Shown here: positions 1-64,000 of the stretch, one piece after another | Position numbering within the stretch: the first letter of the stretch is position 1 | How the letters are laid out: the number at the start of each line of letters is the position of its first letter | Source of the DNA: Halobiforma lacisalsi AJ5 | Lineage (GTDB): Archaea; Halobacteriota; Halobacteria; Halobacteriales; Natrialbaceae | Direction of reading: 5' to 3' | Length of the DNA: 64,000 nt | Assembly: GCF_000226975.2 (NCBI RefSeq) | Contig: NZ_CP019285.1 | Location: 1,488,001-1,552,000 of the forward strand | Notes under the pieces: model-generated | What the model was told of the DNA's origin: nothing | Database searches by the model: none | What the model saw: only the letters and a program-made list of their open reading frames with translations | Position numbers and translations under genes: made by a program

Positions 1-1
1 G

Positions 2-1129
2 CACAGCGAGGAGATGAAACGCGGCATCTCCATCAGGCTCGGCTACGCGGACGCCACGTTCCGTCACTGCGAGGGCCTCGACGAACCCGAGTGTTACACC
101 ATCGCCGAGAAGTGTCCGGACGGCTCGGAGAGCGAGCCGCTGCGGACCGTATCGTTCGTCGACGCGCCGGGACACGAAACGCTGATGGCGACGATGCTGT
201 CCGGTGCCTCGCTGATGGACGGGGCCGTGCTCGTGATCAGCGCGAACGAACCCGTCCCCCAGCCACAGACCGAGGAGCACCTCATGGCCCTGGACATCAT
301 CGGTATCGACAACATCGTCATCGCCCAGAACAAGGTCGACCTCGTCAGCGGCGACCAGGCCCGGCAGAACTACGAGGAGATTCAGGAGTTCGTCGAGGGA
401 ACCGTCGCCGAAGACGCGCCGGTCGTCCCCGTCTCCGCGGGCCAGGAGGTCAACCTCGACCTGCTGATGCAGGCCATCGAGGAGGAGATCCCCACGCCCG
501 AACGGGACCCCGACACCGATCCGCGGATGCACGTCGCCCGGAGCTTCGACATCAACAAACCCGGTACGACCGCCGACGACCTCGCCGGCGGCGTCCTCGG
601 GGGGAGTCTGGTCCAGGGCGAACTCGAGGTCGGCGACGAGATCGAGATCCGTCCCGGCCGCGAGGTCGAGCGGGGCGGCCAGACCGAGTACGTTCCCATC
701 GAGACGACGATCCGGTCGCTCCAGGCCGGCGGCGAGGACGTCGACGCCGCGACGCCGGGCGGCCTGCTCGGCGTCGGTACCGGCCTCGACCCGTCGCTGA
801 CGAAAGGCGACGCGCTGGCCGGCCGACTGGCCGGTCCCGCGGGGTCGTTGCCGCCCACCTGGGACAGCTTCACGATGGACGTCGACCTGCTCGACCGCGT
901 CGTCGGCACCGACGGCGGCGAGGTCGAGGAGATCAGCACGGGCGAGCCCCTGATGATGACCGTCGGCACCGCGACGACCGTCGGCGCGGTCACCAGCGCC
1001 CGTGAAGGGGAGTGTGAGGTCAACCTCAAACGCCCCGTCGCGGCCGAACCCGGCGCGAAGATCGCGATCAACCGCCGGATCGGCGCGCGCTGGCGACTGA
1101 TCGGGCTCGGCACGCTCAAGGAGACGTAA
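2..1129 (+). CDS. eif2g: Translation initiation factor aIF2, gamma subunit (5' partial)
   Basis: This is the GTPase subunit of archaeal IF2, which carries initiator Met-tRNA to the small ribosomal subunit. The frame is open from base 2, so about the first 35 residues with the G1 P-loop lie upstream of the window; the ATG at 14 is internal. Visible motifs are the G3 box DAPGHE and the G4 box NKVD, followed by the two beta-barrel domains typical of EF-Tu relatives and a usual C-terminus ending GLGTLKET. The cysteines before G3 (HCEG, PECY, EKCP) are what remains of the family zinc knuckle. It is followed after 20 bp by a PIN-domain gene and the Rpo7/Spt4 genes, a conserved haloarchaeal operon order. 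Confidence 0.97.
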
Positions 1130-1149
1130 CACGCAACACGGTACGACGA

Positions 1150-1599
1150 ATGAGTACGCAGGGCCGGACGCGGGTCGCACTCGACACGAGCGCGCTGATG
1201 ATGCCGGTCGAACTCGACGTGCGACTGTTCGACGAACTCGAGCGGCTCCTCGGCGGTGCGCGACGCACACCCGAGGAAGCGAGCGGCGATCAGCCGCGAA
1301 CGGAGGGCTACGAGGCGATCACCCCCCAGGCCGTCCTCGAGGAACTGCGCCGCCTCTCCGAGAAGGGCGGACGGGAGGGGACGGCCGCGAACGTCGGCCG
1401 CGACCTCGCGACCGAGCGCTGTCTCGTCGTCGACACGGAAGCGTCGTACGCCGACGACGCCCTGGTCGAACTCGCCCGCGAGGGCAACGTCGACTACGTC
1501 GTCACGAACGACCGCCCGCTGCGTGACCGTGTGCTCGAGGCGAACGTACCGGTAATTGCATTACGCGGGAGAAACAAGTTAGCGATCACTCAACCATAG
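1150..1599 (+). CDS. PIN-domain protein (Fcf1/VapC-like nuclease fold)
   Basis: The protein has 149 residues. A PIN domain is shown by the N-terminal strand VALDTSALM with the first acidic residue at Asp12, a central DDALVELA helix, and the late VVTNDRPLRDRV motif carrying the last acidic residue. PIN domains are metal-dependent ribonuclease folds. Versions encoded between aIF2 gamma and Rpo7 resemble the rRNA-processing Fcf1 group more than a toxin, and no antitoxin gene is adjacent. The stop is one base from the rpo7 start, so the genes are cotranscribed. The RNA substrate is not evident from the sequence. Confidence 0.85.
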   Translation: MSTQGRTRVALDTSALMMPVELDVRLFDELERLLGGARRTPEEASGDQPRTEGYEAITPQAVLEELRRLSEKGGREGTAANVGRDLATERCLVVDTEASYADDALVELAREGNVDYVVTNDRPLRDRVLEANVPVIALRGRNKLAITQP

Positions 1600-1600
1600 A

Positions 1601-2176
1601 ATGTACAAACGGGTCAGACTGAAGGACACGGTAGAAGTACCGCCGGAGGAGCTCGGCGACGTCTCGCCGGACCTCGTGAAGCGACTGCTGCAGGACAAAC
1701 TCGAGGGACGCATGGACGAGGAGGTGGGAAGCGTCGTCTCCGTCACCGAAGTCCACGACATCGGTGAGGGGACGGTGCTGCCCAACGAACCCGGCGTCTA
1801 CTACGAAGCCGACTTCGACGCCGTCACCTTCGACCCGCAGATGCAGGAAGTCGTCGACGGCACGGTCGTCGAAGTCGTCGAGTTCGGCGCCTTCGTCGGC
1901 ATCGGACCGGTCGACGGCCTGCTGCACGTCTCCCAGATCAGCGACGAGTACCTCGCCTTCGACGGCGAGAACCAGCAACTCGCCTCGAACGAGTCCAACC
2001 GCACGCTGGCGGTCGACGATGCGGTCCGCGCCCGAATCGTCACCAAGAGCATCGACGAGCGCAACCCCCGCGACTCGAAGATCGGCCTCACGGCGAAACA
2101 GCCCGGCCTGGGCAAACACGGCTGGCTCGAGGAAGAACACGAAAAGCGGGAAGCAACCGCGACCGAAGGTGAATAA
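1601..2176 (+). CDS. rpo7: RNA polymerase subunit Rpo7 (E')
   Basis: The protein has 191 residues and starts MYKRVRLKDTVEVPPEELG, as expected for archaeal RpoE'/Rpo7. This subunit forms the stalk of RNA polymerase with Rpo4 and binds emerging RNA. The N-terminal half is the RNP-like tip domain. From about residue 82 an S1/OB fold follows (DGTVVEVVEFGAF, then GLLHVSQISDEY). The acidic, charged C-terminus is a normal halophilic extension. The gene lies in one operon with aIF2 gamma, the PIN gene and Spt4, with gaps of only 1-2 bases. Confidence 0.96.
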   Translation: MYKRVRLKDTVEVPPEELGDVSPDLVKRLLQDKLEGRMDEEVGSVVSVTEVHDIGEGTVLPNEPGVYYEADFDAVTFDPQMQEVVDGTVVEVVEFGAFVGIGPVDGLLHVSQISDEYLAFDGENQQLASNESNRTLAVDDAVRARIVTKSIDERNPRDSKIGLTAKQPGLGKHGWLEEEHEKREATATEGE

Positions 2177-2178
2177 CC

Positions 2179-2376
2179 ATGGCATCCGATCGTCTCGTCT
2201 GTCGCGAGTGTCACCGGGTCAACGAACCGGACAACGAGACCTGCGACGCGTGTAACTCCTCGTCGCTGACCGAGGACTGGGCCGGCTACGTCGTCATCGC
2301 CCATCCCGAGGACAGCGAGATCGCGACGGAAATGCAGATCACCGAACCCGGCGCGTATGCGCTGAAGGTCCGCTGA
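2179..2376 (+). CDS. spt4: Transcription elongation factor Spt4 (formerly RpoE'')
   Basis: This 65-residue zinc protein has two Cys pairs, Cys8-Cys11 (CREC) and Cys22-Cys25 (CDAC), which bind one zinc. Spt4 pairs with Spt5 and holds the RNA polymerase clamp closed during elongation. Length, the closing GAYALKVR and the position directly behind rpo7 are all typical. The start ATG is two bases after the rpo7 stop, so translation is probably coupled. Confidence 0.95.
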   Translation: MASDRLVCRECHRVNEPDNETCDACNSSSLTEDWAGYVVIAHPEDSEIATEMQITEPGAYALKVR

Positions 2377-2382
2377 CCCGCC

Positions 2383-3021
2383 GTGACGAGCGACGAACCC
2401 GACGACGCCGACCGCGACCGCGGCGGCGACGAGGACGCGAGCGCGACCGACGGGTCCGGGCCCGGAGCGACCGACGTCGTCTCCGATCCGGCCGACCAGC
2501 TACTCGTGTTGCCCGACGACCTGCGGAGCGAACTCAAAGAGCCGCTCGGGCCGATCGAGACCGACGCGGACGCCCTGCTCGAGGACGTCGGCGAGCCGCT
2601 GATCGCGGTCGGCGACGTCGTCACCTACCACCTGCTCGAGGCCGACTGCCGTCCCGACGTCGCCCTCGTCGACGAGCGCACCGAACGCGAGACCGTCGAC
2701 GAGGAGATCCGGGACACCGTCACCGAAGGTACAAGCCTCGAGGCCGTGAACCCGCCCGCCGAGATCACCGAGGACGTCGTCTGGGCGCTCTGTGAGGCCC
2801 TCGAGCGGATGGAGCCGACGACGATCCTGGTCGACGGCGAGGAGGACCTGGTCGTCCTGCCGGCGATCGTCGCCGCGCCCGACGGTGCGAGCGTCGTCTA
2901 CGGCCAGCCCGGCGAGGGGATGGTCCACGTCCGGGTGACCGAGGAGGTCCGCGAGGAGGTCCGTGACCTGCTCGACCGGTTCGACGGCGACGTAGAGCGG
3001 TTCTGGACGCTGCTCGAGTGA
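2383..3021 (+). CDS. GTP-dependent dephospho-CoA kinase (DUF359 family)
   Basis: The protein has 212 residues. An acidic N-terminal extension of about 40 residues precedes the family core: LPDDLRSELKEPLGPI, then GDVVTYHLL near residue 78, DVALVDERTER, and VDGEEDLVVLPAI near residue 150. This archaeal family phosphorylates dephospho-CoA with GTP as the last step of CoA synthesis. The gene follows spt4 after six bases and starts with GTG, consistent with the end of the same operon. DUF359 genes are commonly linked to rpo7-spt4 in archaea. Confidence 0.9.
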   Translation: MTSDEPDDADRDRGGDEDASATDGSGPGATDVVSDPADQLLVLPDDLRSELKEPLGPIETDADALLEDVGEPLIAVGDVVTYHLLEADCRPDVALVDERTERETVDEEIRDTVTEGTSLEAVNPPAEITEDVVWALCEALERMEPTTILVDGEEDLVVLPAIVAAPDGASVVYGQPGEGMVHVRVTEEVREEVRDLLDRFDGDVERFWTLLE

Positions 3022-3061
3022 TTCTCCCGTCCGTTCTCCGGCAGCGGTCCGTTCGACAGGA

Positions 3062-3069
3062 TATTTATC
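3062..3069 (+). promoter_or_regulatory. TATA box of the flavoprotein gene
   Basis: The sequence tatttatc is centred about 27 bp before the ATG at 3092. This is the spacing of a leaderless haloarchaeal transcript, and it favours ATG 3092 over the upstream GTGs at 3077 and 3083. Confidence 0.6.
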
Positions 3070-3091
3070 GGCCCAGGTGAACGTGACCGAC

Positions 3092-4189
3092 ATGTACGAG
3101 TACGATTTCGTCGTCGTCGGCGTCGGTCCCGCCGGCGCGCGCTTCTCCCGGCGGGCCGCCGAGAAGGGCTACGACGTGCTCGCTCTCGAGCAGGGGACCG
3201 TCGGCACGCCGCTTGCCTGCTCGGGCCACGTGAGCACCGACGTCTGGGAGTTTACCGGCCCCGGTGCCCGCGAGGAACTCTTCCAGAACGAGATCTACGG
3301 CGCGCGGTTCCACGTCGGCGGGCCGCGAAGCGACGCCTACCCCTTCTACAAGGACGAGGTCGCCTCGAACGTCATCGACCGCGTCGGCCTCGACCGACAC
3401 CTCGCCGACCTCGCGCGCGAGGCCGGTGCCGACGTCCGCGAGGAACACACCGTCACCGAGGTCCGCGAGCACCGCGACCGCGTCGAGGTCGTCGCCAGCG
3501 GCCCCGACGACGTTCACACCTTCGAGGCGAAGATGGTCGCCGGCTGTGACGGGCCCCGCTCGAGGGTGCGGGACGAACTCGACCTGCCGGAACCGGGCGA
3601 ACTCCTCCACGGCGTGCTCGCCTTTTCCGAGGAGGAGGACCACCAGGACTTCGTCGACGTCCACCTGACCGCGCCGACGTTCTTCGCGTGGCGCATTCCG
3701 CGTGGCGATGCCGGCGTCGAGTACGGGCTTGCTGCGCCGCCGGGCGTCCAGGTAAACAAACACTTCGAGGAACTGATCGACGGCTACGAGGTCGACGTCT
3801 CCCATCGCTGCTCGGGTGCGATCCCGATCGGTCCCCCCGAGCGAGTGACCACCCGCCGGGGCTTCCTGCTCGGCGATGCGGCCGCCCAGACCAAGCCGTT
3901 CACCGGCGGCGGCATCCTCTATGGCATGACCTCGGCCGACCACGCCGCCCGCGAGATCGACCCCGACCGGCCGACGACGCTCGCGGCCTACGAACGCGCC
4001 TGGCGCGACGACATAGAGCGCGAGCAGTCGCTGGGCCACTGGCTCCGCCGGGCGTACTCGCTGCCCGAACCGGTCCAGCGGATCGGCCTGGGGGCGCTGT
4101 CGGGGAAGATCGGGGTACACATGGACCGCCCGACCTCCTTGCTCTCGCGGGATCACCTCCAGGCGATGGTCTCCCGGGCGTTCCGCTGA
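3092..4189 (+). CDS. Geranylgeranyl reductase family FAD-dependent oxidoreductase
   Basis: From ATG 3092 the protein has 365 residues. The N-terminus is a Rossmann dinucleotide site (VVVGVGPAGARFSRRAAEKG) for FAD. A central CDGPRSRVRDEL matches the GG-reductase/FixC pattern, and a late GDAAAQTKPFTGGGILYGM is the second FAD-binding motif. Family members saturate isoprenoid chains of archaeal lipids or quinones; which substrate this one uses cannot be read from sequence. GTG codons at 3077 and 3083 would add up to five residues, but the TATA box position supports 3092. It stands alone between the operon ending at 3021 and the MATE gene. Confidence 0.88.
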   Translation: MYEYDFVVVGVGPAGARFSRRAAEKGYDVLALEQGTVGTPLACSGHVSTDVWEFTGPGAREELFQNEIYGARFHVGGPRSDAYPFYKDEVASNVIDRVGLDRHLADLAREAGADVREEHTVTEVREHRDRVEVVASGPDDVHTFEAKMVAGCDGPRSRVRDELDLPEPGELLHGVLAFSEEEDHQDFVDVHLTAPTFFAWRIPRGDAGVEYGLAAPPGVQVNKHFEELIDGYEVDVSHRCSGAIPIGPPERVTTRRGFLLGDAAAQTKPFTGGGILYGMTSADHAAREIDPDRPTTLAAYERAWRDDIEREQSLGHWLRRAYSLPEPVQRIGLGALSGKIGVHMDRPTSLLSRDHLQAMVSRAFR

Positions 4190-4235
4190 CGGCGAGCCGA
4201 CAGACCGAAGGCTCCCGTCCGGGAACGAACGTCCG

Positions 4236-5687
4236 ATGACGGACGGTCGGAGCCGCCGCTGGCGTCGGGTCGCGGTCGATCGCATCGCCGGGGCGCTCGA
4301 GCGCCTGGGGATCATCTCGAGCGATCGGTTCCGGCCGACGATGGACCTGGCCTGGCCCCGGATCGTCACCGGGTTCGCGATCATGTCCAAGCAGACGGCC
4401 GACCTGGCGATGGTCGGGACGGCCGTCGGCATCGCGAGCACCGGCGGGATGGCCTTCGCGCTCGCGTACTGGGAGATCGTGACGATGCTGGGGCTGGGGC
4501 TGGCCGGCGGCACCGTCAGCCTCGTCTCGCAGAACTACGGCGGCGAGGCGACCGAGCGGGCCTCGCTGGTGGTAACCCAGAGCGTCCTGCTGGCGACGGC
4601 GATCGCACTGCCGCTTGTCGGCGCTTTCCTCCTGTTTGCCGAGCCGCTGATCGGCCTGTTCGACGCCGACCCGGCGCTCGTCGAGTACGGGGCGACGTAC
4701 CTGGTCTTCGTCGCGCCGGCCGTGCTGTTCGAACTCCTCAATCTCATCGCCAGTCGGACCTACACCGGCGTCGGCGACACGTACACGGAGATGGTCGCCC
4801 GCGCCGGGGGTGCGGTGTTGAACATCGTCCTCAGCGCCGCCTTCATCTTCGGCTTCGGCATGGGCGTCGCGGGCGCGGGACTCGGGACGACCCTGTCGAC
4901 GGGGTTCGTCACCCTCGTCCTCGGCTGGGGGATGAGCGGACGATCGTACGGCCGCCTCGGGATGGAACCCAGCCCGGTGCCGATCACGCGTTCGGGCCCG
5001 TGGCTTCACCTGGGACTGGCGAGGCAGTTGGTCGAGATTTCGACGCCCGAGATCGGCCGTCGGCTGGCCCAGGGAGTCGCCGTGTTCCCGCTACTCTGGA
5101 TCGCCGCCGCCTTCGGGCCGGTCGTCGTGACCGCGGTCGAGGTCGGTCGCCGGATCCGCGGGCTCATCAACAGCATCAACTGGGGACTGTCGCTGGCCGC
5201 GAGTTCGCTCGTGGGACAGCGACTCGGGGCCAACGAGGAGGACGAGGCCGGCGCGTTCGGCGCGGCCATCGTCCGGCTGTCGGTCCTGATCTACGCCGCG
5301 GCCGGCCTCCTGGTGATCGCCCTCGCGGAACCGATCGCCGGGCTATTCGTCGCCGACCCGGGCGAGATCGCCCAGGCCGCAGTCTTCGTCGCCGTCGGCG
5401 CGGTCAGCGCGGTCGGCTACGGGATCGACGGGGCCGCCGCGGGTGCGCTGCTGGGGGCCGGCGACACGCGACTGCCGTTCGTCGCCTCGCTGGTCGGCCG
5501 CTACGTCTTCGCGCTTCCGGCGGCCGCCATCGGTCTCGTCACGCCGCTTGGCGTCGGCGGACTCTATCTCGCCTTTCTGCTCGAGACCTACGTCCCGGGC
5601 GGAATCAACTACTGGCTGTTCCGGCGCGGCCGCTGGAAGGCGGTGAGTCGGAAGTACCGGCCGTCCGCGGAGCCGGGTGAGGATTGA
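4236..5687 (+). CDS. MATE family multidrug/organic cation exporter
   Basis: The protein has 483 residues with about 12 hydrophobic segments in two pseudo-repeats, the MATE plan. Recognisable features are the PRIVTGFAIMSKQTADLAMVG start of the first half, GGTVSLVSQNYGG, and an ASSLVGQRLGANEEDEA motif early in the second half that is characteristic of the family. It should sit in the cytoplasmic membrane and export a cationic compound by Na+ or H+ antiport. The stop is two bases from the convergent stop of the next gene, so no intergenic terminator is present. The substrate is unknown. Confidence 0.9.
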   Translation: MTDGRSRRWRRVAVDRIAGALERLGIISSDRFRPTMDLAWPRIVTGFAIMSKQTADLAMVGTAVGIASTGGMAFALAYWEIVTMLGLGLAGGTVSLVSQNYGGEATERASLVVTQSVLLATAIALPLVGAFLLFAEPLIGLFDADPALVEYGATYLVFVAPAVLFELLNLIASRTYTGVGDTYTEMVARAGGAVLNIVLSAAFIFGFGMGVAGAGLGTTLSTGFVTLVLGWGMSGRSYGRLGMEPSPVPITRSGPWLHLGLARQLVEISTPEIGRRLAQGVAVFPLLWIAAAFGPVVVTAVEVGRRIRGLINSINWGLSLAASSLVGQRLGANEEDEAGAFGAAIVRLSVLIYAAAGLLVIALAEPIAGLFVADPGEIAQAAVFVAVGAVSAVGYGIDGAAAGALLGAGDTRLPFVASLVGRYVFALPAAAIGLVTPLGVGGLYLAFLLETYVPGGINYWLFRRGRWKAVSRKYRPSAEPGED

Positions 5688-5688
5688 G

Positions 5689-6093
5689 TTAGCGACTGAC
5701 GACGATCCCGCAGGCGATCCCCTCCGGCTCGAGCAGCTCCGCGCCGTCGACGGCGTCGGGTGTCAGCAGCAAGACGGTGTCGTCGGGCATCTCCCCGCTG
5801 ACGGTCACCGGTCGGCCGAGTCGGTCCTCGAGCGCCTCCAGGTCGGACTCCGACGAGTCCTCGAGCAGACGATCGGCGTTCTCCTCGGAGAGGACGAACG
5901 TCGGCTCGGCGTTCGTTTCGGTCGGCGGGTCCGTTTCGAACTCCTCGCGGAGCGTCGCGAGCGAGTCGGAGTTGATCACCTCGAGCGACCGGATCGTCAC
6001 GCGTTCGGTGTCGGAGCCGGGTGCTTCCGCCGACTGGGTGCGGACTCGTTCGGTGAGTTCCTCGAGATCGGCGTCGTCGATGCTGTCGTTCAT
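5689..6093 (-). CDS. Haloarchaeal acidic protein of unknown function
   Basis: I do not recognise a family for this 134-residue protein. It is strongly acidic, soluble, has no cysteine cluster and no signal peptide. A helical N-terminus (DADLEELTERVRTQSAE) leads into a mixed region ending in a hydrophobic strand, ACGIVVSR. It is convergent with the MATE gene and lies 60 bp downstream of the minus-strand ygfZ-like gene, so it may be read through from that promoter. Confidence 0.75.
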   Translation of the reverse strand: MNDSIDDADLEELTERVRTQSAEAPGSDTERVTIRSLEVINSDSLATLREEFETDPPTETNAEPTFVLSEENADRLLEDSSESDLEALEDRLGRPVTVSGEMPDDTVLLLTPDAVDGAELLEPEGIACGIVVSR

Positions 6094-6153
6094 ACGGTCC
6101 TTCGAACCCGGACGGCCGTCAGGCCCGGGCCGGCGGCTTCCGGCCTCGTCCCG

Positions 6154-7269
6154 TCACTCGTAGGTCGGCAGCCGACCCGAGCGATCCGAGCCCTCGTAGA
6201 ACGGCAACTCGGTCCGGGTCGCCGGCACCTCCTCGCCGCCGACGCGAACCGTCAGGTCGTCGCTCTCGAGGCCGTAGTCGACGACCGCGAGCGCGATAGG
6301 CTCCTCGAGCAGCGGGCTCTCTCCGGCGCGGGTGACCTCGCCGACGGAGGCGTCGCCGTCGAAGACGGCCGCGCCGGACTCGGGAACTGGCCCCTCGGCG
6401 GCTTCCGCTTCGCTTTCGCCGGCGATTGTCAGTCCGATCAACTGGCGGCTCGGCTGCCCGCGGTTTTCGACACGGGAGACCACCTCCTGGCCGACGTAAC
6501 AGCCCTTCTCGAAGTCCAGGGCGTTCCGTAACCCGAGGACGTTCGGGATCTCGCCCTCGAGTTCGGTGTCGAACAGCGGCGTCCCGGCCTCGAGACAGAG
6601 GGAGTCCCAGGTCCGGTAGCCGAAGGGGGCCGCGTTCAGCCCCTGGTTGAGGAGGACGTCGTAGACGGACTCGGCGTCGGCGGCGGCGCAGATCACCTCG
6701 TAGCCCTCCTCGCCCGCGAGCGCGTCGGTCCGGACGACGGTCACGCCGGAGTCGCCCATCGAGCCGCGGACGAACGAGAGCCGGTCCTCGGGCGAGGCGG
6801 CTCCGTTGAGGACGCTCGCGACCTTCTCGGTAGCCTGGGGGCCGTGAATCCCGAAGATCGCGTAGTCGTCCGTTGCGACCCGAATCTCGACGTCCTGGAT
6901 GAAGATCTTCTCGGACCACTCCTCGGCCAGCGGTTCGGCCTTTTGCGGCGGGACGAAAAGCAAGAGCCGCTCGCCGGCGTTGTAGACGTACAGTTCGACC
7001 TCGATGCCTCCCTGGGGATCGAGGACGAGCGCGTAACAGCCCTGGCCGTCCTCGTCGGGGACGCGGTTCGAGACCACGTTGTCGACGTACTCGAGGCGGT
7101 CGTCGCCCTCCACGACGACCACGCCGGAGACCATCTCGATCAGGCCGACGCCGTTGCGGACCGCACGGTGGGTCCGCTCGGGCCGGCCGAAGTGTTCGAC
7201 GACGGTCCGGTCGCCCCGTTCGCCGAACGTCGCGCCGTGGTCCTCGTGGATCGACTCGATGACGCTCAT
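6154..7269 (-). CDS. ygfZ: YgfZ/GcvT-like folate-binding protein
   Basis: The protein has 371 residues with the fold of the glycine-cleavage T-protein. The decisive motif is EKGCYVGQEVVSRVENRG, the K-GC-Y-x-GQE signature of YgfZ/IBA57 proteins, which bind tetrahydrofolate and support repair or assembly of certain Fe-S enzymes. No GcvH or GcvP is nearby, which argues against a true aminomethyltransferase role. Annotation pipelines often call it aminomethyltransferase. ATG 7269 is the natural start. A small winged-helix gene lies 39 bp upstream on the same strand. Confidence 0.87.
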   Translation of the reverse strand: MSVIESIHEDHGATFGERGDRTVVEHFGRPERTHRAVRNGVGLIEMVSGVVVVEGDDRLEYVDNVVSNRVPDEDGQGCYALVLDPQGGIEVELYVYNAGERLLLFVPPQKAEPLAEEWSEKIFIQDVEIRVATDDYAIFGIHGPQATEKVASVLNGAASPEDRLSFVRGSMGDSGVTVVRTDALAGEEGYEVICAAADAESVYDVLLNQGLNAAPFGYRTWDSLCLEAGTPLFDTELEGEIPNVLGLRNALDFEKGCYVGQEVVSRVENRGQPSRQLIGLTIAGESEAEAAEGPVPESGAAVFDGDASVGEVTRAGESPLLEEPIALAVVDYGLESDDLTVRVGGEEVPATRTELPFYEGSDRSGRLPTYE

Positions 7270-7308
7270 GCCTCCAGTCAGGAGCCTGAGCGTATCAGGC
7301 GTTTCGAT

Positions 7309-7605
7309 TCAAAAAGGCAGCCGGTCCCGGAGCCAGTCGCCGATCGATTCCTCGGGCTCTTCGTCGGGAACCTCGGGAATCACCCGGTCGGCGGGCTTGA
7401 TGAGGGTCTGGTCGCCGTCCGATTCGACGACGATGAGGCCGTCGGTCTTCAGGGTCGCGAGAGCGTCCTCGAGGTCGTCGATCTCCGCCTCGACGGCCGC
7501 GCGGAGTTCGAAGACGGTCATGCCGTCGTCGGCTCGATCGACGAGTGCGTCGAGTACCGCGACTTCCGTCCGCTCCCGGTTCCGGTACTCCCGCTTTGCT
7601 TTCAT
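7309..7605 (-). CDS. Small winged-helix protein (haloarchaeal DUF6432 type)
   Basis: This 98-residue protein starts MKAKREYRNRERTEVAVLDAL and contains a single winged-helix-like unit (residues about 10-70), with a recognition-helix region EAEIDDLEDALATLKTDGL followed by a wing. I recall the family as haloarchaeal DUF6432. DNA binding is an inference from the fold. It is upstream of and probably cotranscribed with the ygfZ-like gene, and its 5' end faces the divergent zinc protein gene at 7736. Confidence 0.8.
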   Translation of the reverse strand: MKAKREYRNRERTEVAVLDALVDRADDGMTVFELRAAVEAEIDDLEDALATLKTDGLIVVESDGDQTLIKPADRVIPEVPDEEPEESIGDWLRDRLPF

Positions 7606-7703
7606 CCGTGTTGGTATTCGACGACCCGGGATTTGACGTTTGTCGTTGGCGACCCTCGAGTCGGGGCGGCACTGTCGTCGCCCCGCCGGACCCAGGCGGT
7701 ACG

Positions 7704-7712
7704 TTTTTTATG
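7704..7712 (+). promoter_or_regulatory. TATA-like box of the 7736 gene
   Basis: A T6-ATG run is centred about 28 bp before ATG 7736. It supports that start and a leaderless transcript, rather than the in-frame upstream codons from 7640. Confidence 0.55.
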
Positions 7713-7735
7713 GCCCCGCTCGGAACGGTGTGACA

Positions 7736-8689
7736 ATGGTCCTGCGATGTTCGCTGCTCGGACACGACTACGGCGATCCCGACGTCGAACGCGAGCGCGA
7801 AGAACGGGGCAGTGAAGTCGTCGTTACCGTCCAGGAGTACGAGGAGTGTACCCGCTGTGGCGAACGGAACGTCATCAGCGAGAACACGGAAGTGACGAGC
7901 ATCTCCTCCGCGATCGACGGCGACGAGTTGCCCGACGAACACGAACCCGAACCCGAATCCGTACCTGAACCCGGGCCCGAGTCCGACATCGACTCCGAAC
8001 AACCGTCCGGCTCCGAGCCCGAGAGCGCCGCCGACGGCGAAGACGTCGAGTTCATCGACGCGGACGCCGGCGAAACCGAGACCGTCGAGCCGACGGCCGA
8101 CGCCGACACGGACGCGGACGACACCGTGGCGACGGCCGCCGACGACGACGGCGAGATCCTCGAGGACTCACCGGCCGATCGCGACCGCGACAGCGACCGC
8201 GAACACGGTGAGTGGCCCGACTCGAGCGACGTCGGCCCGCCGGTCGAGGAGGAGAACCCGACCGAGTGGCCCGAGGCCGAGGTCGGTGACCCGACCGACG
8301 ACGACGCAGTCGTCCTCGAGCACGACTCGAGCGAGACCGGCGTCCCCGACGGCGTCGACCGCGGCGTCTCCGAGGGCGACGTCGGGACGGCCGCCGGCGG
8401 GACGGGCGGCTCCGACGGTATCAGTGCTGCCGACGTGACCGCCGACCTCGAGGCGATGGAAGACGACGACTCGAGCGAGGAACCCGCCCTCGAGAGCGGT
8501 TCCGGCATCGAACGCGACGGCTCGGTACCGGTGCCGACGGAAGAGGATCCGGCCGACGAGGACGTGCCCACGGAGTTTTACTGCCCCCGGTGTGACTACG
8601 TCGCCGCGGAGAACCGCGCCTCGCTGCGGGCCGGCGACATCTGTCCCGACTGCCGCAAGGGGTATCTCGGCGAGCGGCCGCGGCACTGA
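7736..8689 (+). CDS. Acidic haloarchaeal protein with terminal zinc-ribbon motifs (DUF7093 type)
   Basis: From ATG 7736 the protein has 317 residues. The N-terminus (MVLRCSLLGHDYGDPDV, then EECTRCGERN) and the C-terminus (YCPRCDY, then ICPDCRKG) each carry zinc-binding-type Cys pairs. Between them lies a long, low-complexity Glu/Asp-rich stretch with EPEPE runs coded by hexanucleotide repeats near 7937-7985, likely disordered. I recall the family as DUF7093; no function is known to me. The two zinc modules suggest contact with nucleic acid or protein partners, but that is inference. Confidence 0.8.
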   Translation: MVLRCSLLGHDYGDPDVEREREERGSEVVVTVQEYEECTRCGERNVISENTEVTSISSAIDGDELPDEHEPEPESVPEPGPESDIDSEQPSGSEPESAADGEDVEFIDADAGETETVEPTADADTDADDTVATAADDDGEILEDSPADRDRDSDREHGEWPDSSDVGPPVEEENPTEWPEAEVGDPTDDDAVVLEHDSSETGVPDGVDRGVSEGDVGTAAGGTGGSDGISAADVTADLEAMEDDDSSEEPALESGSGIERDGSVPVPTEEDPADEDVPTEFYCPRCDYVAAENRASLRAGDICPDCRKGYLGERPRH

Positions 8690-8959
8690 TACGGAGTGCT
8701 GGAACGGTTTTCCAGGGCAACCGCCGCTCTGATCGCGGTTTCGCCGGAACCACCCACAGGAACAGGAACAGGAAACCGTACGATGCGGATCGGCCACTGG
8801 TGTTCTTCTTTCTCTCTCTCTCGAATCCCTGTGGCGCGGTTCCCTCGTGTCAACCAGACAGACAACACGAACCGCCGATTCGCGTCTCGCACGCGCCACT
8901 CCCTCCCGATATCGACGGCTATGAAAAGAGGTAAACAGTCCGCCGTGTATCTCCAATCC

Positions 8960-9349
8960 ATGAAGGAGTACAAGATGCGTCGCGGTGAATATCTCGAGGA
9001 GCGAATCCCGGACATGCAGGACACGATCGAGGACTACTTCGGGTCCGTCACGGGAACCCAGGAGTACAAGGGCAGCGACCTCTACGTGATCGAGGAGCCC
9101 GACAACCCCGTCTTCGAGAAGATCGTCGTCGGCGCAGTCGAATACTCCGGGAAGAAGGACAAACTCGGCGTCGAGTTCCACGAACGCGACCCCACCGAAC
9201 TCGGCCCCGACGAACTCGAGGCCGCGAGCGAGGCCGTCGACGCCAAGAACGACTTCCTCCTCGAGGCGACCGGTCGGGACGCGAAGGCCCGTCGCGACTC
9301 GATGAAACGCGCCGTCGAGGACGACCCGGACCACGACGTCGACGCCTGA
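8960..9349 (+). CDS. DUF5611-type haloarchaeal protein
   Basis: The protein has 129 residues from ATG 8960 (MKEYKMRRGEYLEERIPDMQ), with an upstream in-frame alternative at 8921. It is a compact alpha/beta protein with no cysteines or membrane segment and a charged C-terminus rich in DDPDHDVD. I recognise the start as that of the haloarchaeal DUF5611 family, which has no assigned role. It stands alone; the 270 bases upstream hold no other gene that I can support. Confidence 0.8.
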   Translation: MKEYKMRRGEYLEERIPDMQDTIEDYFGSVTGTQEYKGSDLYVIEEPDNPVFEKIVVGAVEYSGKKDKLGVEFHERDPTELGPDELEAASEAVDAKNDFLLEATGRDAKARRDSMKRAVEDDPDHDVDA

Positions 9350-9474
9350 CGGAGCGTAACTCACTGTTCTCTCCCTGTTCGGGAACACGCCGTCCAGCGA
9401 CGGGTATCGCGATCGGCCGGAGCTTCTCCGGTGGCTTCGAAACGGCTATCCGCGCACCCTCGAATACCTCGGAC

Positions 9475-9660
9475 ATGGACCTCTCGGCGTTTCTCCTCGC
9501 GACGCTCGTGACCCACGTCGGACTGGCGGGGTTCGTGACCGGACACGCAGTGCTGACTGACGGCGACGCCGGAAACTGGCCCTACATCACGCTCGCGCTC
9601 GGACTCGCGGGCGTTGCGGGGTACTTCTTCTACGACGAAGCGACCGAGGGAGGGCGCTGA
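9475..9660 (+). CDS. Small two-helix membrane protein
   Basis: This 61-residue protein has two transmembrane helices, at about residues 3-24 and 36-52, joined by a short polar loop (TDGDAGNW). No family is recognised beyond similarity to small haloarchaeal membrane proteins. The stop ends one base before the convergent stop of the DAACS symporter gene, so the two messages share a 3' boundary with no spacer. Confidence 0.7.
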   Translation: MDLSAFLLATLVTHVGLAGFVTGHAVLTDGDAGNWPYITLALGLAGVAGYFFYDEATEGGR

Positions 9661-10998
9661 TCAGTCCCCGGCGGCGACGCCCTCGCCACCGCCCTCACCG
9701 GCCGCCTCGTCGGGCACGTCGGACCAGACGCCCGAGGAGAGGTCGATGCCGTCGGTCCACTTGCCGACGACCGACGCGACGGCGAGGTCGCCGGTGACGT
9801 TGTTCGTCGTCGCGATCCGGCCGAGGATCGGGTCGACGCCCGCGACGAAGCCGACGATCTCGAGGGGTAGTCCGAGCGCGGTCAGGATGACCGACAGCAT
9901 GATCAACCCGGCACCGGGGACGCCAGCCGTCCCGATGCTGATCAGGATCACGGTCGCGAGCACGAGCACCTGTTCGCCCACGCCCAGGGTGACGCCGACC
10001 AGATTGGCGGCAAATACTGCCGTCACCGCCTGCCGGATGGCCGCGCCGTCCATGTTGATTGTCGCGCCGAGGGGCAGGCCGAAGCCGTAGACCGACTCGT
10101 CGATCCGGAGGTTCTCGTCGGCGTCGGCGATCGTCACCGGCAGCGTACCGCTCGAGGAGCGGATCGTAAACGCCGTCACCATGGCGTCTTTCGCGCCGGC
10201 GAGGAACGACAGCGGCGACTCCCCGAGGATCCCGAGGGTCATCACGCCGAGGTAGGTGACGCTCATGTGGATGACGATCCCGACGGCGATGACGGCCACG
10301 AGCGCCCCGAGCTGGACGATCGCGCCCAGCCCTTCGGTGCCGATCGAGGCCGCCATGAGGGCGAAGACGCCGATCACGCCGTACTCCATGACGCCCCAGA
10401 CGATCTTGAACAGGGCCTCGGTGCCGGCGTCGACGAAGGCGAAGAAGCCGTCGATCGCGTCCGCGACCGTTTCGTCGGTCGTCGCCTCGCGGACCATCGT
10501 CAGCGCCAGTCCGAACACGACCACGAAGAAGATCGTCGAGAGGATGTCGCCGTCGACCATCGCGGCCAGCGGGTTCTCGGGGACGATACCTAGCACGACT
10601 TCCGCGACCGTCGGCGGCTCGGCCTCCTGGGCTTCGCCGCCGACGAACTCGACCGCGGTCCCAGGGTCGAACAGGTTCGCGACGGCGAGGCCGATCGCGG
10701 CCGCGATCGTCGTCGTCACCGCGTAGAGGCCCACGGTCAGCCCGCCGACCTTGCCGAGCTTCGAGGGCGTGAGCTTCCGCATCCCGCCCAGCAGCGTGAA
10801 GACGATCAGCGGGACGATCAGCATCTCGAGCAGGCGCAAGAAGAGATCGCCGAGCGGCTCGAGGACGCCGGCCCGTTCGCCGACGAGGCCGCCGAGCGCG
10901 GTCCCGAGGACGAACGCGACCGCGATGCGATAGATGATGGGGATCGATCGATACCGACGCCACGTACGTCTCGGAAGCGACTCGGATGTCGTACTCAT
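9661..10998 (-). CDS. Dicarboxylate/amino acid:cation symporter (DAACS, GltP/DctA type)
   Basis: The protein has 445 residues with eight transmembrane segments and two re-entrant hairpins expected for GltPh relatives. Key signatures are the serine-rich hairpin tip SSSGTLPVT, the NMDGAAIRQAV segment in TM7, and a late hairpin AGVPGAGLIMLS. The segment NNVTGDLAVASVVGKW near the end corresponds to TM8, where the substrate-binding Arg/Asp residues normally lie. It should take up glutamate, aspartate or C4-dicarboxylates with Na+ or H+. Which one is not clear from the motifs alone. Confidence 0.92.
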   Translation of the reverse strand: MSTTSESLPRRTWRRYRSIPIIYRIAVAFVLGTALGGLVGERAGVLEPLGDLFLRLLEMLIVPLIVFTLLGGMRKLTPSKLGKVGGLTVGLYAVTTTIAAAIGLAVANLFDPGTAVEFVGGEAQEAEPPTVAEVVLGIVPENPLAAMVDGDILSTIFFVVVFGLALTMVREATTDETVADAIDGFFAFVDAGTEALFKIVWGVMEYGVIGVFALMAASIGTEGLGAIVQLGALVAVIAVGIVIHMSVTYLGVMTLGILGESPLSFLAGAKDAMVTAFTIRSSSGTLPVTIADADENLRIDESVYGFGLPLGATINMDGAAIRQAVTAVFAANLVGVTLGVGEQVLVLATVILISIGTAGVPGAGLIMLSVILTALGLPLEIVGFVAGVDPILGRIATTNNVTGDLAVASVVGKWTDGIDLSSGVWSDVPDEAAGEGGGEGVAAGD

Positions 10999-11091
10999 CG
11001 ACTGCCGTTTGGGACAGGGGGCGGCAACCTGTGTCGGTATCGGTGAGTCTGACCGTTATCTCCGACGGGAGTGGAGAAGCCGAAACCCGAT

Positions 11092-12633
11092 TCAGGCCAG
11101 GAAGACGTGGCGCGGTCGATCCGCGAGGACGTCGCGACCGTAGTCGACCGTCTCGGAGAACTCCTCGCTGCGGAAGAACGCCATCGCGTCCTCGCGGGAG
11201 TCCCACCGGCTGGCGATGAACATGTCGTTCTCGTCCTCGCGGTTCGCGAGGAGGTCGGTCTTCCGGTGACCGTCCATCTCCGCGAGCAGGCCGGCCACGT
11301 CGCCGAAGGTGCCGACGAAGTCCTCGCGGTGTTCGGGCTTGACGGTGTAGAACATGCCCATCGTCCCCCACGAGTCCGCGTCGTCGTCGCCGGCCTGGCG
11401 AACGACGTCGGGGAGGTCGGCGAGGAACCCGGCCGCGGTGTCTGCGGCCCGTTCGGTGTCCCAGAGGCTGACGACGGCGTTCTCGGCGCCTTCGTCGCCG
11501 GTCACGGAGTCGTAGACGGCAGTCTTGACGTGGGTGTCGTAGTGGTCGAAGTTCGACCGGAGCCCCTCGACCTCGTCGAACAGTTCCTCGGAGTTGGCTT
11601 CGGAGTAGAGGACGACCGCGTAGACGTCCTCGCCGTGGGGCTGGCCGCCGTAGACGCCCATCTCCTCGAGTTCGTCGCGGACGCCGTCGCCGGCGACGCT
11701 GCTGGGCGGGCCGCCGGCGTCGTCGGTGTCGGCGTCGCCGTGGTCGTGGCCCTGGTCGTCGCCGTGACCGTGACCGTGCCCCTCGTCGCCGCTTTCACCC
11801 GGATGCTCCTCACCGTGAGCGTGGGGATGACCCGCGTCGGCGTCTTCCGCCGGAACCGCGTCGCCGGCCATGTAGGCGTCTAGATCGTGGGGCTCGAACC
11901 GCCGTCCGACGTAGAACCGGCCGAACTCGGCGTACTTCGAGGTCGAGGGATCGAACCGCATCTCGGCGAGCAGGTTCTTGATGTTCGCGGGGTCGTCCGC
12001 GAACAGCGAGACGCTCCACTCGTAGTCGTCGAACCCGATGCTGCCCGCGGTGATCTGGCTGACCTTGCCGCCGTAACTGCGGCCGATGTCGCCGTGGGAA
12101 CTCATGTGTTCCGAGCGGTCCTCGAACGGCAGGTCGTACCAGTTGTACTCCGGATCGCGCCGTTTCTCCATCGGGTAGAAGTTCACGTACTCCGCGTCGG
12201 GGATCTGCGGGTAGAGTTTCTGCTCTAAGTACCGCGAGAGGCCGGTGTCTTCGACCTCCTCGTCGTCCTCGAAGTAGGCGTCGGTGACGTAGTCGGAGAC
12301 CTCCGCGACCGAGACGTAGGAGTCCGTTCGCTCGGTGAACTCGGCGAGCGCAGTTTGATCGAACCGCCGACCCACCTGCTCGACGTCGGCCATCGTCGGC
12401 CGGATGTGCATGAACAGGAGATCCGTCTCGTGACCGAGCATGGCAAAGAGCGCGGAGTCGCCGTCCTCGGCGTCGGCGACCCGCTCACAGTCGGCGAGGA
12501 ACGACTGCCCCTCCTCGAGTGCACGGTCGCGGACGTGTTCCGGGGCGTCTCGCCAGGCGTCCCAGTCGATCGTCCGGAAGTCGTGCAGGATGTACCAGCC
12601 CTCTTTGGTTCGCGGTGGTGTCCGTCCTTCCAT
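11092..12633 (-). CDS. pitA: PitA: chlorite dismutase-like domain, His-rich linker and ABM-like domain
   Basis: The protein has 513 residues. Residues about 1-245 form a chlorite dismutase/HemQ-like heme domain, including the HGDIGRSYGGKVSQ segment with a candidate proximal His. A linker at about 255-300 is packed with His, Asp and Gly (for example HGHGHGDDQGHDHG). The C-terminal part resembles antibiotic-biosynthesis-monooxygenase (ABM) ferredoxin-like folds. This architecture is the PitA protein described in Haloferax. Related single-domain archaeal proteins decarboxylate iron-coproporphyrin in heme synthesis, so a heme-maturation role is plausible. The linker may bind metal ions. It is monocistronic and divergent from the PadR gene. 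Confidence 0.9.
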   Translation of the reverse strand: MEGRTPPRTKEGWYILHDFRTIDWDAWRDAPEHVRDRALEEGQSFLADCERVADAEDGDSALFAMLGHETDLLFMHIRPTMADVEQVGRRFDQTALAEFTERTDSYVSVAEVSDYVTDAYFEDDEEVEDTGLSRYLEQKLYPQIPDAEYVNFYPMEKRRDPEYNWYDLPFEDRSEHMSSHGDIGRSYGGKVSQITAGSIGFDDYEWSVSLFADDPANIKNLLAEMRFDPSTSKYAEFGRFYVGRRFEPHDLDAYMAGDAVPAEDADAGHPHAHGEEHPGESGDEGHGHGHGDDQGHDHGDADTDDAGGPPSSVAGDGVRDELEEMGVYGGQPHGEDVYAVVLYSEANSEELFDEVEGLRSNFDHYDTHVKTAVYDSVTGDEGAENAVVSLWDTERAADTAAGFLADLPDVVRQAGDDDADSWGTMGMFYTVKPEHREDFVGTFGDVAGLLAEMDGHRKTDLLANREDENDMFIASRWDSREDAMAFFRSEEFSETVDYGRDVLADRPRHVFLA

Positions 12634-12733
12634 GGCCGGGGGTTAGGAAGCGACCGATAAGAAGGGACTGCTTCGTTTTCAGCACCCGGCATTCGACGGG
12701 CCGTACGAACGGCGCGTTGCTGGGACCGAAACC

Positions 12734-12760
12734 CTTTACGTACGTCCGTTTAAATCACGG
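12734..12760 (+). promoter_or_regulatory. padR promoter with overlapping inverted repeat
   Basis: A TATA-like ctttacg lies about 28 bp before ATG 12766. Between it and the start is the interrupted palindrome ccgt-ttaaatc-acgg (12746-12760), placed over the expected transcription start. This is where an autoregulatory PadR operator would sit. The role is inference from position. Confidence 0.4.
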
Positions 12761-12765
12761 ATCAC

Positions 12766-13287
12766 ATGCGGAAAAGTGGGCCGCCGAAAGGAGTCATCGC
12801 CTATCTCGTCCTCGAACTCCTCGAGGAGAAACCGCGGTACGGGTACGAGATCCTCAAGGAGATCAAGGATATCAGCGGCGGTCACTGGGAGCCGTCTTAC
12901 GGGTCGGTCTACCCCATCCTCTACAAGTTCGAGGAGAAGGGATGGGCAGAACGCATCGAACGCGAGGACGAACCGGACCGGAAGTACTTCGAACTCACCG
13001 ACGACGGGCGCGAGGAACTCGCGGCCCGCCGGGAGGAAAGCGCCGAGAAGGGGCGTGACTTCGCCGACGTCATCCTGGGGTTTTTCCACGTCTACGCGGC
13101 GTTCTCGACGGACGACCGGTTCGAAATCCCCGAAGTCGAGGGCGAGTGGCGGTTCACCGAGGAGTTCAGCCGGTGGGTCGTCGAACAGGTCGTTCGCCAC
13201 CACGAACACTACTTCGACACGGAGTTCGAGCGGATCGACGCGACTCCCGAGGAGTTCTACGAGCGCCACGGCATCGACGAGGAGTAG
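12766..13287 (+). CDS. PadR family transcriptional regulator
   Basis: The protein has 173 residues. Residues 1-85 are a PadR winged helix: KGVIAYLVLELLEEKPRYGYEIL, then WEPSYGSVYPILYKFEEKGW and the wing RKYFELTDDGREEL. The C-terminal half is a helical region that probably mediates dimerisation. PadR proteins repress detoxification, membrane or metabolic genes and usually themselves. It is divergent from pitA with 132 bp between the start codons, so pitA or its own gene are the obvious candidate targets. The ligand is unknown. Confidence 0.92.
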   Translation: MRKSGPPKGVIAYLVLELLEEKPRYGYEILKEIKDISGGHWEPSYGSVYPILYKFEEKGWAERIEREDEPDRKYFELTDDGREELAARREESAEKGRDFADVILGFFHVYAAFSTDDRFEIPEVEGEWRFTEEFSRWVVEQVVRHHEHYFDTEFERIDATPEEFYERHGIDEE

Positions 13288-13301
13288 GAGTGACGAGCTC
13301 C

Positions 13302-14216
13302 CTACGACTCGGTTCGTTCGCCCCGCTGTACCCCTTCCTCGAGCGGCTCTCGGTTCTCGAGCCGTCTGCGAACCCGTCCGGCGACGTTCTTCGCGAGCAC
13401 TCGCGCCGCGAACGGCACCGTCCGGCGCTGGCTCCGGTAGTAGAACTCGCCGAGTCGGTCGTCCGGAACCGATTCGGGTTCGAACGACGGGTCCCGAAGG
13501 TTGGCGACTCCCTCGCTCAGCAGCCGAACCTGTAGGGTCGCGAGCCGGTCGAACACGTCCCAGAGCGTGTAACATCCCTCGAGCGACACCTCGTCGTAGG
13601 CGACGATCTCGCCGCCGTCGATCGACTCGTCCAGTCGCTGGAGCGTCGTGCCGGCGCGGGAGCGGCCGTCGTGGAATATCGCCGGCGGCCCCATGCCCCG
13701 GTACTCTCGAATGTCGGCCGGGTGGAAACTCACCACGCCGTACTCCGGGGCCGTAAGAACGTCTCCGCGGACGAGTCCGAACCCGAACCGGACGACGACG
13801 TCACACCGGTCGGCAATCGTATCGACAGCGTCGTCGGGGAGTTCGTTCCAGCCGTCGTCGGTCAAGGGCTCGCAGGCGAGGTGATCTGCGTCGGCGACGG
13901 CGTCGACGTTCTCCACGGACCGGCGGTGCCACAGTGGCTGTTCGTCGCCCAGCACCCGCCCCAGCGCCCGCTCGGCGAGGACGAAGGTCCAGGCCCGTTC
14001 CAGGCGAAACGTGTCGACGAACTCTCGGACGTCCGCGAGGGTGATCCGATCCTTCGAGTTCCAGGATTCGGCTTCCGCGTCCGAATCGGCATTCCGGACG
14101 ACCAGCGAGAGTTCCGTTCCAGTTTGGTCCCGTAACCGCTCGAGCGCGCGGACCTGCCACTCGTAGAGAAAGGACTCACTCAGGACTCCGACCCGCAACG
14201 GGTGAGCGGCGGACAT
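13302..14216 (-). CDS. Formyltransferase-like protein
   Basis: The protein has 304 residues with a formyltransferase core. VVSFHPADIREYRGMGPP matches the catalytic HxSxLPxYRG region of methionyl-tRNA and sugar formyltransferases (His present, with the GMGP loop), and LDESIDGGEIV matches the following Asp/Gly motif. No C-terminal tRNA-binding domain is evident, and archaea do not formylate initiator Met-tRNA, so a sugar or other amine substrate is more likely. The start (PLRVGVLSESFLYEWQ) resembles the nucleotide-like strand of this superfamily. It is convergent with padR and isolated. The substrate is unknown. Confidence 0.75.
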   Translation of the reverse strand: MSAAHPLRVGVLSESFLYEWQVRALERLRDQTGTELSLVVRNADSDAEAESWNSKDRITLADVREFVDTFRLERAWTFVLAERALGRVLGDEQPLWHRRSVENVDAVADADHLACEPLTDDGWNELPDDAVDTIADRCDVVVRFGFGLVRGDVLTAPEYGVVSFHPADIREYRGMGPPAIFHDGRSRAGTTLQRLDESIDGGEIVAYDEVSLEGCYTLWDVFDRLATLQVRLLSEGVANLRDPSFEPESVPDDRLGEFYYRSQRRTVPFAARVLAKNVAGRVRRRLENREPLEEGVQRGERTES

Positions 14217-14470
14217 CTCTCTGCCGGGGACGGGGATTCCTGGCTCTTAGTTACCAGTTCCTTTTTCGTGGCCAACGAGTCCGTATCGCTCCGATACGTT
14301 CGGTCGGCCGCGCCGTTGCCGGTCGCAAGATCGACCGACGGAAGGGCCTCCGGCTGTCGGACGGGCAGATCTCGTCGGAGTCGGCGGACGGAATCCGGGC
14401 CTCGAGCGGTAGCCGCGTCGAACGACGGCCGTTGGCTCCGGTTTCGAACGAACGCCGCCCGTACGCGGCG

Positions 14471-16309
14471 TTACCCGGCGAGTATTCCCGGTGCGAACAA
14501 CATTGCCAGGAAGCTGATCAGCATGGTCAGCCCGACCGAGGTCGTCACCATCCGGACCCTCCGGCGGGTCGCGTCGATCGGGAGCCGGGAGATCACCGCC
14601 TCCGTGCTGGTCCGGAGGATGTGGCCGCCGTCCAGCGGGAAGGCGGGGATGCAGTTGAAAAAGCCCAGTTGGACGTTGATCCAGCCGGTCCAGAACAGCA
14701 GGTTCGCGATCAGGAACACCGTGGTGTCGCCGAGCGCGGCCATCGTTCCCTGAACCTGGTAGAAGTTCTCGATGCCGCCCGTGAAGCCGGCGAAATTGAA
14801 CGGGAGCGCGCCGATGACGCCGACGATCGGCAACAGCAGGGCGATGCCGATCTTGCCGAGGAAGCTGTCGGTGAGCACGCCGAAGCTGCTGTCACCTTCG
14901 CCGCCGAGGACCGTCAGGTACTCTTCGGCCGGGTAGAGTTGCACGCCGACGTCCGCGACCTCGAAGCCGGTCGTCCCCGGCGTCGCGCCGATCCCGAGGA
15001 ACCCGTCGTCGGACTGGTAGGGACTCTCGCCGAGGGTCACCTCGAGTTCCTGCCGTTCGCCGCCGAGATAGCCGGCGAGGGTCACCTCGTCGCCGGGCTC
15101 CCCGCCGTCGAGGAGCGGCCCGAGGTCGGCGTAGCTGTGGACGCGCTCGCCCTCGAAGGAGGTAATGACGAACGTCTCGTCGGTCGGGCCGAGTTCGGAC
15201 TCGAGCGGTTCACCCTCGAGCACCTGAACGGCCGCACCGATCGGGACCTCGCGCTCGAGACGGTCTCCGTCGGTCGGATCGATCGTCAGCGTCGCGACCT
15301 CGTCGTCGCCGACGGCCTGGCGGAACTCGTGTTCGGTCGCGACCTCCTGTCCGTCGACCGCGACGATCGCATCGCCGGCCTCGAGTCCCGCGGGACCGCC
15401 GTCGACCGCCGCGGTGACGATCAGCGAGCGGTCGAACGTGATCGTCTCTCCGTCGTTGATCTCGACGGTTACCTGCTCGCCGTCGGCGCCCTCGAGGCGG
15501 TCGGCGAGGTCGTCGTTGCTCTCGACGGGGGTGCCGTCGATGGCGGTGATCCGATCGTTGGGCTGGAGGCCGGCCTCGGCGGCGGGCGAGTCGGGGGCGA
15601 CGCCGCCGACGGCGGCACCCGGGGCGACGGCGATCGAACCCGCGACGGGACCGAAAAGCAGGGCGAACGCGACCAGCGTGATCGCGAAGTTGTTCGTGAC
15701 GCCGGCGGCGAACATCCGGGTCTGGCTGCCGCGGGAGGCGTTCTTGCTGCTTTGCTGGTCGGGTTCGACGAACGCGCCGACGGGGAGGACGGCGAGCATC
15801 GCGATCCCCATCGAGTCGATGTCGATGTCCTCGACCCGACAGAGCAGCCCGTGGCCGCCCTCGTGGACGACGAGTCCGACAAGGAGTCCGAAGACGATGC
15901 CGGGGGTGGCAGACAGCGGCAGGAAGTCGTTGACGCCGGGGATGACGAGGACGTTCCGCGGTTGCTGGACGGCCGTCGACGGCTGCGGCGAGGAGAGCGA
16001 ACTGATCGCCGCGAGCAGGAGGAACCCGAACATCGCGACCATCACGACGAGCGCGATGCCGATGCCGAGGTTCGCCCAGGCCCGCCAGAACCGCCTGGGT
16101 CCGGACAGCCAGTCGAGGAACTCGCGCCCACGCTTGGTGTGGAACGTGAGGATCGGACCCTGGGTGCCGACGAAGTCGGGGAGCAGGTCCGCGTTCCGCA
16201 GCGCGATGATCGCGGCCCAGTAGAGCCCCAGGCCGACGACGACCCACGTCAGTAGCTCCGAACCGAAGAGTTCGGGCGGCGAGATGAAAGCAGGGAACCC
16301 GTAGTCCAT
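14471..16309 (-). CDS. Site-2 protease family (M50) metalloprotease with PDZ domains
   Basis: The protein has 612 residues. The zinc motif HEGGH is at residues 149-153 in a membrane helix, and the second zinc ligand motif LDGGHIL is near the C-terminus. Two PDZ-like regions with internal-repeat character lie between (GLQPNDRITAIDGTPVES, and GLEAGDAIVAVDGQEVAT). N- and C-terminal membrane helices complete the S2P plan. It should cut substrates inside the membrane, such as anchored regulators. It is 108 bp downstream of lysS on the same strand and may be part of the pyrH-lysS transcript. It differs from the PDZ-less M50 protein at 21792. Confidence 0.9.
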   Translation of the reverse strand: MDYGFPAFISPPELFGSELLTWVVVGLGLYWAAIIALRNADLLPDFVGTQGPILTFHTKRGREFLDWLSGPRRFWRAWANLGIGIALVVMVAMFGFLLLAAISSLSSPQPSTAVQQPRNVLVIPGVNDFLPLSATPGIVFGLLVGLVVHEGGHGLLCRVEDIDIDSMGIAMLAVLPVGAFVEPDQQSSKNASRGSQTRMFAAGVTNNFAITLVAFALLFGPVAGSIAVAPGAAVGGVAPDSPAAEAGLQPNDRITAIDGTPVESNDDLADRLEGADGEQVTVEINDGETITFDRSLIVTAAVDGGPAGLEAGDAIVAVDGQEVATEHEFRQAVGDDEVATLTIDPTDGDRLEREVPIGAAVQVLEGEPLESELGPTDETFVITSFEGERVHSYADLGPLLDGGEPGDEVTLAGYLGGERQELEVTLGESPYQSDDGFLGIGATPGTTGFEVADVGVQLYPAEEYLTVLGGEGDSSFGVLTDSFLGKIGIALLLPIVGVIGALPFNFAGFTGGIENFYQVQGTMAALGDTTVFLIANLLFWTGWINVQLGFFNCIPAFPLDGGHILRTSTEAVISRLPIDATRRRVRMVTTSVGLTMLISFLAMLFAPGILAG

Positions 16310-16417
16310 CGCTCCTAACTCAGGGAGGCGTTCTCAAAGGGCTTTTGTCTGTGTGTGTTTCCGGCCGGTACAGGTGCGGACGTGTCGCGGTCCCGAGCGC
16401 CGAGCGACGCGGAACCG

Positions 16418-18118
16418 CTATCGCTCGCGGCGCAGGCGGGCCACGACGAACTCCCGATCGAGTTTCGCGAGGAACGGCCCGAGCTTCGGCCCCTGGTCCT
16501 CGTCGAAGAACAGGCGGTAGCCGGCCGCGAAGAACGCGCCGACGTCGACGTCGTGGCGCTTGGCCGTCTCGTAGATCTCGCCCTGGATCTCCTCGGGATC
16601 GTGGCCCGCCTCGATGAACTCGGCCAGTTCCTCGAGGGCGTCCTCGGTCGCCGCGTCGAAGTCGTGGTCGGGGATCTCGCTGCGCTTGAGTTCGTAATCG
16701 AACTCGTTGCCCGTGCGACGCGCCCAGTTGCGGGCGCGTTCGACGCGTGCGAGTGCGTCCTCGACCGCCCACTCGGGGGCGTCGTCGGGGATGTGGCCTT
16801 CCTTGCGGGCGACCTCCTCGCGGAGGTCCGGGTCGTCGAACATCCCGAGCACGGCGGCGAACGTGTACGGCAGGCGAATCCGCTCCTCGCGGGGGTCCTC
16901 GACCAGCAGCGGGTAGACCCGCTCGGCGAAGGCCGTCTCGTCCTCGTCGGCCTCGACCTCGCCGAAGTAGATCCGCTCGAGGCGGTCGAACTCGTCGACG
17001 AGCTGGTCGAGGCGTTCGATGCTGAAGTCCCGGGCCTTCACGGGATCCTTCGCGAAGAAGTACCGCAGGACTTCGGGTTCGAGCAACTCGAGGACGTCCG
17101 AGACGAGGATGACGTTGCCCTCCGAGGAGGAGAACGGTTCGCCCTCGAGGGTGAACCACTCGTAGACCATCGGGACGGGGGGTTCGATCTCGAGGACGTT
17201 GCGCGCGACGTCCTGGCCGCTCGGCCAGGAGCCCTCGGCGTGGTCCTTGCCGAAGGGCTCGAAGTCGACGCCGAGTTCCTTCCACTGGGCGGGCCACTCG
17301 AAGCGCCAGGGCATCTTCCCCTCCCGCAGGGTAGCGGTACCCTCGTGGCCACAGCCCTCGATGGTGCGGTCGCCGGCGTCCATGTCCGTACAGCGGTAGT
17401 CGACGGTCGGTTCGTCGCCGTCCAGATCGACGCTCGTCACCGTCTCGGTAATCTTCCCGCACTCCTCGCAGATCGGGTTGAACGGGACGTACTCGTCGTC
17501 GACCTTGTCCTGGTACGCCGCGAGCACCTCGCGGGCGCGCTCGCGGTGCTCGAGAACGAACCGGGTGACGTCCTCGAGGTCGCCGTTCTCGTACAGTTCC
17601 GTGTTCGAGACGAGATCGATCGGGACGTCGACGGCTTCGGCGCTGTCGACAATGATTTGCGAGAAGTGGTCGCCGTAGGAGTCACAGCAGCCGAACGGGT
17701 CGGGGATGTCGGTGTACGGCGAGCCGAGGTTGCGGCCGAGCGCGCCGGCGTCGACCTCGCCCAGATCGACGAGGTTCCCCTCGAGATCACAGAGGGTACG
17801 CGGGAGCTTCCGCAGGGGGTCGCGGTCGTCGGCGGTGAAGACCTGGCGGACCTCGTGGCCCCGCTCGCGGAGGGCTTCGGCGACGAAGTAGCCGCGCATG
17901 ATCTCGTTGACGTTCCCGAGGTGGGGGACGCCGGAGGGGGAGATGCCGCCCTTGATGACGATCGGTTCCTCGGGATCGCGGTCTTCGATCCGGTCCGCGA
18001 CCGTGTCCGCCCAGAACGCGTGTTGCGTCTCGATGTCGTCCCGCTGGAGCGTATAGGGGCTGATTTCGGCTCTAGAGGCGAGATCGTCGGTGTCGTTCGT
18101 ATCGGTCTCGTCGGTCAT
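16418..18118 (-). CDS. lysS: Lysyl-tRNA synthetase, class I
   Basis: The protein has 566 residues and is the archaeal class I enzyme, unrelated to bacterial class II LysRS. The HIGH-type motif is HLGN (66-69) after GGISPSGVP. The KMSKS equivalent is the SSSEGN stretch in EPFSSSEGNVI. A zinc-binding region with ICEECGK and the later CTDMDAGDRTIEGCGHEG is present. An alpha-helical anticodon-binding C-terminus follows. Its ATG overlaps the pyrH stop as ATGA, a clear translational-coupling arrangement. Confidence 0.96.
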   Translation of the reverse strand: MTDETDTNDTDDLASRAEISPYTLQRDDIETQHAFWADTVADRIEDRDPEEPIVIKGGISPSGVPHLGNVNEIMRGYFVAEALRERGHEVRQVFTADDRDPLRKLPRTLCDLEGNLVDLGEVDAGALGRNLGSPYTDIPDPFGCCDSYGDHFSQIIVDSAEAVDVPIDLVSNTELYENGDLEDVTRFVLEHRERAREVLAAYQDKVDDEYVPFNPICEECGKITETVTSVDLDGDEPTVDYRCTDMDAGDRTIEGCGHEGTATLREGKMPWRFEWPAQWKELGVDFEPFGKDHAEGSWPSGQDVARNVLEIEPPVPMVYEWFTLEGEPFSSSEGNVILVSDVLELLEPEVLRYFFAKDPVKARDFSIERLDQLVDEFDRLERIYFGEVEADEDETAFAERVYPLLVEDPREERIRLPYTFAAVLGMFDDPDLREEVARKEGHIPDDAPEWAVEDALARVERARNWARRTGNEFDYELKRSEIPDHDFDAATEDALEELAEFIEAGHDPEEIQGEIYETAKRHDVDVGAFFAAGYRLFFDEDQGPKLGPFLAKLDREFVVARLRRER

Positions 18119-18861
18119 CGCTCGCGGTCGTCCTCCGCTTCCTCGTCCCCGGCCCAGTACGTCGGCTCCTCGCCGACGCCGTCCGGGATCACGTCGGTTC
18201 CCTCGTGATCGCCCTGTCGAACCGCGCGGGCGATCCGGTCGGGATCGGTGCCGTCGAGGACGATCGTTCGCATCCCCGACCGCTCGATGATCTTCGCCGC
18301 CAGCAGGTCGACCGGGGCGGAGGAGCCGGCGTTCATCTCGAGGCCGGCGATGGCGTCGACGAGTTCGCCGGCCGAGAGCCGGTCGTACTTCGTCGCGTCG
18401 TCGGACTCGTTGGGGTCGTCGCTGTAGACGCCGGGGACGCTCGTGGCGTACACGAGCAGGTCGGCGTCGATGTACTCCGCGAGCGCGGCCCCGACGGCGT
18501 CGGTGGTCTGGGCCGGGGCGACCCCGCCCATGACCGAGACGTCGCCGCGACGCAGTGCCTCGCCGGCCTCGTCGTAGTCCTCCGCGGGCGCGGTGACGGC
18601 CTCCTCGCCGAGCGCGGCGATCAGCAGCCGTGCGTTGAGCCGCGTGACGTCGATCCCGAGCTGGTCGAGTTCGATCTCGTTCGCCCCCAGATCCCGGGCG
18701 GCTCCGATATATTCGCGCGCGACACCCCCGCCGCCGACGACGGCGCCGACCCGACAGCCGTCCTCGACGAGGTCCTCGATGACGGCAGCGTGTTCGGCCA
18801 CTCGATCCGCACCGGGTTCCGGCACGAGCACGCTCCCACCGATAGAGACGACCACTTTCAT
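18115..18861 (-). CDS. pyrH: UMP kinase
   Basis: The protein has 248 residues of the amino acid kinase fold: MKVVVSIGGSVLVP at the start, VVGGGGVAREYIGAAR, and DLLVYATSVPGVYSDDP. This is the archaeal UMP kinase pattern, converting UMP to UDP. Start 18861 is chosen because MKVV is the family N-terminus and a cttaag TATA-like box lies about 30 bp upstream. The 25 residues that could be added upstream look non-coding. It overlaps lysS by four bases, so nucleotide and tRNA charging genes form one operon. Confidence 0.94.
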   Translation of the reverse strand: MKVVVSIGGSVLVPEPGADRVAEHAAVIEDLVEDGCRVGAVVGGGGVAREYIGAARDLGANEIELDQLGIDVTRLNARLLIAALGEEAVTAPAEDYDEAGEALRRGDVSVMGGVAPAQTTDAVGAALAEYIDADLLVYATSVPGVYSDDPNESDDATKYDRLSAGELVDAIAGLEMNAGSSAPVDLLAAKIIERSGMRTIVLDGTDPDRIARAVRQGDHEGTDVIPDGVGEEPTYWAGDEEAEDDRER

Positions 18862-18885
18862 GCTAACCCGGTCTAACCGGGATGC

Positions 18886-18896
18886 TATCTTAAGGG
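18886..18896 (-). promoter_or_regulatory. TATA-like box of pyrH-lysS
   Basis: On the minus strand cccttaagat is centred about 30 bp before ATG 18861. The short hairpin cccgg-tctaa-ccggg lies between it and the start codon. Confidence 0.45.
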
Positions 18897-19078
18897 TTGC
18901 CAACTGGCCGGCGGGCGGCATACGTTCGTCTGCCAAGCGGTGCCAGCCAGCGGCTCGAGAGCGAGCCGACGACGGCTCGCTCGGTTCCCGAGAGGGCCTG
19001 CCACGCCGACCTCGTCGGTCGCCGAGTACGCCGCACAGCGATTCGGATATTCACTCACTGATAAGATCGGCTGCTGCC

Positions 19079-20116
19079 CTAGCGATCCCGCTCGAACGGA
19101 AGCACCAGCGACTCGGCGTCGCGTTCGAACTCGGTCCCGAACGGCGACGACAGCTCCCGAATCCGCTCTCGGGCCCACTCGGCCGCGTCGGGACCCGCCT
19201 CGCGGGCCGCACAGTCGTCGATCTCCGTCGGCTCGAGCCGCAACTCCCGAAGCTCGCCGTCCGACGAGACCGAGAGAACGAACAGGAAACTCCGGTCGTT
19301 TCGCAGTTCCGGATCGACCCGGTAGTCGTCGACGAAGTCGCCCGTATCATACAGGATCGGCCGCCCGTCGTGAACCTCGATCCCCTGGAAGACGTGGGCG
19401 CTGTGGCCGTGGACGAGGTCCACACCCTCCTCGACCAGCCAGCGGCCGAACTCGCGGAACGAGTCGGGCGGTTCCGTGACCATGTTCGGACCCCAGTGCA
19501 GTGACGCGACCAGCAGATCCGGCTCCGCCTCTCGAGCGCGCTCTATGGCCTCCCGGACGCGCCGGCTCGTCCGGTCGTCGTCGACGTCGACGTCGATCCA
19601 CGCGGTTCCGGGCGACTCCTCGTCGGCCGCGTACTCGCGGGTGTTGTCGGTCAGGGAGACGACGGCAAGTTCGAGGGCGTCCTCGCTCCGGTCGTCGCCG
19701 TCGACCGTAACGACCGCCGGTTCGAGCGCCTCGTCGATCGTCTCCCCAGCACCCGTGCGGGCGATCCCCGCCTCGTCCAGGTGCTCGAGGGTATCCCGCA
19801 GCGCCACCACCTCGTAGTCCAGCACGTGGTTGTTCGCCAGTGCGCAGACGTCGACCCCGGCCGCCTCGAGCGCCGGCACCGCCCAGTCGGGGTCCGCCCG
19901 GAAGTGGAAGGGGCGGTTCGTCCGCCGCCACTCCCGGCCCCGCGTCGAGAGACAGCACTCGAGGTTGACGACGAGTGCGTCGAGTTCCCGGAGCCGCTCG
20001 AGCATCGTTCCCCACACCGCGTCGGGCGGCCGCTCGCGTTGTCGCCGGTCGACCAGGCGACCGAGCATGACGTCGCCGACGAAGCCGATCCGGTGGGTCT
20101 CCTCCTCTCGAGTCAT
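19079..20116 (-). CDS. CapA family protein (poly-gamma-glutamate synthesis type metallophosphoesterase fold)
   Basis: The protein has 345 residues from ATG 20116. The PGA_cap domain spans nearly the whole protein: GFVGDVMLGRLVD at the start, VVNLECCLSTRG, CALANNHVLDYE, HWGPNM and HGHSAHVFQGIEVH. CapA works with CapB/CapC in poly-gamma-glutamate capsules, but neither is in the window, so this is a stand-alone homologue with uncertain substrate. No signal peptide or N-terminal anchor is seen, so it is probably cytoplasmic. Its 5' end faces the MoaE-fusion gene across about 100 bp. Confidence 0.88.
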   Translation of the reverse strand: MTREEETHRIGFVGDVMLGRLVDRRQRERPPDAVWGTMLERLRELDALVVNLECCLSTRGREWRRTNRPFHFRADPDWAVPALEAAGVDVCALANNHVLDYEVVALRDTLEHLDEAGIARTGAGETIDEALEPAVVTVDGDDRSEDALELAVVSLTDNTREYAADEESPGTAWIDVDVDDDRTSRRVREAIERAREAEPDLLVASLHWGPNMVTEPPDSFREFGRWLVEEGVDLVHGHSAHVFQGIEVHDGRPILYDTGDFVDDYRVDPELRNDRSFLFVLSVSSDGELRELRLEPTEIDDCAAREAGPDAAEWARERIRELSSPFGTEFERDAESLVLPFERDR

Positions 20117-20219
20117 GTGGTAACGTTCGACGGTGATAGACAAAACGATCCAGGGTGCCACGGGGGTCGCGGTGGGGCGGCGACAGCTACAAACCCCGAC
20201 ACGACTATGGTTCGGGCAT

Positions 20220-21107
20220 ATGCACGTACTCGGCATCATCGACCGCGGGGCCGACGGCGACGCCGTGGAACGGGCCGTCGATCGGGTCGTCGACCGGCTC
20301 TCCCGGACCGGACGGGTCGGCGTCGTCAGGTACGACGCCACGATCGCCGACGGGACGCCGGTCCAGGCCCGCGACGACGGGGGCTCCGTCGCGCTCGGCG
20401 GCGACGTCACCTACGACCTCGGCGCGGACGGCGACTGGATGGCCACGGGGACGGGGCTGACCGTCCAGGACGCGCTCGACCGACTCGCGATCGACTGCGA
20501 CTACGCAGTCGTCGTGGGCGTCTCCCAACTGCGATACCCGTCGATCGCCGTCGGACCGGAGGCGACCGAAGCCGACGGGGACGACTCCCGGCTGGCCGTC
20601 ATCGACGCTCCCGCCGATCTCGAGACGGCGTTCCCCGCACCCGACCAGGGCGAGGAGACGGACGACGGCCTCGTCGCCGCCCTCGAGGCAACTGAACCCT
20701 ACGAGACGCTGGGTTCGCTCGTCGAACACGTCAAGCGATCGCCGAAGGCCGAGCGATCCGGGGCGATCGCCACGTTCACCGGCCGCGTCCGGGCGAAAGA
20801 CGCCGAAGACGACGCCCGCACCGAGTACCTCGAGTTCGAGAAGTACGAGGGCGTCGCCGACGAGCGGATGGCGACCATCGAACGGGAACTCGAGGACCGC
20901 GACGGCGTCCTCGAGGTCGAACTCTACCATCGGACGGGCGTCGTCGAGGACGGGGAAGACATCGTCTTCGTCGTCGTTCTCGCTGGCCACCGCGAGGAGG
21001 CGTTCCGAACGGTCGAAGACGGGATCAACCGGCTGAAAGACGAGGTGCCGCTGTTCAAGAAGGAAGTGACGGTCGAGGAGGAGTTCTGGGTCCACGACCG
21101 GTCCTGA
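20220..21107 (+). CDS. moaE: MobB-like/MoaE fusion protein of molybdenum cofactor synthesis
   Basis: The protein has 295 residues from ATG 20220. The C-terminal half (about 165-295) is MoaE, the large subunit of molybdopterin synthase: GAIATFTGRVRAKD, LEFEKYEGVAD, LYHRTGVVEDGEDIV, HREEAF and LKDEVPLFKKEV with the conserved lysines. The N-terminal half starts HVLGIIDRGADGDAVERAV, aligned with MobB, but its loop has no GKT Lys-Thr, so it is unlikely to bind GTP as MobB does. Haloarchaeal MoaE proteins often carry this extension. No MoaD gene is adjacent. Confidence 0.87.
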   Translation: MHVLGIIDRGADGDAVERAVDRVVDRLSRTGRVGVVRYDATIADGTPVQARDDGGSVALGGDVTYDLGADGDWMATGTGLTVQDALDRLAIDCDYAVVVGVSQLRYPSIAVGPEATEADGDDSRLAVIDAPADLETAFPAPDQGEETDDGLVAALEATEPYETLGSLVEHVKRSPKAERSGAIATFTGRVRAKDAEDDARTEYLEFEKYEGVADERMATIERELEDRDGVLEVELYHRTGVVEDGEDIVFVVVLAGHREEAFRTVEDGINRLKDEVPLFKKEVTVEEEFWVHDRS

Positions 21108-21358
21108 ACCGCTTTTCTCCACGCCAACATTACTAGAATACGACCACATTCTCGGTAAATGGAACGGAAAGGTACCGTGAGTATTGCGAACGGTATAATA
21201 GATTAGATACGACGATAAAACGTCTCGGGCCATCTGAAGTGGTAGTAAAAGATCTACTACGAAAGAATAAAAGATCAATTACCGCCGGAACTGCTGAACG
21301 CGGACGAAACGGCGCTAACCGTCCCGCCTTTATAACATACCCCCGCCGCAACGCGGTG
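21108..21358. other. AT-rich intergenic stretch
   Basis: These 251 bp between two plus-strand genes are markedly AT-richer than their surroundings. They include the inverted repeat gtagta-aaagatc-tactac at 21242-21260 and several TATA-like runs. No protein-coding frame is convincing. A small RNA gene or a regulatory region is possible; the sequence alone does not decide. Confidence 0.4.
21329..21335 (+). promoter_or_regulatory. TATA box of the 21359 gene
   Basis: The sequence tttataa is centred 27 bp before ATG 21359, a textbook haloarchaeal core promoter for a leaderless mRNA. Confidence 0.7.
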
Positions 21359-21604
21359 ATGTCGATGAGCACGACAACGCAACCCTCCACGGAAAGCAAG
21401 GAACACCGCCTGAAACGCTACCTGCGCGAACGCGCCGAAGACGGAGAGCTCTACTTTAAGGGCAAGTTTATCGCCGACGAGGTCGGGCTCTCCCCGAAGG
21501 AGATCGGCGCGCTGATGGTCAAACTCTCGGAATCGGCGAGTGATCTCGAGATCGAGAAGTGGTCGTACACGAGCGCGACCACGTGGCGCGTGGAACCCGC
21601 GTAG
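21359..21604 (+). CDS. Small winged-helix-like protein (DUF7123 type)
   Basis: This 81-residue protein starts MSMSTTTQPSTESKEHRLKRYL. Residues 15-75 form a compact helix-turn-helix-like unit (YFKGKFIADEVGLSPKEIGALMVKLSE, then a WSYTSATTWRV wing). I recall the family as DUF7123, widespread in haloarchaea and without assigned function. A strong TATA box and a T-run terminator (21631-21636) make it a monocistronic gene. DNA binding is inferred from the fold only. Confidence 0.85.
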   Translation: MSMSTTTQPSTESKEHRLKRYLRERAEDGELYFKGKFIADEVGLSPKEIGALMVKLSESASDLEIEKWSYTSATTWRVEPA

Positions 21605-21630
21605 AGCGGCCTGGTCCCCGCATCATCGCG

Positions 21631-21636
21631 TTTTTT
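21631..21636 (+). terminator. T-tract terminator after the 21359 gene
   Basis: A T6 run follows a GC-rich segment 27 bp past the stop. This matches archaeal intrinsic termination on oligo-T. Confidence 0.5.
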
Positions 21637-21761
21637 CTGCTTTCGCTGTCCTCCCTCGCCCCGGCATGCTCCGCTCTGCCCCGCTTTGCGTTTGACTCCA
21701 GCACGGGAGCCAGGACCCTCGATTTCGCCCGTTCGCAGGGAGGCGAACCGACAGCAGTCGA

Positions 21762-21768
21762 TTTATAC
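21762..21768 (+). promoter_or_regulatory. TATA box of the 21792 protease gene
   Basis: The sequence tttatac is centred 27 bp before ATG 21792, consistent with a leaderless transcript. Confidence 0.6.
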
Positions 21769-21791
21769 CCGGCCATCGTCAAGAGCACACG

Positions 21792-22955
21792 ATGGACGAC
21801 GGCGATTCGACCGGGTTCGGGAGGGCGCCCTCCGACGCCGGCCTCGAGGCTGGGCCGCCCCTCGTGCGGATCCGGTCGGCGTTCGCGGTCTACGAGGTCC
21901 GAACTGAGGGCGAGGACGACGACCGGCTCGTGTACTACGGTGACCCGCTGAAACAGCCCGAGCAGGTGATGCAGGACCTGTGGCCCGTCTTCCGTGAAGC
22001 GGGGTACGACCTCGAGTTGCGGACACGCCACGGGGAGTACGTACTCGTCGCGGAGCCGATCAGCGTCGGGATCGACGGCGTTCCCTGGACGAACGTCCTC
22101 CTGCTCGCGCTGACGGTCGTTTCGACGCTGTTTGCCGGGTCGATGTGGTATCACATCGACCCGATCGCCAACCCGACCGAGATGTGGCGCGCGTGGCCGT
22201 TCACGGTCGCCATCCTCGGCGTTCTCGGGGTTCACGAGATGGGCCACTACGTACTGAGCCGCTACCACAAGGTCAAGGCGTCGCTGCCGTATTTCATCCC
22301 CGTCCCGACGCTGATCGGGACGATGGGCGCGGTCATCAAAATGAAAGGACGGATGCCCGACCGCAAGGCGCTGTTCGATATCGGCGTCGCCGGGCCGCTC
22401 GCGGGCCTCGTCGCCACGATCGGGGTGACGATCGTCGGGCTCCACCTCCCGCCGGTCACCGCGCCCGCGGAGGTCGTCCAGGATCCCGACGCCATCCAGA
22501 TCCAGTTAGGCTACCCGCCGCTGCTCGAGTTGCTCGCGGCGGCGTTCGACCAGCCGCTGTACCGGGACGATCCCGCGACGGCGGTCCACCCGGTCGTCAT
22601 CGGCGGCTGGGTCGGGATGTTCGTCACCTTCCTCAACCTGATCCCCGTCGGCCAGCTCGACGGCGGCCACATCCTGCGGGCGATGGCGGGCCGCTACCAG
22701 GAGACGATCGCGGCGCTGGTGCCCGGCGTGCTGTTCGGCCTCGCTGCTTACCTCTACTACGTGGCCGACTACGGGCTGAACTCGGTGCTCATCTGGGGCA
22801 TCTGGGGGGTGTTCACCGCGGTACTGGCGTCGGTCGGCCCCGCGGAGCCGATGGACGACGGGGAACTCGGGACCGGACGGTTCGTCCTCGGGATCGTCAC
22901 CTTCGCGCTCGGCTTGCTGTGTTTCATGCAGGTGCCGATCGTGGTGATCGAGTAG
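21792..22955 (+). CDS. Site-2 protease family (M50) membrane protease without PDZ
   Basis: The protein has 387 residues. An N-terminal cytosolic domain of about 95 residues precedes the membrane part. The zinc motif HEMGH is at residues 148-152, and the distal motif LIPVGQLDGGHILRAM lies near residue 290. This is the plant EGY/archaeal S2P-like layout, which lacks PDZ insertions. It would cleave membrane-spanning substrates within the bilayer. It is convergent with thiL, with two bases between the stops. The substrate is unknown. Confidence 0.9.
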   Translation: MDDGDSTGFGRAPSDAGLEAGPPLVRIRSAFAVYEVRTEGEDDDRLVYYGDPLKQPEQVMQDLWPVFREAGYDLELRTRHGEYVLVAEPISVGIDGVPWTNVLLLALTVVSTLFAGSMWYHIDPIANPTEMWRAWPFTVAILGVLGVHEMGHYVLSRYHKVKASLPYFIPVPTLIGTMGAVIKMKGRMPDRKALFDIGVAGPLAGLVATIGVTIVGLHLPPVTAPAEVVQDPDAIQIQLGYPPLLELLAAAFDQPLYRDDPATAVHPVVIGGWVGMFVTFLNLIPVGQLDGGHILRAMAGRYQETIAALVPGVLFGLAAYLYYVADYGLNSVLIWGIWGVFTAVLASVGPAEPMDDGELGTGRFVLGIVTFALGLLCFMQVPIVVIE

Positions 22956-22957
22956 CC

Positions 22958-23890
22958 CTAGCCGTGCGTGTACCCCTCGTCCGCTAACGGCTCTCCGTCG
23001 AGGGTGATCCCTTCCTCGCGCTCGAGGACCGTCCCGATCTCGGTCACGGGCACGTCAGCGGCCTCCCGGACGGCCGCGAGTTCGTCCTCGGGAACGGTCG
23101 CGACCAGTTCGAAGTCCTCGCCGAACGTCGTGGCCAGTTCCAGAGCCGCCGCTTCGTCGTCGGCCACGTCGCGGACGGCGTCGTCGATGGGGACCCGATC
23201 GCCGTCGATCGCGAACCCGCAGTCACTGGCCTCGCTCAACTGGTGGAGCGAGCGGGCGAGCCCGTCGCTCGAGTCCATCATCGCGGTTGCGTGCGGGGCG
23301 AGCGCGCGGCCGGCGGCGACCCGGGGCTCGAACCGGAAGAGGTCGTTGGCACGTTCCCGCAGGTCGGCCGCACTCGAGTCGCCGGCGCTGGCGTCGCTCG
23401 CCCGCTCGAACATCTCGAGGGCGGCGGCGCTTCGCCCCAGGGTCCCGGTCACGCAGACGCGGTCGCCGGGACGAGCGCCGCTTCTGGGGACGGGGTCCGT
23501 GCCGTCGCCGCCCGCGCCCGTGCGACCGATCGCGGTCGTCGCCACCGTGAACTCCTGGTGTTCGTCGAGGTCGCCCCCGACGTACTCGGCGTCGACCGCC
23601 TCGCAGACGTCGCTCGCGCCGCGGACGAACGCGAGCAGTTCCTCCCGATCGAACGCGGGGGCGGCGTAGGCGGCGACCGCGGCCGTCGCCGTGGCCCCCA
23701 TCGCCGCCACGTCCGACAGCGACGCGGCGACGGACCGCCAGCCGGCCGTGTACCGGGTCGTCCCCTCGGGGAAGTCCGTCCGGTCGTGGAGCATGTCCGT
23801 CGTCACGACCAGCCCGTCGATCACGGCCGCGTCGTCGCCGACGGCCTCGAGTTCCGCGTCCAACAGCGCCAGTGCCCCGCGTTCGTCCAT
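22958..23890 (-). CDS. thiL: Thiamine-monophosphate kinase
   Basis: The protein has 310 residues from ATG 23890 (MDERGALALLDAEL). ThiL/PurM-like motifs are GDDAAVIDGLVVTTDM, SVAASLSDVAAMGA with the metal-binding Asp, DRVCVTGTLGRSAAAL, and MDSSDGLARSLHQL. It phosphorylates thiamine phosphate to the active diphosphate. A TATA-like run of the complement of gcgaaaaacg lies about 26 bp upstream. It is divergent from rps19e, a pairing common in haloarchaea. The upstream frame to 24271 is discarded because ThiL begins at this methionine. Confidence 0.93.
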   Translation of the reverse strand: MDERGALALLDAELEAVGDDAAVIDGLVVTTDMLHDRTDFPEGTTRYTAGWRSVAASLSDVAAMGATATAAVAAYAAPAFDREELLAFVRGASDVCEAVDAEYVGGDLDEHQEFTVATTAIGRTGAGGDGTDPVPRSGARPGDRVCVTGTLGRSAAALEMFERASDASAGDSSAADLRERANDLFRFEPRVAAGRALAPHATAMMDSSDGLARSLHQLSEASDCGFAIDGDRVPIDDAVRDVADDEAAALELATTFGEDFELVATVPEDELAAVREAADVPVTEIGTVLEREEGITLDGEPLADEGYTHG

Positions 23891-23992
23891 ACCCGCCGTT
23901 TCGCCTCGAGGGCGAAAAACGGTCCGGGACCGAGTCGTCCCGGGCGGCGTCGACCGAAGCCGGGACCGCAGCGCGGACACGAATACGATGGT

Positions 23993-23999
23993 CTTAAAT
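23993..23999 (+). promoter_or_regulatory. TATA box of rps19e
   Basis: The sequence cttaaat is centred about 28 bp before ATG 24024, within the 133-bp divergent thiL/rps19e region. Confidence 0.55.
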
Positions 24000-24023
24000 G
24001 CCGCGGCAGGGAACCCAACGCCA

Positions 24024-24479
24024 ATGGCTACGATGTACGACGTTCCGGCGGACGACCTCATCGAGGCGCTCGCCGAGGACCTCGAGGAACGGCTCGACGA
24101 ACCCGACTGGGCGCAGTTCACCAAGACCGGCGCCGACCGCGAACTCCCGCCCGAACAGGAGGACTTCTGGGCAGTCCGCGCCGCGAGTCTCCTGCGCAAG
24201 GTCGCCGACCGCGGCCCCGTCGGTGTCGAACGGCTCGCGACCGAGTACGGCGGCGCGAAGGGCGGGTCCACCCGCTACCGCGTCGCTCCCGCTCACCGTA
24301 CCGACGGCTCCCGGAACCTGATCCGGACCATCCTCCAGCAACTCGAGGAGGAAGGGCTCGTCGAGACCGCCGAGGGCGAAGGTCGCCGCGTCACCCCCGA
24401 TGGCCAGAGTCTGCTGGACGACACGGCCGGCGACGTCCTGGAAGAACTCGACCGTCCGGAACTCGAGCGCTACGCGTAG
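24024..24479 (+). CDS. rps19e: 30S ribosomal protein S19e
   Basis: The protein has 151 residues of archaeal/eukaryotic S19e type, absent from bacteria. Motifs are MYDVPADDLIEALAEDLEE, DFWAVRAASLLRKVADRGPVG, GGAKGGSTRYR and NLIRTILQQLEEEGLVE. It belongs to the head of the small subunit and helps 18S/16S rRNA maturation. Start ATG 24024 is supported by the TATA box and by the family N-terminus. The PDCD5-family gene follows in the same direction, a common archaeal neighbour. Confidence 0.96.
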   Translation: MATMYDVPADDLIEALAEDLEERLDEPDWAQFTKTGADRELPPEQEDFWAVRAASLLRKVADRGPVGVERLATEYGGAKGGSTRYRVAPAHRTDGSRNLIRTILQQLEEEGLVETAEGEGRRVTPDGQSLLDDTAGDVLEELDRPELERYA

Positions 24480-24649
24480 ACTACACTACACTCCACTATA
24501 CGAGACGAGACGGCACGATACCGTAACCTCCCCCGACGCCGCGGACGTTCGTTTTCCCGGCGACACCCTCGCTTTCTCCGACAGCCCGGCGTCTGTCGGT
24601 CGGAAGTCCGTAATCATTTTCCCGCCTGCAGGAGTATACTCGTATAGTC

Positions 24650-24997
24650 ATGAGCGAACGCCCGGACGAGGAGAAACTCGAGGAGTTGCGACAGAAGAAG
24701 ATGGAGCAACTGCAGGAACGGGCCGAAGGGCAAGACGCCGAGACGCAGGAGGCCGCAAAGCAGCAGGCCGAAGCCCAGAAGAACGCGGTGCTGCGCCAGC
24801 ACCTCACCGACGACGCCCGCAAGCGACTCAACACCGTCAAGATGAGCAAGCCCCAGTTCGGCGAGCAGGTCGAGCGCCAGGTCGTCTCGCTCGCCCGGAG
24901 CGGCCGGATCCAGGGCAAAATCGACGACGAAAAGATGAAACAGCTCCTCAAGGAGCTGAAACCCGACTCCAAGAGCTTCGACATCCAGCGCCGGTGA
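24650..24997 (+). CDS. DNA-binding protein, PDCD5 family (DUF122)
   Basis: This 115-residue, mostly alpha-helical protein starts with a long charged helix rich in Glu and Gln ([16 protein letters not shown]) and has the three-helix core [27 protein letters not shown] ending in KSFDIQRR. These are the marks of the archaeal PDCD5/TFAR19 family. Structures show a DNA-binding-like helical bundle, but the cellular role in archaea is unsettled. It is placed between rps19e and a PP-loop ATPase, whose start follows its stop by one base. Confidence 0.92.
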
Positions 24998-24998
24998 C

Positions 24999-25598
24999 GT
25001 GACGGTGATGGACCTCGGCTTGCTCTACAGCGGCGGGAAGGATTCGACGCTCGCGGCGCTTCTCCTCGAGGACTTCTACGACGTGACCCTGACGACGGCC
25101 CACTTCGGCATCAGCGACGACTGGGAGCACGCCCGCGAGACCGCCGACGACCTCGGGTTCGACTTCCGACGTCTGGAACTCGATCCGGACGTCGCCTACG
25201 AGGCCGTCGACCGCATCCGGGAGGACGGCTTCCCCCGGAACGGCATCCAGCACGTCCACCAGCACGCGCTCGAGGAACTCGCGGCCGCGGAGTTCGCCGC
25301 CATCGCGGACGGGACCCGACGCGACGACCGCGTGCCGACCGTCTCCCGCGCACAGGCACAGAGCCTCGAGGATCGACACGACGTCGACTACATCGCACCC
25401 CTCTCGGGATTCGGCCGCGGCGCGGTCGACCGCCTGGTCGACACCCACCTCGAGGTGACGGTCGGCCCCAGCGAGGAGATCCGCCGGGCCGACTACGAGG
25501 CCGAACTACGGGCGATCATCGCCGAGGAAGACGGCCGCGAGGCGGTCCGGGATTTCTTCCCGGATCACGAGCAGACGTACGTGACCGGAGTGCGATAA
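24999..25598 (+). CDS. PP-loop ATPase of the N-type ATP pyrophosphatase superfamily
   Basis: The protein has 199 residues. The P-loop-like PP motif is LLYSGGKDSTLAALL at the N-terminus. HFGISDDWEHARETADDLGF and IADGTRRDDRVPTVSRA follow, as in tRNA-thiolation and asparagine-synthase-like adenylating enzymes. It probably adenylates a substrate carbonyl; the substrate is not clear, and it lacks the Cys pairs of TtuA-type tRNA thiolases. GTG 24999 and ATG 25008 are both possible starts. It is tightly coupled to the PDCD5 gene upstream. Confidence 0.82.
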   Translation: MTVMDLGLLYSGGKDSTLAALLLEDFYDVTLTTAHFGISDDWEHARETADDLGFDFRRLELDPDVAYEAVDRIREDGFPRNGIQHVHQHALEELAAAEFAAIADGTRRDDRVPTVSRAQAQSLEDRHDVDYIAPLSGFGRGAVDRLVDTHLEVTVGPSEEIRRADYEAELRAIIAEEDGREAVRDFFPDHEQTYVTGVR

Positions 25599-25724
25599 CG
25601 CCACCTGGTTTTCGGTTTCGCCGTTCCGTGCTGGACTCGAGATCCGACGCAGTGTCGTCGTACCTGTCGGTCGTCTCCCGTCCCCGATAGCAACGATTAC
25701 GTACCGGGAAATCGACCAGCGAAC

Positions 25725-26387
25725 GTGACAGCGACCGTGTATTTCGACCTCGATGGAACGCTGCTCGAGTACACGCGCCCGTTCGACCAGCTGTTCGAGC
25801 GGACGCTGCCCGACGGGGTCGATGCGACCGAATCGATGGTGAAGACCTACTCCGACCGGGTGCTCGCCGCCCTGGACGACCTCGAGGACGATCCCTACGA
25901 GCGGGCGTTCGCCGCCGTTTGTCGCGAGTACGACGTGCCGGGTGATCCCGCGGCGCTCGCGGACGAATACGTCGAGACCGAGGTCGCCGCGACCCGGGTC
26001 CCCGAAACGACGCGTCGACTCGTCGAACTCGTCGCCCGGGATCACCGCGCCGGAGTTCTCACGAACGGCGACGGGCGGATGCAGCGGCGCAAACTCACAG
26101 CGCACGGACTCGACGACCTCGTCGAGTCGGTCGTCGTCTCGAACGAGTTCGGCGCTCGCAAGCCGGCGAGCGAAATTTTCGAGCACGCGAAGGCGGAACT
26201 TCCCGCTGAAACGTTCGTCTACGTCGGCGACACCTTCGAGGAGGACATCGTTCCCGCTCGAGAGTGTGGGTTCGAAACGGTGTACGTCGGCGACGACGTT
26301 CGCACGGAAGCGACACTGACGGTGGCCGATCTCGACGATCTGGCCGCAGTGTTGCGTCCCCTACTGGACGGGACGATCAGTTCCTGA
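25725..26387 (+). CDS. HAD family hydrolase
   Basis: The protein has 220 residues with the full HAD set: motif I YFDLDGTLLEY, motif II VLTNGD, motif III Lys in FGARKPASEIF, and motif IV VYVGDTFEEDIVPARE. A helical cap at about residues 18-90 makes it a type C1 phosphatase of the haloacid dehalogenase group. The substrate cannot be predicted. The start is GTG 25725 because MTATVYFDLDGT is the natural N-terminus. Confidence 0.9.
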   Translation: MTATVYFDLDGTLLEYTRPFDQLFERTLPDGVDATESMVKTYSDRVLAALDDLEDDPYERAFAAVCREYDVPGDPAALADEYVETEVAATRVPETTRRLVELVARDHRAGVLTNGDGRMQRRKLTAHGLDDLVESVVVSNEFGARKPASEIFEHAKAELPAETFVYVGDTFEEDIVPARECGFETVYVGDDVRTEATLTVADLDDLAAVLRPLLDGTISS

Positions 26388-26590
26388 TTGCGAGGCGTCC
26401 CGCCGTTGGTAGCGGAGCGTTCGACCAGTGGTGGGCCAACATGGGTCCGTCGCGCGATTTCAGACCCGGAAAACGCTCGTCTCCCCCTTTTATGCCAGTT
26501 CGATAAGGTGATACTGCTGTCGATCCCCGGTCCGCCTCTCGCCAGCTATTAGTCCGCAATTTCTAGAGTAAAATAAGATAGAATAATTTT

Positions 26591-26609
26591 AGTATACTTA
26601 CTATATAAC
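26591..26609 (+). promoter_or_regulatory. AT-rich promoter of sppA
   Basis: The overlapping TATA-like runs tatactta and ctatataac lie 18-36 bp before ATG 26627, in a strongly AT-rich segment (26555-26610). More than one core promoter position is possible. Confidence 0.55.
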
Positions 26610-26626
26610 TTCGGCCGCACTGGAAC

Positions 26627-27640
26627 ATGAGTGGATATCTAGACGCCGTCCGGAACCTGCTCGGGACGATCGCGCGGTCGTACGTGACGATCGTCCTGAT
26701 CGCCCTCCTCGTCGGAGCCGCCGTCGCTCCGGTTGCCTGGGGGGCGACGAGCGAACCCGACGGCACGGTTGCAGTGATCGAGATGGACAGTTCGATAACT
26801 GAACGGAGCGCTGAAGCAGTGACGGACGACTTGCGGGAAGCGCGACAGAACGAATCGATCGACGCCGTGGTCCTGGCCGTCGACAGTCCCGGCGGCGGGG
26901 TCACGGCCAGTGAGAGTCTCTACCTGGCGGTCGAGCGAACCGCCCAGGAGATGCCAGTCGTCACGAGCATCCAGTCCGTGGGTGCGTCGGGCGGGTACTA
27001 CATGAGCGCCCCCAGCGACGAAATCTACGTCAACCCGAGTTCGACCGTCGGAAGCATCGGCGTGCGTGCGACCCACATCGATTCTTCGTCCCCTGACCGG
27101 GAGATCACGACGGGTCCGGACAAATCCGGGATGACGAGAGAACAGGTCAAACAGCGGGCCGAGAAGATGAAACAGACGTTCATCGGCTCGGTGGTCGAAC
27201 ACCGCGGCGACGAACTCGACCTCTCCGAGACGGAACTCGCGTACGCGAACGTCTACATCGGCGTCGAAGCCGTCGACAACGGACTCGCGGACGAGATCGG
27301 TGACACGGACGTCGCGATCGGAGCGGCCGCCGAACGGGCCGGACTGAACGATTACGAGGTCGTCGAACTGAGCGACGATCGGACGCTCGGACTGCCGATC
27401 CTCTTCGAGGGTGGCGAAGACGGCGACCCAGTCGTCGTCGACGAACCGCACGACCACCCCCAGACGTTCGGCGACTACGGCGGCGTCGAGACACCCGCGT
27501 TCCTCGCTGTGTGGGGTTCGGTCGAGGGCGAGAGCGGGACGGTCGTCGATACGGCCGAATCCGATGCCGCCACGCAGATCGCAGACGGAAACGGAAACGG
27601 AAACGGAGACGCCGATACCGACGGAGGTGAACGACCATGA
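26627..27640 (+). CDS. sppA: Signal peptide peptidase SppA-like S49 protease
   Basis: The protein has 337 residues. One N-terminal transmembrane anchor (about residues 15-40) is followed by an S49 protease domain. The nucleophile Ser is in SVGASGGYYMSAP, and the general-base Lys is probably in ITTGPDKSGM. VNPSSTVGSIGV is a family signature. It should act outside the membrane on cleaved signal peptides or membrane proteins. The 3' end carries NGNGNGNGD, coded by a ggaaac hexamer repeat at about 27589-27608. The stop overlaps the next gene's start as ATGA. Confidence 0.9.
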   Translation: MSGYLDAVRNLLGTIARSYVTIVLIALLVGAAVAPVAWGATSEPDGTVAVIEMDSSITERSAEAVTDDLREARQNESIDAVVLAVDSPGGGVTASESLYLAVERTAQEMPVVTSIQSVGASGGYYMSAPSDEIYVNPSSTVGSIGVRATHIDSSSPDREITTGPDKSGMTREQVKQRAEKMKQTFIGSVVEHRGDELDLSETELAYANVYIGVEAVDNGLADEIGDTDVAIGAAAERAGLNDYEVVELSDDRTLGLPILFEGGEDGDPVVVDEPHDHPQTFGDYGGVETPAFLAVWGSVEGESGTVVDTAESDAATQIADGNGNGNGDADTDGGERP

Positions 27641-28650
27641 CCGTGAATCGGGACGAACTTCGATCGCGGCTCCTCGTGTTCGCCGTCGTCGTCGCGTTGA
27701 CGGTCACTGGCGTCGCCACCGCCGGCGTCGTCACCGACCAGGGCACGACCGAGAAACCCACCGTCGAGGAGGCTCACCTTCAGCCCGAGAGCGTCGACGC
27801 ACCGGTACTCGAGCGCGGCGGCGACATCTCGATCGACGCTGGGACGGGTTCGAAGACGATCGTGATCGACGTCGCCCACGCGAACGACGTTTCCGTCGAG
27901 GACCTCCAGCCGGCGGTCTCGGCCCTGACGGCGGCCGGGCACACGGTCGAATACTACGACCTTGACCCCGACGCGCGGCCCGAGCAGCGCGAGGAAGGGC
28001 TTACCGACGCGCTCGAGGGAGCCGACGCGTACGTCGTGGTCGACCCCGGGGCCCGGTACCTGCCGAGTGAGGCCGAACTCGTCTCCGAGTTCGCGGAGGC
28101 GGACGGTCGCGTCCTGTTCCTCGGCGGTCCCGAGAGCGATGACAGCGGGTCGATCCTCGGTCCGTTCGGGCTGATGGGGCCGACGATGGACGACGACGGC
28201 GAGTTCGCGTCGGTGACCTCCCCCTTCGGGATCGGCTACGACACCGGCTACCTGTACGACATGGAGAACTACGAGACGAACTATCGAACGATCGGCGTGA
28301 CGCCGCCGGCCGACTCGGACCTCACCGAAGGGGTCGATCGCGTCGTTCTCGACGGTCCGACGCAGGTGCTGACCGCAGGCGACGAACTGCTGACGACGAA
28401 CCCGACGGTAGAACACTCCGAGAGCCGCGAAGCCGACGAGTACGCCGTCGCCGCCCGGAACGACAACGCGGTCGCTATCGGTGATACGGCCCTCATGACC
28501 ACCGAGAACTACAACGTCGCCGACAACGAGGTATTCATCGGGAACGTTCTCGAGTTCCTCGTCAGCGGGGACGCGGCGACCGACGATCTCGGCGACGACG
28601 AGGCCGATACCGACGCTGATCCCGATCGTGCTCCTGCCCAGGGTGAATAG
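27637..28650 (+). CDS. Secreted/anchored protein with a DUF4350-like domain, partner of SppA
   Basis: The protein has 337 residues. An N-terminal hydrophobic segment (LLVFAVVVALTVTGVATAGVV) acts as signal or anchor. The main part resembles DUF4350/glutamine-amidotransferase-like folds: VIDVAHANDVSVEDL, HTVEYYDLD, ADAYVVVDPG and GRVLFLGGPE. No catalytic Cys is visible, so enzymatic activity is doubtful. The 4-bp ATGA overlap with sppA points to a shared task at the cell surface. The acidic C-terminus (DDLGDDEADTDAD) is low complexity. Confidence 0.78.
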   Translation: MTVNRDELRSRLLVFAVVVALTVTGVATAGVVTDQGTTEKPTVEEAHLQPESVDAPVLERGGDISIDAGTGSKTIVIDVAHANDVSVEDLQPAVSALTAAGHTVEYYDLDPDARPEQREEGLTDALEGADAYVVVDPGARYLPSEAELVSEFAEADGRVLFLGGPESDDSGSILGPFGLMGPTMDDDGEFASVTSPFGIGYDTGYLYDMENYETNYRTIGVTPPADSDLTEGVDRVVLDGPTQVLTAGDELLTTNPTVEHSESREADEYAVAARNDNAVAIGDTALMTTENYNVADNEVFIGNVLEFLVSGDAATDDLGDDEADTDADPDRAPAQGE

Positions 28651-28771
28651 CGGGGCGAAATTACGGAGTTCGACCCTGCTCTCTGGGGCCCGACTCGAGC
28701 GGTACGCGCAGACTCTTGACTCTCCGGTCGAGAGGAAAGGATAGAAGTCCGCGCTCGGCCAACCCCTTTCC

Positions 28772-30070
28772 ATGTACGACCGAATCAAGGGCTTTCGTGA
28801 TTTCTACCCCGAGGAGATGGCCGCTCGTCGGGAGACCATCGATACCCTCGAGGATACCGCCCGTGAGTACGGCTTCCGCGAGATCGGGACGCCCGCTCTG
28901 GAGCGCGCGGAGATGTGGACAGACAAGAGCGGCGACGAGATCGTCGAGGAACTGTACGCGTTCGAGGACCAGGGTGGCCGCCACGTCACGCTGACGCCGG
29001 AACTCACGCCGACCGTCGCGCGGATGGTCGTCGCCAAACAGCAGGAACTCTCGAAGCCGATCAAGTGGTTCTCCACGCGGCCGTTCTGGCGCTACGAGCA
29101 GGTCCAGCAGGGCCGCCAGCGCGAGTTCTACCAGACCAACGTTGACATCTTCGGCTCGGCCGAACCCGAGGCCGACGCCGAGATCCTGGCGTGGGCCGCC
29201 GACGCCCTGACGAACCTCGGGCTCACGGGCGAGCACTTCGAGTTCCGCATCTCCCACCGCGATATCCTGGGTGGCGTTCTCGAGACCTACGATGCTGACG
29301 TCGACACTATCGAAGCGATTCGGGCCGTCGACAAGTCAGAGAAGATCTCGACTGCAGAGTACCACGACCTGCTCGTCGAGGCCGGCCTCGACTACGATCA
29401 GGCGGCCGAGTTCGACGACCTCGTCGCCGGCGGGGACCTAGAGGAGGTCAAGGCCTTCGCCGAGACCGAACGGGTGACCGACGCGGTCGAGAACCTCCAG
29501 AACGTGCTTGCTGCCACCGAGGACTTCGGCGCGCGCGAGCACTGTACGATCTCGCTCGAGACCGCCCGTGGTCTGGACTACTACACGGGCGTCGTCTTCG
29601 AGTGTTTCGACTCGACGGGCGAAGTTTCGCGGGCGATCTTCGGCGGCGGCCGGTACGACGACCTGATCGAGGGGTTCGGCGGCCAGCCCACTCCTGCGGT
29701 CGGCGTCGCACCTGGACTCGCACCGCTGACGCTGCTCCTCCAGCGGGCGGGTGTCTGGCCCGACGAGGAGTTGACGACCGACTATTACGTCCTCCAGATC
29801 GGCGATACCCGCACGGAAGCCGCCCGGGTTACCCAGACGCTGCGCGACCGCGGTCACGTCGTCGAGACCGACGTCGCGGGCCGGTCGTTCGGCGCGCAAC
29901 TCGATTACGCGGACTCGATCAACGCCGAGACGGTCGTCATCGTCGGCGAACAGGACCTGGCGAACGACGAACTAACGATCAAAGACATGGAAACGGGCGA
30001 CCAGACACAGGTCCCCGTCGACGAGTTCCCCGGCGAGCGCGACCGTCCGACGTTCGACGATTTCGCCTGA
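28772..30070 (+). CDS. hisS: Histidyl-tRNA synthetase
   Basis: The protein has 432 residues, class II. Motif 1 is in the N-terminal RIKGFRDFYPEEM region. Motif 2 is KWFSTRPFWRYEQVQQGRQR. The HisRS-specific ARGLDYYTG and motif 3 region FGGGRYDDLIEGFGG follow. A C-terminal anticodon-binding domain starts near residue 335 (DYYVLQIGDTRTEA). It charges tRNA-His. The gene is monocistronic, with a 121-bp gap to the upstream DUF4350-like gene. Confidence 0.97.
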   Translation: MYDRIKGFRDFYPEEMAARRETIDTLEDTAREYGFREIGTPALERAEMWTDKSGDEIVEELYAFEDQGGRHVTLTPELTPTVARMVVAKQQELSKPIKWFSTRPFWRYEQVQQGRQREFYQTNVDIFGSAEPEADAEILAWAADALTNLGLTGEHFEFRISHRDILGGVLETYDADVDTIEAIRAVDKSEKISTAEYHDLLVEAGLDYDQAAEFDDLVAGGDLEEVKAFAETERVTDAVENLQNVLAATEDFGAREHCTISLETARGLDYYTGVVFECFDSTGEVSRAIFGGGRYDDLIEGFGGQPTPAVGVAPGLAPLTLLLQRAGVWPDEELTTDYYVLQIGDTRTEAARVTQTLRDRGHVVETDVAGRSFGAQLDYADSINAETVVIVGEQDLANDELTIKDMETGDQTQVPVDEFPGERDRPTFDDFA

Positions 30071-30126
30071 CGCGGCGGTCTACGGTGTCGGTGTCGGTGT
30101 CGTAGTCGTTACGCCCTCTGCCCCCG

Positions 30127-30408
30127 TCAACGCTCTCGCGTCCGCTCGAGTCGACCGATCGCCGGGAATCGACTCCCAGAACCGGAACCGGAACCGGAAC
30201 CGGAACCGGAACCCCTGGGAGCCGTGCCCGTTCCGGCCGTCTCCGCTGTTCCGTGCCTTCCGTGATCGCCGGAGCCACCCCGCTCGATGTCCGCTCGCTC
30301 GACCGCGTGCCCCGTTTCGCGAAAGTGTTCGAGCATCGCCCGATCGAGTGCCGTCGACTCCCCTGCCGTTTCCTGCCAGTCGCAGGTTCTGCAGTACGCG
30401 TCCCCCAC
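30127..30408 (-). CDS. Small haloarchaeal protein with a Cys pair and a GS-repeat tail
   Basis: From GTG 30408 it has 93 residues. The N-terminal part is a conserved-looking unit, GDAYCRTCDWQETAG followed by a helix DRAMLEHFRETGHAVE; the CxxC and later His suggest a small zinc site. The C-terminal part is a (Gly-Ser) run coded by a ggttcc/ggaacc hexamer repeat at 30178-30213. No ATG start is available in this frame close to the conserved part, so the start is uncertain. I do not recognise a named family. Confidence 0.55.
   Translation of the reverse strand: MGDAYCRTCDWQETAGESTALDRAMLEHFRETGHAVERADIERGGSGDHGRHGTAETAGTGTAPRGSGSGSGSGSGSGSRFPAIGRLERTRER
30178..30213. repeat. Hexanucleotide ggaacc tandem repeat
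   Basis: About six head-to-tail copies of ggaacc lie inside the 3' half of the small minus-strand gene and encode its Gly-Ser tail. Such a tract is prone to in-frame length change by slippage. Confidence 0.8.
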
Positions 30409-30494
30409 GACGGCACCGACGCGTGCACGTCCCGTGAACGAACTGGTTCTACATAGACGGGGTTGATGAGACCGACCGATCGGTACAGGCACAG

Positions 30495-30502
30495 AATATT
30501 TT
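30495..30502 (+). promoter_or_regulatory. TATA box of the Bat-like regulator
   Basis: The sequence aatatttt is centred about 28 bp before ATG 30526. It supports this start over in-frame codons further upstream. Confidence 0.6.
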
Positions 30503-30525
30503 CCGATCACGCCGATAGGACCGAT

Positions 30526-31251
30526 ATGTCGACGATACTCGAGTTTCGCCTTCCGTTAGCGGCGTTCCCGCTCGGCGTGGCGATCGAACGCGAGCCGTCG
30601 CGCCGGGTCGAACTCGAGCGGATCGTCCCGACCGACGAGACGGCTCTCCCTTTCTTCTGGGTGTGGGGGAAGACCGAGCGCGACGCTTTCGAGTCTGATC
30701 TCCGGGAACGTCGCGCGGTCCGGGAACTCGAGGAGGTCTCCCGGACCGACGAGGGCCGGCTGTATCGGGCGCGGTGGAACGCGGAGATCGAGGGGTTCGT
30801 CCGCGGCGTCACCGAAATCGGCGGGACGATCCTCCGCGGGCGGGGGACGGAAGAGGGATGGCGCGTCACCATCCGATTCGGCGAGCGGGCTGCTGTGAGT
30901 CGGTTCCGAGAGTACTGTCACGAGCACGACGTCTCGATCACGGTCGACAGGATCTATACGGCCGCGGAAACGGGGCTGGAAGCCGGTGCCGACGGCGGGT
31001 ACGAACTCACCGACGAGCAACGCGAGACGGTCCGACACGCCTACGAGGCGGGCTACTTCCGCCAGCCGCGGGGGATCACCCAGACCGAACTGGCCGAGGA
31101 GTTCGGACTCAGCCAGCGGGCGATCTCCCGACGGCTCCACCGCGGACTCTCGCGGCTCGTCGGGTCGACGGTGGGTGCCGATCTCGAGGAGGCCGATGCC
31201 GACACTGGCCGGGATGGGGACGGAGACCGCGAGCCGGAAAACGCGTCGTGA
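30526..31251 (+). CDS. Bat-type HTH_10 transcriptional regulator
   Basis: The protein has 241 residues from ATG 30526. The N-terminal 150 residues match the BAT (bacterioopsin activator-type) domain: ILEFRLPLAAFPLG, FFWVWGKTERDAFE. The C-terminal 55 residues are an HTH_10 unit: LTDEQRETVRHAYEAGYFRQPRGITQTELAEEFG, then SQRAISRRLHRGLSRLV. It has no PAS or GAF domain, so it is not a full Bat protein. Haloarchaea carry many such regulators. The rhodopsin promoter in this window is 16 kb away and is only a speculative target. Confidence 0.9.
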   Translation: MSTILEFRLPLAAFPLGVAIEREPSRRVELERIVPTDETALPFFWVWGKTERDAFESDLRERRAVRELEEVSRTDEGRLYRARWNAEIEGFVRGVTEIGGTILRGRGTEEGWRVTIRFGERAAVSRFREYCHEHDVSITVDRIYTAAETGLEAGADGGYELTDEQRETVRHAYEAGYFRQPRGITQTELAEEFGLSQRAISRRLHRGLSRLVGSTVGADLEEADADTGRDGDGDREPENAS

Positions 31252-31293
31252 TCCAGGCCCACCGTTAACTACGGGGCCGGTGTACGACGTCCG

Positions 31294-32790
31294 ATGGCCG
31301 ATTCCGACCCCGACACCCGCCCGAACGTTCTACTCGTGCTCACGGACCAGGAGCGATACGATCTCTCGGCCCCGGACGGTCCGCCGGCCGAAACCGAGGC
31401 AATCGACCGACTCTCGAGTGAAGGGCTGCGGTTCGAACGGGCCTTTACCCCGATCAGTATCTGCTCGAGCGCCCGCGCGTCGCTGCTGACCGGCCAGTTC
31501 CCCCACGGCCACGGGATGCTGAACAACTGCCACGAGGACGATGCCATCCGACCGAACCTGCCCGCCGACATCCCGACGTTCTCCGAACTGCTGGACGCGA
31601 ACGGCTACGACTGCACGTACACGGGGAAGTGGCACGTCGGCCGGGATCAGACGCCCGAAACGTTCGGTTTCTCCTATCTGGGCGGCAGCGACGTCCACCA
31701 CGACGACATCGACGACGCGTTCCGCGAGTACCGGCGGGAGCGTGGCACTCCCGTAGGGGAGGTCGACCTCGAGGAGGAACTCTACACGGGCGAGGACCCG
31801 CGGGACGGCAGCGAGGGAACCTTCGTCGCGGCGACGACGCCGGTCGACGTCGAGGAGACCCGCGCCTGGTTCCTCGCGGAGCGGACGATCGAGGCGCTCG
31901 AGTCCCACGCTGATGGGGACGGCGACCCCGGCCCGTTCTTCCACCGTGCCGACTTCTACGGGCCCCACCACCCCTACGTCGTCCCCGAACCGTACGCCTC
32001 GATGTACGATCCCGACGAGGTCGAACTACCCGACAGCTACGCCGAGACCTTCGACGGGAAGCCACAGGTCCACGAGAACTACCTCCACTACCGGGGCGTC
32101 GCCGGCTTCGACCGGGAGCTATGGGCCGAAGCCATCGCGAAGTACTGGGGGTTCGTGACGCTGATCGACGACCAACTCGGACGGGTCCTCGAGGCGCTCG
32201 ACGAGTACGGCCTGGCCGACGGGACGGTCGTCGTTCACGCTTCCGACCACGGGGACTTCGCCGGGGGTCACCGCCAGTTCAACAAGGGGCCGCTGATGTA
32301 CGACGACACCTACCGGATCCCGCTGCAGATACGGTGGCCCGGCGAGATCGACCCGGGGTCGGTCCGTGCGGCCCCCGTCCTCCTGCACGACCTGGCACCG
32401 ACGTTCCTCGAGTTGGCCGGCGTTTCGGTTCCCGGGGCGTTCGACGCCCGCAGCCTCGTCCCGTTACTCGAGAACGGGGGGACAGTCCCCGACGACGTGT
32501 GGCCCGACTCGGTCTTCGCCCAGTATCACGGCGACGAGTTCGGCCTCTACAGCCAGCGGATGGTCCGCACAGACCGGTACAAGTACGTCTACAACGGCCC
32601 TGACGTCGACGAACTGTACGAACTCGAGGCCGACCCGGCCGAGTTGCAGAACCTGATCGATCACCCCGACTACGCGGACGTCCGGGCGTCGATGCGGGAG
32701 CGACTGGTCGAATGGATGGATCGCACGGACGACCCGAACCGGGGATGGGTGCCGGACGCCCTCGACCTCGAGGAGACGTCGGCGGACTGA
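31294..32790 (+). CDS. Sulfatase family hydrolase
   Basis: The protein has 498 residues of the arylsulfatase/alkaline phosphatase superfamily: NVLLVLTDQERYD with the metal Asp pair, CSSARASLLTGQFPHGHG as the active-site loop, TGKWHVG, and VVVHASDHGDFAGGH. The catalytic Cys precedes Ser-Ser-Ala-Arg, so the third position of C-x-P/A-x-R is Ser instead of Pro or Ala; this may affect formylglycine formation. No signal peptide is seen. No formylglycine-generating enzyme gene is in the window. It could also be a phosphonate or phosphate ester hydrolase. Confidence 0.88.
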   Translation: MADSDPDTRPNVLLVLTDQERYDLSAPDGPPAETEAIDRLSSEGLRFERAFTPISICSSARASLLTGQFPHGHGMLNNCHEDDAIRPNLPADIPTFSELLDANGYDCTYTGKWHVGRDQTPETFGFSYLGGSDVHHDDIDDAFREYRRERGTPVGEVDLEEELYTGEDPRDGSEGTFVAATTPVDVEETRAWFLAERTIEALESHADGDGDPGPFFHRADFYGPHHPYVVPEPYASMYDPDEVELPDSYAETFDGKPQVHENYLHYRGVAGFDRELWAEAIAKYWGFVTLIDDQLGRVLEALDEYGLADGTVVVHASDHGDFAGGHRQFNKGPLMYDDTYRIPLQIRWPGEIDPGSVRAAPVLLHDLAPTFLELAGVSVPGAFDARSLVPLLENGGTVPDDVWPDSVFAQYHGDEFGLYSQRMVRTDRYKYVYNGPDVDELYELEADPAELQNLIDHPDYADVRASMRERLVEWMDRTDDPNRGWVPDALDLEETSAD

Positions 32791-32856
32791 CTCCCGTGAC
32801 GCGATCGGCCCTCGCCAAAGCGTACGTTTACGGTCCCGAGGCGGTTACCCCCGTCC

Positions 32857-32901
32857 ATGACCGACGACGCGAACGAACCCGAGGGGGTGTGGCGACGATG
32901 A
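32857..32901 (+). CDS. Possible 14-codon leader ORF
   Basis: ATG 32857 opens a 14-residue frame, MTDDANEPEGVWRR, whose stop overlaps the ATG of the next gene as ATGA (32898-32901). A TATA-like sequence (cgtttac, 32823-32829) is about 30 bp before 32857, so the transcript may begin at this ATG rather than at 32898. It could be a translated leader, or the 5' end of the next gene displaced by a frameshift. Confidence 0.35.
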   Translation: MTDDANEPEGVWRR

Positions 32902-33335
32902 CGGCCGCTGCGGGCGACCCCGGCCCCGACGAACTCCGAGAAGAGGCCGACGACCTCGAACGGATCGCCAGTGGGCTCGAGGATCTGATCGTCGAACTTC
33001 GGGACAACCCCGTCAGGGACACCCGACTCGAGGGCCTGTACGACGAGGCGACGACGAGCGACCCGGGGATCTGGAACACCGTGACGGCGTTCATCGACGT
33101 CGAGGACGGCGAGGCGGCCGTCTCCGACGAGTCGAAGCTCGCCCAGGGATCGTGGGCGCCCGAGATCGTCGAGGACTGCGACGCGATGGTCACGATCGAC
33201 ATCCAGCGCGGACTGATGCCCGACGACTTCGAGTACCTCGTCGGGAAGAAACTGGAAGACGAGACCACGGAGCTGCGCGAGGAGGCGGCGAAGCTCCGGC
33301 AGCAGGCACACGAACTCGAACGAGAGCAAGAGTAA
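32898..33335 (+). CDS. Coiled-coil-ended haloarchaeal protein of unknown function
   Basis: From ATG 32898 the protein has 145 residues. It starts with a helical stretch (PDELREEADDLERIASGLEDLIVELR), has a middle segment IWNTVTAFIDVEDGEAAVSDESK, and ends with a heptad-like helix (VGKKLEDETTELREEAAKLRQQAHELERE) that is probably a coiled coil. No cysteine, membrane segment or known motif is present. The start is uncertain because of the overlapping leader frame at 32857. I do not recognise the family. Confidence 0.7.
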   Translation: MTAAAGDPGPDELREEADDLERIASGLEDLIVELRDNPVRDTRLEGLYDEATTSDPGIWNTVTAFIDVEDGEAAVSDESKLAQGSWAPEIVEDCDAMVTIDIQRGLMPDDFEYLVGKKLEDETTELREEAAKLRQQAHELEREQE

Positions 33336-33422
33336 GAGCGAGAGCGAGACGAAGAGAAAGACGACGGCTCCTGATTCCCGACCGCCTCGAGGCCAGCATC
33401 GACTCGCGGGAGGGCCGGACGA

Positions 33423-34394
33423 TCACTCCCCCCGGGAGTCGGTCGGCGCGAGGGTGCGTGACTCCAGTTCGGCGAGTTCGTCGAACGGTATCGCGACTTC
33501 CGTCGGCGGCCCGACGTCCCCCGGCCCCGGCTGGACGATCGGCGCGACCGCCTCGAGCGTGTCCACCAGCCGCGGGCCCGGCCGGTTGAGGTAGTGGTCG
33601 CCGTCCATCGCCCAGACGCGTCCCTCGCGAACGGCCGTCAGGTCCGCCCACCCCTCGCGCTCTGTGAGGTCGGTCCGGTTCGCGGCCGTCTGCTCGAGGT
33701 CGAACCCGCAGGGGGCGACGATCACGACCTCGGGGTCGTAGTCGCGGATCTCGTCCCACTCGCGGGGTCGGGACCGCTCGCCCGGATCGGCCAGGCCGTA
33801 CTCGCCGCCGGCCCACTCGACGAGTTCGGCCGTCCAGTGGCCGGCGATCATCGCCGGGTCGGTCCAGTCGAAGATCGCGACCCGCGGGCGATCCTCGCTC
33901 TCGAGGCCCAGCCCGGCGGTGCGGTCCCTGACGGCGGCGATCCGCTCCTCGAGTTCGGTTCGGACCTCGCGGGCGCGCTCCTCGCGGCCCGTCGCCGCGC
34001 CGATGCGGTCCACGTCGGCGAGGACGTCCTCGACGCTGTGGGGGTCCGTGGTCAGCACTTCCGGATCGGCGTCGATCTCCGCGACGGCGTCGGCGACGAC
34101 GGCCTCGTCGACCGCACAGACGTCGCACATCCCCTGGGTGACGATCAGGTCGGGGTCCAGCCGCTCGAGCGTGGCGACGTCGACCTCGTAGACGCCGTCC
34201 TCGTCGGCCGTCGTCTCGAGTACCTGTCGGTCGATCTCCCCGCTCGAGGCGGCCGACTCGATGCGCGATCGGGTAACCGACGGCAGCGATTCGACCTCGG
34301 GGGGAAAGTCACACTCGTGGGAGACGCCGACGGGTTCGAGCCCGAGCGCGGCGACGATCTCCGTCGCCGACGGGAGCGTGGTAACGACGCGCAT
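33423..34394 (-). CDS. btuF: Cobalamin-binding protein, BtuF-like
   Basis: The protein has 323 residues from ATG 34394 (MRVVTTLPSATEIVAALG), which is the family start after signal removal. No signal peptide is present even with the upstream in-frame codons, so the protein is probably cytoplasmic or the start is genuinely leaderless; atgattttg lies about 29 bp upstream. Core motifs are GVSHECDFPPEV, DLIVTQGMCDVCAVDE, and WDEIRDYDPEVVIVAPCGF. The fold is a class III periplasmic-binding protein. No BtuC/BtuD transporter genes are adjacent. Some archaeal members are soluble cobalamin carriers. Confidence 0.82.
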   Translation of the reverse strand: MRVVTTLPSATEIVAALGLEPVGVSHECDFPPEVESLPSVTRSRIESAASSGEIDRQVLETTADEDGVYEVDVATLERLDPDLIVTQGMCDVCAVDEAVVADAVAEIDADPEVLTTDPHSVEDVLADVDRIGAATGREERAREVRTELEERIAAVRDRTAGLGLESEDRPRVAIFDWTDPAMIAGHWTAELVEWAGGEYGLADPGERSRPREWDEIRDYDPEVVIVAPCGFDLEQTAANRTDLTEREGWADLTAVREGRVWAMDGDHYLNRPGPRLVDTLEAVAPIVQPGPGDVGPPTEVAIPFDELAELESRTLAPTDSRGE

Positions 34395-34465
34395 GAGCCC
34401 CGGTTGGACGCCGACGGACAAAATCATTGTCATAGTGAAACAAACGGCGCCGTGGTTGGCACAGG

Positions 34466-35146
34466 CTATCGTTCGCCGCCGGTGTCGTATCGATCGGCGT
34501 CCGCGTTCGAGTCCGGATCGGCGTCGAGGTCCGATCCGCCCGGGCTGTCGCCGTCCTCGACGTCGAACTCGTCGGTCTCGAGTTCGTCGCCGTCGACGTT
34601 GATGCTTCCCTCCTGGATCTCGACCACGACGCCGTCGTGGTCCTCGGACCGGCCGAGCATTCGGCTCGCGGCCGACTCGACCTCGCGGTTGACCTCCCAG
34701 ACGAATCGCAACACGGACTCGAGTTCCGCGCCGGCGGAGCCGACGGCGCTGCGTCCGGGTCCGTGCCCGCGGTCGGGTTCGGGTTCGGGCCCGGATTCGG
34801 GTGCGAGTTCGGAGTCGTGGGTATGATCGTGGTCGGTGTCATGATCGTAATCGGGAGACAGGTCACCCGCGGCCATCGCCGGCCCGGCCCCGAGGTCGCG
34901 GGCCACCCCGGAGGGCAACTCGCCGGGGCTCCGTGCTCCTTCCGGATGGAGGTACTGGATCGGGTGCTCGTTGGGTACTTCCCGCAGGTCCACGTCAAAC
35001 GACCAGAGGTACGGCAGGACCTGCAGTGCGTATCCCTGGGGTTTCGGCGCTCGGCGACCCGCCGCGGAGAAGACCGTCGCGATCGCCGTCGTTCCCGCGT
35101 CGGTGTCGTAGTAGAGGCCCGGAACGCCTGGAATGGAGACGCGCAT
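34466..35146 (-). CDS. Haloarchaeal protein of unknown function with acidic tail
   Basis: From ATG 35146 the protein has 226 residues. Residues 1-75 form a conserved-looking unit (MRVSIPGVPGLYYDTDAG, ALQVLPYLWSFDVDLREVPNEHP). A His/Asp-rich linker (DYDHDTDHDHTHD) follows, and then a second helical unit SVLRFVWEVNREVESAASRML before a very acidic tail. I do not recognise a family. The His-rich linker could bind metal. It runs toward the BtuF-like gene on the same strand with a 71-bp gap. Confidence 0.68.
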   Translation of the reverse strand: MRVSIPGVPGLYYDTDAGTTAIATVFSAAGRRAPKPQGYALQVLPYLWSFDVDLREVPNEHPIQYLHPEGARSPGELPSGVARDLGAGPAMAAGDLSPDYDHDTDHDHTHDSELAPESGPEPEPDRGHGPGRSAVGSAGAELESVLRFVWEVNREVESAASRMLGRSEDHDGVVVEIQEGSINVDGDELETDEFDVEDGDSPGGSDLDADPDSNADADRYDTGGER

Positions 35147-35232
35147 ACTCGAGTCGTGGCGACGACGGCTCCTGAGTGCCATGCCGGCAGATCCAGGGTC
35201 GGGGTATATCGGGCGAACGGACTCTCCGCCGA

Positions 35233-35985
35233 TCAGAACCCGTCCGCGAACTTGTCCCGGCGGTTGATGTCGAGTTCGCTCACGCTCGAGCGCTCCTGAC
35301 TCGCGGCGAAGACGATCGCGTCGGCGACCTCCTCGGGTTCGGTCACCTCGCCCTCCTCGAAGCGCTCGGCGAAGGTCTGCCCGTCGGTGGCCTCGAACTC
35401 CGAGCGAACTTCCGAGGGGTTGACGATCGTGACGCCGACGTCGTCGTCGCCGACCTGGGCGGCGACGCTCTTGGCGAACCCGCGAACCCACCACTTCGAG
35501 GCCGCGTAGACGGGGTTGAACGACCGCGGGTACTGGCCGGCGAAGCTCCCGACGAAAATCAGGTGGCCGTCGCGCTCGCGGACGTGGGGGATCGCCGCCC
35601 GCGTCGCGTAGAAGACGCCGTCGACGTTGGTCTCCTGCATCGTCTCGTACTCCTCGGTCGTTAGCTCGGCGACGTCGCTGCCCCGCGAGAGGCCGGCGTT
35701 GTTCACCAGCACGTCGATGCCGCCGAACGCCTCGATCGTCTGGTCGATCAGCGCGTCGACCTCCTCCTCCTCCCGAACGTTCGTGGGAACGACCAGCGTC
35801 TCGACGCCGTGTTCGGCCTCGAGTTCGGTCGCCAGTTCCGTCAGCCGATCCTCGCTGCGGGCCGCCAGTACGACGTTCGCTCCCGCCGCCGCGAGCCGGC
35901 GGCAGGTCGCCGCGCCGATGCCGGCACTCGCGCCGGTGACGATCGCGACGCTTCGCTCGAGGGTGCCGTCGCTGGGTCGTGTCAT
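35233..35985 (-). CDS. Short-chain dehydrogenase/reductase
   Basis: The protein has 250 residues of classical SDR type. The cofactor motif is TGASAGIGAATC. NNAG and the catalytic Tyr-x-x-x-Lys (YAASKWW) follow, and the conserved Ser is in IFVGSFAGQ. The basic residues after strand 2 (ARSEDRL) favour NADP(H). The substrate cannot be predicted; related haloarchaeal proteins are annotated as YdfG-like. It is monocistronic. Confidence 0.92.
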   Translation of the reverse strand: MTRPSDGTLERSVAIVTGASAGIGAATCRRLAAAGANVVLAARSEDRLTELATELEAEHGVETLVVPTNVREEEEVDALIDQTIEAFGGIDVLVNNAGLSRGSDVAELTTEEYETMQETNVDGVFYATRAAIPHVRERDGHLIFVGSFAGQYPRSFNPVYAASKWWVRGFAKSVAAQVGDDDVGVTIVNPSEVRSEFEATDGQTFAERFEEGEVTEPEEVADAIVFAASQERSSVSELDINRRDKFADGF

Positions 35986-36090
35986 CGAGTGAAACGACCG
36001 CGTCGCGGCCCTAATCGGTTTCGGGAGCGGGCCTCGCTCGAGCCGAAAGGACCTCGACCGAGCGCGTGCAGTCCCCGCGGCAGTCGACGG

Positions 36091-36519
36091 TCAGTCGTCC
36101 TCGGCGGTCGGGAGCGCGACGACCGGCCGGTCGGCCTTGGTCACCAGTTTCAGCGACAGGTCCCCCGAGAGGAACTGCATCAGTCGGCTGCCGCCGCGCG
36201 ACCGGTAGACGATAGCGCTCGCACCGACCTCGTCGGCGGCCTCGAGGATGGCGTCGACGACGTTCCGGGCGTAGGCCGTGTGCTCGCCGGCGTCTGGAAA
36301 CACCTCCCGGACGGCGGCGTACGACTCCGCGGCGATCTCCTCGGACTGTTCGACCGGCGTCTTGTCGGGGACGCCTTCGCCCTTCTCGACCACGTGCAGG
36401 GTCGTCACACGGCCGGGGTCGTACCGCGCCAGGGCTTTCGCCGACCGGCGGGCATCGTCCGGGTGTGCGACTGGCAGGAGGACGTGCTCGAGAAGGTCCC
36501 GATCGTAGCTCGTGTCCAT
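36091..36519 (-). CDS. Universal stress protein (UspA family)
   Basis: The protein has 142 residues from ATG 36519, with a TATA-like ccttatg about 26 bp upstream. It has the Usp alpha/beta fold: HVLLPVAHPDDARRSAKALAR at the start, VTTLHVVEK, and IVYRSRGGSRLMQFLSGDLSLKLVTK in place of the G-2x-G-9x-G-S/T ATP loop. The loop is modified, so ATP binding is uncertain. It is the usual single-domain haloarchaeal form. No neighbour suggests a specific partner. Confidence 0.9.
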   Translation of the reverse strand: MDTSYDRDLLEHVLLPVAHPDDARRSAKALARYDPGRVTTLHVVEKGEGVPDKTPVEQSEEIAAESYAAVREVFPDAGEHTAYARNVVDAILEAADEVGASAIVYRSRGGSRLMQFLSGDLSLKLVTKADRPVVALPTAEDD

Positions 36520-36726
36520 GTGCGTACAAGACCGACCCGCAGCATAAGGTTTTGCGGCTCCGGGTAGCGGTTTCGACCCGTCGCCGACTCGAGGCGACAC
36601 CGGCGTACCGGCCGTGCCTTCGTGAGCGACGGGGAGCCGGTCGACTCATACGGTCCGTTGGAGTTCGTTACCGGTGATCGATCCGCCAGGACGGCGATTA
36701 CCGGTAAAACGCACCAACGATCCGTA

Positions 36727-38262
36727 TCAGTAGCCGTCGAGGTCGTACAACTCGCCGTACTTCGACTCGACGTACTCGAGGAAGTAATCGGCGGTCAGCG
36801 GTTCGCCCGTCGCGACCTCGATCAGTTCCTCAGTCGGGTACCGCTGCCCGTACCGGTGGACGTGGTCGGTCATCCACTCCCAGATCGGCTCGAACTCGCC
36901 CTCGCGGACGAGACCGTCGACGTCCAAGTCCTCCCGGATCGCGGCGTCTAACTGCGCGGCCAGGACGCTGCCGACGGTGTACCCCTGGAAGGCGGCGAAA
37001 CTGCTCGACCAGTGGGTGTCCTGGAGACAGCCCTCCGCGTCGGTCTCGGGGCGGACGCCCAGGTACTCCTCCATCTTCTCGTTCCAGACCTCGGGGATCT
37101 CCGAGACCGCGAGGTCGCCTTCGACGAACGCCCGGTCGATCTCACACCGGAGGATGATGTGGAGGTGGTAGGTGAGTTCGTCCGCCTCGACCCGGATGAG
37201 GTTCTCGGGGTAGATCCGGTTGACGGCGGCGTAGGCCTCGTCGACGGTGACGTCCTCCAAGTGCGGGAAGTGTTCTTTCACCCGCGGCAGGAACAGTTCC
37301 CAGAACGGCTTCGTGCGACCGACGTGGTTCTCCCAGAACCGGGACTGTGACTCGTGGACGCCGGAGGATCGGGACTGGCCGAGCGGATTGCCGTACTCCG
37401 CCTTCGGGAGGCCCAGTTGGTAGCTCGCGTGGCCGAACTCGTGGATCGTCGCCGTCAGCGCATCGATCGGGTCGTCATCCTTGAACCGCGTGGTGATCCG
37501 GGCGTCGAACTGGTTGCCCGACATGAACGGGTGGGGCGCGGTGTCGAGGCGGCCGTGCTCCTCGGGGTAGCCCAGCAGATCGACGACTTCCTCCGAGAGG
37601 GCCATCTGATCCGCCTCGTCGTAGGTGTACTCCAGATCGCGAAACACCGACGGTAGCTCCCGGCCGTCCGCCTCGATCGCCTCGATCAGCGGCACGAGCC
37701 CCTCGCGAAGTTCGTCGAAGATGTCCTCGACGGTCTCGAGCGGCAGGTACGGCTGGCTGTCCTCGTAGAGCACCCGATAGGGGTTCGCGTCGGAGTCGAT
37801 CGCCGCCGCCCGCTCGCGGTGGAGGTCCCGCAGCTCCTCCAGGGCGGGTGCGAAGTGTTCGAAGTCGTCCTCCGCTTTGGCCTCTTGCCAGACCTGCTGG
37901 GCTTCGGCCTGGTGGGCCGCGAGCCGTTCGACGAGATCCGACGGTACCTCCGCGGAGCGCTCGTACTCCCGCCGGAGTTCGCGGACGACGGCGGCCTGTT
38001 CGTCGGTTAGCTCGGCGGGCTTCAATTCCTCGAGCCACTCCCCCACCTCGTCGTCGACGAGCAGATCGTGGCTCACGCCCGAAATCGTCGAGAGTTGGCC
38101 CGCGCGGGCGGGGGTCCCGCCTTCGGGCATCATCACGCGCTGGTCCCAGCCCAGCGCCATCGACGCCATTCGGAGGTTCGTCAGTTTCTCGGAGCGCTCG
38201 AGGAGGTCGCGGTACGCGTCGGGCGCACTCTCGATGTCGTGGCCCTCGTCAGCAGTTGCCAT
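36727..38262 (-). CDS. M32 family thermostable carboxypeptidase 1
   Basis: The protein has 511 residues, nearly all alpha-helical. The zinc motif is HEFGH (in ATIHEFGHASYQLG), and the third ligand lies in the following GVHESQSRFWENHVGR signature of M32. The C-terminal region ends VESKYGELYDLDGY. M32 enzymes trim C-terminal residues from peptides in the cytosol. A TATA-like box (complement of atactaaat at 38286-38294) is about 28 bp upstream. The gene lies directly next to its paralogue (38355-39884), and the two share most motifs. Confidence 0.94.
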   Translation of the reverse strand: MATADEGHDIESAPDAYRDLLERSEKLTNLRMASMALGWDQRVMMPEGGTPARAGQLSTISGVSHDLLVDDEVGEWLEELKPAELTDEQAAVVRELRREYERSAEVPSDLVERLAAHQAEAQQVWQEAKAEDDFEHFAPALEELRDLHRERAAAIDSDANPYRVLYEDSQPYLPLETVEDIFDELREGLVPLIEAIEADGRELPSVFRDLEYTYDEADQMALSEEVVDLLGYPEEHGRLDTAPHPFMSGNQFDARITTRFKDDDPIDALTATIHEFGHASYQLGLPKAEYGNPLGQSRSSGVHESQSRFWENHVGRTKPFWELFLPRVKEHFPHLEDVTVDEAYAAVNRIYPENLIRVEADELTYHLHIILRCEIDRAFVEGDLAVSEIPEVWNEKMEEYLGVRPETDAEGCLQDTHWSSSFAAFQGYTVGSVLAAQLDAAIREDLDVDGLVREGEFEPIWEWMTDHVHRYGQRYPTEELIEVATGEPLTADYFLEYVESKYGELYDLDGY

Positions 38263-38354
38263 GTTTCGGTTCGAAACGGGGAACGATACTAAATCCTCGG
38301 GTAGGGGCGACCGACGAAGGCTCGACGAGAACGCGCGGTGGCGACCGAATTACC

Positions 38355-39884
38355 TTACGAGAGGTCGTAGAGGTCGCCGTATTTCTCGTCGACGTACTCG
38401 AGGAAGTAGTCCGCGGTGAACGACTCCCCGGTCGCGCGTTCGATCAGTTCGGGCGTGGTGTACCGACAGCCGTGCTGGTGGACGTTCTCGCGGAGCCAGC
38501 CGTTGAGCTCGTCGAACTCGCCGTCGCGGATGTCCTCGGAGAGGTCGCCTAGCTCGTCCTCGGCGGCGGCATACAGCTGCGCCGCGAGCACCGAACCCAG
38601 CGAGTACGTCGGGAAGTAGCCGAAGGAGCCGTGCGACCAGTGGATATCCTGGAGACAGCCCTCCGCGTCGGTCTCGGGGCGGACACCCAGATACTCCTCG
38701 TACTTGTCGTTCCAGACCTCCGGCACGTCCTCGACTGCGAGGTCGCCCGAGATCAGTTCGCGCTCGATCTCGAACCGGATGACGATGTGGAGGTGGTAGG
38801 TGAGTTCGTCCGCCTCGACCCGGATGAGGTTGTCGTCGTAGACCTGGTTTGCGGCCTCGTACGCTTCTTCGGGCGTGACCTCGGCGAGTCCGGGGAACCG
38901 CTCGCGGGCGGTCGGCAGGAAGCCCTCCCAGAACGGCCGGGAGCGACCAACGTGGTTCTCCCAGAGTCGCGACTGGGACTCGTGGACCGAGAGGTCGCGG
39001 GATTCGCCAAGCGGCGTCCCGTAGCCGTCGTCGGGCAGGCCGAGCGTGTAGTTGGCGTGGCCGAACTCGTGGATCGTCGACGTGATCGAGCCCAGCAGGT
39101 CCTCCTCGTCGAACCGCGTGGTAACGCGGGCATCGAACTGTGTTCCCGAGGAGAACGGGTGGGGCGCGGTATCGAGGCGGCCACGATCCCAGTCGTAGCC
39201 CAGCGAGTCGAGGACGTCGCGGGCGAGCGCCTCCTGGTCGTCGTCGTCGAACTCCCCGCTGAAAGCGTCGGTCGCGAGGTCGACGTCGCTGTCGTCGATC
39301 GCGTCGATCAGCGGGACGAGTTCGTCCCGAAGCCGCTCGAGCACGCGTTCGGCGGTCTCGAGGTCGAGGTACGGCTCGTACTCCGAGAAGAGGACCGCGT
39401 AGGGGTCGGCGTCGGGATCGACGTGTTCGGCGTACTCCCGCTTGAGTTCGACGAGTTTCTCGAGGACGGGCGCGAACTCCTCGAAGTCGTCTTCCTCCTT
39501 GGCTTTTTTCCACTTCGGGTGGGCGTTGGCGGTCGTCTCGGAGATCTCCTCGACGAGTTCCCCCGGGACGCTGGTCTCGCGGTCGTACTGGCGGCGAATC
39601 TCCCGGACGACGGCCTCCTGCTCGCCGGAGAGTTCGGAGTCCTCGAGTTCCTCGAGCAAGTCGCCGGTCTCGTCGGCGGTCAGCAGTTCGTGTCCGATCG
39701 AGGACAGGGTCGAGAGCTGCTGTGCCCGGGCGGGCGTCCCCGCCTCGGGCATGACGACTTCCTGGTCCCATCGCAGGACGCCGGCAGCGTTCGAGACGTT
39801 CGAGATGCGCTGGACGCGCTCCTCGAACCGTTCGTAGGCGTCTTCGGTTCCGTCCCCTTCGGGCTCGGCCTGATCGGTTGCCAT
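38355..39884 (-). CDS. M32 family thermostable carboxypeptidase 2
   Basis: From ATG 39884 the protein has 509 residues. It is paralogous to the neighbouring gene over its whole length: HEFGHANYTLG with the HExxH site, SVHESQSRLWENHVGRSR, and an ending EYVDEKYGDLYDLS. Divergence between the two is clearly older than the rhodopsin duplication in this window. ATG codons at 39911 and 39914 would add a short non-conserved extension. The 92-bp gap to the first copy contains a promoter, so the genes can be expressed separately. Confidence 0.92.
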   Translation of the reverse strand: MATDQAEPEGDGTEDAYERFEERVQRISNVSNAAGVLRWDQEVVMPEAGTPARAQQLSTLSSIGHELLTADETGDLLEELEDSELSGEQEAVVREIRRQYDRETSVPGELVEEISETTANAHPKWKKAKEEDDFEEFAPVLEKLVELKREYAEHVDPDADPYAVLFSEYEPYLDLETAERVLERLRDELVPLIDAIDDSDVDLATDAFSGEFDDDDQEALARDVLDSLGYDWDRGRLDTAPHPFSSGTQFDARVTTRFDEEDLLGSITSTIHEFGHANYTLGLPDDGYGTPLGESRDLSVHESQSRLWENHVGRSRPFWEGFLPTARERFPGLAEVTPEEAYEAANQVYDDNLIRVEADELTYHLHIVIRFEIERELISGDLAVEDVPEVWNDKYEEYLGVRPETDAEGCLQDIHWSHGSFGYFPTYSLGSVLAAQLYAAAEDELGDLSEDIRDGEFDELNGWLRENVHQHGCRYTTPELIERATGESFTADYFLEYVDEKYGDLYDLS

Positions 39885-40028
39885 CGTCGGATGTATTGGA
39901 TGAACTGTCATCAACGTCTTGGTTCCGGGCGTCTTCGAGCGGTTCGCGGAACGACTCGAGGCTACGGGTAAAATCCGACGAGAAGGTGCAAGCCGTGAAC
40001 TGTTCGTTCCGGCTGACGAGTTCTACAC

Positions 40029-40385
40029 ATGGTCGTCGCATCGATCATCGTCTTCGTCGCTAGCCTGCTCATCGGCGCGCTCGGCATCTACGTCGGCGCG
40101 CGCGTGATCGTCGGCGCGGGTGACTACGATCACGCGATCGTCACCGCGTTGATCGGCGCGATCGTCTGGGCGGTCGTCGGCTTCTTCGTCGGCTGGATAC
40201 CGCTTCTGGGGCCGTTGCTCGCCCTGCTCGCATACGTCGCAGTGATAAACGTCCGGTACCCGGGCGACTGGACGGCCGCCGCGATGATCGGCCTGCTCGC
40301 GTGGGTGACCGTCCTGGTCGCGCTCTACGCGCTCGCAGCGGTCGGGATCACGGGGTTCAACGCGGTCGGCGTCCCGGGACTGTAA
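40029..40385 (+). CDS. Four-helix membrane protein
   Basis: The protein has 118 residues with about four transmembrane segments (near 3-22, 36-58, 60-75 and 85-110) and a short charged loop, NVRYPGDW. It is very hydrophobic and rich in Ala, Val and Gly. Similar small membrane proteins are common in haloarchaea without known function. It is divergent from the second M32 gene and ends 26 bases before the palindromic element at 40412. Confidence 0.75.
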   Translation: MVVASIIVFVASLLIGALGIYVGARVIVGAGDYDHAIVTALIGAIVWAVVGFFVGWIPLLGPLLALLAYVAVINVRYPGDWTAAAMIGLLAWVTVLVALYALAAVGITGFNAVGVPGL

Positions 40386-40411
40386 CCAGGCGGTCACCGC
40401 GACGGCTCCTT

Positions 40412-40520
40412 ATACTGTTGGACAGAACTACGTGAAGCCGATCGGTCCCCTGGAGTCGTCACCGGTGGCGACGACGCCGAACTCACGATCGGCTTCGTAT
40501 TGACTTCTGTCCGACAGTAT
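40412..40520. mobile_element. Palindromic MITE-like element
   Basis: The outer arms atactgttggacagaa and its imperfect complement ttctgtccgacagtat (one mismatch) continue inward, with small gaps, into gaagccgatcg and cgatcggcttc. The centre is another inverted repeat, gtcgtc...gacgac. The whole 109 bp folds into a long hairpin with no coding capacity. Ends like ACTGTYGGACAG suggest a non-autonomous transposon derivative, but no transposase is in the window and target duplication is ambiguous. It fills the gap between two convergent genes, so it could also act as a bidirectional terminator. Confidence 0.6.
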
Positions 40521-41620
40521 TACTCGCCCGTCCACCCCTCCGCGACCCGCCGGTACGTCTCCCGGCAGCGTTCGAGCACGTCGATCGAGACGCTTTCCGT
40601 GTCGGTGTGGGCCTCGCCGGGTTCGGCGGGGCCACAGACGACACACTCCGTCCCGGCGGCCGAGAGCCAGCCGGCGTCGGTCGCGTGGGGTTTCACGACG
40701 CGTTCGGGTGTCCCCGACTGGGCCGCGTCGGCCGCCTCGCGGACGGCCTCGGCGAAGGTCTCGTCGTCACAGCGCATCGGCGGCAGGTCCTGGTCGACGG
40801 TCCACGCGACGCCCTCGATCCCCTCGACGCGCTCGAGCGGCGCACGCTCGTCGGGTACCGTCCGCTCGTCGACCGTGACTTCACAGCGGTCGGGCACGAC
40901 GTTCATCGCCGTCCCGCCCTCGATCTCGGTGACGACGACGCTCCCCTCGAGTCGCTCGCCGGCCACCTCCACGGCCGGGGGCTCGAGGTCCCGAACGACG
41001 GAGACGGCGTCGGTCGCCCGGTAAACGGCGTTCTCGCCGGCGTCGGCCTCACTGGCGTGGGCGGCCGTCCCGACCGCCGTGATCGTGCTCCCGCGTCGCC
41101 CCTTGTGGGCGACGGCGACGTCGGTGACGCCCGGGCTCGAGTAGCCGGTCGATCCCTCGCCGACGACGGCGTAGTCGGGTGTGAATCCTTCGTCGATAGC
41201 GTGTCGCGCGCCGACACCGCCGACCTCCTCGCCGACGAAACTGGCGAAGACGAGTTCGCCGGCGGGGTCGGCCTCGACGAACGCGAGCGCGGCGGCCGCG
41301 ACGGCGCCTTTCATGTCCGCGGTCCCGCGGCCGTAGAGCCGCCCGTCGCGCTCCTCGACGGTGTACTCGTCGTCGCTCGCGACCTGCGACGCGGCGGGTT
41401 CGACCACGTCGTGGTGGCCGACCAGCGCGAGCGTCTCTCCGCCCGCAGCACCCTTCCTCGCGATCACGTTCCCGACCCCGTCGCGAGTGATCGTCGTGTC
41501 CGCGTCGGCTTCCCGTCGCAGCCACTCCTCGAGAAAATCGCCCGCGGCGGTCTCGTCGTCGTAACTCGGGATCGAGACCAACTCGCGGGTCAGGTCGACG
41601 ACGCTTGCGTTCGCGTCCAT
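40520..41620 (-). CDS. M20 family metallopeptidase (ArgE/DapE/LysK type)
   Basis: The protein has 366 residues. The M20 signature is LALVGHHDVVEP, with the metal-binding His and Asp, and GRGTADMKGAVAAAAL. The catalytic Glu pair is in ASFVGEEVGGVGARHA. A dimerisation/lid domain occupies about 165-280 (HKGRRGSTITAVGTAAHAS). It would deacylate or desuccinylate an amino acid or cut dipeptides; the exact substrate is open. The stop codon TAA lies at the right end of the palindromic element, so the element's insertion may have set the present C-terminus. Confidence 0.9.
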   Translation of the reverse strand: MDANASVVDLTRELVSIPSYDDETAAGDFLEEWLRREADADTTITRDGVGNVIARKGAAGGETLALVGHHDVVEPAASQVASDDEYTVEERDGRLYGRGTADMKGAVAAAALAFVEADPAGELVFASFVGEEVGGVGARHAIDEGFTPDYAVVGEGSTGYSSPGVTDVAVAHKGRRGSTITAVGTAAHASEADAGENAVYRATDAVSVVRDLEPPAVEVAGERLEGSVVVTEIEGGTAMNVVPDRCEVTVDERTVPDERAPLERVEGIEGVAWTVDQDLPPMRCDDETFAEAVREAADAAQSGTPERVVKPHATDAGWLSAAGTECVVCGPAEPGEAHTDTESVSIDVLERCRETYRRVAEGWTGE

Positions 41621-41672
41621 GGACCACGGTTCGGCGGCCCGCGTGTTGATTGCACCGGCGCGTTCGCGTCGG

Positions 41673-43364
41673 CTACGCTCGCCGTTCGGTCCCGGCCCCG
41701 GTCCCGGCCCCGTCCTCGCCCTGGCCCTCGGCGACGCGTTCGTACACCGGTTCCCGGTCGACCGTGTCGACGTCGGTCAGCCGCGAGACGGCCTCGCTCA
41801 CCTCCTGGAGGCTCGCGGTCTGTTCCTGGCTCGCGGCCGCGACAGACTCCGCCGCGTCGGCGACCTGTTCGGCGGTCCGCGAGAGGGCGTCGACCGACTC
41901 GGCCGTCGCCTCGACGCTGCGGGCCTGCTGGTCGGCCGCCGCGGCGACGTCGTCCATCCCCGCGGCGGTCGACCGGGCGGACTCGTGGATCTCCTCGAGC
42001 GACGCGGCCGTCTCCCGGATGCAGTCGCCGCCGCGGTCGACGCGTTCGCTCGTCTCGTCGGCCGTTTCGACGGCGTCCTCGGTCGCCGCTGCGACGCCCT
42101 CGAGGGCGGTCTCGATCGCGTCCACGTCGGCTTTGGTCTGCTCGGCGAAGGAACGCACCTCGTCGGCGATGATCGCCAGCGCGTCGTCGTCCCCCTCGGA
42201 ACGGGTCGACTCGATCTTGGCGTTCGACGCGAGGATGGTCGTCCGCTGTGCGAGCGCGTCGAGCCGTTCGATGGCCTCGTCGATCTCCTCGGTCCGGGAC
42301 TCGAGATCCGCCGCCGCCGACGCGACGCGGTCGGTCGCCGCCTCGATCGCCTCGAGTTCCGCGAGGGCCTCGTCGGCGGCGTCGGCCCCCTCGGCCGCGA
42401 GCCGTTCGGTTCGCTCGCTCTCCTCGCGGGTCTCTGCCGCGACGCTCGCGACCTCCTGTGCGGCGGCGCTGACTTCGTCGATCTCGCTTGCGGCCTCCTG
42501 GACGTTTGCCGCCTGGCTCTCGGTGTGCTGGCTGATCCCCTCCGCCCGGCGCGCGACGACCTCGCTGGCCTCGTGGATCTCGTCGAGGGGCTTCTCGACG
42601 TCCGCCTCGACGTCGTGGGCGAGCCGTTCGTGGCGCTCGATGGCCTCCTCGAGGTCCCGCGCGTACGATTCGACGTAGGTCTCGGTCGCGATCTGCATGT
42701 CGAGGTTGATGATCCGCAACAGCGAGAGCACGTCCTGCATCCCGTCGTCGATCGCTCCGCGGACGGTCTCCTCGAAGGTCTCCTCGAGCCCGTCGACCTC
42801 GGAGTCGTCGTCCGCGAGGCCGAGGGCACCGACGAGCCGCCCCAGCCCGCCGTCGGCCTCGTCCTCGCGTTCGGCGAGCCACTCCTCGATCGCGTCGACG
42901 ACCTGCTGCTGGACGCGCTCGTTCACCCGGCGCATGATGAGATCGTAGTAGACGCCGTACTGCCCCACGTACTGCTTCAGGGGCATGTCCAGCAGTTCGT
43001 GGAGTTTGCCGATCCGGGCCCGGTTCTCGAAGTACGACAGGTCGTAGTCGCCGGTCGCGAGCGAGACGAGGTAGGCCCGCTGGGTCTGTTTGAGCTGTTC
43101 GACGCCCTTCGGCGAGCGCTCGATGATCTCCCGGGCCTGTTCGTACTCGAGCAGGTTCTCGTAGAACTCGTCGGCGATCTCGGTTTGGCTCTCGCGCAGC
43201 ATCGGCTCGAGGTCGGCCAGTCGGCGCCCGTCGGCCTCGTCGAAGCCGATGAAGTCCTTGCGCCAGGCGATGTCTTCGGCGTCGAGTCCGATCCCGTCGA
43301 CGAGCCGTTCGACCTCGAGGAACTCGTTCAGCCCACCCTGGCCGAACGTTTGCTCCGGATCCAT
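41673..43364 (-). CDS. hemAT: Globin-coupled methyl-accepting transducer HemAT
   Basis: The protein has 563 residues. Residues about 35-190 are a sensor globin; the proximal heme His is His122 in RARIGKLHELLDMPLKQYVG. There are no transmembrane helices, so it is a soluble aerotaxis receptor that senses O2. The rest is a long coiled-coil signalling domain with the hairpin tip region (EVRSFAEQTKADVDAIE) characteristic of methyl-accepting proteins. It signals to CheA/CheW, which are not in the window. A TATA box (complement of aatttaaattt, 43386-43396) is 27 bp upstream. It is divergent from the PIN-KH ATPase gene. Confidence 0.94.
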   Translation of the reverse strand: MDPEQTFGQGGLNEFLEVERLVDGIGLDAEDIAWRKDFIGFDEADGRRLADLEPMLRESQTEIADEFYENLLEYEQAREIIERSPKGVEQLKQTQRAYLVSLATGDYDLSYFENRARIGKLHELLDMPLKQYVGQYGVYYDLIMRRVNERVQQQVVDAIEEWLAEREDEADGGLGRLVGALGLADDDSEVDGLEETFEETVRGAIDDGMQDVLSLLRIINLDMQIATETYVESYARDLEEAIERHERLAHDVEADVEKPLDEIHEASEVVARRAEGISQHTESQAANVQEAASEIDEVSAAAQEVASVAAETREESERTERLAAEGADAADEALAELEAIEAATDRVASAAADLESRTEEIDEAIERLDALAQRTTILASNAKIESTRSEGDDDALAIIADEVRSFAEQTKADVDAIETALEGVAAATEDAVETADETSERVDRGGDCIRETAASLEEIHESARSTAAGMDDVAAAADQQARSVEATAESVDALSRTAEQVADAAESVAAASQEQTASLQEVSEAVSRLTDVDTVDREPVYERVAEGQGEDGAGTGAGTERRA

Positions 43365-43385
43365 GGCAGAACGTGTTCGGTTCGG

Positions 43386-43396
43386 AATTTAAATTT
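43386..43396 (-). promoter_or_regulatory. TATA box of hemAT
   Basis: The minus-strand aaatttaaatt is centred about 27 bp before ATG 43364, so the mRNA is probably leaderless. Confidence 0.65.
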
Positions 43397-43477
43397 TGGT
43401 CGGTGATTCCAACAACGTGACAGTTCTCCCCAGGGCGGGCTGGAGCGGGCTGGCATCCCGTCTAACGACGTGAACAC

Positions 43478-43485
43478 CCTTATGG
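43478..43485 (+). promoter_or_regulatory. TATA box of the PIN-KH ATPase gene
   Basis: The sequence ccttatgg is centred about 27 bp before ATG 43508. Confidence 0.55.
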
Positions 43486-43507
43486 GCGTACGTACCCGAG
43501 TGAGCGT

Positions 43508-45394
43508 ATGAACGTCGTGCCGGACACGAGCGTGGTCATCGACGGCCGCGTCTCGTCGACGATCGAAGACGGGCAGTTCGAGGGAGCGACGATCTCGGTT
43601 CCCGAAGCCGTCGTCGCGGAACTCGAGGCGCAGGCCAACGACGGCATCGAGACCGGCTGGGACGGCCTCGAGGAACTCCAGCGGCTCGCCGAGTTGGCCG
43701 ACGAGGGCGAGATCGAACTCGAGTACGTCGGCGAACGACCCAGCGCCATCGAGCGCGGCCACGCCTCTGAGGGCGAGATCGACGCGATCATCCGCGATCT
43801 GGCGGAGGACCTGGACGCGACCTTCCTCACGAGCGATGTCGTCCAGGCGGAGGTCGCCGAGGCGAAGGGACTCGACGTCGAACATATCTCCCCCGAGACC
43901 CGCGAGGTCGAGGTCGGCACGCTCACCGTCGAGAACTACTTCGACGACTCGACGATGAGCGTTCACCTCAAGACCGGTGCCGTGCCAATGGCCAAGCGAG
44001 GCGAACTCGGCGACATGCACTACCAGGAGATCGCCGAGGATCCCCTCGACGAGGGAACGATGGACGAGTACGCCCGCGAGGTCGTCGACGCGGCAAAGGA
44101 GTCGCCGGACGGCTTCCTCGAGCTTTCCGAGCCGGGCATGAAGATCGTCCAGTTCCGGGACTACCGGATCGCGATCGGCCGTCCCCCGTTCTCGGACGGC
44201 ATCGAGATCACGGCGGTCCGCCCGATCGCCCAGACCGATATCGAGGACTACGAGAACGCCGACGAACTGAAAGAGCGGTTGCTCGAGCGTCAGCGCGGCG
44301 TCCTCATCTCGGGTGCGCCCGGGGCCGGGAAGTCGACCTTCGCGCAGGCGGTCGCCCGGTTCATCTCGGACCACGATTACGCGGTCAAGACGATGGAGAA
44401 GCCCCGGGACCTGCAGGTCGGCCCCGACATCACCCAGTACACGGAACTCGGTGGGCAGATGGCAAAGACCGCCGACGCCCTGCTGATGGTTCGTCCCGAC
44501 TACACCATCTACGACGAGGTCCGCAAGACCGACGACTTCGAGGTCTTCGCCGACATGCGCCTGGCCGGCGTCGGGATGATCGGCGTCGTCCACGCGACCC
44601 GACCGATCGACGCCCTCCAGCGACTCGTCGGCCGCGTCGAACTCGGGATGATCCCGCAGGTCGTCGACACCGTCGTCTACATCGAGGCCGGCGAGGTCGA
44701 GACCGTCTACGACGTGCGGACGGAGGTCAAGGTCCCCGCGGGCCTCACCGAGGAGGACCTCGCCCGCCCGGTCATCCAGGTCACCAACTTCGAGACGGGT
44801 GAACCCGAGTACGAGATCTACACGTTCAACCGCCAGGTCGTCACCGTCCCGCTCAAAGACGAGGAGGGCGGCCCCGGCAGCGAGTCCGGCGTCGATCGCA
44901 TCGCCAAACAGGAGATCGAACGCGAGATCCGTTCGATCGCCCGGGGCTACGTCGACGTCGAACTCCGGAGCCAGGACAAGGCGGTCGTCTACGTCGAGGA
45001 GGACGACATCTCGAGCGTCATCGGCAAGGGCGGCGGCCGCATCACGGACGTCGAGAACCGCCTGGGGATCGACATCGACGTTCGGACTCACGACGAGAAC
45101 CCGAACTACGGCGCGGGCGCTGGCTCCGGCGGTGCCGGCGCGAGCGGTGACGGCGGCAGCGGGGGTCAGGCCGGACAGATGGTTACGCCCGAAGTGACCT
45201 CCAGGCACATCGTCATCCCCGTCGACGGCAACCACGGCGAGACCGTCGAAGTCCAGGCCGGCGGCGACTACCTCTTCACCGCGACGGTGAGCCGCGGCGG
45301 GGAGATCCAGGTGTCCCGCGGGAGCGCGATCGCCGAGGAACTCGAGGGGGCGATCGATCGGAAGGATCCGATTACGGTCGTGCCGTCCTCGTAG
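43508..45394 (+). CDS. PIN-domain/ATPase/KH-domain protein (COG1855 family)
   Basis: The protein has 628 residues with an unusual domain chain. A PIN domain spans about 1-130 (VVPDTSVVIDGR with Asp6, and FLTSDVVQA). An ATPase of the PilT/VirB11-type secretion superfamily follows, with Walker A GAPGAGKST at 269-276. A KH domain lies near 498-525 (SSVIGKGGGRITDVENRLG), and a Gly-rich linker plus a C-terminal beta domain follow from about 540. The role is unknown; RNA handling is likely from PIN and KH. Its last 255 bp (from 45140) are the left end of the tandem duplication. It is often annotated as a VapC-like ATPase. Confidence 0.92.
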   Translation: MNVVPDTSVVIDGRVSSTIEDGQFEGATISVPEAVVAELEAQANDGIETGWDGLEELQRLAELADEGEIELEYVGERPSAIERGHASEGEIDAIIRDLAEDLDATFLTSDVVQAEVAEAKGLDVEHISPETREVEVGTLTVENYFDDSTMSVHLKTGAVPMAKRGELGDMHYQEIAEDPLDEGTMDEYAREVVDAAKESPDGFLELSEPGMKIVQFRDYRIAIGRPPFSDGIEITAVRPIAQTDIEDYENADELKERLLERQRGVLISGAPGAGKSTFAQAVARFISDHDYAVKTMEKPRDLQVGPDITQYTELGGQMAKTADALLMVRPDYTIYDEVRKTDDFEVFADMRLAGVGMIGVVHATRPIDALQRLVGRVELGMIPQVVDTVVYIEAGEVETVYDVRTEVKVPAGLTEEDLARPVIQVTNFETGEPEYEIYTFNRQVVTVPLKDEEGGPGSESGVDRIAKQEIEREIRSIARGYVDVELRSQDKAVVYVEEDDISSVIGKGGGRITDVENRLGIDIDVRTHDENPNYGAGAGSGGAGASGDGGSGGQAGQMVTPEVTSRHIVIPVDGNHGETVEVQAGGDYLFTATVSRGGEIQVSRGSAIAEELEGAIDRKDPITVVPSS

Positions 45395-45397
45395 TCG
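45302..45397 (+). repeat. ATPase 3' tail repeat, copy within the gene
   Basis: These 96 bp end the ATPase gene and are the parent of the copies at 45482-45577 and 45654-45687. Confidence 0.85.
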
Positions 45398-45412
45398 TCC
45401 TGAGTACAGCCG

Positions 45413-45431
45413 TTTTTTGGTGCAGATTTTT
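45413..45431 (+). terminator. Double T-tract downstream of the ATPase gene
   Basis: Runs of T6 (45413-45418) and T5 (45427-45431) follow the ATPase stop by 19-33 bp. Both strands carry convergent genes here, so the tracts could end ATPase transcription before the rhodopsin gene. A similar T5/T5 pair (near 45581-45596) follows the next tail copy. Confidence 0.5.
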
Positions 45432-45481
45432 GCGCGAGCGGTGCGCCAGCGGCGCACCCGAGCGGAAAAAGGTGCGCGCGT

Positions 45482-45577
45482 GAGATCCAGGTGTCCCGCG
45501 GGAGCGCGATCGCCGAGGAACTCGAGGGGGCGATCGATCGGAAGGATCCGATTACGGTCGTGCCGTCCTCGTAGTCG
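45482..45577 (+). repeat. ATPase 3' tail repeat, second copy
   Basis: This is a perfect repeat of 45302-45397, 180 bp further on, without start codon or upstream gene part. It still carries the tag stop. It is followed by a spacer that resembles the first spacer (paired T-tracts, then purine-rich gag/gcg stretches). Confidence 0.9.
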
Positions 45578-45653
45578 GCTTTTTGGCGTAGCTTTTTGAA
45601 GGAGTGATGAGCGAGCACCGCGAGCGAACCCGACGAGAAAAGGATACGTGTGC

Positions 45654-45687
45654 GAGATCCAGGTCTCGTGCGGGAGCGCGATCGCCG
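45654..45687 (+). repeat. ATPase 3' tail repeat, third and degraded copy
   Basis: The first 34 bp of the tail recur with a few substitutions (gagatccaggtctcgtgcgg and the following gagcgcgatcgccg), 172 bp after the second copy. The series fades out before the rhodopsin stop codon. Confidence 0.7.
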
Positions 45688-45805
45688 CCGCTATCGGTCG
45701 ATTACGTTCGGTCGCCGAAAAAATCGATCGCGGGTCGATTTCGCGGTTTTGCGGTTTCGCGACGGCCGGCGCCGAACCGGCCGTCGGATCGGCGTTGTCG
45801 GGTCG

Positions 45806-46531
45806 TTAGCTCGGTGCGGCCGTCGGCGTGACGGCGCTCTCGAGGACCGAGCGACTGCGGAGCAGGACCACACCGAAGCCGACCTTCGCCGAGAGGTCGA
45901 GCACCATGAACGCGGCAGTCTCCCAGTACAGCGGGAGGATGCCGAACGTCCCTTCGGTGCCGAGGATCCAGACGACCGGGTACAGAAGCCACAGCACGAT
46001 GACCAGGTTACGAAGGGTGCCGAACAGTGACGCGACCTCGGCCGACTTGCTTCGGGCCTTCTCGGAGAGGGTCCCCACGAGGACGTACAGCAGGACCAGC
46101 AGGGCGCCGGTGCTGATGCCCCACCACGCGATGCGGGTCGCGGGCGTCGAGGCGAACGTCGCGATCGCGCCGGTGCCGATCATGAAGACGTCGAGTCCGA
46201 TCAGCGTCGCGATCGTATTACGGTTCGCCCCGGCCAGCAGCGACAGGTCGAGCAACAGGAGCGGCGTCGTGAACAGCCAGTCGGTATATCGCGCCCAGTA
46301 GATCGTGAGCGCCTCGTCGCCGACCATGACGTCGGTGACGCCGAAGCCCGTCGCCATCGCGAAGTAATTCACCGCCGCGATGGACGTGATGAAGATCGTG
46401 ATGATGTAGAACTCCTGCATCTTCGCGTCGCGAACGCCGCGTCCGCGGCCGACGAAGTACAGGGTGCCGAGTGTCATTCCTATCGTCCCGATCCACAGCC
46501 ACAGGGATTCTGGACCGACTGCTGTGGTCAT
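45806..46531 (-). CDS. bop: Proton-pumping rhodopsin (deltarhodopsin/bacteriorhodopsin type), copy 1
   Basis: The protein has 241 residues and seven helices. Pump residues are all in place: Arg81, Asp84 (acceptor), Thr88 and Asp95 (donor) in [16 protein letters not shown]; Glu193 and Glu204 of the release group in [15 protein letters not shown]; Asp212 and the retinal Schiff-base Lys216 in [10 protein letters not shown]. This is an outward H+ pump, not a halorhodopsin or sensory rhodopsin. The sequence closely matches my memory of Haloterrigena deltarhodopsin. ATG 46531 is preferred over TTG 46537 because the TATA box lies 25 bp upstream. Copy 2 at 47706-48431 encodes an identical protein. 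Confidence 0.96.
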
Positions 46532-46550
46532 ACACAAATGTATGAACGAT

Positions 46551-46582
46551 TGTTATATACTGGTTATGCCTAACGAGATACC
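46551..46582 (-). promoter_or_regulatory. Rhodopsin promoter, copy 1: TATA box and upstream element
   Basis: On the minus strand, gtatataaca (46551-46560) is centred about 25 bp before ATG 46531. Immediately upstream is tatctcgttaggc (46568-46580). From memory this resembles the UAS of the Halobacterium bop promoter (a CTCGTTAGG-type core bound by Bat). That match should be treated as recollection, not a computed result. Confidence 0.55.
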
Positions 46583-46698
46583 CCTCCCCCTCCGAGCGAC
46601 TGAACGTCCGGATAGTTGACCATGGGTACAAAACCGTAGCGTATATCCAGTGTCCTCGTTTCCCAATACATAGCCCGACGCGACTCCTTCCAGAACAG

Positions 46699-47106
46699 AT
46701 GACCCCAACCGATCCGAACGATCCGATCGCGGACGCACTGCTCGGCGAATCGACGTACGAACGGCTCCGAGTGGAGCGATACGCGCTGATCAAACGACGG
46801 ATTCCGGAAAAACTCGTCTACCAGAGCGCCCTCCTGTTCGCGCTCGCGCTCGTCGTTCCGATCGTCGCTACCTATCCATCCTCGGTCCAGGCCGGCTTCC
46901 CGGGCGGCGATCCACTGTGGTCGTCGCCGCTTGTCCTCTGGGTCGGCGTCTACGCCGGCGGCATCGAGTTGGCAACTGCAACGTGTCTCGTTGCGGTGGC
47001 TCTCGTTCGTCGCCGATGGGAATCCCGGCTCTCGGAGTCGCAGGTGCAGCGAGCGGTGACGGCGGCAGCGGGGGTCAGGCCGGACAGATGGTTACGCCCG
47101 AAGTGA
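46699..47106 (+). pseudogene. Truncated chimeric copy of the 200-residue membrane-protein gene
   Basis: The first 350 bp (46699-47048) are identical to the intact gene at 48599, including promoter and ATG. The duplication junction then adds out-of-frame ATPase-tail DNA, giving a 135-residue product: 116 native residues (two to three membrane segments) and an unrelated tail RAVTAAAGVRPDRWLRPK. The C-terminal half of the native protein is missing. It may still be translated. Confidence 0.85.
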
Positions 47107-47303
47107 CCTCCAGGCACATCGTCATCCCCGTCGACGGCAACCACGGCGAGACCGTCGAAGTCCAGGCCGGCGGCGACTACCTCTTCACCGCGACGGTGAG
47201 CCGCGGCGGGGAGATCCAGGTGTCCCGCGGGAGCGCGATCGCCGAGGAACTCGAGGGGGCGATCGATCGGAAGGATCCGATTACGGTCGTGCCGTCGTCC
47301 TGA
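47049..47303 (+). pseudogene. Orphan 3' tail of the PIN-KH ATPase gene
   Basis: These 255 bp correspond to residues from about 545 to the stop of the ATPase. There is no start codon and the upstream reading frame belongs to the truncated membrane-protein gene. The 9-bp indel changes the end from ccg tcc tcg tag to ccg tcg tcc tga, so both copies still read Pro-Ser-Ser-stop. Confidence 0.85.
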
Positions 47304-47381
47304 GTACAGCCGTTTTTTGGTGCAGATTTTTGCGCGAGCGGTGCGCCAGCGGCGCACCCGAGCGGAAAAAGGTGCGCGCGT

Positions 47382-47477
47382 GAGATCCAGGTGTCCCGCG
47401 GGAGCGCGATCGCCGAGGAACTCGAGGGGGCGATCGATCGGAAGGATCCGATTACGGTCGTGCCGTCCTCGTAGTCG
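47382..47477 (+). repeat. ATPase tail repeat inside duplication unit 2
   Basis: This is the unit-2 counterpart of 45482-45577. A degraded piece at 47554-47587 corresponds to 45654-45687. The rest of 47304-47705 holds only the T-tract spacers and no gene I can support. Confidence 0.85.
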
Positions 47478-47705
47478 GCTTTTTGGCGTAGCTTTTTGAA
47501 GGAGTGATGAGCGAGCACCGCGAGCGAACCCGACGAGAAAAGGATACGTGTGCGAGATCCAGGTCTCGTGCGGGAGCGCGATCGCCGCCGCTATCGGTCG
47601 ATTACGTTCGGTCGCCGAAAAAATCGATCGCGGGTCGATTTCGCGGTTTTGCGGTTTCGCGACGGCCGGCGCCGAACCGGCCGTCGGATCGGCGTTGTCG
47701 GGTCG

Positions 47706-48431
47706 TTAGCTCGGTGCGGCCGTCGGCGTGACGGCGCTCTCGAGGACCGAGCGACTGCGGAGCAGGACCACACCGAAGCCGACCTTCGCCGAGAGGTCGA
47801 GCACCATGAACGCGGCAGTCTCCCAGTACAGCGGGAGGATGCCGAACGTCCCTTCGGTGCCGAGGATCCAGACGACCGGGTACAGAAGCCACAGCACGAT
47901 GACCAGGTTACGAAGGGTGCCGAACAGTGACGCGACCTCGGCCGACTTGCTTCGGGCCTTCTCGGAGAGGGTCCCCACGAGGACGTACAGCAGGACCAGC
48001 AGGGCGCCGGTGCTGATGCCCCACCACGCGATGCGGGTCGCGGGCGTCGAGGCGAACGTCGCGATCGCGCCGGTGCCGATCATGAAGACGTCGAGTCCGA
48101 TCAGCGTCGCGATCGTATTACGGTTCGCCCCGGCCAGCAGCGACAGGTCGAGCAACAGGAGCGGCGTCGTGAACAGCCAGTCGGTATATCGCGCCCAGTA
48201 GATCGTGAGCGCCTCGTCGCCGACCATGACGTCGGTGACGCCGAAGCCCGTCGCCATCGCGAAGTAATTCACCGCCGCGATGGACGTGATGAAGATCGTG
48301 ATGATGTAGAACTCCTGCATCTTCGCGTCGCGAACGCCGCGTCCGCGGCCGACGAAGTACAGGGTGCCGAGTGTCATTCCTATCGTCCCGATCCACAGCC
48401 ACAGGGATTCTGGACCGACTGCTGTGGTCAT
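47706..48431 (-). CDS. bop: Proton-pumping rhodopsin (deltarhodopsin/bacteriorhodopsin type), copy 2
   Basis: This 241-residue protein is identical to copy 1, with the same pump residues Arg81, Asp84, Asp95, Glu193, Glu204, Asp212 and Lys216. The start is ATG 48431. This copy keeps the original arrangement with the intact divergent membrane-protein gene at 48599, whereas copy 1 faces the truncated one. Both have the same promoter, so the effect expected from the duplication is increased dosage rather than new function. Confidence 0.96.
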
Positions 48432-48450
48432 ACACAAATGTATGAACGAT

Positions 48451-48482
48451 TGTTATATACTGGTTATGCCTAACGAGATACC
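48451..48482 (-). promoter_or_regulatory. Rhodopsin promoter, copy 2
   Basis: This is the same TATA box and upstream element as at 46551-46582, shifted by 1900 bp. The 167-bp region between the rhodopsin ATG and the divergent ATG at 48599 is unchanged, so both genes in this copy may be co-regulated. Confidence 0.55.
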
Positions 48483-48598
48483 CCTCCCCCTCCGAGCGAC
48501 TGAACGTCCGGATAGTTGACCATGGGTACAAAACCGTAGCGTATATCCAGTGTCCTCGTTTCCCAATACATAGCCCGACGCGACTCCTTCCAGAACAG

Positions 48599-49201
48599 AT
48601 GACCCCAACCGATCCGAACGATCCGATCGCGGACGCACTGCTCGGCGAATCGACGTACGAACGGCTCCGAGTGGAGCGATACGCGCTGATCAAACGACGG
48701 ATTCCGGAAAAACTCGTCTACCAGAGCGCCCTCCTGTTCGCGCTCGCGCTCGTCGTTCCGATCGTCGCTACCTATCCATCCTCGGTCCAGGCCGGCTTCC
48801 CGGGCGGCGATCCACTGTGGTCGTCGCCGCTTGTCCTCTGGGTCGGCGTCTACGCCGGCGGCATCGAGTTGGCAACTGCAACGTGTCTCGTTGCGGTGGC
48901 TCTCGTTCGTCGCCGATGGGAATCCCGGCTCTCGGAGTCGCAGGTGCACGCGTTACTGAACGTCGAGGACGTCGCGTCGATGTTCGGATTGGCGACCGGC
49001 GGCTTCGCGATCCTGATCACTGTCGGGTTCTTCTTGCTCGGTCACGCCGGTCCCGAGACGTTCTCCTCCGTCGTCGAAGCCGCCCCGCGAAACCCCTACG
49101 GAGCGACCGGTCTCTCCGTCCCCGTGATCGCAGTCGGCACCGCGGCGGCGATCAGTTCCTCCGTCGTGTACTCGATCGGCCGGTACCTCTCTCGCGAGTG
49201 A
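48599..49201 (+). CDS. Membrane protein divergently paired with rhodopsin
   Basis: The protein has 200 residues. A polar N-terminus of about 45 residues (DPNDPIADALLGESTYERLRVERYALIKRR) precedes about four membrane segments, near 46-64, 85-105, 125-150 and 168-192. I do not recognise the family. It shares a 167-bp divergent promoter region with the rhodopsin gene. This suggests a role in purple-membrane assembly, retinal supply or light response, but only by position. The first copy of the gene is truncated by the tandem duplication. Confidence 0.82.
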   Translation: MTPTDPNDPIADALLGESTYERLRVERYALIKRRIPEKLVYQSALLFALALVVPIVATYPSSVQAGFPGGDPLWSSPLVLWVGVYAGGIELATATCLVAVALVRRRWESRLSESQVHALLNVEDVASMFGLATGGFAILITVGFFLLGHAGPETFSSVVEAAPRNPYGATGLSVPVIAVGTAAAISSSVVYSIGRYLSRE

Positions 49202-49225
49202 ACGCGGCCGAGTGACTGACTCGAG

Positions 49226-49900
49226 TCAGGCCTCGTCCCGTCGCTCCTGGAACCGACGAGCGACCAGCACGAAGGGACCCGCGAGGGCCAGGAACAGCTG
49301 CCAGCCGCTCTCTGCGACTGGGAACAGCCGCTCGACCGGTTCGTCGGGTTCCTCGACCGTTTCCGAGGGTTCGACCGGGTTGGCGACGTGTGTATCCGCG
49401 GTCGTCCCCGTCGCACCCACGTCCGTCATCTCGCCGCCGTCGGCGCCGACGTCGACGTCGACGAACGTCTGGACGATCCCGTCGGTCGTCGAGAGGGCGA
49501 GTTCCCCCTCGAGACGCAGGAATCGGTCGTAGACGGGGTAGAAGGCGTTGATCCCCTCGAGGTGGGCGTAATCCAGCAGCACGTGTGCGAAGACGTGGAC
49601 GAACAGGGCGACCCACGCCACCGTCACGCCCCACTGCCCCCATCGTCCGCGGAGCCACGAGCGGTCGGTCTCCCGGAGACGGGTGTCCCAGTACAGCCAC
49701 AGGCCGGCCAGCAGTGGGATCGTCAGATTGTGCAACAGGGCGCGGTGGGCGCCATCCAGCCACAGGCCGGCGGCCGAGTCGATCTCGGGGAGGGCGACCA
49801 GAGCGAGGAGGACGGCAATGGCCCGTCGATCGAGCGTTCCCCGCAGCAGTCCCGCTGCGAGCAGAAGGGTGAAGCCGGCGTGGACGGTCGTCGACGGCAT
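49226..49900 (-). CDS. YdjM-like membrane-bound metal-dependent hydrolase (paralogue A)
   Basis: The protein has 224 residues with four to five membrane segments. STTVHAGFTLLLAAGLL with a conserved N-terminal His, LPEIDSAAGLW, and HRALLHNLTIPLL recall the YdjM/PF04307 family of membrane metal-dependent hydrolases. WDTRLRETDRSWLRGRWG is shared with the next gene. The later part is a Thr/Glu-rich extracytoplasmic stretch and a C-terminal helix. Its ATG overlaps the stop of paralogue B by one base, so they are translationally coupled. Confidence 0.75.
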   Translation of the reverse strand: MPSTTVHAGFTLLLAAGLLRGTLDRRAIAVLLALVALPEIDSAAGLWLDGAHRALLHNLTIPLLAGLWLYWDTRLRETDRSWLRGRWGQWGVTVAWVALFVHVFAHVLLDYAHLEGINAFYPVYDRFLRLEGELALSTTDGIVQTFVDVDVGADGGEMTDVGATGTTADTHVANPVEPSETVEEPDEPVERLFPVAESGWQLFLALAGPFVLVARRFQERRDEA

Positions 49901-50559
49901 CAGCGATCACCTGCCGCCCCCGCGACGTGGAAGCGAACAGCGACGGCAGCCACCGCAGCCCCGACCACGGTCAGTTGCCAGCCTGACTCGACGATCGTGA
50001 GTCGCCGTTCGACGCCCCGCTCGAGTCCGGTTCCGGGAGTCGGGTTCACCCAGGTCTCGACGTGGTGGGTGGCGGTCGTGCCGGGCGAGGACAGCCACAG
50101 GAGACCCTCGCCGCGTTCGACGAACGTCAGGATCACGCCCTCGTGGGTCGACAGGAGGAGTCGGCCGACGACCGCGTAGAACCGGTCGTGGAGTGGATAG
50201 AGCAGGTTCACGCCGCCTGGCCCGAACAGATCGAGACCGATTCCGGCGACTGCGTAGGCCGCGAGCGCGACCCAGGCGACGCGGATGCCGTCCCAGCCCC
50301 ACTGTCGGCGGAGCCACGATCGGTCGGGATCTCGGTAGCGGGTATCCCAGTAGAGGGCGACGAACGCCGCACCCGGGAGCAACAGGGTGTGGAACGCGGC
50401 GTTGGTCGCGCCCGGAACCGCGAGGCCCAGAACCGCGTCGAGGTCGGGAACCGCCGCGGCGACGGCGACGACGAGGACGGACCGGCGATCGAACGCCGAA
50501 CCCAGCAACGCGAGCGCGAACAACGCGCCGACGGCGACGTTGACCGTCGTCGGTGCCAT
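49900..50559 (-). CDS. YdjM-like membrane protein (paralogue B)
   Basis: The protein has 219 residues. It aligns with paralogue A throughout: VPDLDAVLGL, NAAFHTLLLPG, YWDTRYRDPDRSWLRRQWG, and a terminal VESGWQLTVVGAAV. The N-terminal His of family members is replaced by Asn (PTTVNVAVG), so metal binding may be altered or lost. It is the first gene of the pair. No promoter motif is clear in the 126 bp before it. Confidence 0.74.
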   Translation of the reverse strand: MAPTTVNVAVGALFALALLGSAFDRRSVLVVAVAAAVPDLDAVLGLAVPGATNAAFHTLLLPGAAFVALYWDTRYRDPDRSWLRRQWGWDGIRVAWVALAAYAVAGIGLDLFGPGGVNLLYPLHDRFYAVVGRLLLSTHEGVILTFVERGEGLLWLSSPGTTATHHVETWVNPTPGTGLERGVERRLTIVESGWQLTVVGAAVAAVAVRFHVAGAAGDR

Positions 50560-50685
50560 GGTAGCAACTCCGACTCGAGGCCGGTAAACGTATCGGTGGC
50601 GTTATGTTTCCGGCGCCGATCCGCCGGGATTGCCCCCCAGTCGGCGGGAGACGCGGGCAGACCCGCGACGGAAAAAGAAGACCGC

Positions 50686-51099
50686 CTAGCCGTCGGTTTC
50701 CATCGTGTACAGGTCCGGATTGCGCCACCAGAACAGACCCCACGAGAGCAGGAATCCGGCTGCCATCGCGACCAGTTCCTGCAGCAGTCGCCAGGTCCCC
50801 AGATCGATGATCGCGACGAGTGCGATCGACGACCCCACCGCCGCGCCGACGAGGACGAACGCAACGTCGCCGACGATGCGCTCGCGCGGGTTCTCCCAGT
50901 ACTGCTGGCGGTCCTCGTCGTACCAGACCCCGACGTAGATCAGCACGGGCGACATCGCCGTGATGATGGTAATAACCTGGTACCGTTCCGGAAGGATCCC
51001 CTGGGAGATCAACACCGCGTTGACCAGTTGCGCGACGAGCGACGCGGCGAACAGTCCCACCAGCAGCCAGCCCCACCGCGGTAACCGTTCCTTGTCCAT
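50686..51099 (-). CDS. Four-helix membrane protein
   Basis: The protein has 137 residues with about four transmembrane segments (near 11-30, 42-60, 80-100 and 107-125). Charged loops include YDEDRQQYWENPRERI. I do not recognise a family. The same orientation as the two YdjM-like genes downstream (126-bp gap) could place it in their transcription unit. Confidence 0.75.
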   Translation of the reverse strand: MDKERLPRWGWLLVGLFAASLVAQLVNAVLISQGILPERYQVITIITAMSPVLIYVGVWYDEDRQQYWENPRERIVGDVAFVLVGAAVGSSIALVAIIDLGTWRLLQELVAMAAGFLLSWGLFWWRNPDLYTMETDG

Positions 51100-51197
51100 G
51101 ATCGGGAACGGTTACTGCTGGAAAATAATCCTGCCGTTTGTCCGTTTCCCGGTTCGTGACCGGCATCGGCCGGGACGTCAGCGTCGCGTCGGCACCG

Positions 51198-51491
51198 TTA
51201 CTCCGCGCAGCAGGCGTCTTTCTTCGGCGACTCGTCGACGCCGTTGCCGTCCGCAGCGACCGGTTCTTCGAGCCGGTAGAGACTCTGTCGCGCGTCCGCA
51301 AAGTAGATGTCCTCGTCGACGATGCCGATCTCCTCGAGTCGCTCGAGCGCGTATCGAACCGTCCGGGCCGAAAGCATCGATTCCTCGACGATCTGTTTCT
51401 GCGTCAGGGGCCCGTCGTACTCGAGTACCTTGAAAACGAGTTTCGCACTTGGAGGTAAGTCCTCGATTTCCTCCCCGTCAGTCTCTGCCAT
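51198..51491 (-). CDS. Small winged-helix transcription regulator (MarR/TrmB-like)
   Basis: The protein has 97 residues from ATG 51491. Residues 9-75 are one winged helix: PPSAKLVFKVLEYDGPLTQKQIVEESMLSARTVRYALERLEEIGIV. The tail ends in DACCAE. This short regulator is widely conserved in haloarchaea. The cysteine pair at the end might sense redox or metal state, which is an inference. A strong TATA box lies 28 bp upstream, so the gene is expressed alone. Confidence 0.87.
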   Translation of the reverse strand: MAETDGEEIEDLPPSAKLVFKVLEYDGPLTQKQIVEESMLSARTVRYALERLEEIGIVDEDIYFADARQSLYRLEEPVAADGNGVDESPKKDACCAE

Positions 51492-51515
51492 ATTACGATT
51501 CGAAAGGTCCCAGGA

Positions 51516-51524
51516 GTATAAAGC
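51516..51524 (-). promoter_or_regulatory. TATA box of the 51198 regulator
   Basis: The minus-strand gctttatac is centred about 28 bp before ATG 51491. Confidence 0.65.
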
Positions 51525-51683
51525 TTGAGCCTTACCAGCGTTTTTCGTACAAAATTCCGTGAGTGTTGTAGAGTTAAAATGCATTGTGTGGCGTCGAGGC
51601 GGACGAAATACGCATTTGACTGCCTAGTCAGGATCGGCCGATAGAGAGACGCCGAAAACGACGGGTCGCGGCCGGACCCTCCG

Positions 51684-53294
51684 TTATCCTTCGCCGATCA
51701 TCCGGTCCTCGTCCTCCCACTCACGTTTGCGAAGTTCGTACTTCTGGGTCTTCCCGGTGGCCGTCTTGGGTAGCTCCTCGACGAACTCCACGCGGCGGAC
51801 GACCTTGTAGCTCGCGAGCCGTTCGCGGGTGTAGTCGGTCAGCTCCTCGGCCGACACCGGCGGGTTCTCCGCATCGCCGTTCGATGGCACGACGAACGCC
51901 TTCGGCGTCTCTCCCCACTCCTCGCTCGGCGCGGGGATCACCGCTGCGTCGGCCACCGCGTCGTGGTCGAACAGCGTGTCCTCGAGTTCGATGCTCGAGA
52001 TGTTCTCGCCGCCGGAGATGATGATGTCCTTCTTGCGGTCCCGGAGCGCGATCATGCCGTTCTCGTCGACCGTCGCGAGGTCGCCCATGTGGTAGTAGCC
52101 CTCGACCCGGTCGTTGAACGCCTCCTCGGTCTGTTCGGGCTTGTTCCAGTAGTGGTCCATCACCTGGTTGCCCCGGACGACGACCTCGCCCAGCGTCTCG
52201 TCGTCCTGCGGGACGTCGTTACCGTCCTCGTCGACGACCCGGACCTCGGTCCCGAGCACGCCCATCCCCTGGCGCTTCTTGATCTCGAAGCGGTTCTCGT
52301 CGTCGATGAGCCGCTTGGCGTCGGAGATCGTGATCAGCGGGCCGGTCTCGGTCGCCCCGTAGAGGTGTTTCAGGTACCAGCCGAACTCGTCCTCGACCGC
52401 CCGGATCGTCGCCTCTGGCGGCGCACTTCCGGCGGTCGTCACCCGGACCTGGTTCGCGCCGCTCATCTCGGGTTGGTCGTTGTTCTCGTAGTAGTCGATC
52501 AACTGGTTGAGCACTGCCGGCGCGGCACAGAGGAAGGAGACGTCCTCCTCGCGGATCGCGTCGACGACCTCGTCGGCATTGACCCCACGCGTACAGACGT
52601 GGGTTGCACCCATCCCTGTCACCGCGTAGATGTGGCCCCAGCCGTTGACGTGGAACATCGGGAGCGTCCACAGGTAGGTGTCGTCGCTCGTGATCTCGTG
52701 GTAGATCGACATCAGGTAGGCGTGGATCGTCTCCGTCCGGTGGGTGCGACAGACGCCTTTCGGATCACCCGTCGTTCCCGAGGTATAGTTGATCGTGATG
52801 ATTTCGTCTTCGGCCATCTCCGGTTCGTCGTAGTCGGGATCGGTATCGGAGATCGCGACGTCGAACGACTCCCACTCGCCGTCGACGCGTTCCGTATCGT
52901 TGGTGATGAACGTCTCCGTCGGCACGTCGTCGCGGATCTCCTCGACTTTCTCTGCGTACTCGTAGTCGGCGTAGATGGCGTCGACGCCCGCGTCGGAGAG
53001 GATGTACTCGTAGTCGTCGGACGTGAGCCGGTAGTTCAGCGGCGTAAACACTGCGCCGATGCTCATCGCTCCGTAGGCCGCCTCGAGGTGATAGTGGGTG
53101 TTCGGGTCCAGGACGGCGACGCGGTCCCCCTTCTCGATCCCGCGCTCCTGGAGCGCCGCGGCGAACCGGTCGACACGGTCTCCGAGTTCGGCGTAGGTAA
53201 AGCGGTCGCCGTCGGCCCCGACGACCGCCTCCTCGTCGGCGTAGTGGTTGCGGGCCTGCTCGAGGAAGTCCGTGACGATGAGTGGTGTCTCCAT
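51684..53294 (-). CDS. Long-chain acyl-CoA synthetase (AMP-forming)
   Basis: From ATG 53294 (METPLIVTDFLEQA) the protein has 536 residues of the ANL adenylating superfamily. Motifs are the P-loop ITINYTSGTTGDPKGV, HLYGATETGP, YHMGDLATVDENG, and the catalytic Lys near the end in LPKTATGKTQK. It activates a carboxylate as acyl-AMP and then acyl-CoA. The start is chosen because ctattatc (53319-53326) lies 28 bp upstream, which excludes the ATG at 53318. Chain length is not predictable; short or medium-chain substrates are possible. Confidence 0.93.
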   Translation of the reverse strand: METPLIVTDFLEQARNHYADEEAVVGADGDRFTYAELGDRVDRFAAALQERGIEKGDRVAVLDPNTHYHLEAAYGAMSIGAVFTPLNYRLTSDDYEYILSDAGVDAIYADYEYAEKVEEIRDDVPTETFITNDTERVDGEWESFDVAISDTDPDYDEPEMAEDEIITINYTSGTTGDPKGVCRTHRTETIHAYLMSIYHEITSDDTYLWTLPMFHVNGWGHIYAVTGMGATHVCTRGVNADEVVDAIREEDVSFLCAAPAVLNQLIDYYENNDQPEMSGANQVRVTTAGSAPPEATIRAVEDEFGWYLKHLYGATETGPLITISDAKRLIDDENRFEIKKRQGMGVLGTEVRVVDEDGNDVPQDDETLGEVVVRGNQVMDHYWNKPEQTEEAFNDRVEGYYHMGDLATVDENGMIALRDRKKDIIISGGENISSIELEDTLFDHDAVADAAVIPAPSEEWGETPKAFVVPSNGDAENPPVSAEELTDYTRERLASYKVVRRVEFVEELPKTATGKTQKYELRKREWEDEDRMIGEG

Positions 53295-53318
53295 GATCGG
53301 ACGTTCAGCAACGACCAT

Positions 53319-53326
53319 GATAATAG
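53319..53326 (-). promoter_or_regulatory. TATA box of the acyl-CoA synthetase gene
   Basis: The minus-strand ctattatc is about 28 bp before ATG 53294. It overlaps the upstream ATG at 53318, so that codon would fall before the transcript start. Confidence 0.6.
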
Positions 53327-53479
53327 TTCCTTTCAGGGAGACATACGCCAGGACCGACAACCACTCTCCGGCGGAGCCTCGAGTGGGGTTCCTTTCTCCG
53401 TCCGCTCGTCCTCGGCTCGAGCCGTCGTCTGGATCCCGAACCCGAACCCCTTTTCACCACCGACGACAGAGTCACGTCC

Positions 53480-53809
53480 ATGTCGACCGAATCGATTAGC
53501 GACCGACGCGAGCATATCCGCTCGGTCAGCGTGACGGCGCTGTCCGCGCTGCTCGGCGTCGGCGCGGCGCTGGCGTCGTTTGCCCTCACGGGCGATCTGC
53601 CGCCAGTCGAAGCAGCGACCGACTCCCGGGCGCTGGCGATCGTCGTCGGGGCGATCCTCGTCCAGTTCCCGCTGATCGAGTACTCGGGTCTCTACGGCGA
53701 GGACGAGTTCGGCGTGAAACACTACCTGTTCATCACGTTCATGACCTTCTCGTTCTGGTTCGTCGTCTGGGGGATCCTGCTGACCGCCGAGTTCCAGGCA
53801 CAACTCTAA
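53480..53809 (+). CDS. EMC6-like membrane protein
   Basis: The protein has 109 residues with three transmembrane segments (about 18-38, 49-66 and 80-104). The polar start ISDRREHIRSVSVTALSALLG and the ending FWFVVWGILLTAEFQ fit archaeal EMC6-like/Rab5-interacting proteins. In eukaryotes EMC6 is part of the membrane protein insertion complex. It precedes ABCE1 by two bases, so the pair is cotranscribed. This links it to translation and membrane insertion. Confidence 0.78.
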   Translation: MSTESISDRREHIRSVSVTALSALLGVGAALASFALTGDLPPVEAATDSRALAIVVGAILVQFPLIEYSGLYGEDEFGVKHYLFITFMTFSFWFVVWGILLTAEFQAQL

Positions 53810-53811
53810 CC

Positions 53812-55626
53812 ATGGCCGACGATAGTATCGCCGTCGTAGACCTAGAGCGGTGCCAGCCCGATCGATGTAGCTACGAGTGCAAGAACTACTGTCCGCCAAA
53901 CCGGACGGGCAAGGAGTGTATCACCCTTCGAGGTGAGGAGGCGGACGAGGGCCAGCCCGAACAGGTCCGCATCTCCGAGGAGATCTGCCTGGGCGAGACC
54001 TGTGGGATCTGCGTCGAGAAGTGTCCCTTCGACGCCATCGAGATCATCAACCTCCCACAGGAACTGGGGGACGAGCCGGCCCACCGTTACGGGGAGAACG
54101 CCTTCTCGCTGTACGGGCTACCCGCCCCACAGGAGGGCCAGGTCACCGGCATCCTCGGACCCAACGGGATCGGGAAAACGACCGCCGTCCGCATCCTCGC
54201 GGGCGAACTCGAGCCCAACCTCGGCCGCCACGAGGACCCGCCGGGCTGGGACGAGGTGCTCGAGGAGTACCGCGGCACCGAGATCCAGGACTACATCGCG
54301 GACGTCCGCGACGGAGAGATCACCGTCGCCCGCAAGCCCCAGTACGTCGACCAGATCCCGAACCAGTTCGACGGCAACACCCGCCAGTTGCTCGAGAGCA
54401 CGGACGAACGCGGCGCACTCGAGGAGATCGCCGAACGGCTCTCGCTGGGTCCGGTCATGGAGCAGTCGATCGAGGACCTCTCGGGCGGCGAACTCCAGCG
54501 GGTCGCGCTCGCGGCGACGCTGGTCCGCGATACGGACTTCTACTTCCTCGACGAGATCACGCCGTACCTCGACATCGGCCAGCGGGTCACGGCCGCGCGG
54601 CTGATCCGCGAACTCGCCGAGGAACAGGGCAAGTCGATGCTGGTCGTCGAACACGACCTCGCGATCCTCGATCTGGTCGCGGACACGCTCCACGTCGCTT
54701 ACGGTGAGCCCGGGGCCTACGGTGTCATCACGTCGCCCAAGTCCGTCCGTAACGGAATCAACGAGTACCTCGCGGGCTACCTCGACAACGAGAACATGCG
54801 GATCCGCCAGGATCCTATCGAGTTCCAGGAGCACGCGCCCCGGACGGCTACCCACGGCGACGTCCTCGTCGACTACCCCGACCTCACCAAGAGCTACGGC
54901 GACGGCGAGTTCACCCTCGAGGTCGAGGGCGGCGAGATCCGCGAGAACGAGGTACTGGGGATCGTCGGGCCGAACGGGATCGGGAAATCGACCTTCGCAA
55001 ATCTCCTGACGGGCAACTTAGAGCCCGACGAAGGCGAGACCGATCTCGATCTGGACATCTCGTACAAGCCACAGTACGTGACGATCGACCAGCACATGCG
55101 GGTCGACGCCTTCCTCTCCTCGATCACGGACCAGTTCGGCTCCTCGTACTGGAACACCGAGATCGCCCAGCCGCTCCAGCTCGAGCGGATCATGGAACAG
55201 AACCTCTCGGATCTCTCCGGCGGGGAGCGCCAGCGGGTGGCGATCGCGGCCTGTCTCTCCGACTCCGCCGATCTCTACCTGCTCGACGAACCGTCCGCGC
55301 ACCTGGACGTCGAACAGCGGGTGCAGGCCACGAGCGCGATCCGCCGGTACGCCGAACAGCAGGACGCGACGGTGATGGTCATCGACCACGACATCTACAC
55401 GATCGACCTGCTGGCCGACCGGCTGATGGTTTTCGACGGCGAACCGGCCGTCGAGGGTCGTGCGACCCCGCCGCAGTCGATGCGTGACGGCATGAACGAG
55501 TTCCTGGCGAACCTCGACGTTACGTTCCGGCGCGACGACCGCACGTCGCGGCCGCGGATCAACAAGCCTGGCTCTCAGCTGGACAAGGAACAGAAATCAC
55601 AGGGCGAGTATTACTACGCGCCCTGA
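53812..55626 (+). CDS. rli: Ribosome recycling ATPase ABCE1/RLI
   Basis: The protein has 604 residues. The N-terminal 75 residues hold eight cysteines for two [4Fe-4S] clusters (CQPDRCSYECKNYCP, and CLGETCGICVEKCPFD). Two ABC domains follow: Walker A GPNGIGKTT and GPNGIGKST, signature LSGGELQRV and LSGGERQRV, and Walker B YFLDEITPYLD and YLLDEPSAHLD. It splits 70S ribosomes after termination with aRF1/aPelota. The order and length match other archaeal ABCE1 proteins. Confidence 0.97.
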   Translation: MADDSIAVVDLERCQPDRCSYECKNYCPPNRTGKECITLRGEEADEGQPEQVRISEEICLGETCGICVEKCPFDAIEIINLPQELGDEPAHRYGENAFSLYGLPAPQEGQVTGILGPNGIGKTTAVRILAGELEPNLGRHEDPPGWDEVLEEYRGTEIQDYIADVRDGEITVARKPQYVDQIPNQFDGNTRQLLESTDERGALEEIAERLSLGPVMEQSIEDLSGGELQRVALAATLVRDTDFYFLDEITPYLDIGQRVTAARLIRELAEEQGKSMLVVEHDLAILDLVADTLHVAYGEPGAYGVITSPKSVRNGINEYLAGYLDNENMRIRQDPIEFQEHAPRTATHGDVLVDYPDLTKSYGDGEFTLEVEGGEIRENEVLGIVGPNGIGKSTFANLLTGNLEPDEGETDLDLDISYKPQYVTIDQHMRVDAFLSSITDQFGSSYWNTEIAQPLQLERIMEQNLSDLSGGERQRVAIAACLSDSADLYLLDEPSAHLDVEQRVQATSAIRRYAEQQDATVMVIDHDIYTIDLLADRLMVFDGEPAVEGRATPPQSMRDGMNEFLANLDVTFRRDDRTSRPRINKPGSQLDKEQKSQGEYYYAP

Positions 55627-55731
55627 GACGCCGACACCGCGTTCCGTTTTCGCTTCTCGTTTCTCTCGAGCGTGTAACTCGAGTCCGAACGACCTCGCCT
55701 GGTTCCGGCGGAAGTGGCGGTCGATCGACCG

Positions 55732-56253
55732 TCAGCCGATCAATCGCTGACAGCTCCCACAGAGGTTCTCCTCTTTGATGTCGACCTCGCGCACGGTCGG
55801 CGAGAAGTTCATCACGCAGCGGTTGTTGTCGCAGTGTTCCAGCCCGTAGGTGTGGCCGATCTCGTGGACGATCTCCTTGCGGACGCGGTTCTCGAAGATT
55901 TCGCTCGCGCTCTTGTTCGAGAACCCGCCGTCGCTCGAGGTCTGGAGCCGGTAGGTCGAGACCACGCTCCCGCTGCCGTCGAGGTAGGCCAGCCCGAAGA
56001 CGTAGTTTCGCCGGCGATAGAAGAGGTCGTGTGGCGTGATCGCGATGTTCTTGTCGCCGCGGCCGACGCGTTCGGCGAGCTGGATGAACGTCTCCGCGGA
56101 GTACTGGTTCCGGCCGGAGTCGTAGGCACCGTTTGGAACCGACTGCGAGTCGTTGACCGTCACCTCGCAGTCGTAGACCGATCGTAACGCCGACGAGGCC
56201 GCCCGCTTGACCTCGGCGGTGACGTTACCGACCGGCACGATGTCGACGAGCAT
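55732..56253 (-). CDS. amzA: Archaemetzincin (M54 metalloprotease)
   Basis: The protein has 173 residues from ATG 56253. The catalytic zinc site is HEIGHTYGLEH. The second structural zinc is formed by the cysteines of HCDNNRCVMNF and LCGSCQRL, the M54 signature. There is no signal peptide, so it is cytosolic. Archaemetzincins are small aminopeptidase-like enzymes of uncertain substrate. A TATA-like box (56276-56284) is 27 bp upstream and may be shared in part with the divergent UPF0146 gene. Confidence 0.94.
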   Translation of the reverse strand: MLVDIVPVGNVTAEVKRAASSALRSVYDCEVTVNDSQSVPNGAYDSGRNQYSAETFIQLAERVGRGDKNIAITPHDLFYRRRNYVFGLAYLDGSGSVVSTYRLQTSSDGGFSNKSASEIFENRVRKEIVHEIGHTYGLEHCDNNRCVMNFSPTVREVDIKEENLCGSCQRLIG

Positions 56254-56275
56254 GGCAACTGCTATGGGCGGCGAT

Positions 56276-56284
56276 ACCATAAAC
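56276..56284. promoter_or_regulatory. Compact divergent promoter, archaemetzincin/UPF0146
   Basis: The sequence accataaac reads as gtttatggt on the minus strand, about 27 bp before ATG 56253. On the plus strand ccataaa would start a transcript near 56307, before ATG 56323. Only 69 bp separate the two start codons. Confidence 0.5.
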
Positions 56285-56322
56285 GTCCCGCCGTGTCCCA
56301 CTCTCGCCGAAATCTCGAGTCA

Positions 56323-56709
56323 ATGATCGATTACCTGCGCGGCTACGATCGGGTCGTGGAGGTGGGGATCGGTCGCCGCACCGAACTGGCCGCGACCCTC
56401 GTCCGCGAGGGGGTGGCGGTGACGGCGACCGACGTCCACCCGCGGGCGGTCCCAGACGGCGTCCGGTTCGTCGAGGACGACGTCGTCGACCCCGACCCTG
56501 CGGTCTACACGGGCGCCGACGCGGTCTACGCCCGGAACCTGCCGCCCGAACTCCACCGGCCCGCGCTCGAGGTCGCTCGCGAGGCCGACGCCGACCTGCT
56601 GTTCACCACCCTGGGGGGTGACCAGCCGGCGATTCCGGTCGAGCGGAAGACGATACGGGAGGGGACGCTGTACGTCGCTCGGGAGGGGCCGGGTTCCGAC
56701 GGGGAGTAA
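56323..56709 (+). CDS. UPF0146 family protein (Rossmann, methyltransferase-like)
   Basis: The protein has 128 residues from ATG 56323. VVEVGIGRRTELAATLVREGVAVTATDVHPRAVPDGVRF is the UPF0146 motif and looks like a degenerate SAM-binding Rossmann strand. YTGADAVYARNLPPELHRPAL follows as in the family. It lacks the rest of a methyltransferase domain. The role is unknown. A GTG at 56293 would add ten residues without similarity. Confidence 0.85.
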   Translation: MIDYLRGYDRVVEVGIGRRTELAATLVREGVAVTATDVHPRAVPDGVRFVEDDVVDPDPAVYTGADAVYARNLPPELHRPALEVAREADADLLFTTLGGDQPAIPVERKTIREGTLYVAREGPGSDGE

Positions 56710-56808
56710 CCGTAACGAGCAGCCGAGAAAGCGTCGTTCCGTCCCCCTCACCGACCTGGCCGACTACAAACCGACCGGCTTTATTCCCGCCGGCCCGTTC
56801 GTGGCCGT

Positions 56809-57696
56809 ATGAACGCAGACGCCGTCGTACTGGACGTCGACGGAGTGCTCGTCGACGTCGCCGACTCCTACCGGCGCGCGATCCTCGAGTCGATCGAGCA
56901 CGTCTACGGCCGGACGATCCGCAAGGAGGACGTCCAGCCGTTCAAGGACGCGGGCGGGTTCAACAACGACTGGGAACTGACCGACGCGGCCGCGCTGTAC
57001 GTCCTGGCGACCGAGGAGGGCTACGACGCCTCGATCGACGAGTTCACCGACCGCATCGCCGCCGAGGGCGGCGGGCTCGAGGCGGCCGAGACCGCCGTCC
57101 GCGAGGGGATCGGCGCGCGAGCGACCCAGCGCGTGACGGATCGCTGGGACCGCGACCGGCTCCGGGACGTCTTCCAGCAACTCTACCTCGGCCCCGAACT
57201 CTACCGGGGGCTCGAGGGCGGCGAGTTCGACGACGACATCGATTCCGAGGACGCGGGTTTCATCCACGACGAACCGGTCTTGCTCGAGGACGCGGCCCGC
57301 GAGCGACTGCTCACCGAGTACGACGTCGGGATCCTGACGGGTCGGCCCGAAGCGGAGGCCGAGATCGCGCTCGAGCGCGTCGGACTCGAGTCGAAAGTTT
57401 CCCTCGAGCACCGGTTCACGATGGACGACTGGGAGGAAGGAAAACCACACCCCCGGGCGCTGACGACGCTCGCAGAGCGGTTCGACGCCGACGCGGTCGC
57501 GTTCGTCGGCGACACGCTCGACGACGTCCGGACGGCGGTCAACGCGAGCGAGACGGATCCGGCGCGGGAGTATCACGGCGTCGGCGTCCTGACCGGCGGG
57601 CTTACCGGCGAGGAGGGTCACCGGAAGTACGAACGCGAGGGCGCGAGCGCGGTCCTGGAGTCGGTCAACGATCTGCCGGCACTGCTCGAGTCCTGA
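56809..57696 (+). CDS. HAD family hydrolase (TIGR01548 type)
   Basis: The protein has 295 residues. HAD motifs are [31 protein letters not shown], the Lys in [11 protein letters not shown], and [17 protein letters not shown]. The large cap (residues 20-155) and overall length match the TIGR01548 group, often seen near histidine biosynthesis genes in haloarchaea. hisH lies 3.3 kb downstream. The substrate is unknown. Its promoter includes ctttatt at 56777-56785, close to 27 bp before ATG 56809. Confidence 0.88.
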
Positions 57697-57711
57697 CTGC
57701 CATCGTCGGAG

Positions 57712-57747
57712 CCGTCACTTCGAGGGGAGCCGTCACTTCGAGGGGAG
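57712..57747. repeat. 18-bp tandem duplication over the response-regulator stop codon
   Basis: Two head-to-tail copies of ccgtcacttcgaggggag. The right copy contains the last codons and stop (minus strand) of the response regulator. The left one repeats them beyond the stop. Confidence 0.85.
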
Positions 57748-58179
57748 CCGCACGAAGGTAAGCCAGAACTCCTCGAAGGAGCTGACGAGGTCGACGAACT
57801 CCTCGGGCTCGACCGGCTTCTGGACGTAGGCGTTCGCGTGGAGGTCGTACGAGCGTGCGATGTCCTCCTCCGCGTCGGAACTCGTCATCACGATGACCGG
57901 GATCCGGCGGAGTTCGGGTTCGGATTTCAGCTCCGAGAGGACGTCCGCGCCGCTGATCCCGGGCAGGTGAAAGTCGAGCAACACCAGGTCCGGGTCGGGA
58001 CGATCGGCGTACTCGTCGCGTCCGTAGACGAAATCGAGCGCGGCCTCGCCGTCGGAGACGGTGTGGACGTCACAGGCGATGCCCGCCTCTTCGAACGACT
58101 CCGAGAACAGTCTGGCGTCCCCTTCGTTCGGCTCGACGAGCAGGATCGTGACGGCATCTGCAGACTGTGGGGGGTCCAT
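57733..58179 (-). CDS. Stand-alone response regulator (Rcp1-like receiver)
   Basis: The protein has 148 residues, a single receiver domain with no output domain. The acidic pair is in ILLVEPNEGDA, where the usual Asp-Asp is Glu-Pro-Asn-Glu. The phospho-acceptor Asp is in LVLLDFHLPG. The switch Thr/Ser is in VMTSSDAEED, and the Lys in YVQKPVEP. Such proteins relay phosphate from bacteriophytochrome-like or HTR-linked kinases. No kinase is adjacent. The gene is followed by an 18-bp tandem repeat across its stop. Confidence 0.92.
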   Translation of the reverse strand: MDPPQSADAVTILLVEPNEGDARLFSESFEEAGIACDVHTVSDGEAALDFVYGRDEYADRPDPDLVLLDFHLPGISGADVLSELKSEPELRRIPVIVMTSSDAEEDIARSYDLHANAYVQKPVEPEEFVDLVSSFEEFWLTFVRLPSK

Positions 58180-58333
58180 ACGGGATAGTACGGGGCGAAT
58201 CGGATCAACGTCTCGGTGACGTCGATTCCTCGATTCTACGGATGTCCGACGGGGCGTGACGGATCACGCAGCGAGGGCCGAACGCTGACCGCCGCCCGTT
58301 TTTTGCCCGCCGCCGGTGTAGCGGTGTCAATCC

Positions 58334-59920
58334 ATGCCGTCGTTTACCCGCGACGACGATCTCCCCGGCGAACCGACTTCCCCGTGGCTGGCGACGACTC
58401 GAGGGGAGACCGGAAGCGACCGCGAGGCAAGCGACGACGCCGGCGATCCGGCATCCGACCGCTCGCTCGAGTCCCTCCGGTCGGTCGACGTGGCCGTCGT
58501 CGGGGCAGGGATCACCGGCCTCTCTACCGCGATCGAACTCCGGGACCGGGGCGAGACCGTCGCCGTTCTCGAGCGCGACCGTGTCGCGGCCGGGACGACG
58601 GGGCGGTCGACGGCCAAACTGACCAGCCAGCACGGACTGATCTACGATCACCTGCGCCGGGAGTTCGGACCGCGAACGGCCGCCACGTACGGGCGCGTGC
58701 AGGAAGAGGCCATCGACGCGGTCGAAGACCGCATCGAGGAACTTGGGATCGACCCCGCCTTCGAGCGTCGACCTGCTTATCTCTACGGCGACGACGCGGA
58801 CCCGCTCGAGCGCGAGGCCGAGGCCGCCGAAGCGGCGGGGCTGCCAGCGAGCTACGTCACCTCGGTCCCGCCGTTCGAGCGCGCTCGGGCCGCGGTCCGG
58901 TTCGACGACCAGGCGGCGTTCCACCCGCGGAAGTACCTGCTCGCGGTCGCCGACGAACTGCGGGCGGACGAGGGCGCTTTCCTGTTCGAAGGGACGCGGG
59001 TCACGGACCTCGAGCCCGGCGCGCCGGTTCGCGTCCGGAGTCCGGACGGGACGCTCGTCGCGCGTCGGGCCGTCGTCGCGACGGGGTACCCGATCCTCGA
59101 TCGGGCGGGCTATTTCACCCGGTTGCACCCCAAACGCTCCTACGTGCTCGGGCTCCGGCTCGACGGCCGCGCACCCGAGGGGATGTACTACCGGACGGGG
59201 GAGAACTACCGGTCGGTACGGCCCCACCGCGACGAGGACGGTCGGCTCCTGCTCGTCGGCGGCGAGAACCACAAGACGGGCCAGGGTGGATCGACGCGGA
59301 AGCGGTACCGCCGCCTGCTGCGGTGGGCCCGGGAGCGGTTCCCCGTCAGGTCCGTCGCCTACCGGTGGTCGGCCCAGGACTACGTTCCCGCCGACCGCGT
59401 TCCGTTCGTCGGCCGTGCCGGGCCGGGGGTCGCGAACGTCTTCGTCGCGACCGGCTTTCGCGGGTGGGGGATGACGAACGGCGTCGCGGCGGGACGGCTC
59501 CTCGCCGAGCGGATCACGACGCCCGGGGAGGGGCCGGCCGAACTCGAGGTCTTCGACCCGTTGCGGCTGACGCCGAAGGTCTCGCTCGGGACGGCGCTCA
59601 CCGAGAACGCCGACGCCGTTAGCGAGTTCGCGACCGACTGGCTGCGGACGTTTTTTTCGCCCGACCGCTCCGTCCTCGAGCGGGGCGAGGGGACGGTCTT
59701 GCGACGCGGCGGGGAACCGATCGCCTGCGCGCGCGACGCCGCCGGCGAGCGCTACGCCGTCTCGGCGATCTGCCCGCATACGGGGTGTCTGGTCGACTGG
59801 AACGACGCCGAGGCGACCTGGGACTGTCCCTGTCACGGCTCGCGGTTTTCGCCCGACGGCACGCTTCTCGAGGGGCCGGCGACGGAGGGGCTGTCCTCAC
59901 GGGAATCGCCCGGCGAATGA
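58334..59920 (+). CDS. FAD-dependent oxidoreductase with C-terminal Rieske domain
   Basis: The protein has 528 residues. The FAD site is VAVVGAGITGLSTAIELRDRG near residue 55. A DAO-type oxidoreductase domain follows, with HPKRSYVLGLRL and NVFVATGFRGWGMTNGVAAG. The last 85 residues are a Rieske [2Fe-2S] domain, with CPHTGC and CPCHGSRF as ligand pairs. This fusion, common in bacteria and haloarchaea, moves electrons from an unknown amine-like donor. No ferredoxin gene is close. It has a long acidic N-terminus before the FAD domain. Confidence 0.92.
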   Translation: MPSFTRDDDLPGEPTSPWLATTRGETGSDREASDDAGDPASDRSLESLRSVDVAVVGAGITGLSTAIELRDRGETVAVLERDRVAAGTTGRSTAKLTSQHGLIYDHLRREFGPRTAATYGRVQEEAIDAVEDRIEELGIDPAFERRPAYLYGDDADPLEREAEAAEAAGLPASYVTSVPPFERARAAVRFDDQAAFHPRKYLLAVADELRADEGAFLFEGTRVTDLEPGAPVRVRSPDGTLVARRAVVATGYPILDRAGYFTRLHPKRSYVLGLRLDGRAPEGMYYRTGENYRSVRPHRDEDGRLLLVGGENHKTGQGGSTRKRYRRLLRWARERFPVRSVAYRWSAQDYVPADRVPFVGRAGPGVANVFVATGFRGWGMTNGVAAGRLLAERITTPGEGPAELEVFDPLRLTPKVSLGTALTENADAVSEFATDWLRTFFSPDRSVLERGEGTVLRRGGEPIACARDAAGERYAVSAICPHTGCLVDWNDAEATWDCPCHGSRFSPDGTLLEGPATEGLSSRESPGE

Positions 59921-59968
59921 CGGGACCGTCGTCCGAGCGTAGGCGGGAGCAGCGGGGGGCAGCGGGGA

Positions 59969-60805
59969 TCAGCGACTCGAGAGCCCCGGATACTCCGCGA
60001 TGATCCCGTCGACGCCGGCCGCCGCGAGCTGGTCGTACTGGGACCAGGTCTCGACGGTCCAGACGTTGACCGCTCGGCCCTTTTCGTGGGCTCGCTCGAG
60101 CACGTCGATCGACGGCTCGTCGGCCGGGAACCCGGCGTAGGCCGTCGTCGCGAGCGCCGTTCCGGCGACCGCGTTTCGCGGCGGATGGATCGCCTCGCAG
60201 TCGTACCGGTCGGCGACCTCGAACCCGGCCTCGAGGTCGTCCCAGACGAGGACCGCGGCGGCGTACCGGGAGTCAACCGCCCGGAGCGCGGCCAGCGCGC
60301 CCTCACAGAAGGAGGAGAACAGTAGTTCGCCGTCGAAGCCGTCACAGACCTCGACGACGCGCTCGACGAACGGTTCCCAGACCGCCCGCCGATCGTCGCG
60401 TTCGTCCGGCGCGAGCGACTCGCCGACGCGCAGGTCTGCTGCGCCGGGGTTCTTCAACTCGACGTTGAGGCCCATCGTCTCGGGGACCGCCTCGAGCACC
60501 TCGGCCAGCGTCGGCACCGTCTCGTCGGTTCCGAGCACTCGAGCCGACCGGATCTCCTCGAGGGGGGTCTCCCGGACGGGTCCCTCGGCGTCGGTCAGCG
60601 GCCGACCGTCGCGCTCCTGGGTGCCCTCGAGGCGCTCGTCGTGGACGACGACTGGCGTTCCGCAGGCGGCGGGCTGGACGTCGATCTCGATCATCGTCGC
60701 GTCGCTCGCGGCGGCCTCCCGGACGGCGCGGCGGGTGTTCTCCGGTGCGACGCCGGCGTACCCCCTGTGGGCGATATCTATGACCTCGGGCGCGGACGCG
60801 TGCAT
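59969..60805 (-). CDS. Glycerophosphodiester phosphodiesterase
   Basis: The protein has 278 residues from ATG 60805. GDPD motifs are IDIAHRGYAGVAPENT with the catalytic His and Arg, MIEIDVQPAACGTPVVVHDE with Glu and Asp, and NVWTVETWSQYDQL. It cleaves glycerophosphodiesters to glycerol-3-phosphate or glycerol-1-phosphate and an alcohol, possibly from archaeal lipid turnover. No signal peptide is present, so it is cytosolic. The upstream in-frame extension to 60985 is not part of the family. Confidence 0.92.
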   Translation of the reverse strand: MHASAPEVIDIAHRGYAGVAPENTRRAVREAAASDATMIEIDVQPAACGTPVVVHDERLEGTQERDGRPLTDAEGPVRETPLEEIRSARVLGTDETVPTLAEVLEAVPETMGLNVELKNPGAADLRVGESLAPDERDDRRAVWEPFVERVVEVCDGFDGELLFSSFCEGALAALRAVDSRYAAAVLVWDDLEAGFEVADRYDCEAIHPPRNAVAGTALATTAYAGFPADEPSIDVLERAHEKGRAVNVWTVETWSQYDQLAAAGVDGIIAEYPGLSSR

Positions 60806-60906
60806 ACCGGAACGACGACGGCCCGGGTAATGGAGGCTGTGCTGCCCTTCCGTCGTCTGCGTTTCCCCCGCAGGAGGGGTTCGCGTCCTCGTTCCCGGTC
60901 TCGAGC

Positions 60907-60981
60907 GGCACGCTCGTTGCAGGAAAGACGACATACTTGAGCGCTGCGTGCCGCTCGTTGCACGAAAGACAACACACTTGA
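60907..60981. repeat. Imperfect direct repeat upstream of hisH
   Basis: Two copies of about 35 bp (60907-60941 and 60947-60981) share gctcgttgca-gaaagac-ac-acttgagc with a few differences. The right copy ends 22 bp before ATG 61004. It could be a duplicated promoter or a regulator site for hisH and/or the divergent phosphodiesterase gene. Confidence 0.65.
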
Positions 60982-61003
60982 GCATTCTCCTCCGAGTACG
61001 GGT

Positions 61004-61666
61004 ATGAGCACCGTCCCGTCCGAACCGACGCAGTTGCTCGCCTCCGTGGTCGTCGTCGACTACGGGTTAGGGAACCTGCGCAGCGTCACCCGTGGCCTCG
61101 AGCGCGCGGGCGCAGACGTCGAGATCACCGACGATCCCGCGGCGTTCGAGGCGGCCGATGGGGTCGTCCTGCCGGGCGTCGGCGCGTTCCGTGAGGGCGT
61201 CGAGAACGCCGACCCCCTCCGCGAGGACCTGCTCGCGGTCGCGGAAAGCGACACGCCGCTGTTCGGCATCTGTCTTGGCATGCAGATGCTGCTGACGACC
61301 AGCGAGGAGGGCGAAAACGACGGCGAGTCGGCCGTCCGTGGACTCGATCTGATCCCCGGCACCAACGTTCGCTTCGACGACGGCCAGAAGGTCCCGCACA
61401 TGGGCTGGAACCAGCTCGAGGTCGAGCGCGAGCACCCGCTCGTCGACGGAGTAGATGGCGAGCACGCCTACTTCGTCCACTCCTACTACGCCGTTCCGGA
61501 CGACGGGAACGCCGTGGTCGCGACGACCGACTACGAACGGGAGTTCCCCTCGATCGTCGCCAACGAGGAGGGCACCGTCTTCGGGACCCAGTTCCACCCG
61601 GAGAAGAGCGGTGAGACGGGACTGCGGATCCTGCGGAACTTCGTCGAAATCTGCGCCGACGAGTAG
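61004..61666 (+). CDS. hisH: Imidazole glycerol phosphate synthase, glutaminase subunit HisH
   Basis: The protein has 220 residues of class I glutamine amidotransferase type. VVVDYGLGNLRSVTRGLERAG is the HisH start, the catalytic Cys90 is in FGICLGMQML, and the His/Glu are in GTQFHPEKSGETGL. It supplies ammonia to HisF in the fifth step of histidine synthesis. hisF is not in the window. The TAG stop runs straight into T5 (61667-61671), a likely terminator at the edge of the origin region. Confidence 0.95.
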   Translation: MSTVPSEPTQLLASVVVVDYGLGNLRSVTRGLERAGADVEITDDPAAFEAADGVVLPGVGAFREGVENADPLREDLLAVAESDTPLFGICLGMQMLLTTSEEGENDGESAVRGLDLIPGTNVRFDDGQKVPHMGWNQLEVEREHPLVDGVDGEHAYFVHSYYAVPDDGNAVVATTDYEREFPSIVANEEGTVFGTQFHPEKSGETGLRILRNFVEICADE

Positions 61667-61671
61667 TTTTT
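61667..61671 (+). terminator. T-tract terminator of hisH
   Basis: Five T directly after the stop codon, on the edge of the replication origin region; this would limit transcription into the origin. Confidence 0.45.
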
Positions 61672-61761
61672 CGATTCTCCCTCTCGAGGGGTACGTTCCG
61701 GATCGGTATGGGCGACCCTCGGGATCGGTGACCAGTGGAGAGTCGCGATCCGTCCGGAGAC

Positions 61762-61786
61762 ACACCCCTCGGTGCCGCTGTATAGG
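61762..61786 (-). repeat. ORB-like origin box, inverted copy
   Basis: On the minus strand this reads cctatacagcggcaccgagg followed by ggtgt, the same box as the plus-strand cluster. It is the only inverted copy and lies on the far side of the AT-richer segment. Confidence 0.75.
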
Positions 61787-62082
61787 TTCTCGAGACGGAC
61801 GGAGTGTGCTGAATACAGGGATTATAACTCATATTAATCGTCCGAAGGAGAGGGCGAGTGAGAGGCGGGGCCACTATGAATCGCTACCATTAACTAGAAA
61901 ACTTGTGTTAAATTCCATCGAGCGGATCGAACGGTTTGGCCTTCGGGCGGGGTCGAACGGCCGTACGCTCTCGAGGAGACGCCTTCCTCGACGTCCACTG
62001 CGTGTTTTCGGCTCTTACGGCCGCCCCTTCCGATCCCAGGACAGCCGAACCTCTGTTTCGAATCGACGGCCTTCCCACACCG

Positions 62083-62136
62083 TTACAGCGGCACTCCGGG
62101 GTGTGTGTCTCCCTATACAGCGGCACCGAGGGGTGT
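62083..62136 (+). repeat. ORB-like boxes 1 and 2
   Basis: ttacagcggcactccggggt (62083) and tatacagcggcaccgagggg (62114), 31 bp apart, in the same orientation and with a strong G-run. Confidence 0.8.
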
Positions 62137-62177
62137 CGAACGATCCGTTCGACCTCGATGACAAACCTTTTGAATCG

Positions 62178-62199
62178 ATACAGCGGAAATACGGTGTTC
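62178..62199 (+). repeat. ORB-like box 3, degenerate
   Basis: gatacagcggaaatacggtg keeps the acagcgg core but has lost the GGGG run. It is 64 bp (two periods) after box 2. Confidence 0.6.
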
Positions 62200-62293
62200 G
62201 CGCCGCGCTCGAGGTCGGCGATCCGACTTCGCGTCGCCTGTCGCGACGTGGGCGGAAGCTCGTGGAACGACTGGAGACGACCGGAGAGGACAC

Positions 62294-62406
62294 GATACAG
62301 CGGCACTCCGGGGTCGGCCGCACCTATACAGCGGCACCGCGGGGTCGGCGGCTATACAGCGGAACCGCGGGGTGCCTGATCCGCCATACAGCGGAAATCC
62401 GGGGTC
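62294..62406 (+). repeat. ORB-like boxes 4 to 7
   Basis: gatacagcggcactccgggg (62294), tatacagcggcaccgcgggg (62325), tatacagcggaaccgcgggg (62353) and atacagcggaaatccggggt (62385). Spacing is 31, 28 and 32 bp, all in the same orientation. Confidence 0.82.
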
Positions 62407-62415
62407 CGTATTCCT

Positions 62416-62470
62416 ATTCAGCGGACGTCAAGATCCGAAAGTCACGCTATACAGCGGAACTTCGGTCCCG
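62416..62470 (+). repeat. ORB-like boxes 8 and 9, degenerate
   Basis: attcagcggacgtcaagatc (62416) and tatacagcggaacttcggtc (62449) keep the core and the 31-33-bp period but lack the G-run. They lie just before the orc1 start and could also take part in autoregulation of orc1. Confidence 0.65.
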
Positions 62471-62510
62471 AACGCTTAAGTTGAACCCGCGAAACGGTAC
62501 TCGTATCTGA

Positions 62511-63710
62511 ATGTCGGATTCGATGGACTATTTCGGGAGCGAGAACGAGATCTTCCGGAACAAGGAACTCCTGCAGGTCTCCCATCTCCCCGACGGCGAC
62601 CGTATCATCGGCCGCGAGGACGAACTGTCGAACCTCGCGAACGCGATCAAACCGGCGACGCGGGGCAACACGCCCAACAACGTGCTCGTCTACGGCAAGA
62701 CGGGGACCGGCAAATCGCTGTGCTCGAAGTTCATCACGACACAGGCCGTCGAACGGGCAGAGCGCAACGACGTGTCGATCGGCGTCGCCTACGTCGACTG
62801 CCTTCAGGAGTCGACCGAGACCCAGGCCGTCCAGTCCGCCGGCCACCAGCTCAACGACGATCCCGAGACCGACATCTCGATCCCCCACTCGGGGTTGAGC
62901 ACGTCGGAGTACTACCGGCGGCTGTGGCGGATCATCGATACCCGCTACGACGTTGCCCTCATTATCCTCGATGAGGTCGACAAGATCGAGGACGACGACA
63001 TCCTGATGCAACTCTCGAGGGCCGTCGAGTCCGGCAAACTCACCTCGAGCACCGTTGGAGTCATCGGCATTTCGAACAAGGTCCGGTACAAGGATTCGCT
63101 GGACGAGCGAATCAAATCGAGCCTCTGTGAACGCGAGTACGTCTTTTCGCCGTACGACGCGACCCAGATACGGGAGATCCTGCGGTCGCGCTCGGACGCG
63201 TTCCACGAGGGCGTCCTCGAGGACGGCGTCGTCCCCCGCGTCGCGGCGCTCGCTGCCCGGGAACACGGCGACGCGCGAAAGGCGATCGACATCCTCCGCT
63301 TTGCCGGCGAGATCGCCGAGGAGAACGACCTCGAGACGGTCACCGAGGGCTGCGTCGATCAGGCCCACGAGCGCGAGGAGACAAGCCGGCTGGCGGAACT
63401 GATCTCCAAGAGTCCCAGCCACGCGAAACTCGTGCTCGAGGCGATGGCGCTGTTGACCCAGCAGAAGGAGGGCGACGACGCGCCCGTGACGACCAACGAG
63501 GCCTACGATCTCTACAAGCGCCTCTGCGAGCGGGACCAGTCCGACCACCTGAAACTGCGCCGGGTTCGGGACATCCTCTCGGAACTCGAGTTCCTTTCGA
63601 TCATCGAACAGGAGCGCAAGTGGGCCGGCAAGGGGAAGGGTAACTACATGGAAAACCGGCTGATCGACGATCCGGCGGTTATCCTCGCGGCCTGTAACGA
63701 GTCGGAGTGA
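62511..63710 (+). CDS. orc1: Replication initiator Orc1/Cdc6
   Basis: The protein has 399 residues of AAA+ type. Walker A is GKTGTGKSLC at 62-71, Walker B is LIILDEVDKIEDDD, and sensor regions follow (GVIGISNKVRYKDSLDERIKSS). The C-terminal part is a winged helix (TNEAYDLYKRLCER, RDILSELEFLSI) that contacts ORB DNA. It binds the adjacent boxes and loads MCM. The start at 62511 is 40 bp after the last ORB-like box. It is one of probably several Orc proteins in this genome. Confidence 0.96.
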   Translation: MSDSMDYFGSENEIFRNKELLQVSHLPDGDRIIGREDELSNLANAIKPATRGNTPNNVLVYGKTGTGKSLCSKFITTQAVERAERNDVSIGVAYVDCLQESTETQAVQSAGHQLNDDPETDISIPHSGLSTSEYYRRLWRIIDTRYDVALIILDEVDKIEDDDILMQLSRAVESGKLTSSTVGVIGISNKVRYKDSLDERIKSSLCEREYVFSPYDATQIREILRSRSDAFHEGVLEDGVVPRVAALAAREHGDARKAIDILRFAGEIAEENDLETVTEGCVDQAHEREETSRLAELISKSPSHAKLVLEAMALLTQQKEGDDAPVTTNEAYDLYKRLCERDQSDHLKLRRVRDILSELEFLSIIEQERKWAGKGKGNYMENRLIDDPAVILAACNESE

Positions 63711-63722
63711 TCCCAGGTCGGG

Positions 63723-63998
63723 TCAGAGGAACTCGCGAACCTCCGAGTACCACATGTCGTGGTAGTCGACGTGGCCCACCCGCCGGGCGATGGCTACTGC
63801 GAGGACGTGCCAGCAGAGGTCCGTCGGATCCTCCGCGTCGAGGTTGTATTCGCTGTCCTTGCAGGTACAGCCGCCGCCCTCGACGATGTACTCGTCCTCG
63901 TAGCCCACGACGATGGTGAAATCGCGATAGGTCTTGACCCGGTTCTCGCTGACGGCGTCGATCGCCCGAATACCCCGGTCCCCGTGCAGGCGGGAGAT
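63723..63998 (-). CDS. SWIM zinc-finger protein (5' partial)
   Basis: The frame is open to the window end, so the N-terminus is missing; GTG 63908 is internal. About 91 residues are visible. The zinc site is CTCKD with the later DLCWHVLAVAIA, the CxCx(n)CxH pattern of SWIM domains. It is convergent with orc1 with 12 bp between the stops. Small SWIM proteins in haloarchaea have no proven role. DNA or protein binding is typical of the fold. Confidence 0.8.
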   Translation of the reverse strand: MSRLHGDRGIRAIDAVSENRVKTYRDFTIVVGYEDEYIVEGGGCTCKDSEYNLDAEDPTDLCWHVLAVAIARRVGHVDYHDMWYSEVREFL

Positions 63999-64000
63999 CT

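Follow-up and report, generated by a model that had tools for sequence, protein, structure and literature searches.

The 64,000-nucleotide stretch of Halobiforma lacisalsi AJ5 DNA analysed here (the window) carries a gene for a small membrane protein, hereafter MP, next to a rhodopsin gene, and the pair lies within a tandem duplication of ~1.9 kb. The features of the locus were as follows.

45140 to 47048, no strand: duplication unit 1, defined by exact repeats at offsets of 1900 and 1909; absent from Halobiforma haloterrestris (L005).
45806 to 46531, minus strand: second, identical rhodopsin gene (open reading frame, PF01036, sequence).
46699 to 47106, plus strand: shortened MP copy, with the first ~117 codons followed by an unrelated frame and without helices 3 and 4.
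47049 to 48948, no strand: duplication unit 2, with a 9-base indel relative to unit 1.
47706 to 48431, minus strand: rhodopsin gene, presumably of the proton-pump type by its helix C motif (PF01036, E 1e-66; sequence).
48432 to 48598, no strand: divergent intergenic region with conserved blocks (alignment of 16 species).
48599 to 49201, plus strand: MP, a 200-residue, predicted four-helix membrane protein (open reading frame, purifying selection, hydropathy, family in 99 of 293 genomes).

The MP open reading frame begins with ATG and encodes 200 residues, and hydropathy placed four hydrophobic regions at residues 35-67, ~73-105, 122-156, and 167-194, as the original prediction of a 200-residue, roughly four-helix protein had it. 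Codon changes were compared with four relatives. Between MP and its counterpart in H. haloterrestris dS was 0.076 and dN 0.007, and for three further relatives, of which two are named Natrinema, dS was 0.41-0.46 and dN 0.076-0.083. The MP gene is real, and these values show purifying selection on it. Since the positive charges are concentrated in the first 40 residues and in the loop that joins hydrophobic regions 2 and 3, both of these parts are probably cytoplasmic, as judged from the charge count only. A glutamate (E123), located at the end of the third hydrophobic region that is predicted to face the cytoplasm, was invariant in 94 of 94 MP rows.

The original prediction assigned MP to no family. 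Searches of Pfam and NCBIfam returned no family above cut-off; the best NCBIfam match of the window's MP had an E of 0.056, far under the cut-off of that family, and when 61 MP rows were compared with Pfam, any one family was reached by at most one row (best E 0.029). The matches of an MP profile to PDB sequences all had E values above 0.2. An AlphaFold2 model built from 14 rows (mean pLDDT 62.8, pTM 0.47) was too weak for naming a fold, and its best Foldseek match in the PDB had an E of 1.2. None of the comparisons with Pfam, NCBIfam, and the PDB supplied a structure or domain in support of a functional assignment. PF01036 was unmatched, so MP is not a type 1 rhodopsin. Judged by sequence, MP is a member of an unnamed haloarchaeal family. 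Downstream of MP, two adjacent genes for YdjM-like membrane proteins (PF04307) occupy 49226-50559 on the minus strand.

The neighbouring gene was identified as a type 1 rhodopsin by PF01036, and was read from its ATG (47706-48431, minus strand); the open reading frame tool had placed a TTG start at 48437. Its helix C motif we take, from what is known of bacteriorhodopsin, to indicate a proton pump. The two genes diverge from a gap of 167 bp, the distance and orientation originally described. In the 16-species alignment, partially conserved blocks lay between both starts, including a TATA-like block near the rhodopsin start. These blocks are compatible with a shared regulatory region.

Positions 45394-47048 are identical to 47294-48948, and 45140-45387 to 47049-47296; as a result of these exact repeats, a second identical rhodopsin gene and a shortened MP copy lie upstream of the pair. 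The 9-base indel between the units speaks against a plain assembly copy, without excluding one. In H. haloterrestris the MP protein is 99% identical and the duplication is absent. In each unit, the 3' end of a PIN-domain ATPase gene (43508-45394) is repeated past the gene's own stop and before the rhodopsin gene (45316-45540 and 47225-47440). The same genome holds a second proton-pump-type rhodopsin, 86% identical to that of the window, adjoined by an MP pseudogene (L047 6890-7330, at about 4106480 of C1) that has no ATG and is missing ~residues 88-163. It also holds an opsin with the motif RYLTWTFSTPMILLALG, which we take to be of the halorhodopsin type; ~120 bp beyond it, on the same strand, lies a second complete MP (L048), 29% identical to that of the window.

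We further surveyed the family across the order. The window's MP as a query matched 97 of 293 genomes, a 61-row profile matched 98, and a 43-row profile that included two divergent members matched 99, spread over 29 of 87 genera. Of 120 genomes sampled from the phylum, some of them from the order, six matched, and all six were in the order; no relatives were found in IMG/VR. An opsin was present in 82 of the 99 MP genomes versus 114 of the 194 genomes without MP. Linkage was defined as an opsin within 3 kb of MP, with opsins scored by a profile built in this analysis. By this measure 33 of the 99 genomes were linked, representing 17 of 29 genera (the genera tallied from locus listings), versus a chance expectation of ~0.6% per genome for three opsins in 3.8 Mb. 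Every one of 13 relatives named in GTDB had an opsin next door. MP flanks were examined in most of the 99 genomes. Among the 66 genomes whose MP had no opsin identified within 3 kb, the flanks were read for 56 and the remaining 10 were judged from listed opsin positions, two of these (G201 and G241) having opsin matches without listed positions.

The original prediction had anticipated conserved linkage in several genera of the Natrialbaceae, and linkage was indeed found in 22 of 25 genomes of this family and well beyond it. The same prediction would be undermined by homologues lying mainly away from rhodopsin genes, and on this point the outcome was divided: by raw genome count across the order 66 of 99 genomes carry the homologue elsewhere and 17 of 99 have no opsin at all, whereas within the window's own family the homologues lie mainly beside opsins. 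Since linked genomes are not independent of one another, an MP tree was needed for judging linkage. The linkage state changed at least nine times on the tree, six of these changes being forced by well-supported branches.

The arrangements of MP and opsin varied: divergent, tandem in either order, and convergent, with both proton pumps and halorhodopsins as partners. Most of the window's family, with f1g16 and f1g19 among them, had a proton pump divergent from MP, and so did f5g57, f5g64, f4g79, and Halobium, which lie outside that family. In all four genomes of f6g60 MP comes after the proton pump on the same strand, and a Bat-type regulator carrying BAT and HTH_10 domains lies upstream. A halorhodopsin precedes MP on one strand in L048, L050, and L065, follows it on one strand in L127 and L128, and is convergent with it in L070 and L074, where a Bat-type gene lies on the other side. 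In L107 a CDC48-type AAA gene lies within the 2.4 kb that separate a proton pump from MP. A 684-residue open frame in L107 was considered as an MP fusion and rejected, the frame lying opposite the CDC48-type gene. Thus an opsin-linked gene was found in recurrent, independent arrangements.

At the halorhodopsin loci L127 and L128 the neighbours included carotenoid genes. In L127 a single-strand run continues from MP and halorhodopsin into two further genes, one resembling lycopene cyclase (PF18916, just below cut-off) and one for a beta-carotene dioxygenase (PF15461, E 1.6e-76), and in L128 the pair is followed by a lycopene cyclase gene. The L127 run would suit a role of MP in handling retinal or a carotenoid precursor for the opsin. 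We consider this very improbable, in that such a neighbourhood occurs at two loci only, MP is unlike the beta-carotene dioxygenase and lycopene cyclase families (PF15461, the Brp/Blh beta-carotene dioxygenase family, was unmatched by the MPs of the window, L127, L128, and L048), and MP persists in genomes without opsins.

The regulators found near MP bear on a second alternative, that MP is a sensor or relay which reads the pump state or the membrane potential and signals to soluble regulators. Bat-type regulators share a cluster with MP in f6g60 and f14g54, several copies in group f17g48 are followed by DUF7344 and DICT-domain genes, and the invariant E123 is predicted at a cytoplasmic helix end. 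Nevertheless such a role is improbable, because MP has no signalling domain (Pfam found no chemotaxis signalling domain in the window's MP or across 61 MP rows) and most linked loci have no such regulators. A link of the DICT domain to light found no confirmation in our literature search. In f17g48 the DUF7344 and DICT-domain genes follow MP at L063, L092, L094, and L101, and most of these genomes are opsin-free. Elsewhere, the contexts of unlinked MPs were varied, such as a translation-gene cluster or a position beside dihydrolipoamide dehydrogenase and prephenate dehydratase-like genes, these neighbours being named from reading translations rather than from family searches.

In the ribosomal protein L11/L1/L10/L12 region (L051, L053, L103, L050), opsin-MP pairs lie at two different points according to group, and in L051 an MP without an opsin sits at the same locus as the pairs of L053 and L103. 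The region looks as if it were a favoured insertion or loss site. Since L053, L103, and L051 share this locus, the cassettes move or decay. It could then be argued that the linkage has no function, opsin-MP pairs having moved together on mobile segments and been retained by chance; the pairs of two groups at one ribosomal-protein locus, and the opsin-less MP there, are what this explanation would predict. It is nonetheless quite improbable, as differing orientations, two opsin types, and nine changes of linkage are hard to derive from one inherited neighbourhood, and as MP is under purifying selection.

The MP branches were then compared with the type of the linked opsin. The tree contained 72 rows: 23 near-copies were dropped from a first tree of 93 rows and the MPs of L127 and L128 were added, and rows shorter than 150 residues (the shortened and decayed copies) were excluded from both trees. 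The 28 linked rows of the 72-row tree comprised 6 linked to halorhodopsins and 22 linked to proton pumps, and a single change of label separated them. A halorhodopsin was present in all 19 genomes that carry a halorhodopsin-type MP, whether this MP is linked or unlinked, versus 133 of 293 genomes overall; these 19 came from only 7 genera. An obligate partner would be absent where opsins are absent. For the halorhodopsin-type branches alone this was the case, all 19 genomes having a halorhodopsin. For the family as a whole it was not, since 17 of the 99 MP genomes, in 5 genera and all on the proton-pump-type side of the MP tree, are opsin-free. That the halorhodopsin-type MP tracks one halorhodopsin lineage was unsupported: on a tree of 40 halorhodopsins its presence changed 8 times, approximately the shuffled level. 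Because MP presence is scattered on this tree, halorhodopsin works without MP, and MP comes and goes.

These observations frame a serious rival, a broader membrane role. MP might serve haloarchaeal energy or stress physiology in a general way, as a membrane protein that makes no contact with opsins and is co-located with them through shared conditions of need. The 17 of 99 MP genomes without opsins, the 66 of 99 that carry MP elsewhere, and the variety of its contexts all point this way. Shared conditions alone, however, would not lead one to expect that MP branches match opsin types among the linked rows, or that the halorhodopsin-type MP co-occurs with halorhodopsin in 19 of 19 genomes, and we regard this explanation as somewhat unlikely, while giving it due weight.

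MP is probably a helper of light-driven pumps, because it lies repeatedly beside pump genes in several arrangements. Our preferred reading, which we hold tentatively, is that haloarchaeal ion-pumping rhodopsins have in MP a facultative membrane accessory, which exists in proton-pump and halorhodopsin versions. The four-helix protein would be placed beside the opsin in the membrane and would contact it; the N-terminus of MP and the loop joining helix 2 to helix 3 are predicted on the cytoplasmic side. There it might aid the insertion, stability, oligomeric state, or output of the opsin, one side of the family presumably serving proton pumps and the other side halorhodopsins. For the accessory reading we counted the linkage in 33 of 99 genomes, the varied arrangements, the subtype match, the carotenoid, Bat, and CDC48-type neighbours, and the presence of opsins in 82 of 99 genomes versus 114 of 194. 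Against it we counted the 66 of 99 unlinked genomes, the 17 opsin-free genomes, the 114 opsin-bearing genomes without MP, the scatter on the halorhodopsin tree, the decayed MP beside the second proton pump of the window's genome, and the origin of the 19 halorhodopsin-type genomes from only 7 genera. The survival of relatives in opsin-free genomes means that, in those genomes, the family must serve a different client or do a more general job. A stronger version, in which MP is a dedicated partner of light-driven pumps with versions matched to proton pumps and halorhodopsins, and so the pump counterpart, so far unnamed, of the sensory-rhodopsin transducer subunit, seemed to us unlikely.

The light-driven pumps of haloarchaea, known from textbooks and used as optogenetic tools, are usually regarded as self-sufficient. 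If MP is a true accessory, it would be a testable factor for pump assembly or output, and it might aid pump expression in other cells.

The transducers of sensory rhodopsins (Htr) cross the membrane twice and carry a chemotaxis signalling domain. Like MP, Htr is a membrane protein encoded beside an opsin, whereas in MP there are four hydrophobic stretches and Pfam finds no domain. Passages of PMC1885257 state that Htr helps opsin insertion. No description of MP was found in the titles and abstracts listed by searches of an open library, most subscription papers lying outside this scope, or in passages of PMC1885257, PMC2253796, PMC5496347, PMC5877348, PMC3403918, PMC4230888, PMC3402447, and PMC3404096. 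Passages of Tarasov et al. 2008 (PMC2253796) describe OE3107F and Blp (bop-linked protein, OE3100F). Blp is, like MP, a gene of unknown function in an opsin cluster (the bop cluster); it is described as adjacent to bat in Halobacterium. In passages of Sharma et al. 2007 (PMC1885257), Bap and Bac are named as bacteriorhodopsin-linked. Bac, a CDC48-type AAA ATPase, is an opsin-linked accessory gene like MP, but its product is soluble and unrelated to MP; in L107 the CDC48-type gene that separates MP from the opsin resembles it. Bap (bacterio-opsin associated protein) is described there as a protein of 50-70 residues with two membrane passes and unknown function, for which a role in opsin biogenesis was proposed from gene linkage. 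Compared to Bap, MP is larger (200 residues), has four passes instead of two, and is linked to halorhodopsins as well, so that MP differs from Bap in size and passes and shares with it the linkage to bacteriorhodopsin. Both are small membrane proteins whose genes recur beside that of bacteriorhodopsin.

Follow-up and report, generated by a model that had tools for sequence, protein, structure and literature searches.

Multiple Orc-specific origins, ORBs with a G-string, dormant origins and titrating arrays are all established in haloarchaea (PMC3528665, PMC3936714, PMC4595724, PMC4010727). In Haloarcula hispanica, initiator-specific origins, essential G-strings and titration by an ORB array have been described (PMC3936714), and the published haloarchaeal ORBs had to carry a G-string (PMC3528665). 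The control of initiator levels, in archaea endowed with several origins and several initiators, is an open question on which the locus analysed here touches.

We studied an array of boxes located between hisH (left) and an orc1/cdc6 gene (right) in a window of 64,000 nucleotides (i.e. the whole stretch of DNA analysed, G000:C1:1488001-1552000). The genome (4.38 Mb, with a chromosome of 4.16 Mb) gave 13 Orc matches, some of them pairs of fragments from a single gene. The locus belongs to the known haloarchaeal kind of orc/cdc6-adjacent origins. An orc1-linked origin had been proposed in a preliminary description of this DNA, and this proposal is well supported by the observed anatomy, conservation and genome uniqueness of the array and by its linkage to this Orc. 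We consider it quite probable that the locus acts as an origin secondary to oriC1 on this Natrialbaceae (Halobiforma-like) chromosome, in which Orc1 would bind the boxes, DNA would open at a core, and autorepression and titration would adjust Orc1. The features are as follows (positions in the window):

61004..61666, + strand: hisH (TIGR01855 above cut-off), left neighbour, marking the chromosomal site of the cassette
61762..61783, - strand: box V, inverted distal ORB, whose long tail reads GGGGTGTGTCTC to ~61755
61872..61931, unstranded: the 60 bp richest in AT within the origin (GC minimum 0.38), lying between V and D1, candidate unwinding element
61889..61959, + strand: conserved central element (consensus over 35 loci), with a TTAAATA-like part (61889-61897), a CTGTGTnAAnGTCCATTGAG-like part (61902-61922) and three heptamers, TCGAACG (61927-61933), inverted CCTTCGG (61940-61946) and TCGAACG (61953-61959)
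62083..62112, + strand: box D1, with long tail GGGGTGTGTGTCTCC (GGGG in 39/39 relatives)
62115..62136, + strand: box D2, GGGG class (GGGG in 36/39)
62178..62199, + strand: box D3, of the class conserved as G-less (GGGG in 3/39), located 63 bp past D2
62295..62316, + strand: variable middle box 1, number and place differing among relatives
62326..62347, + strand: variable middle box 2, number and place differing among relatives
62354..62375, + strand: box P1, -157 from the ATG, position conserved
62386..62407, + strand: box P2, -125, position conserved (GGGG in 33/37)
62416..62437, + strand: degenerate, weak box ATTCAGCGGACGTCAAG (14.8 bits when included in its own matrix)
62449..62470, + strand: box P3, -62, conserved G-less class, proposed autoregulatory operator (GGGG in 0/37)
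62471..62480, + strand: putative orc1 BRE/TATA (AACGCTTAAG), AACGYTTAA-like in most relatives
62511..63710, + strand: orc1/cdc6 initiator gene, 399 aa (TIGR02928, E 1e-125; Pfam AAA, Cdc6_lid and Cdc6_C)

The ten ORB-like boxes (consensus ATACAGCGGMAMYSCGGGGT) were present where first described, nine of them facing orc1 and one inverted, and all are upstream of this gene. Nine scored far above chance, with leave-one-out scores of 19-28 bits, the best score in twenty 64-kb Markov shuffles being 18.7 bits (typically 9-15) and the best remaining real match inside the window reaching 11 bits. Genome-wide, the seven exact matches to TACAGCGGMAMNNNGGGGT all fell in this locus, as did the sole match with one mismatch, and the reversed control pattern gave 0 exact matches; boxes scattered away from orc genes, which would have spoken against an origin, were thus looked for and none was found. 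Successive forward boxes start 32, 63, 117, 31, 28, 32, 30 and 33 bp apart, so that the announced period of ~31 bp holds for six of the eight intervals (28-33 bp) and fails for two (63 and 117 bp). GGGG, i.e. the G-string expected of an ORB, is carried by 7 of the 10 boxes. Neither the core ACAGCGG(A/C)A nor the number of boxes is as unusual as initially thought: TAACAGCGGAAACAGTGGGGT has already been reported from Haloquadratum walsbyi and Halorubrum lacusprofundi (PMC3528665), and ten boxes are unexceptional next to a published array of 11 (PMC3936714), an orthologous array of 21 and ~13 boxes on one strand beside another orc of the same genome. The orthologous array, in Natrarchaeobius chitinivorans (L130), has 20 forward boxes from -872 to -61, mostly 33-36 bp apart, its middle array being expanded between conserved triads. 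The other array of this genome (L168:8420-9150, G000:C1 ~2.3314-2.3321 Mb) is composed of ~13 forward boxes TTCATTTCGA and two inverted ones, with alternating spacings of ~20 and ~27 bp, i.e. a different regular lattice.

The adjoining initiator is intact and well above 300 aa: its AAA+ and winged-helix domains are preserved, and it aligns to the origin-binding Orc1 structures 2v1u and 2qby. Its closest named relative is that of Halobiforma haloterrestris (99%). Among relatives, orc1 shows a nucleotide identity of 0.85 versus a mean protein column identity of 92%, hence Orc1 looks under purifying selection.

To compare the layout among relatives, 40 distinct orthologous loci were retrieved by whole-genome and GTDB searches (Orc identity 80-100%). 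At least one inverted box (V) was found upstream in all 40. A distal triad D1-D2-D3 was recognised in 39 loci, with spacings of 32-34 then 63-64 bp (63-64 bp between D2 and D3 in 39/39), and a promoter-proximal triad P1-P2-P3 in 37 loci, with spacings of 32-33 then 63-65 bp; the number of boxes between the triads is variable. Among relatives, the spacers within triads share only 37-45% identity (25% in the shuffled background) yet are nearly constant in length, which points to selection on spacing, at ~3 and 6 helical turns. The distances V-D1 (288-852 bp) and D3-P1 vary widely. The claim that boxes line up on one helical face therefore stands for both conserved triads, whose spacings are 32 and 63-64 bp, and falls for the remaining intervals: phasing of all boxes was rejected, as only the triads and ~32-bp neighbours fit, and intervals above 40 bp outside the triads showed no helical phasing (Rayleigh p ~0.17 at 10.5 bp). 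Rigid triads with diverged spacers offer a defined substrate on which to study how several Orc1 molecules would assemble on one face of DNA.

Boxes also fall into conserved classes. Besides the counts listed above, GGGG occurs in 26/37 P1 and 68/82 middle boxes, and the extended GGGGTGTGTCTC tail in 34/38 V and 25/39 D1 but in no D2 or P1, V and D1 being its sole carriers among the boxes tested. Three boxes had been described as having lost their G-run; GGGG is indeed absent from 62178, 62416 and 62449, but decay is the wrong explanation for D3 and P3, since nearly every relative has them G-less too. Those at 62178 and 62449 thus form a conserved short class, and only that at 62416, where other orthologous loci have no box, is a lineage-specific degenerate copy. 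Searches requiring a G-string in ORBs would overlook this G-less class.

Between V and D1, the AT-richer stretch noticed earlier is real, its lowest 60-bp GC (0.38) starting at 61872; V and D1 flank the AT-richest 60 bp in 37/39 loci, often ~100 bp inside V, and so provide the inverted ORBs around an AT-rich stretch by which haloarchaeal origins are recognised. The same region contains a central element missing from the preliminary description, whose consensus order is TTAAATA, eight bases, CTGTGTnAAnGTCCATTGAG, then heptamers in direct, inverted and direct orientation. Heptamer letters vary in concert between species (TTGAACG, TTGGACG, TCGAACG, GTGAACG). A hairpin in RNA or DNA was considered as the cause of the three heptamers and seems the less likely one, because the direct pair (first and third) is better kept than the inverted pair (first and second), which favours protein sites. 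The element may belong to the unwinding element and offer sites to a second protein, or it may be a promoter equipped with operators. In the mechanism that we propose, the Orc1 encoded at 62511 would bind the boxes, the long-tailed V and D1 would delimit the AT-rich core for DNA opening and MCM loading, and the rigid D triad would set further Orc1 molecules on one face beside it. The middle boxes, freely varying in number, may serve as an adjustable sink tuning free Orc1.

Such a sink could also be the whole function of the locus, the boxes merely controlling orc1 expression and sequestering Orc1 while replication starts elsewhere. The oriC2D of Haloarcula hispanica is an 11-ORB array devoid of origin activity (PMC3936714), and P3 overlaps the orc1 promoter region; yet oriC2D lies downstream of its gene, and a pure sink would need neither inverted long-tail boxes around an AT-rich stretch nor a conserved central element. 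We hold this explanation to be unlikely.

Under the origin reading, P3 would additionally allow Orc1 to repress its own transcription. This G-less box, at -58 to -63 in relatives, abuts the orc1 BRE/TATA, an AACGYTTAA-like sequence following directly. Two initiator families of the same genome, both unrelated to Orc1 (62511), have a comparable arrangement: TTACATCCGCGATCGATCTCC, placed at -63, precedes TTTATTT in the L003 family (7/7 genomes, at -63 or -64), and TATCAGTCTGAACTACCTTCC, placed at -56, precedes TTTTATT in the L002 family (7/7 genomes), both promoter boxes being devoid of the G-run present in other boxes of each family. For the plasmid Orc L004, G-less cores overlap one another between -73 and -55. 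From the recurrence of a G-less promoter box in unrelated Orc families, we infer that each Orc would repress its own gene; judged from sequence, the promoter-abutting box suggests initiator autoregulation, and its occurrence in three independent initiator families makes it a concrete and easily tested candidate. There is about equal reason to believe and to doubt that this reflects a hidden rule of haloarchaeal origins, whereby the BRE/TATA of each initiator gene would be joined, at a constant distance, to a G-less version of that gene's own ORB and initiators would autorepress through this distinct short class of box, the box at this locus ending a repeated 32/63-bp triad that would count Orc molecules on one DNA face. 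In the open-licence literature, we found no description of the layout in two triads, the conserved classes of tail, the G-less box fused to the promoter or the central element.

The link between boxes and this Orc was further assessed in 61 genomes: at least two exact boxes were found only beside this Orc, a broken copy or a relative of it, with one exception (two matches on a 3.8-kb contig). Other Orcs of the same genome carry other boxes, the box thus being Orc-specific. Beside the Orc at 3.057 Mb, a transposase-like insertion of ~886 bp (L167:8400-9450, G000:C1 ~3.0584-3.0594 Mb) seems to split the origin; in relatives G001-G008 the boxes of this Orc are together (-400/-227 in L197 versus -1286/-227 in L167).

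The cassette forms a discrete block of ~2.06 kb between hisH and a convergent gene. In cassette-free relatives, no box is left; the flanking genes directly adjoin in G014, while in G035 a short spacer and in G002 another gene stands between them. Within the sequence covered around each locus, the neighbour is also hisH in 28 orthologous loci, and the hisH label requires four changes on the tree versus 12 in shuffles, some rows lacking hisH only because of a short sequence stretch; inheritance at the hisH site thus appears mostly vertical, with some loss or movement. Orcs 84-87% identical are encoded on megaplasmids of Natrinema, Natronosalvus and Natrononativus, so this Orc family also lives outside chromosomes. 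These megaplasmid Orcs, together with the clean empty sites, are what a plasmid origin captured at hisH and now vestigial would leave; layout and Orc protein are nevertheless strongly conserved at the chromosomal site, implying that the locus is not vestigial in most lineages, and we regard such a capture as very improbable. One relative, G028 (L193, G028:C42:226237-227988, on the same contig as L144), constitutes a natural case of an origin array beside a broken initiator: the array is intact and the orc gene is in two pieces, residues 168-224 being missing.

Several observations run against the origin reading. The switch of GC skew expected at the locus was absent from a profile sampled along the chromosome in 80 blocks of 20 kb: no switch was seen at 1.55 Mb and skew was weak everywhere, this being a supporting rather than a required criterion, and a test of little power where a chromosome has several origins. 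Transcription of an rRNA operon 280 kb away runs toward the locus, an orientation unlike that of rRNA operons near active Haloarcula origins (PMC4441112). The cassette is missing from some close relatives, and G028 retains the array beside its broken Orc gene. In Natrinema J7, a fragment carrying a predicted origin with 8 ORBs (oriC4) together with its cdc6 gave no transformants (PMC5350488), its family possibly differing from that of the present locus. Part of this evidence would fit a dormant origin, structurally complete and silent in the wild type, outcompeted by oriC1 and others and firing upon their loss. Haloferax mediterranei has proven dormant origins whose inverted ORBs adjoin cdc6 (PMC4595724), skew signal is absent here and several relatives dispense with the locus; the dormant origin of H. 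mediterranei is, however, rare and in variable context, while the present locus keeps both its place at hisH and its fine grammar in 28 lineages, which suggests regular use. We hold dormancy to be less probable than not.

Compared with the haloarchaeal orc/cdc6-adjacent origins of Wu et al. 2012 (PMC3528665), the locus has in common its intergenic position next to orc/cdc6, ORBs that bear a G-string and stand inverted around an AT-rich stretch, and an initiator-specific box; it differs by two of nine forward boxes being conserved as G-less, by the two 32/63-bp triads and by the conserved central element. The TAACAGCGGAAACAGTGGGGTGGGGGGGT ORB of 'Origin II' in Haloquadratum walsbyi and Halorubrum lacusprofundi (PMC3528665) has nearly the same core, ACAGCGGAAAC then GGGGTG; these are second arrays beside other Orcs, likened to the present locus by box sequence only. 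With oriC2D of Haloarcula hispanica (PMC3936714), it shares many ORBs (11 in 722 bp there) and a proposed titration of the initiator; oriC2D is located downstream of cdc6E and has no origin activity, whereas all boxes here are upstream of orc1, so that the locus does not match this type of titration array by position. Resembling the published oriC2D titration array in this respect, seven G-string boxes lie downstream of the plasmid (C2) Orc gene (L004:1180-1440), with two to three upstream. Identity with oriC1, which is universally conserved in haloarchaea, was rejected: the classical two-ORB origin lies at ~0.976 Mb (L171), next to an Orc, with a gene for a DNA polymerase subunit following. 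There, two inverted G-string ORBs likewise flank an AT-rich stretch, also with CTAAATAC, but the two boxes are of another sequence, the Orc is another one and there are no triads. This Orc1 (L171:6486-8624) contains within its AAA+ domain an acidic, probably disordered insertion of ~130 aa, the appearance of which led us to discard an intein. Bacterial iteron plasmid origins follow a similar logic, i.e. direct repeats, an adjoining initiator gene and a repeat-related operator at the initiator promoter; their initiator family and boxes are unrelated, and the resemblance is one of logic only.
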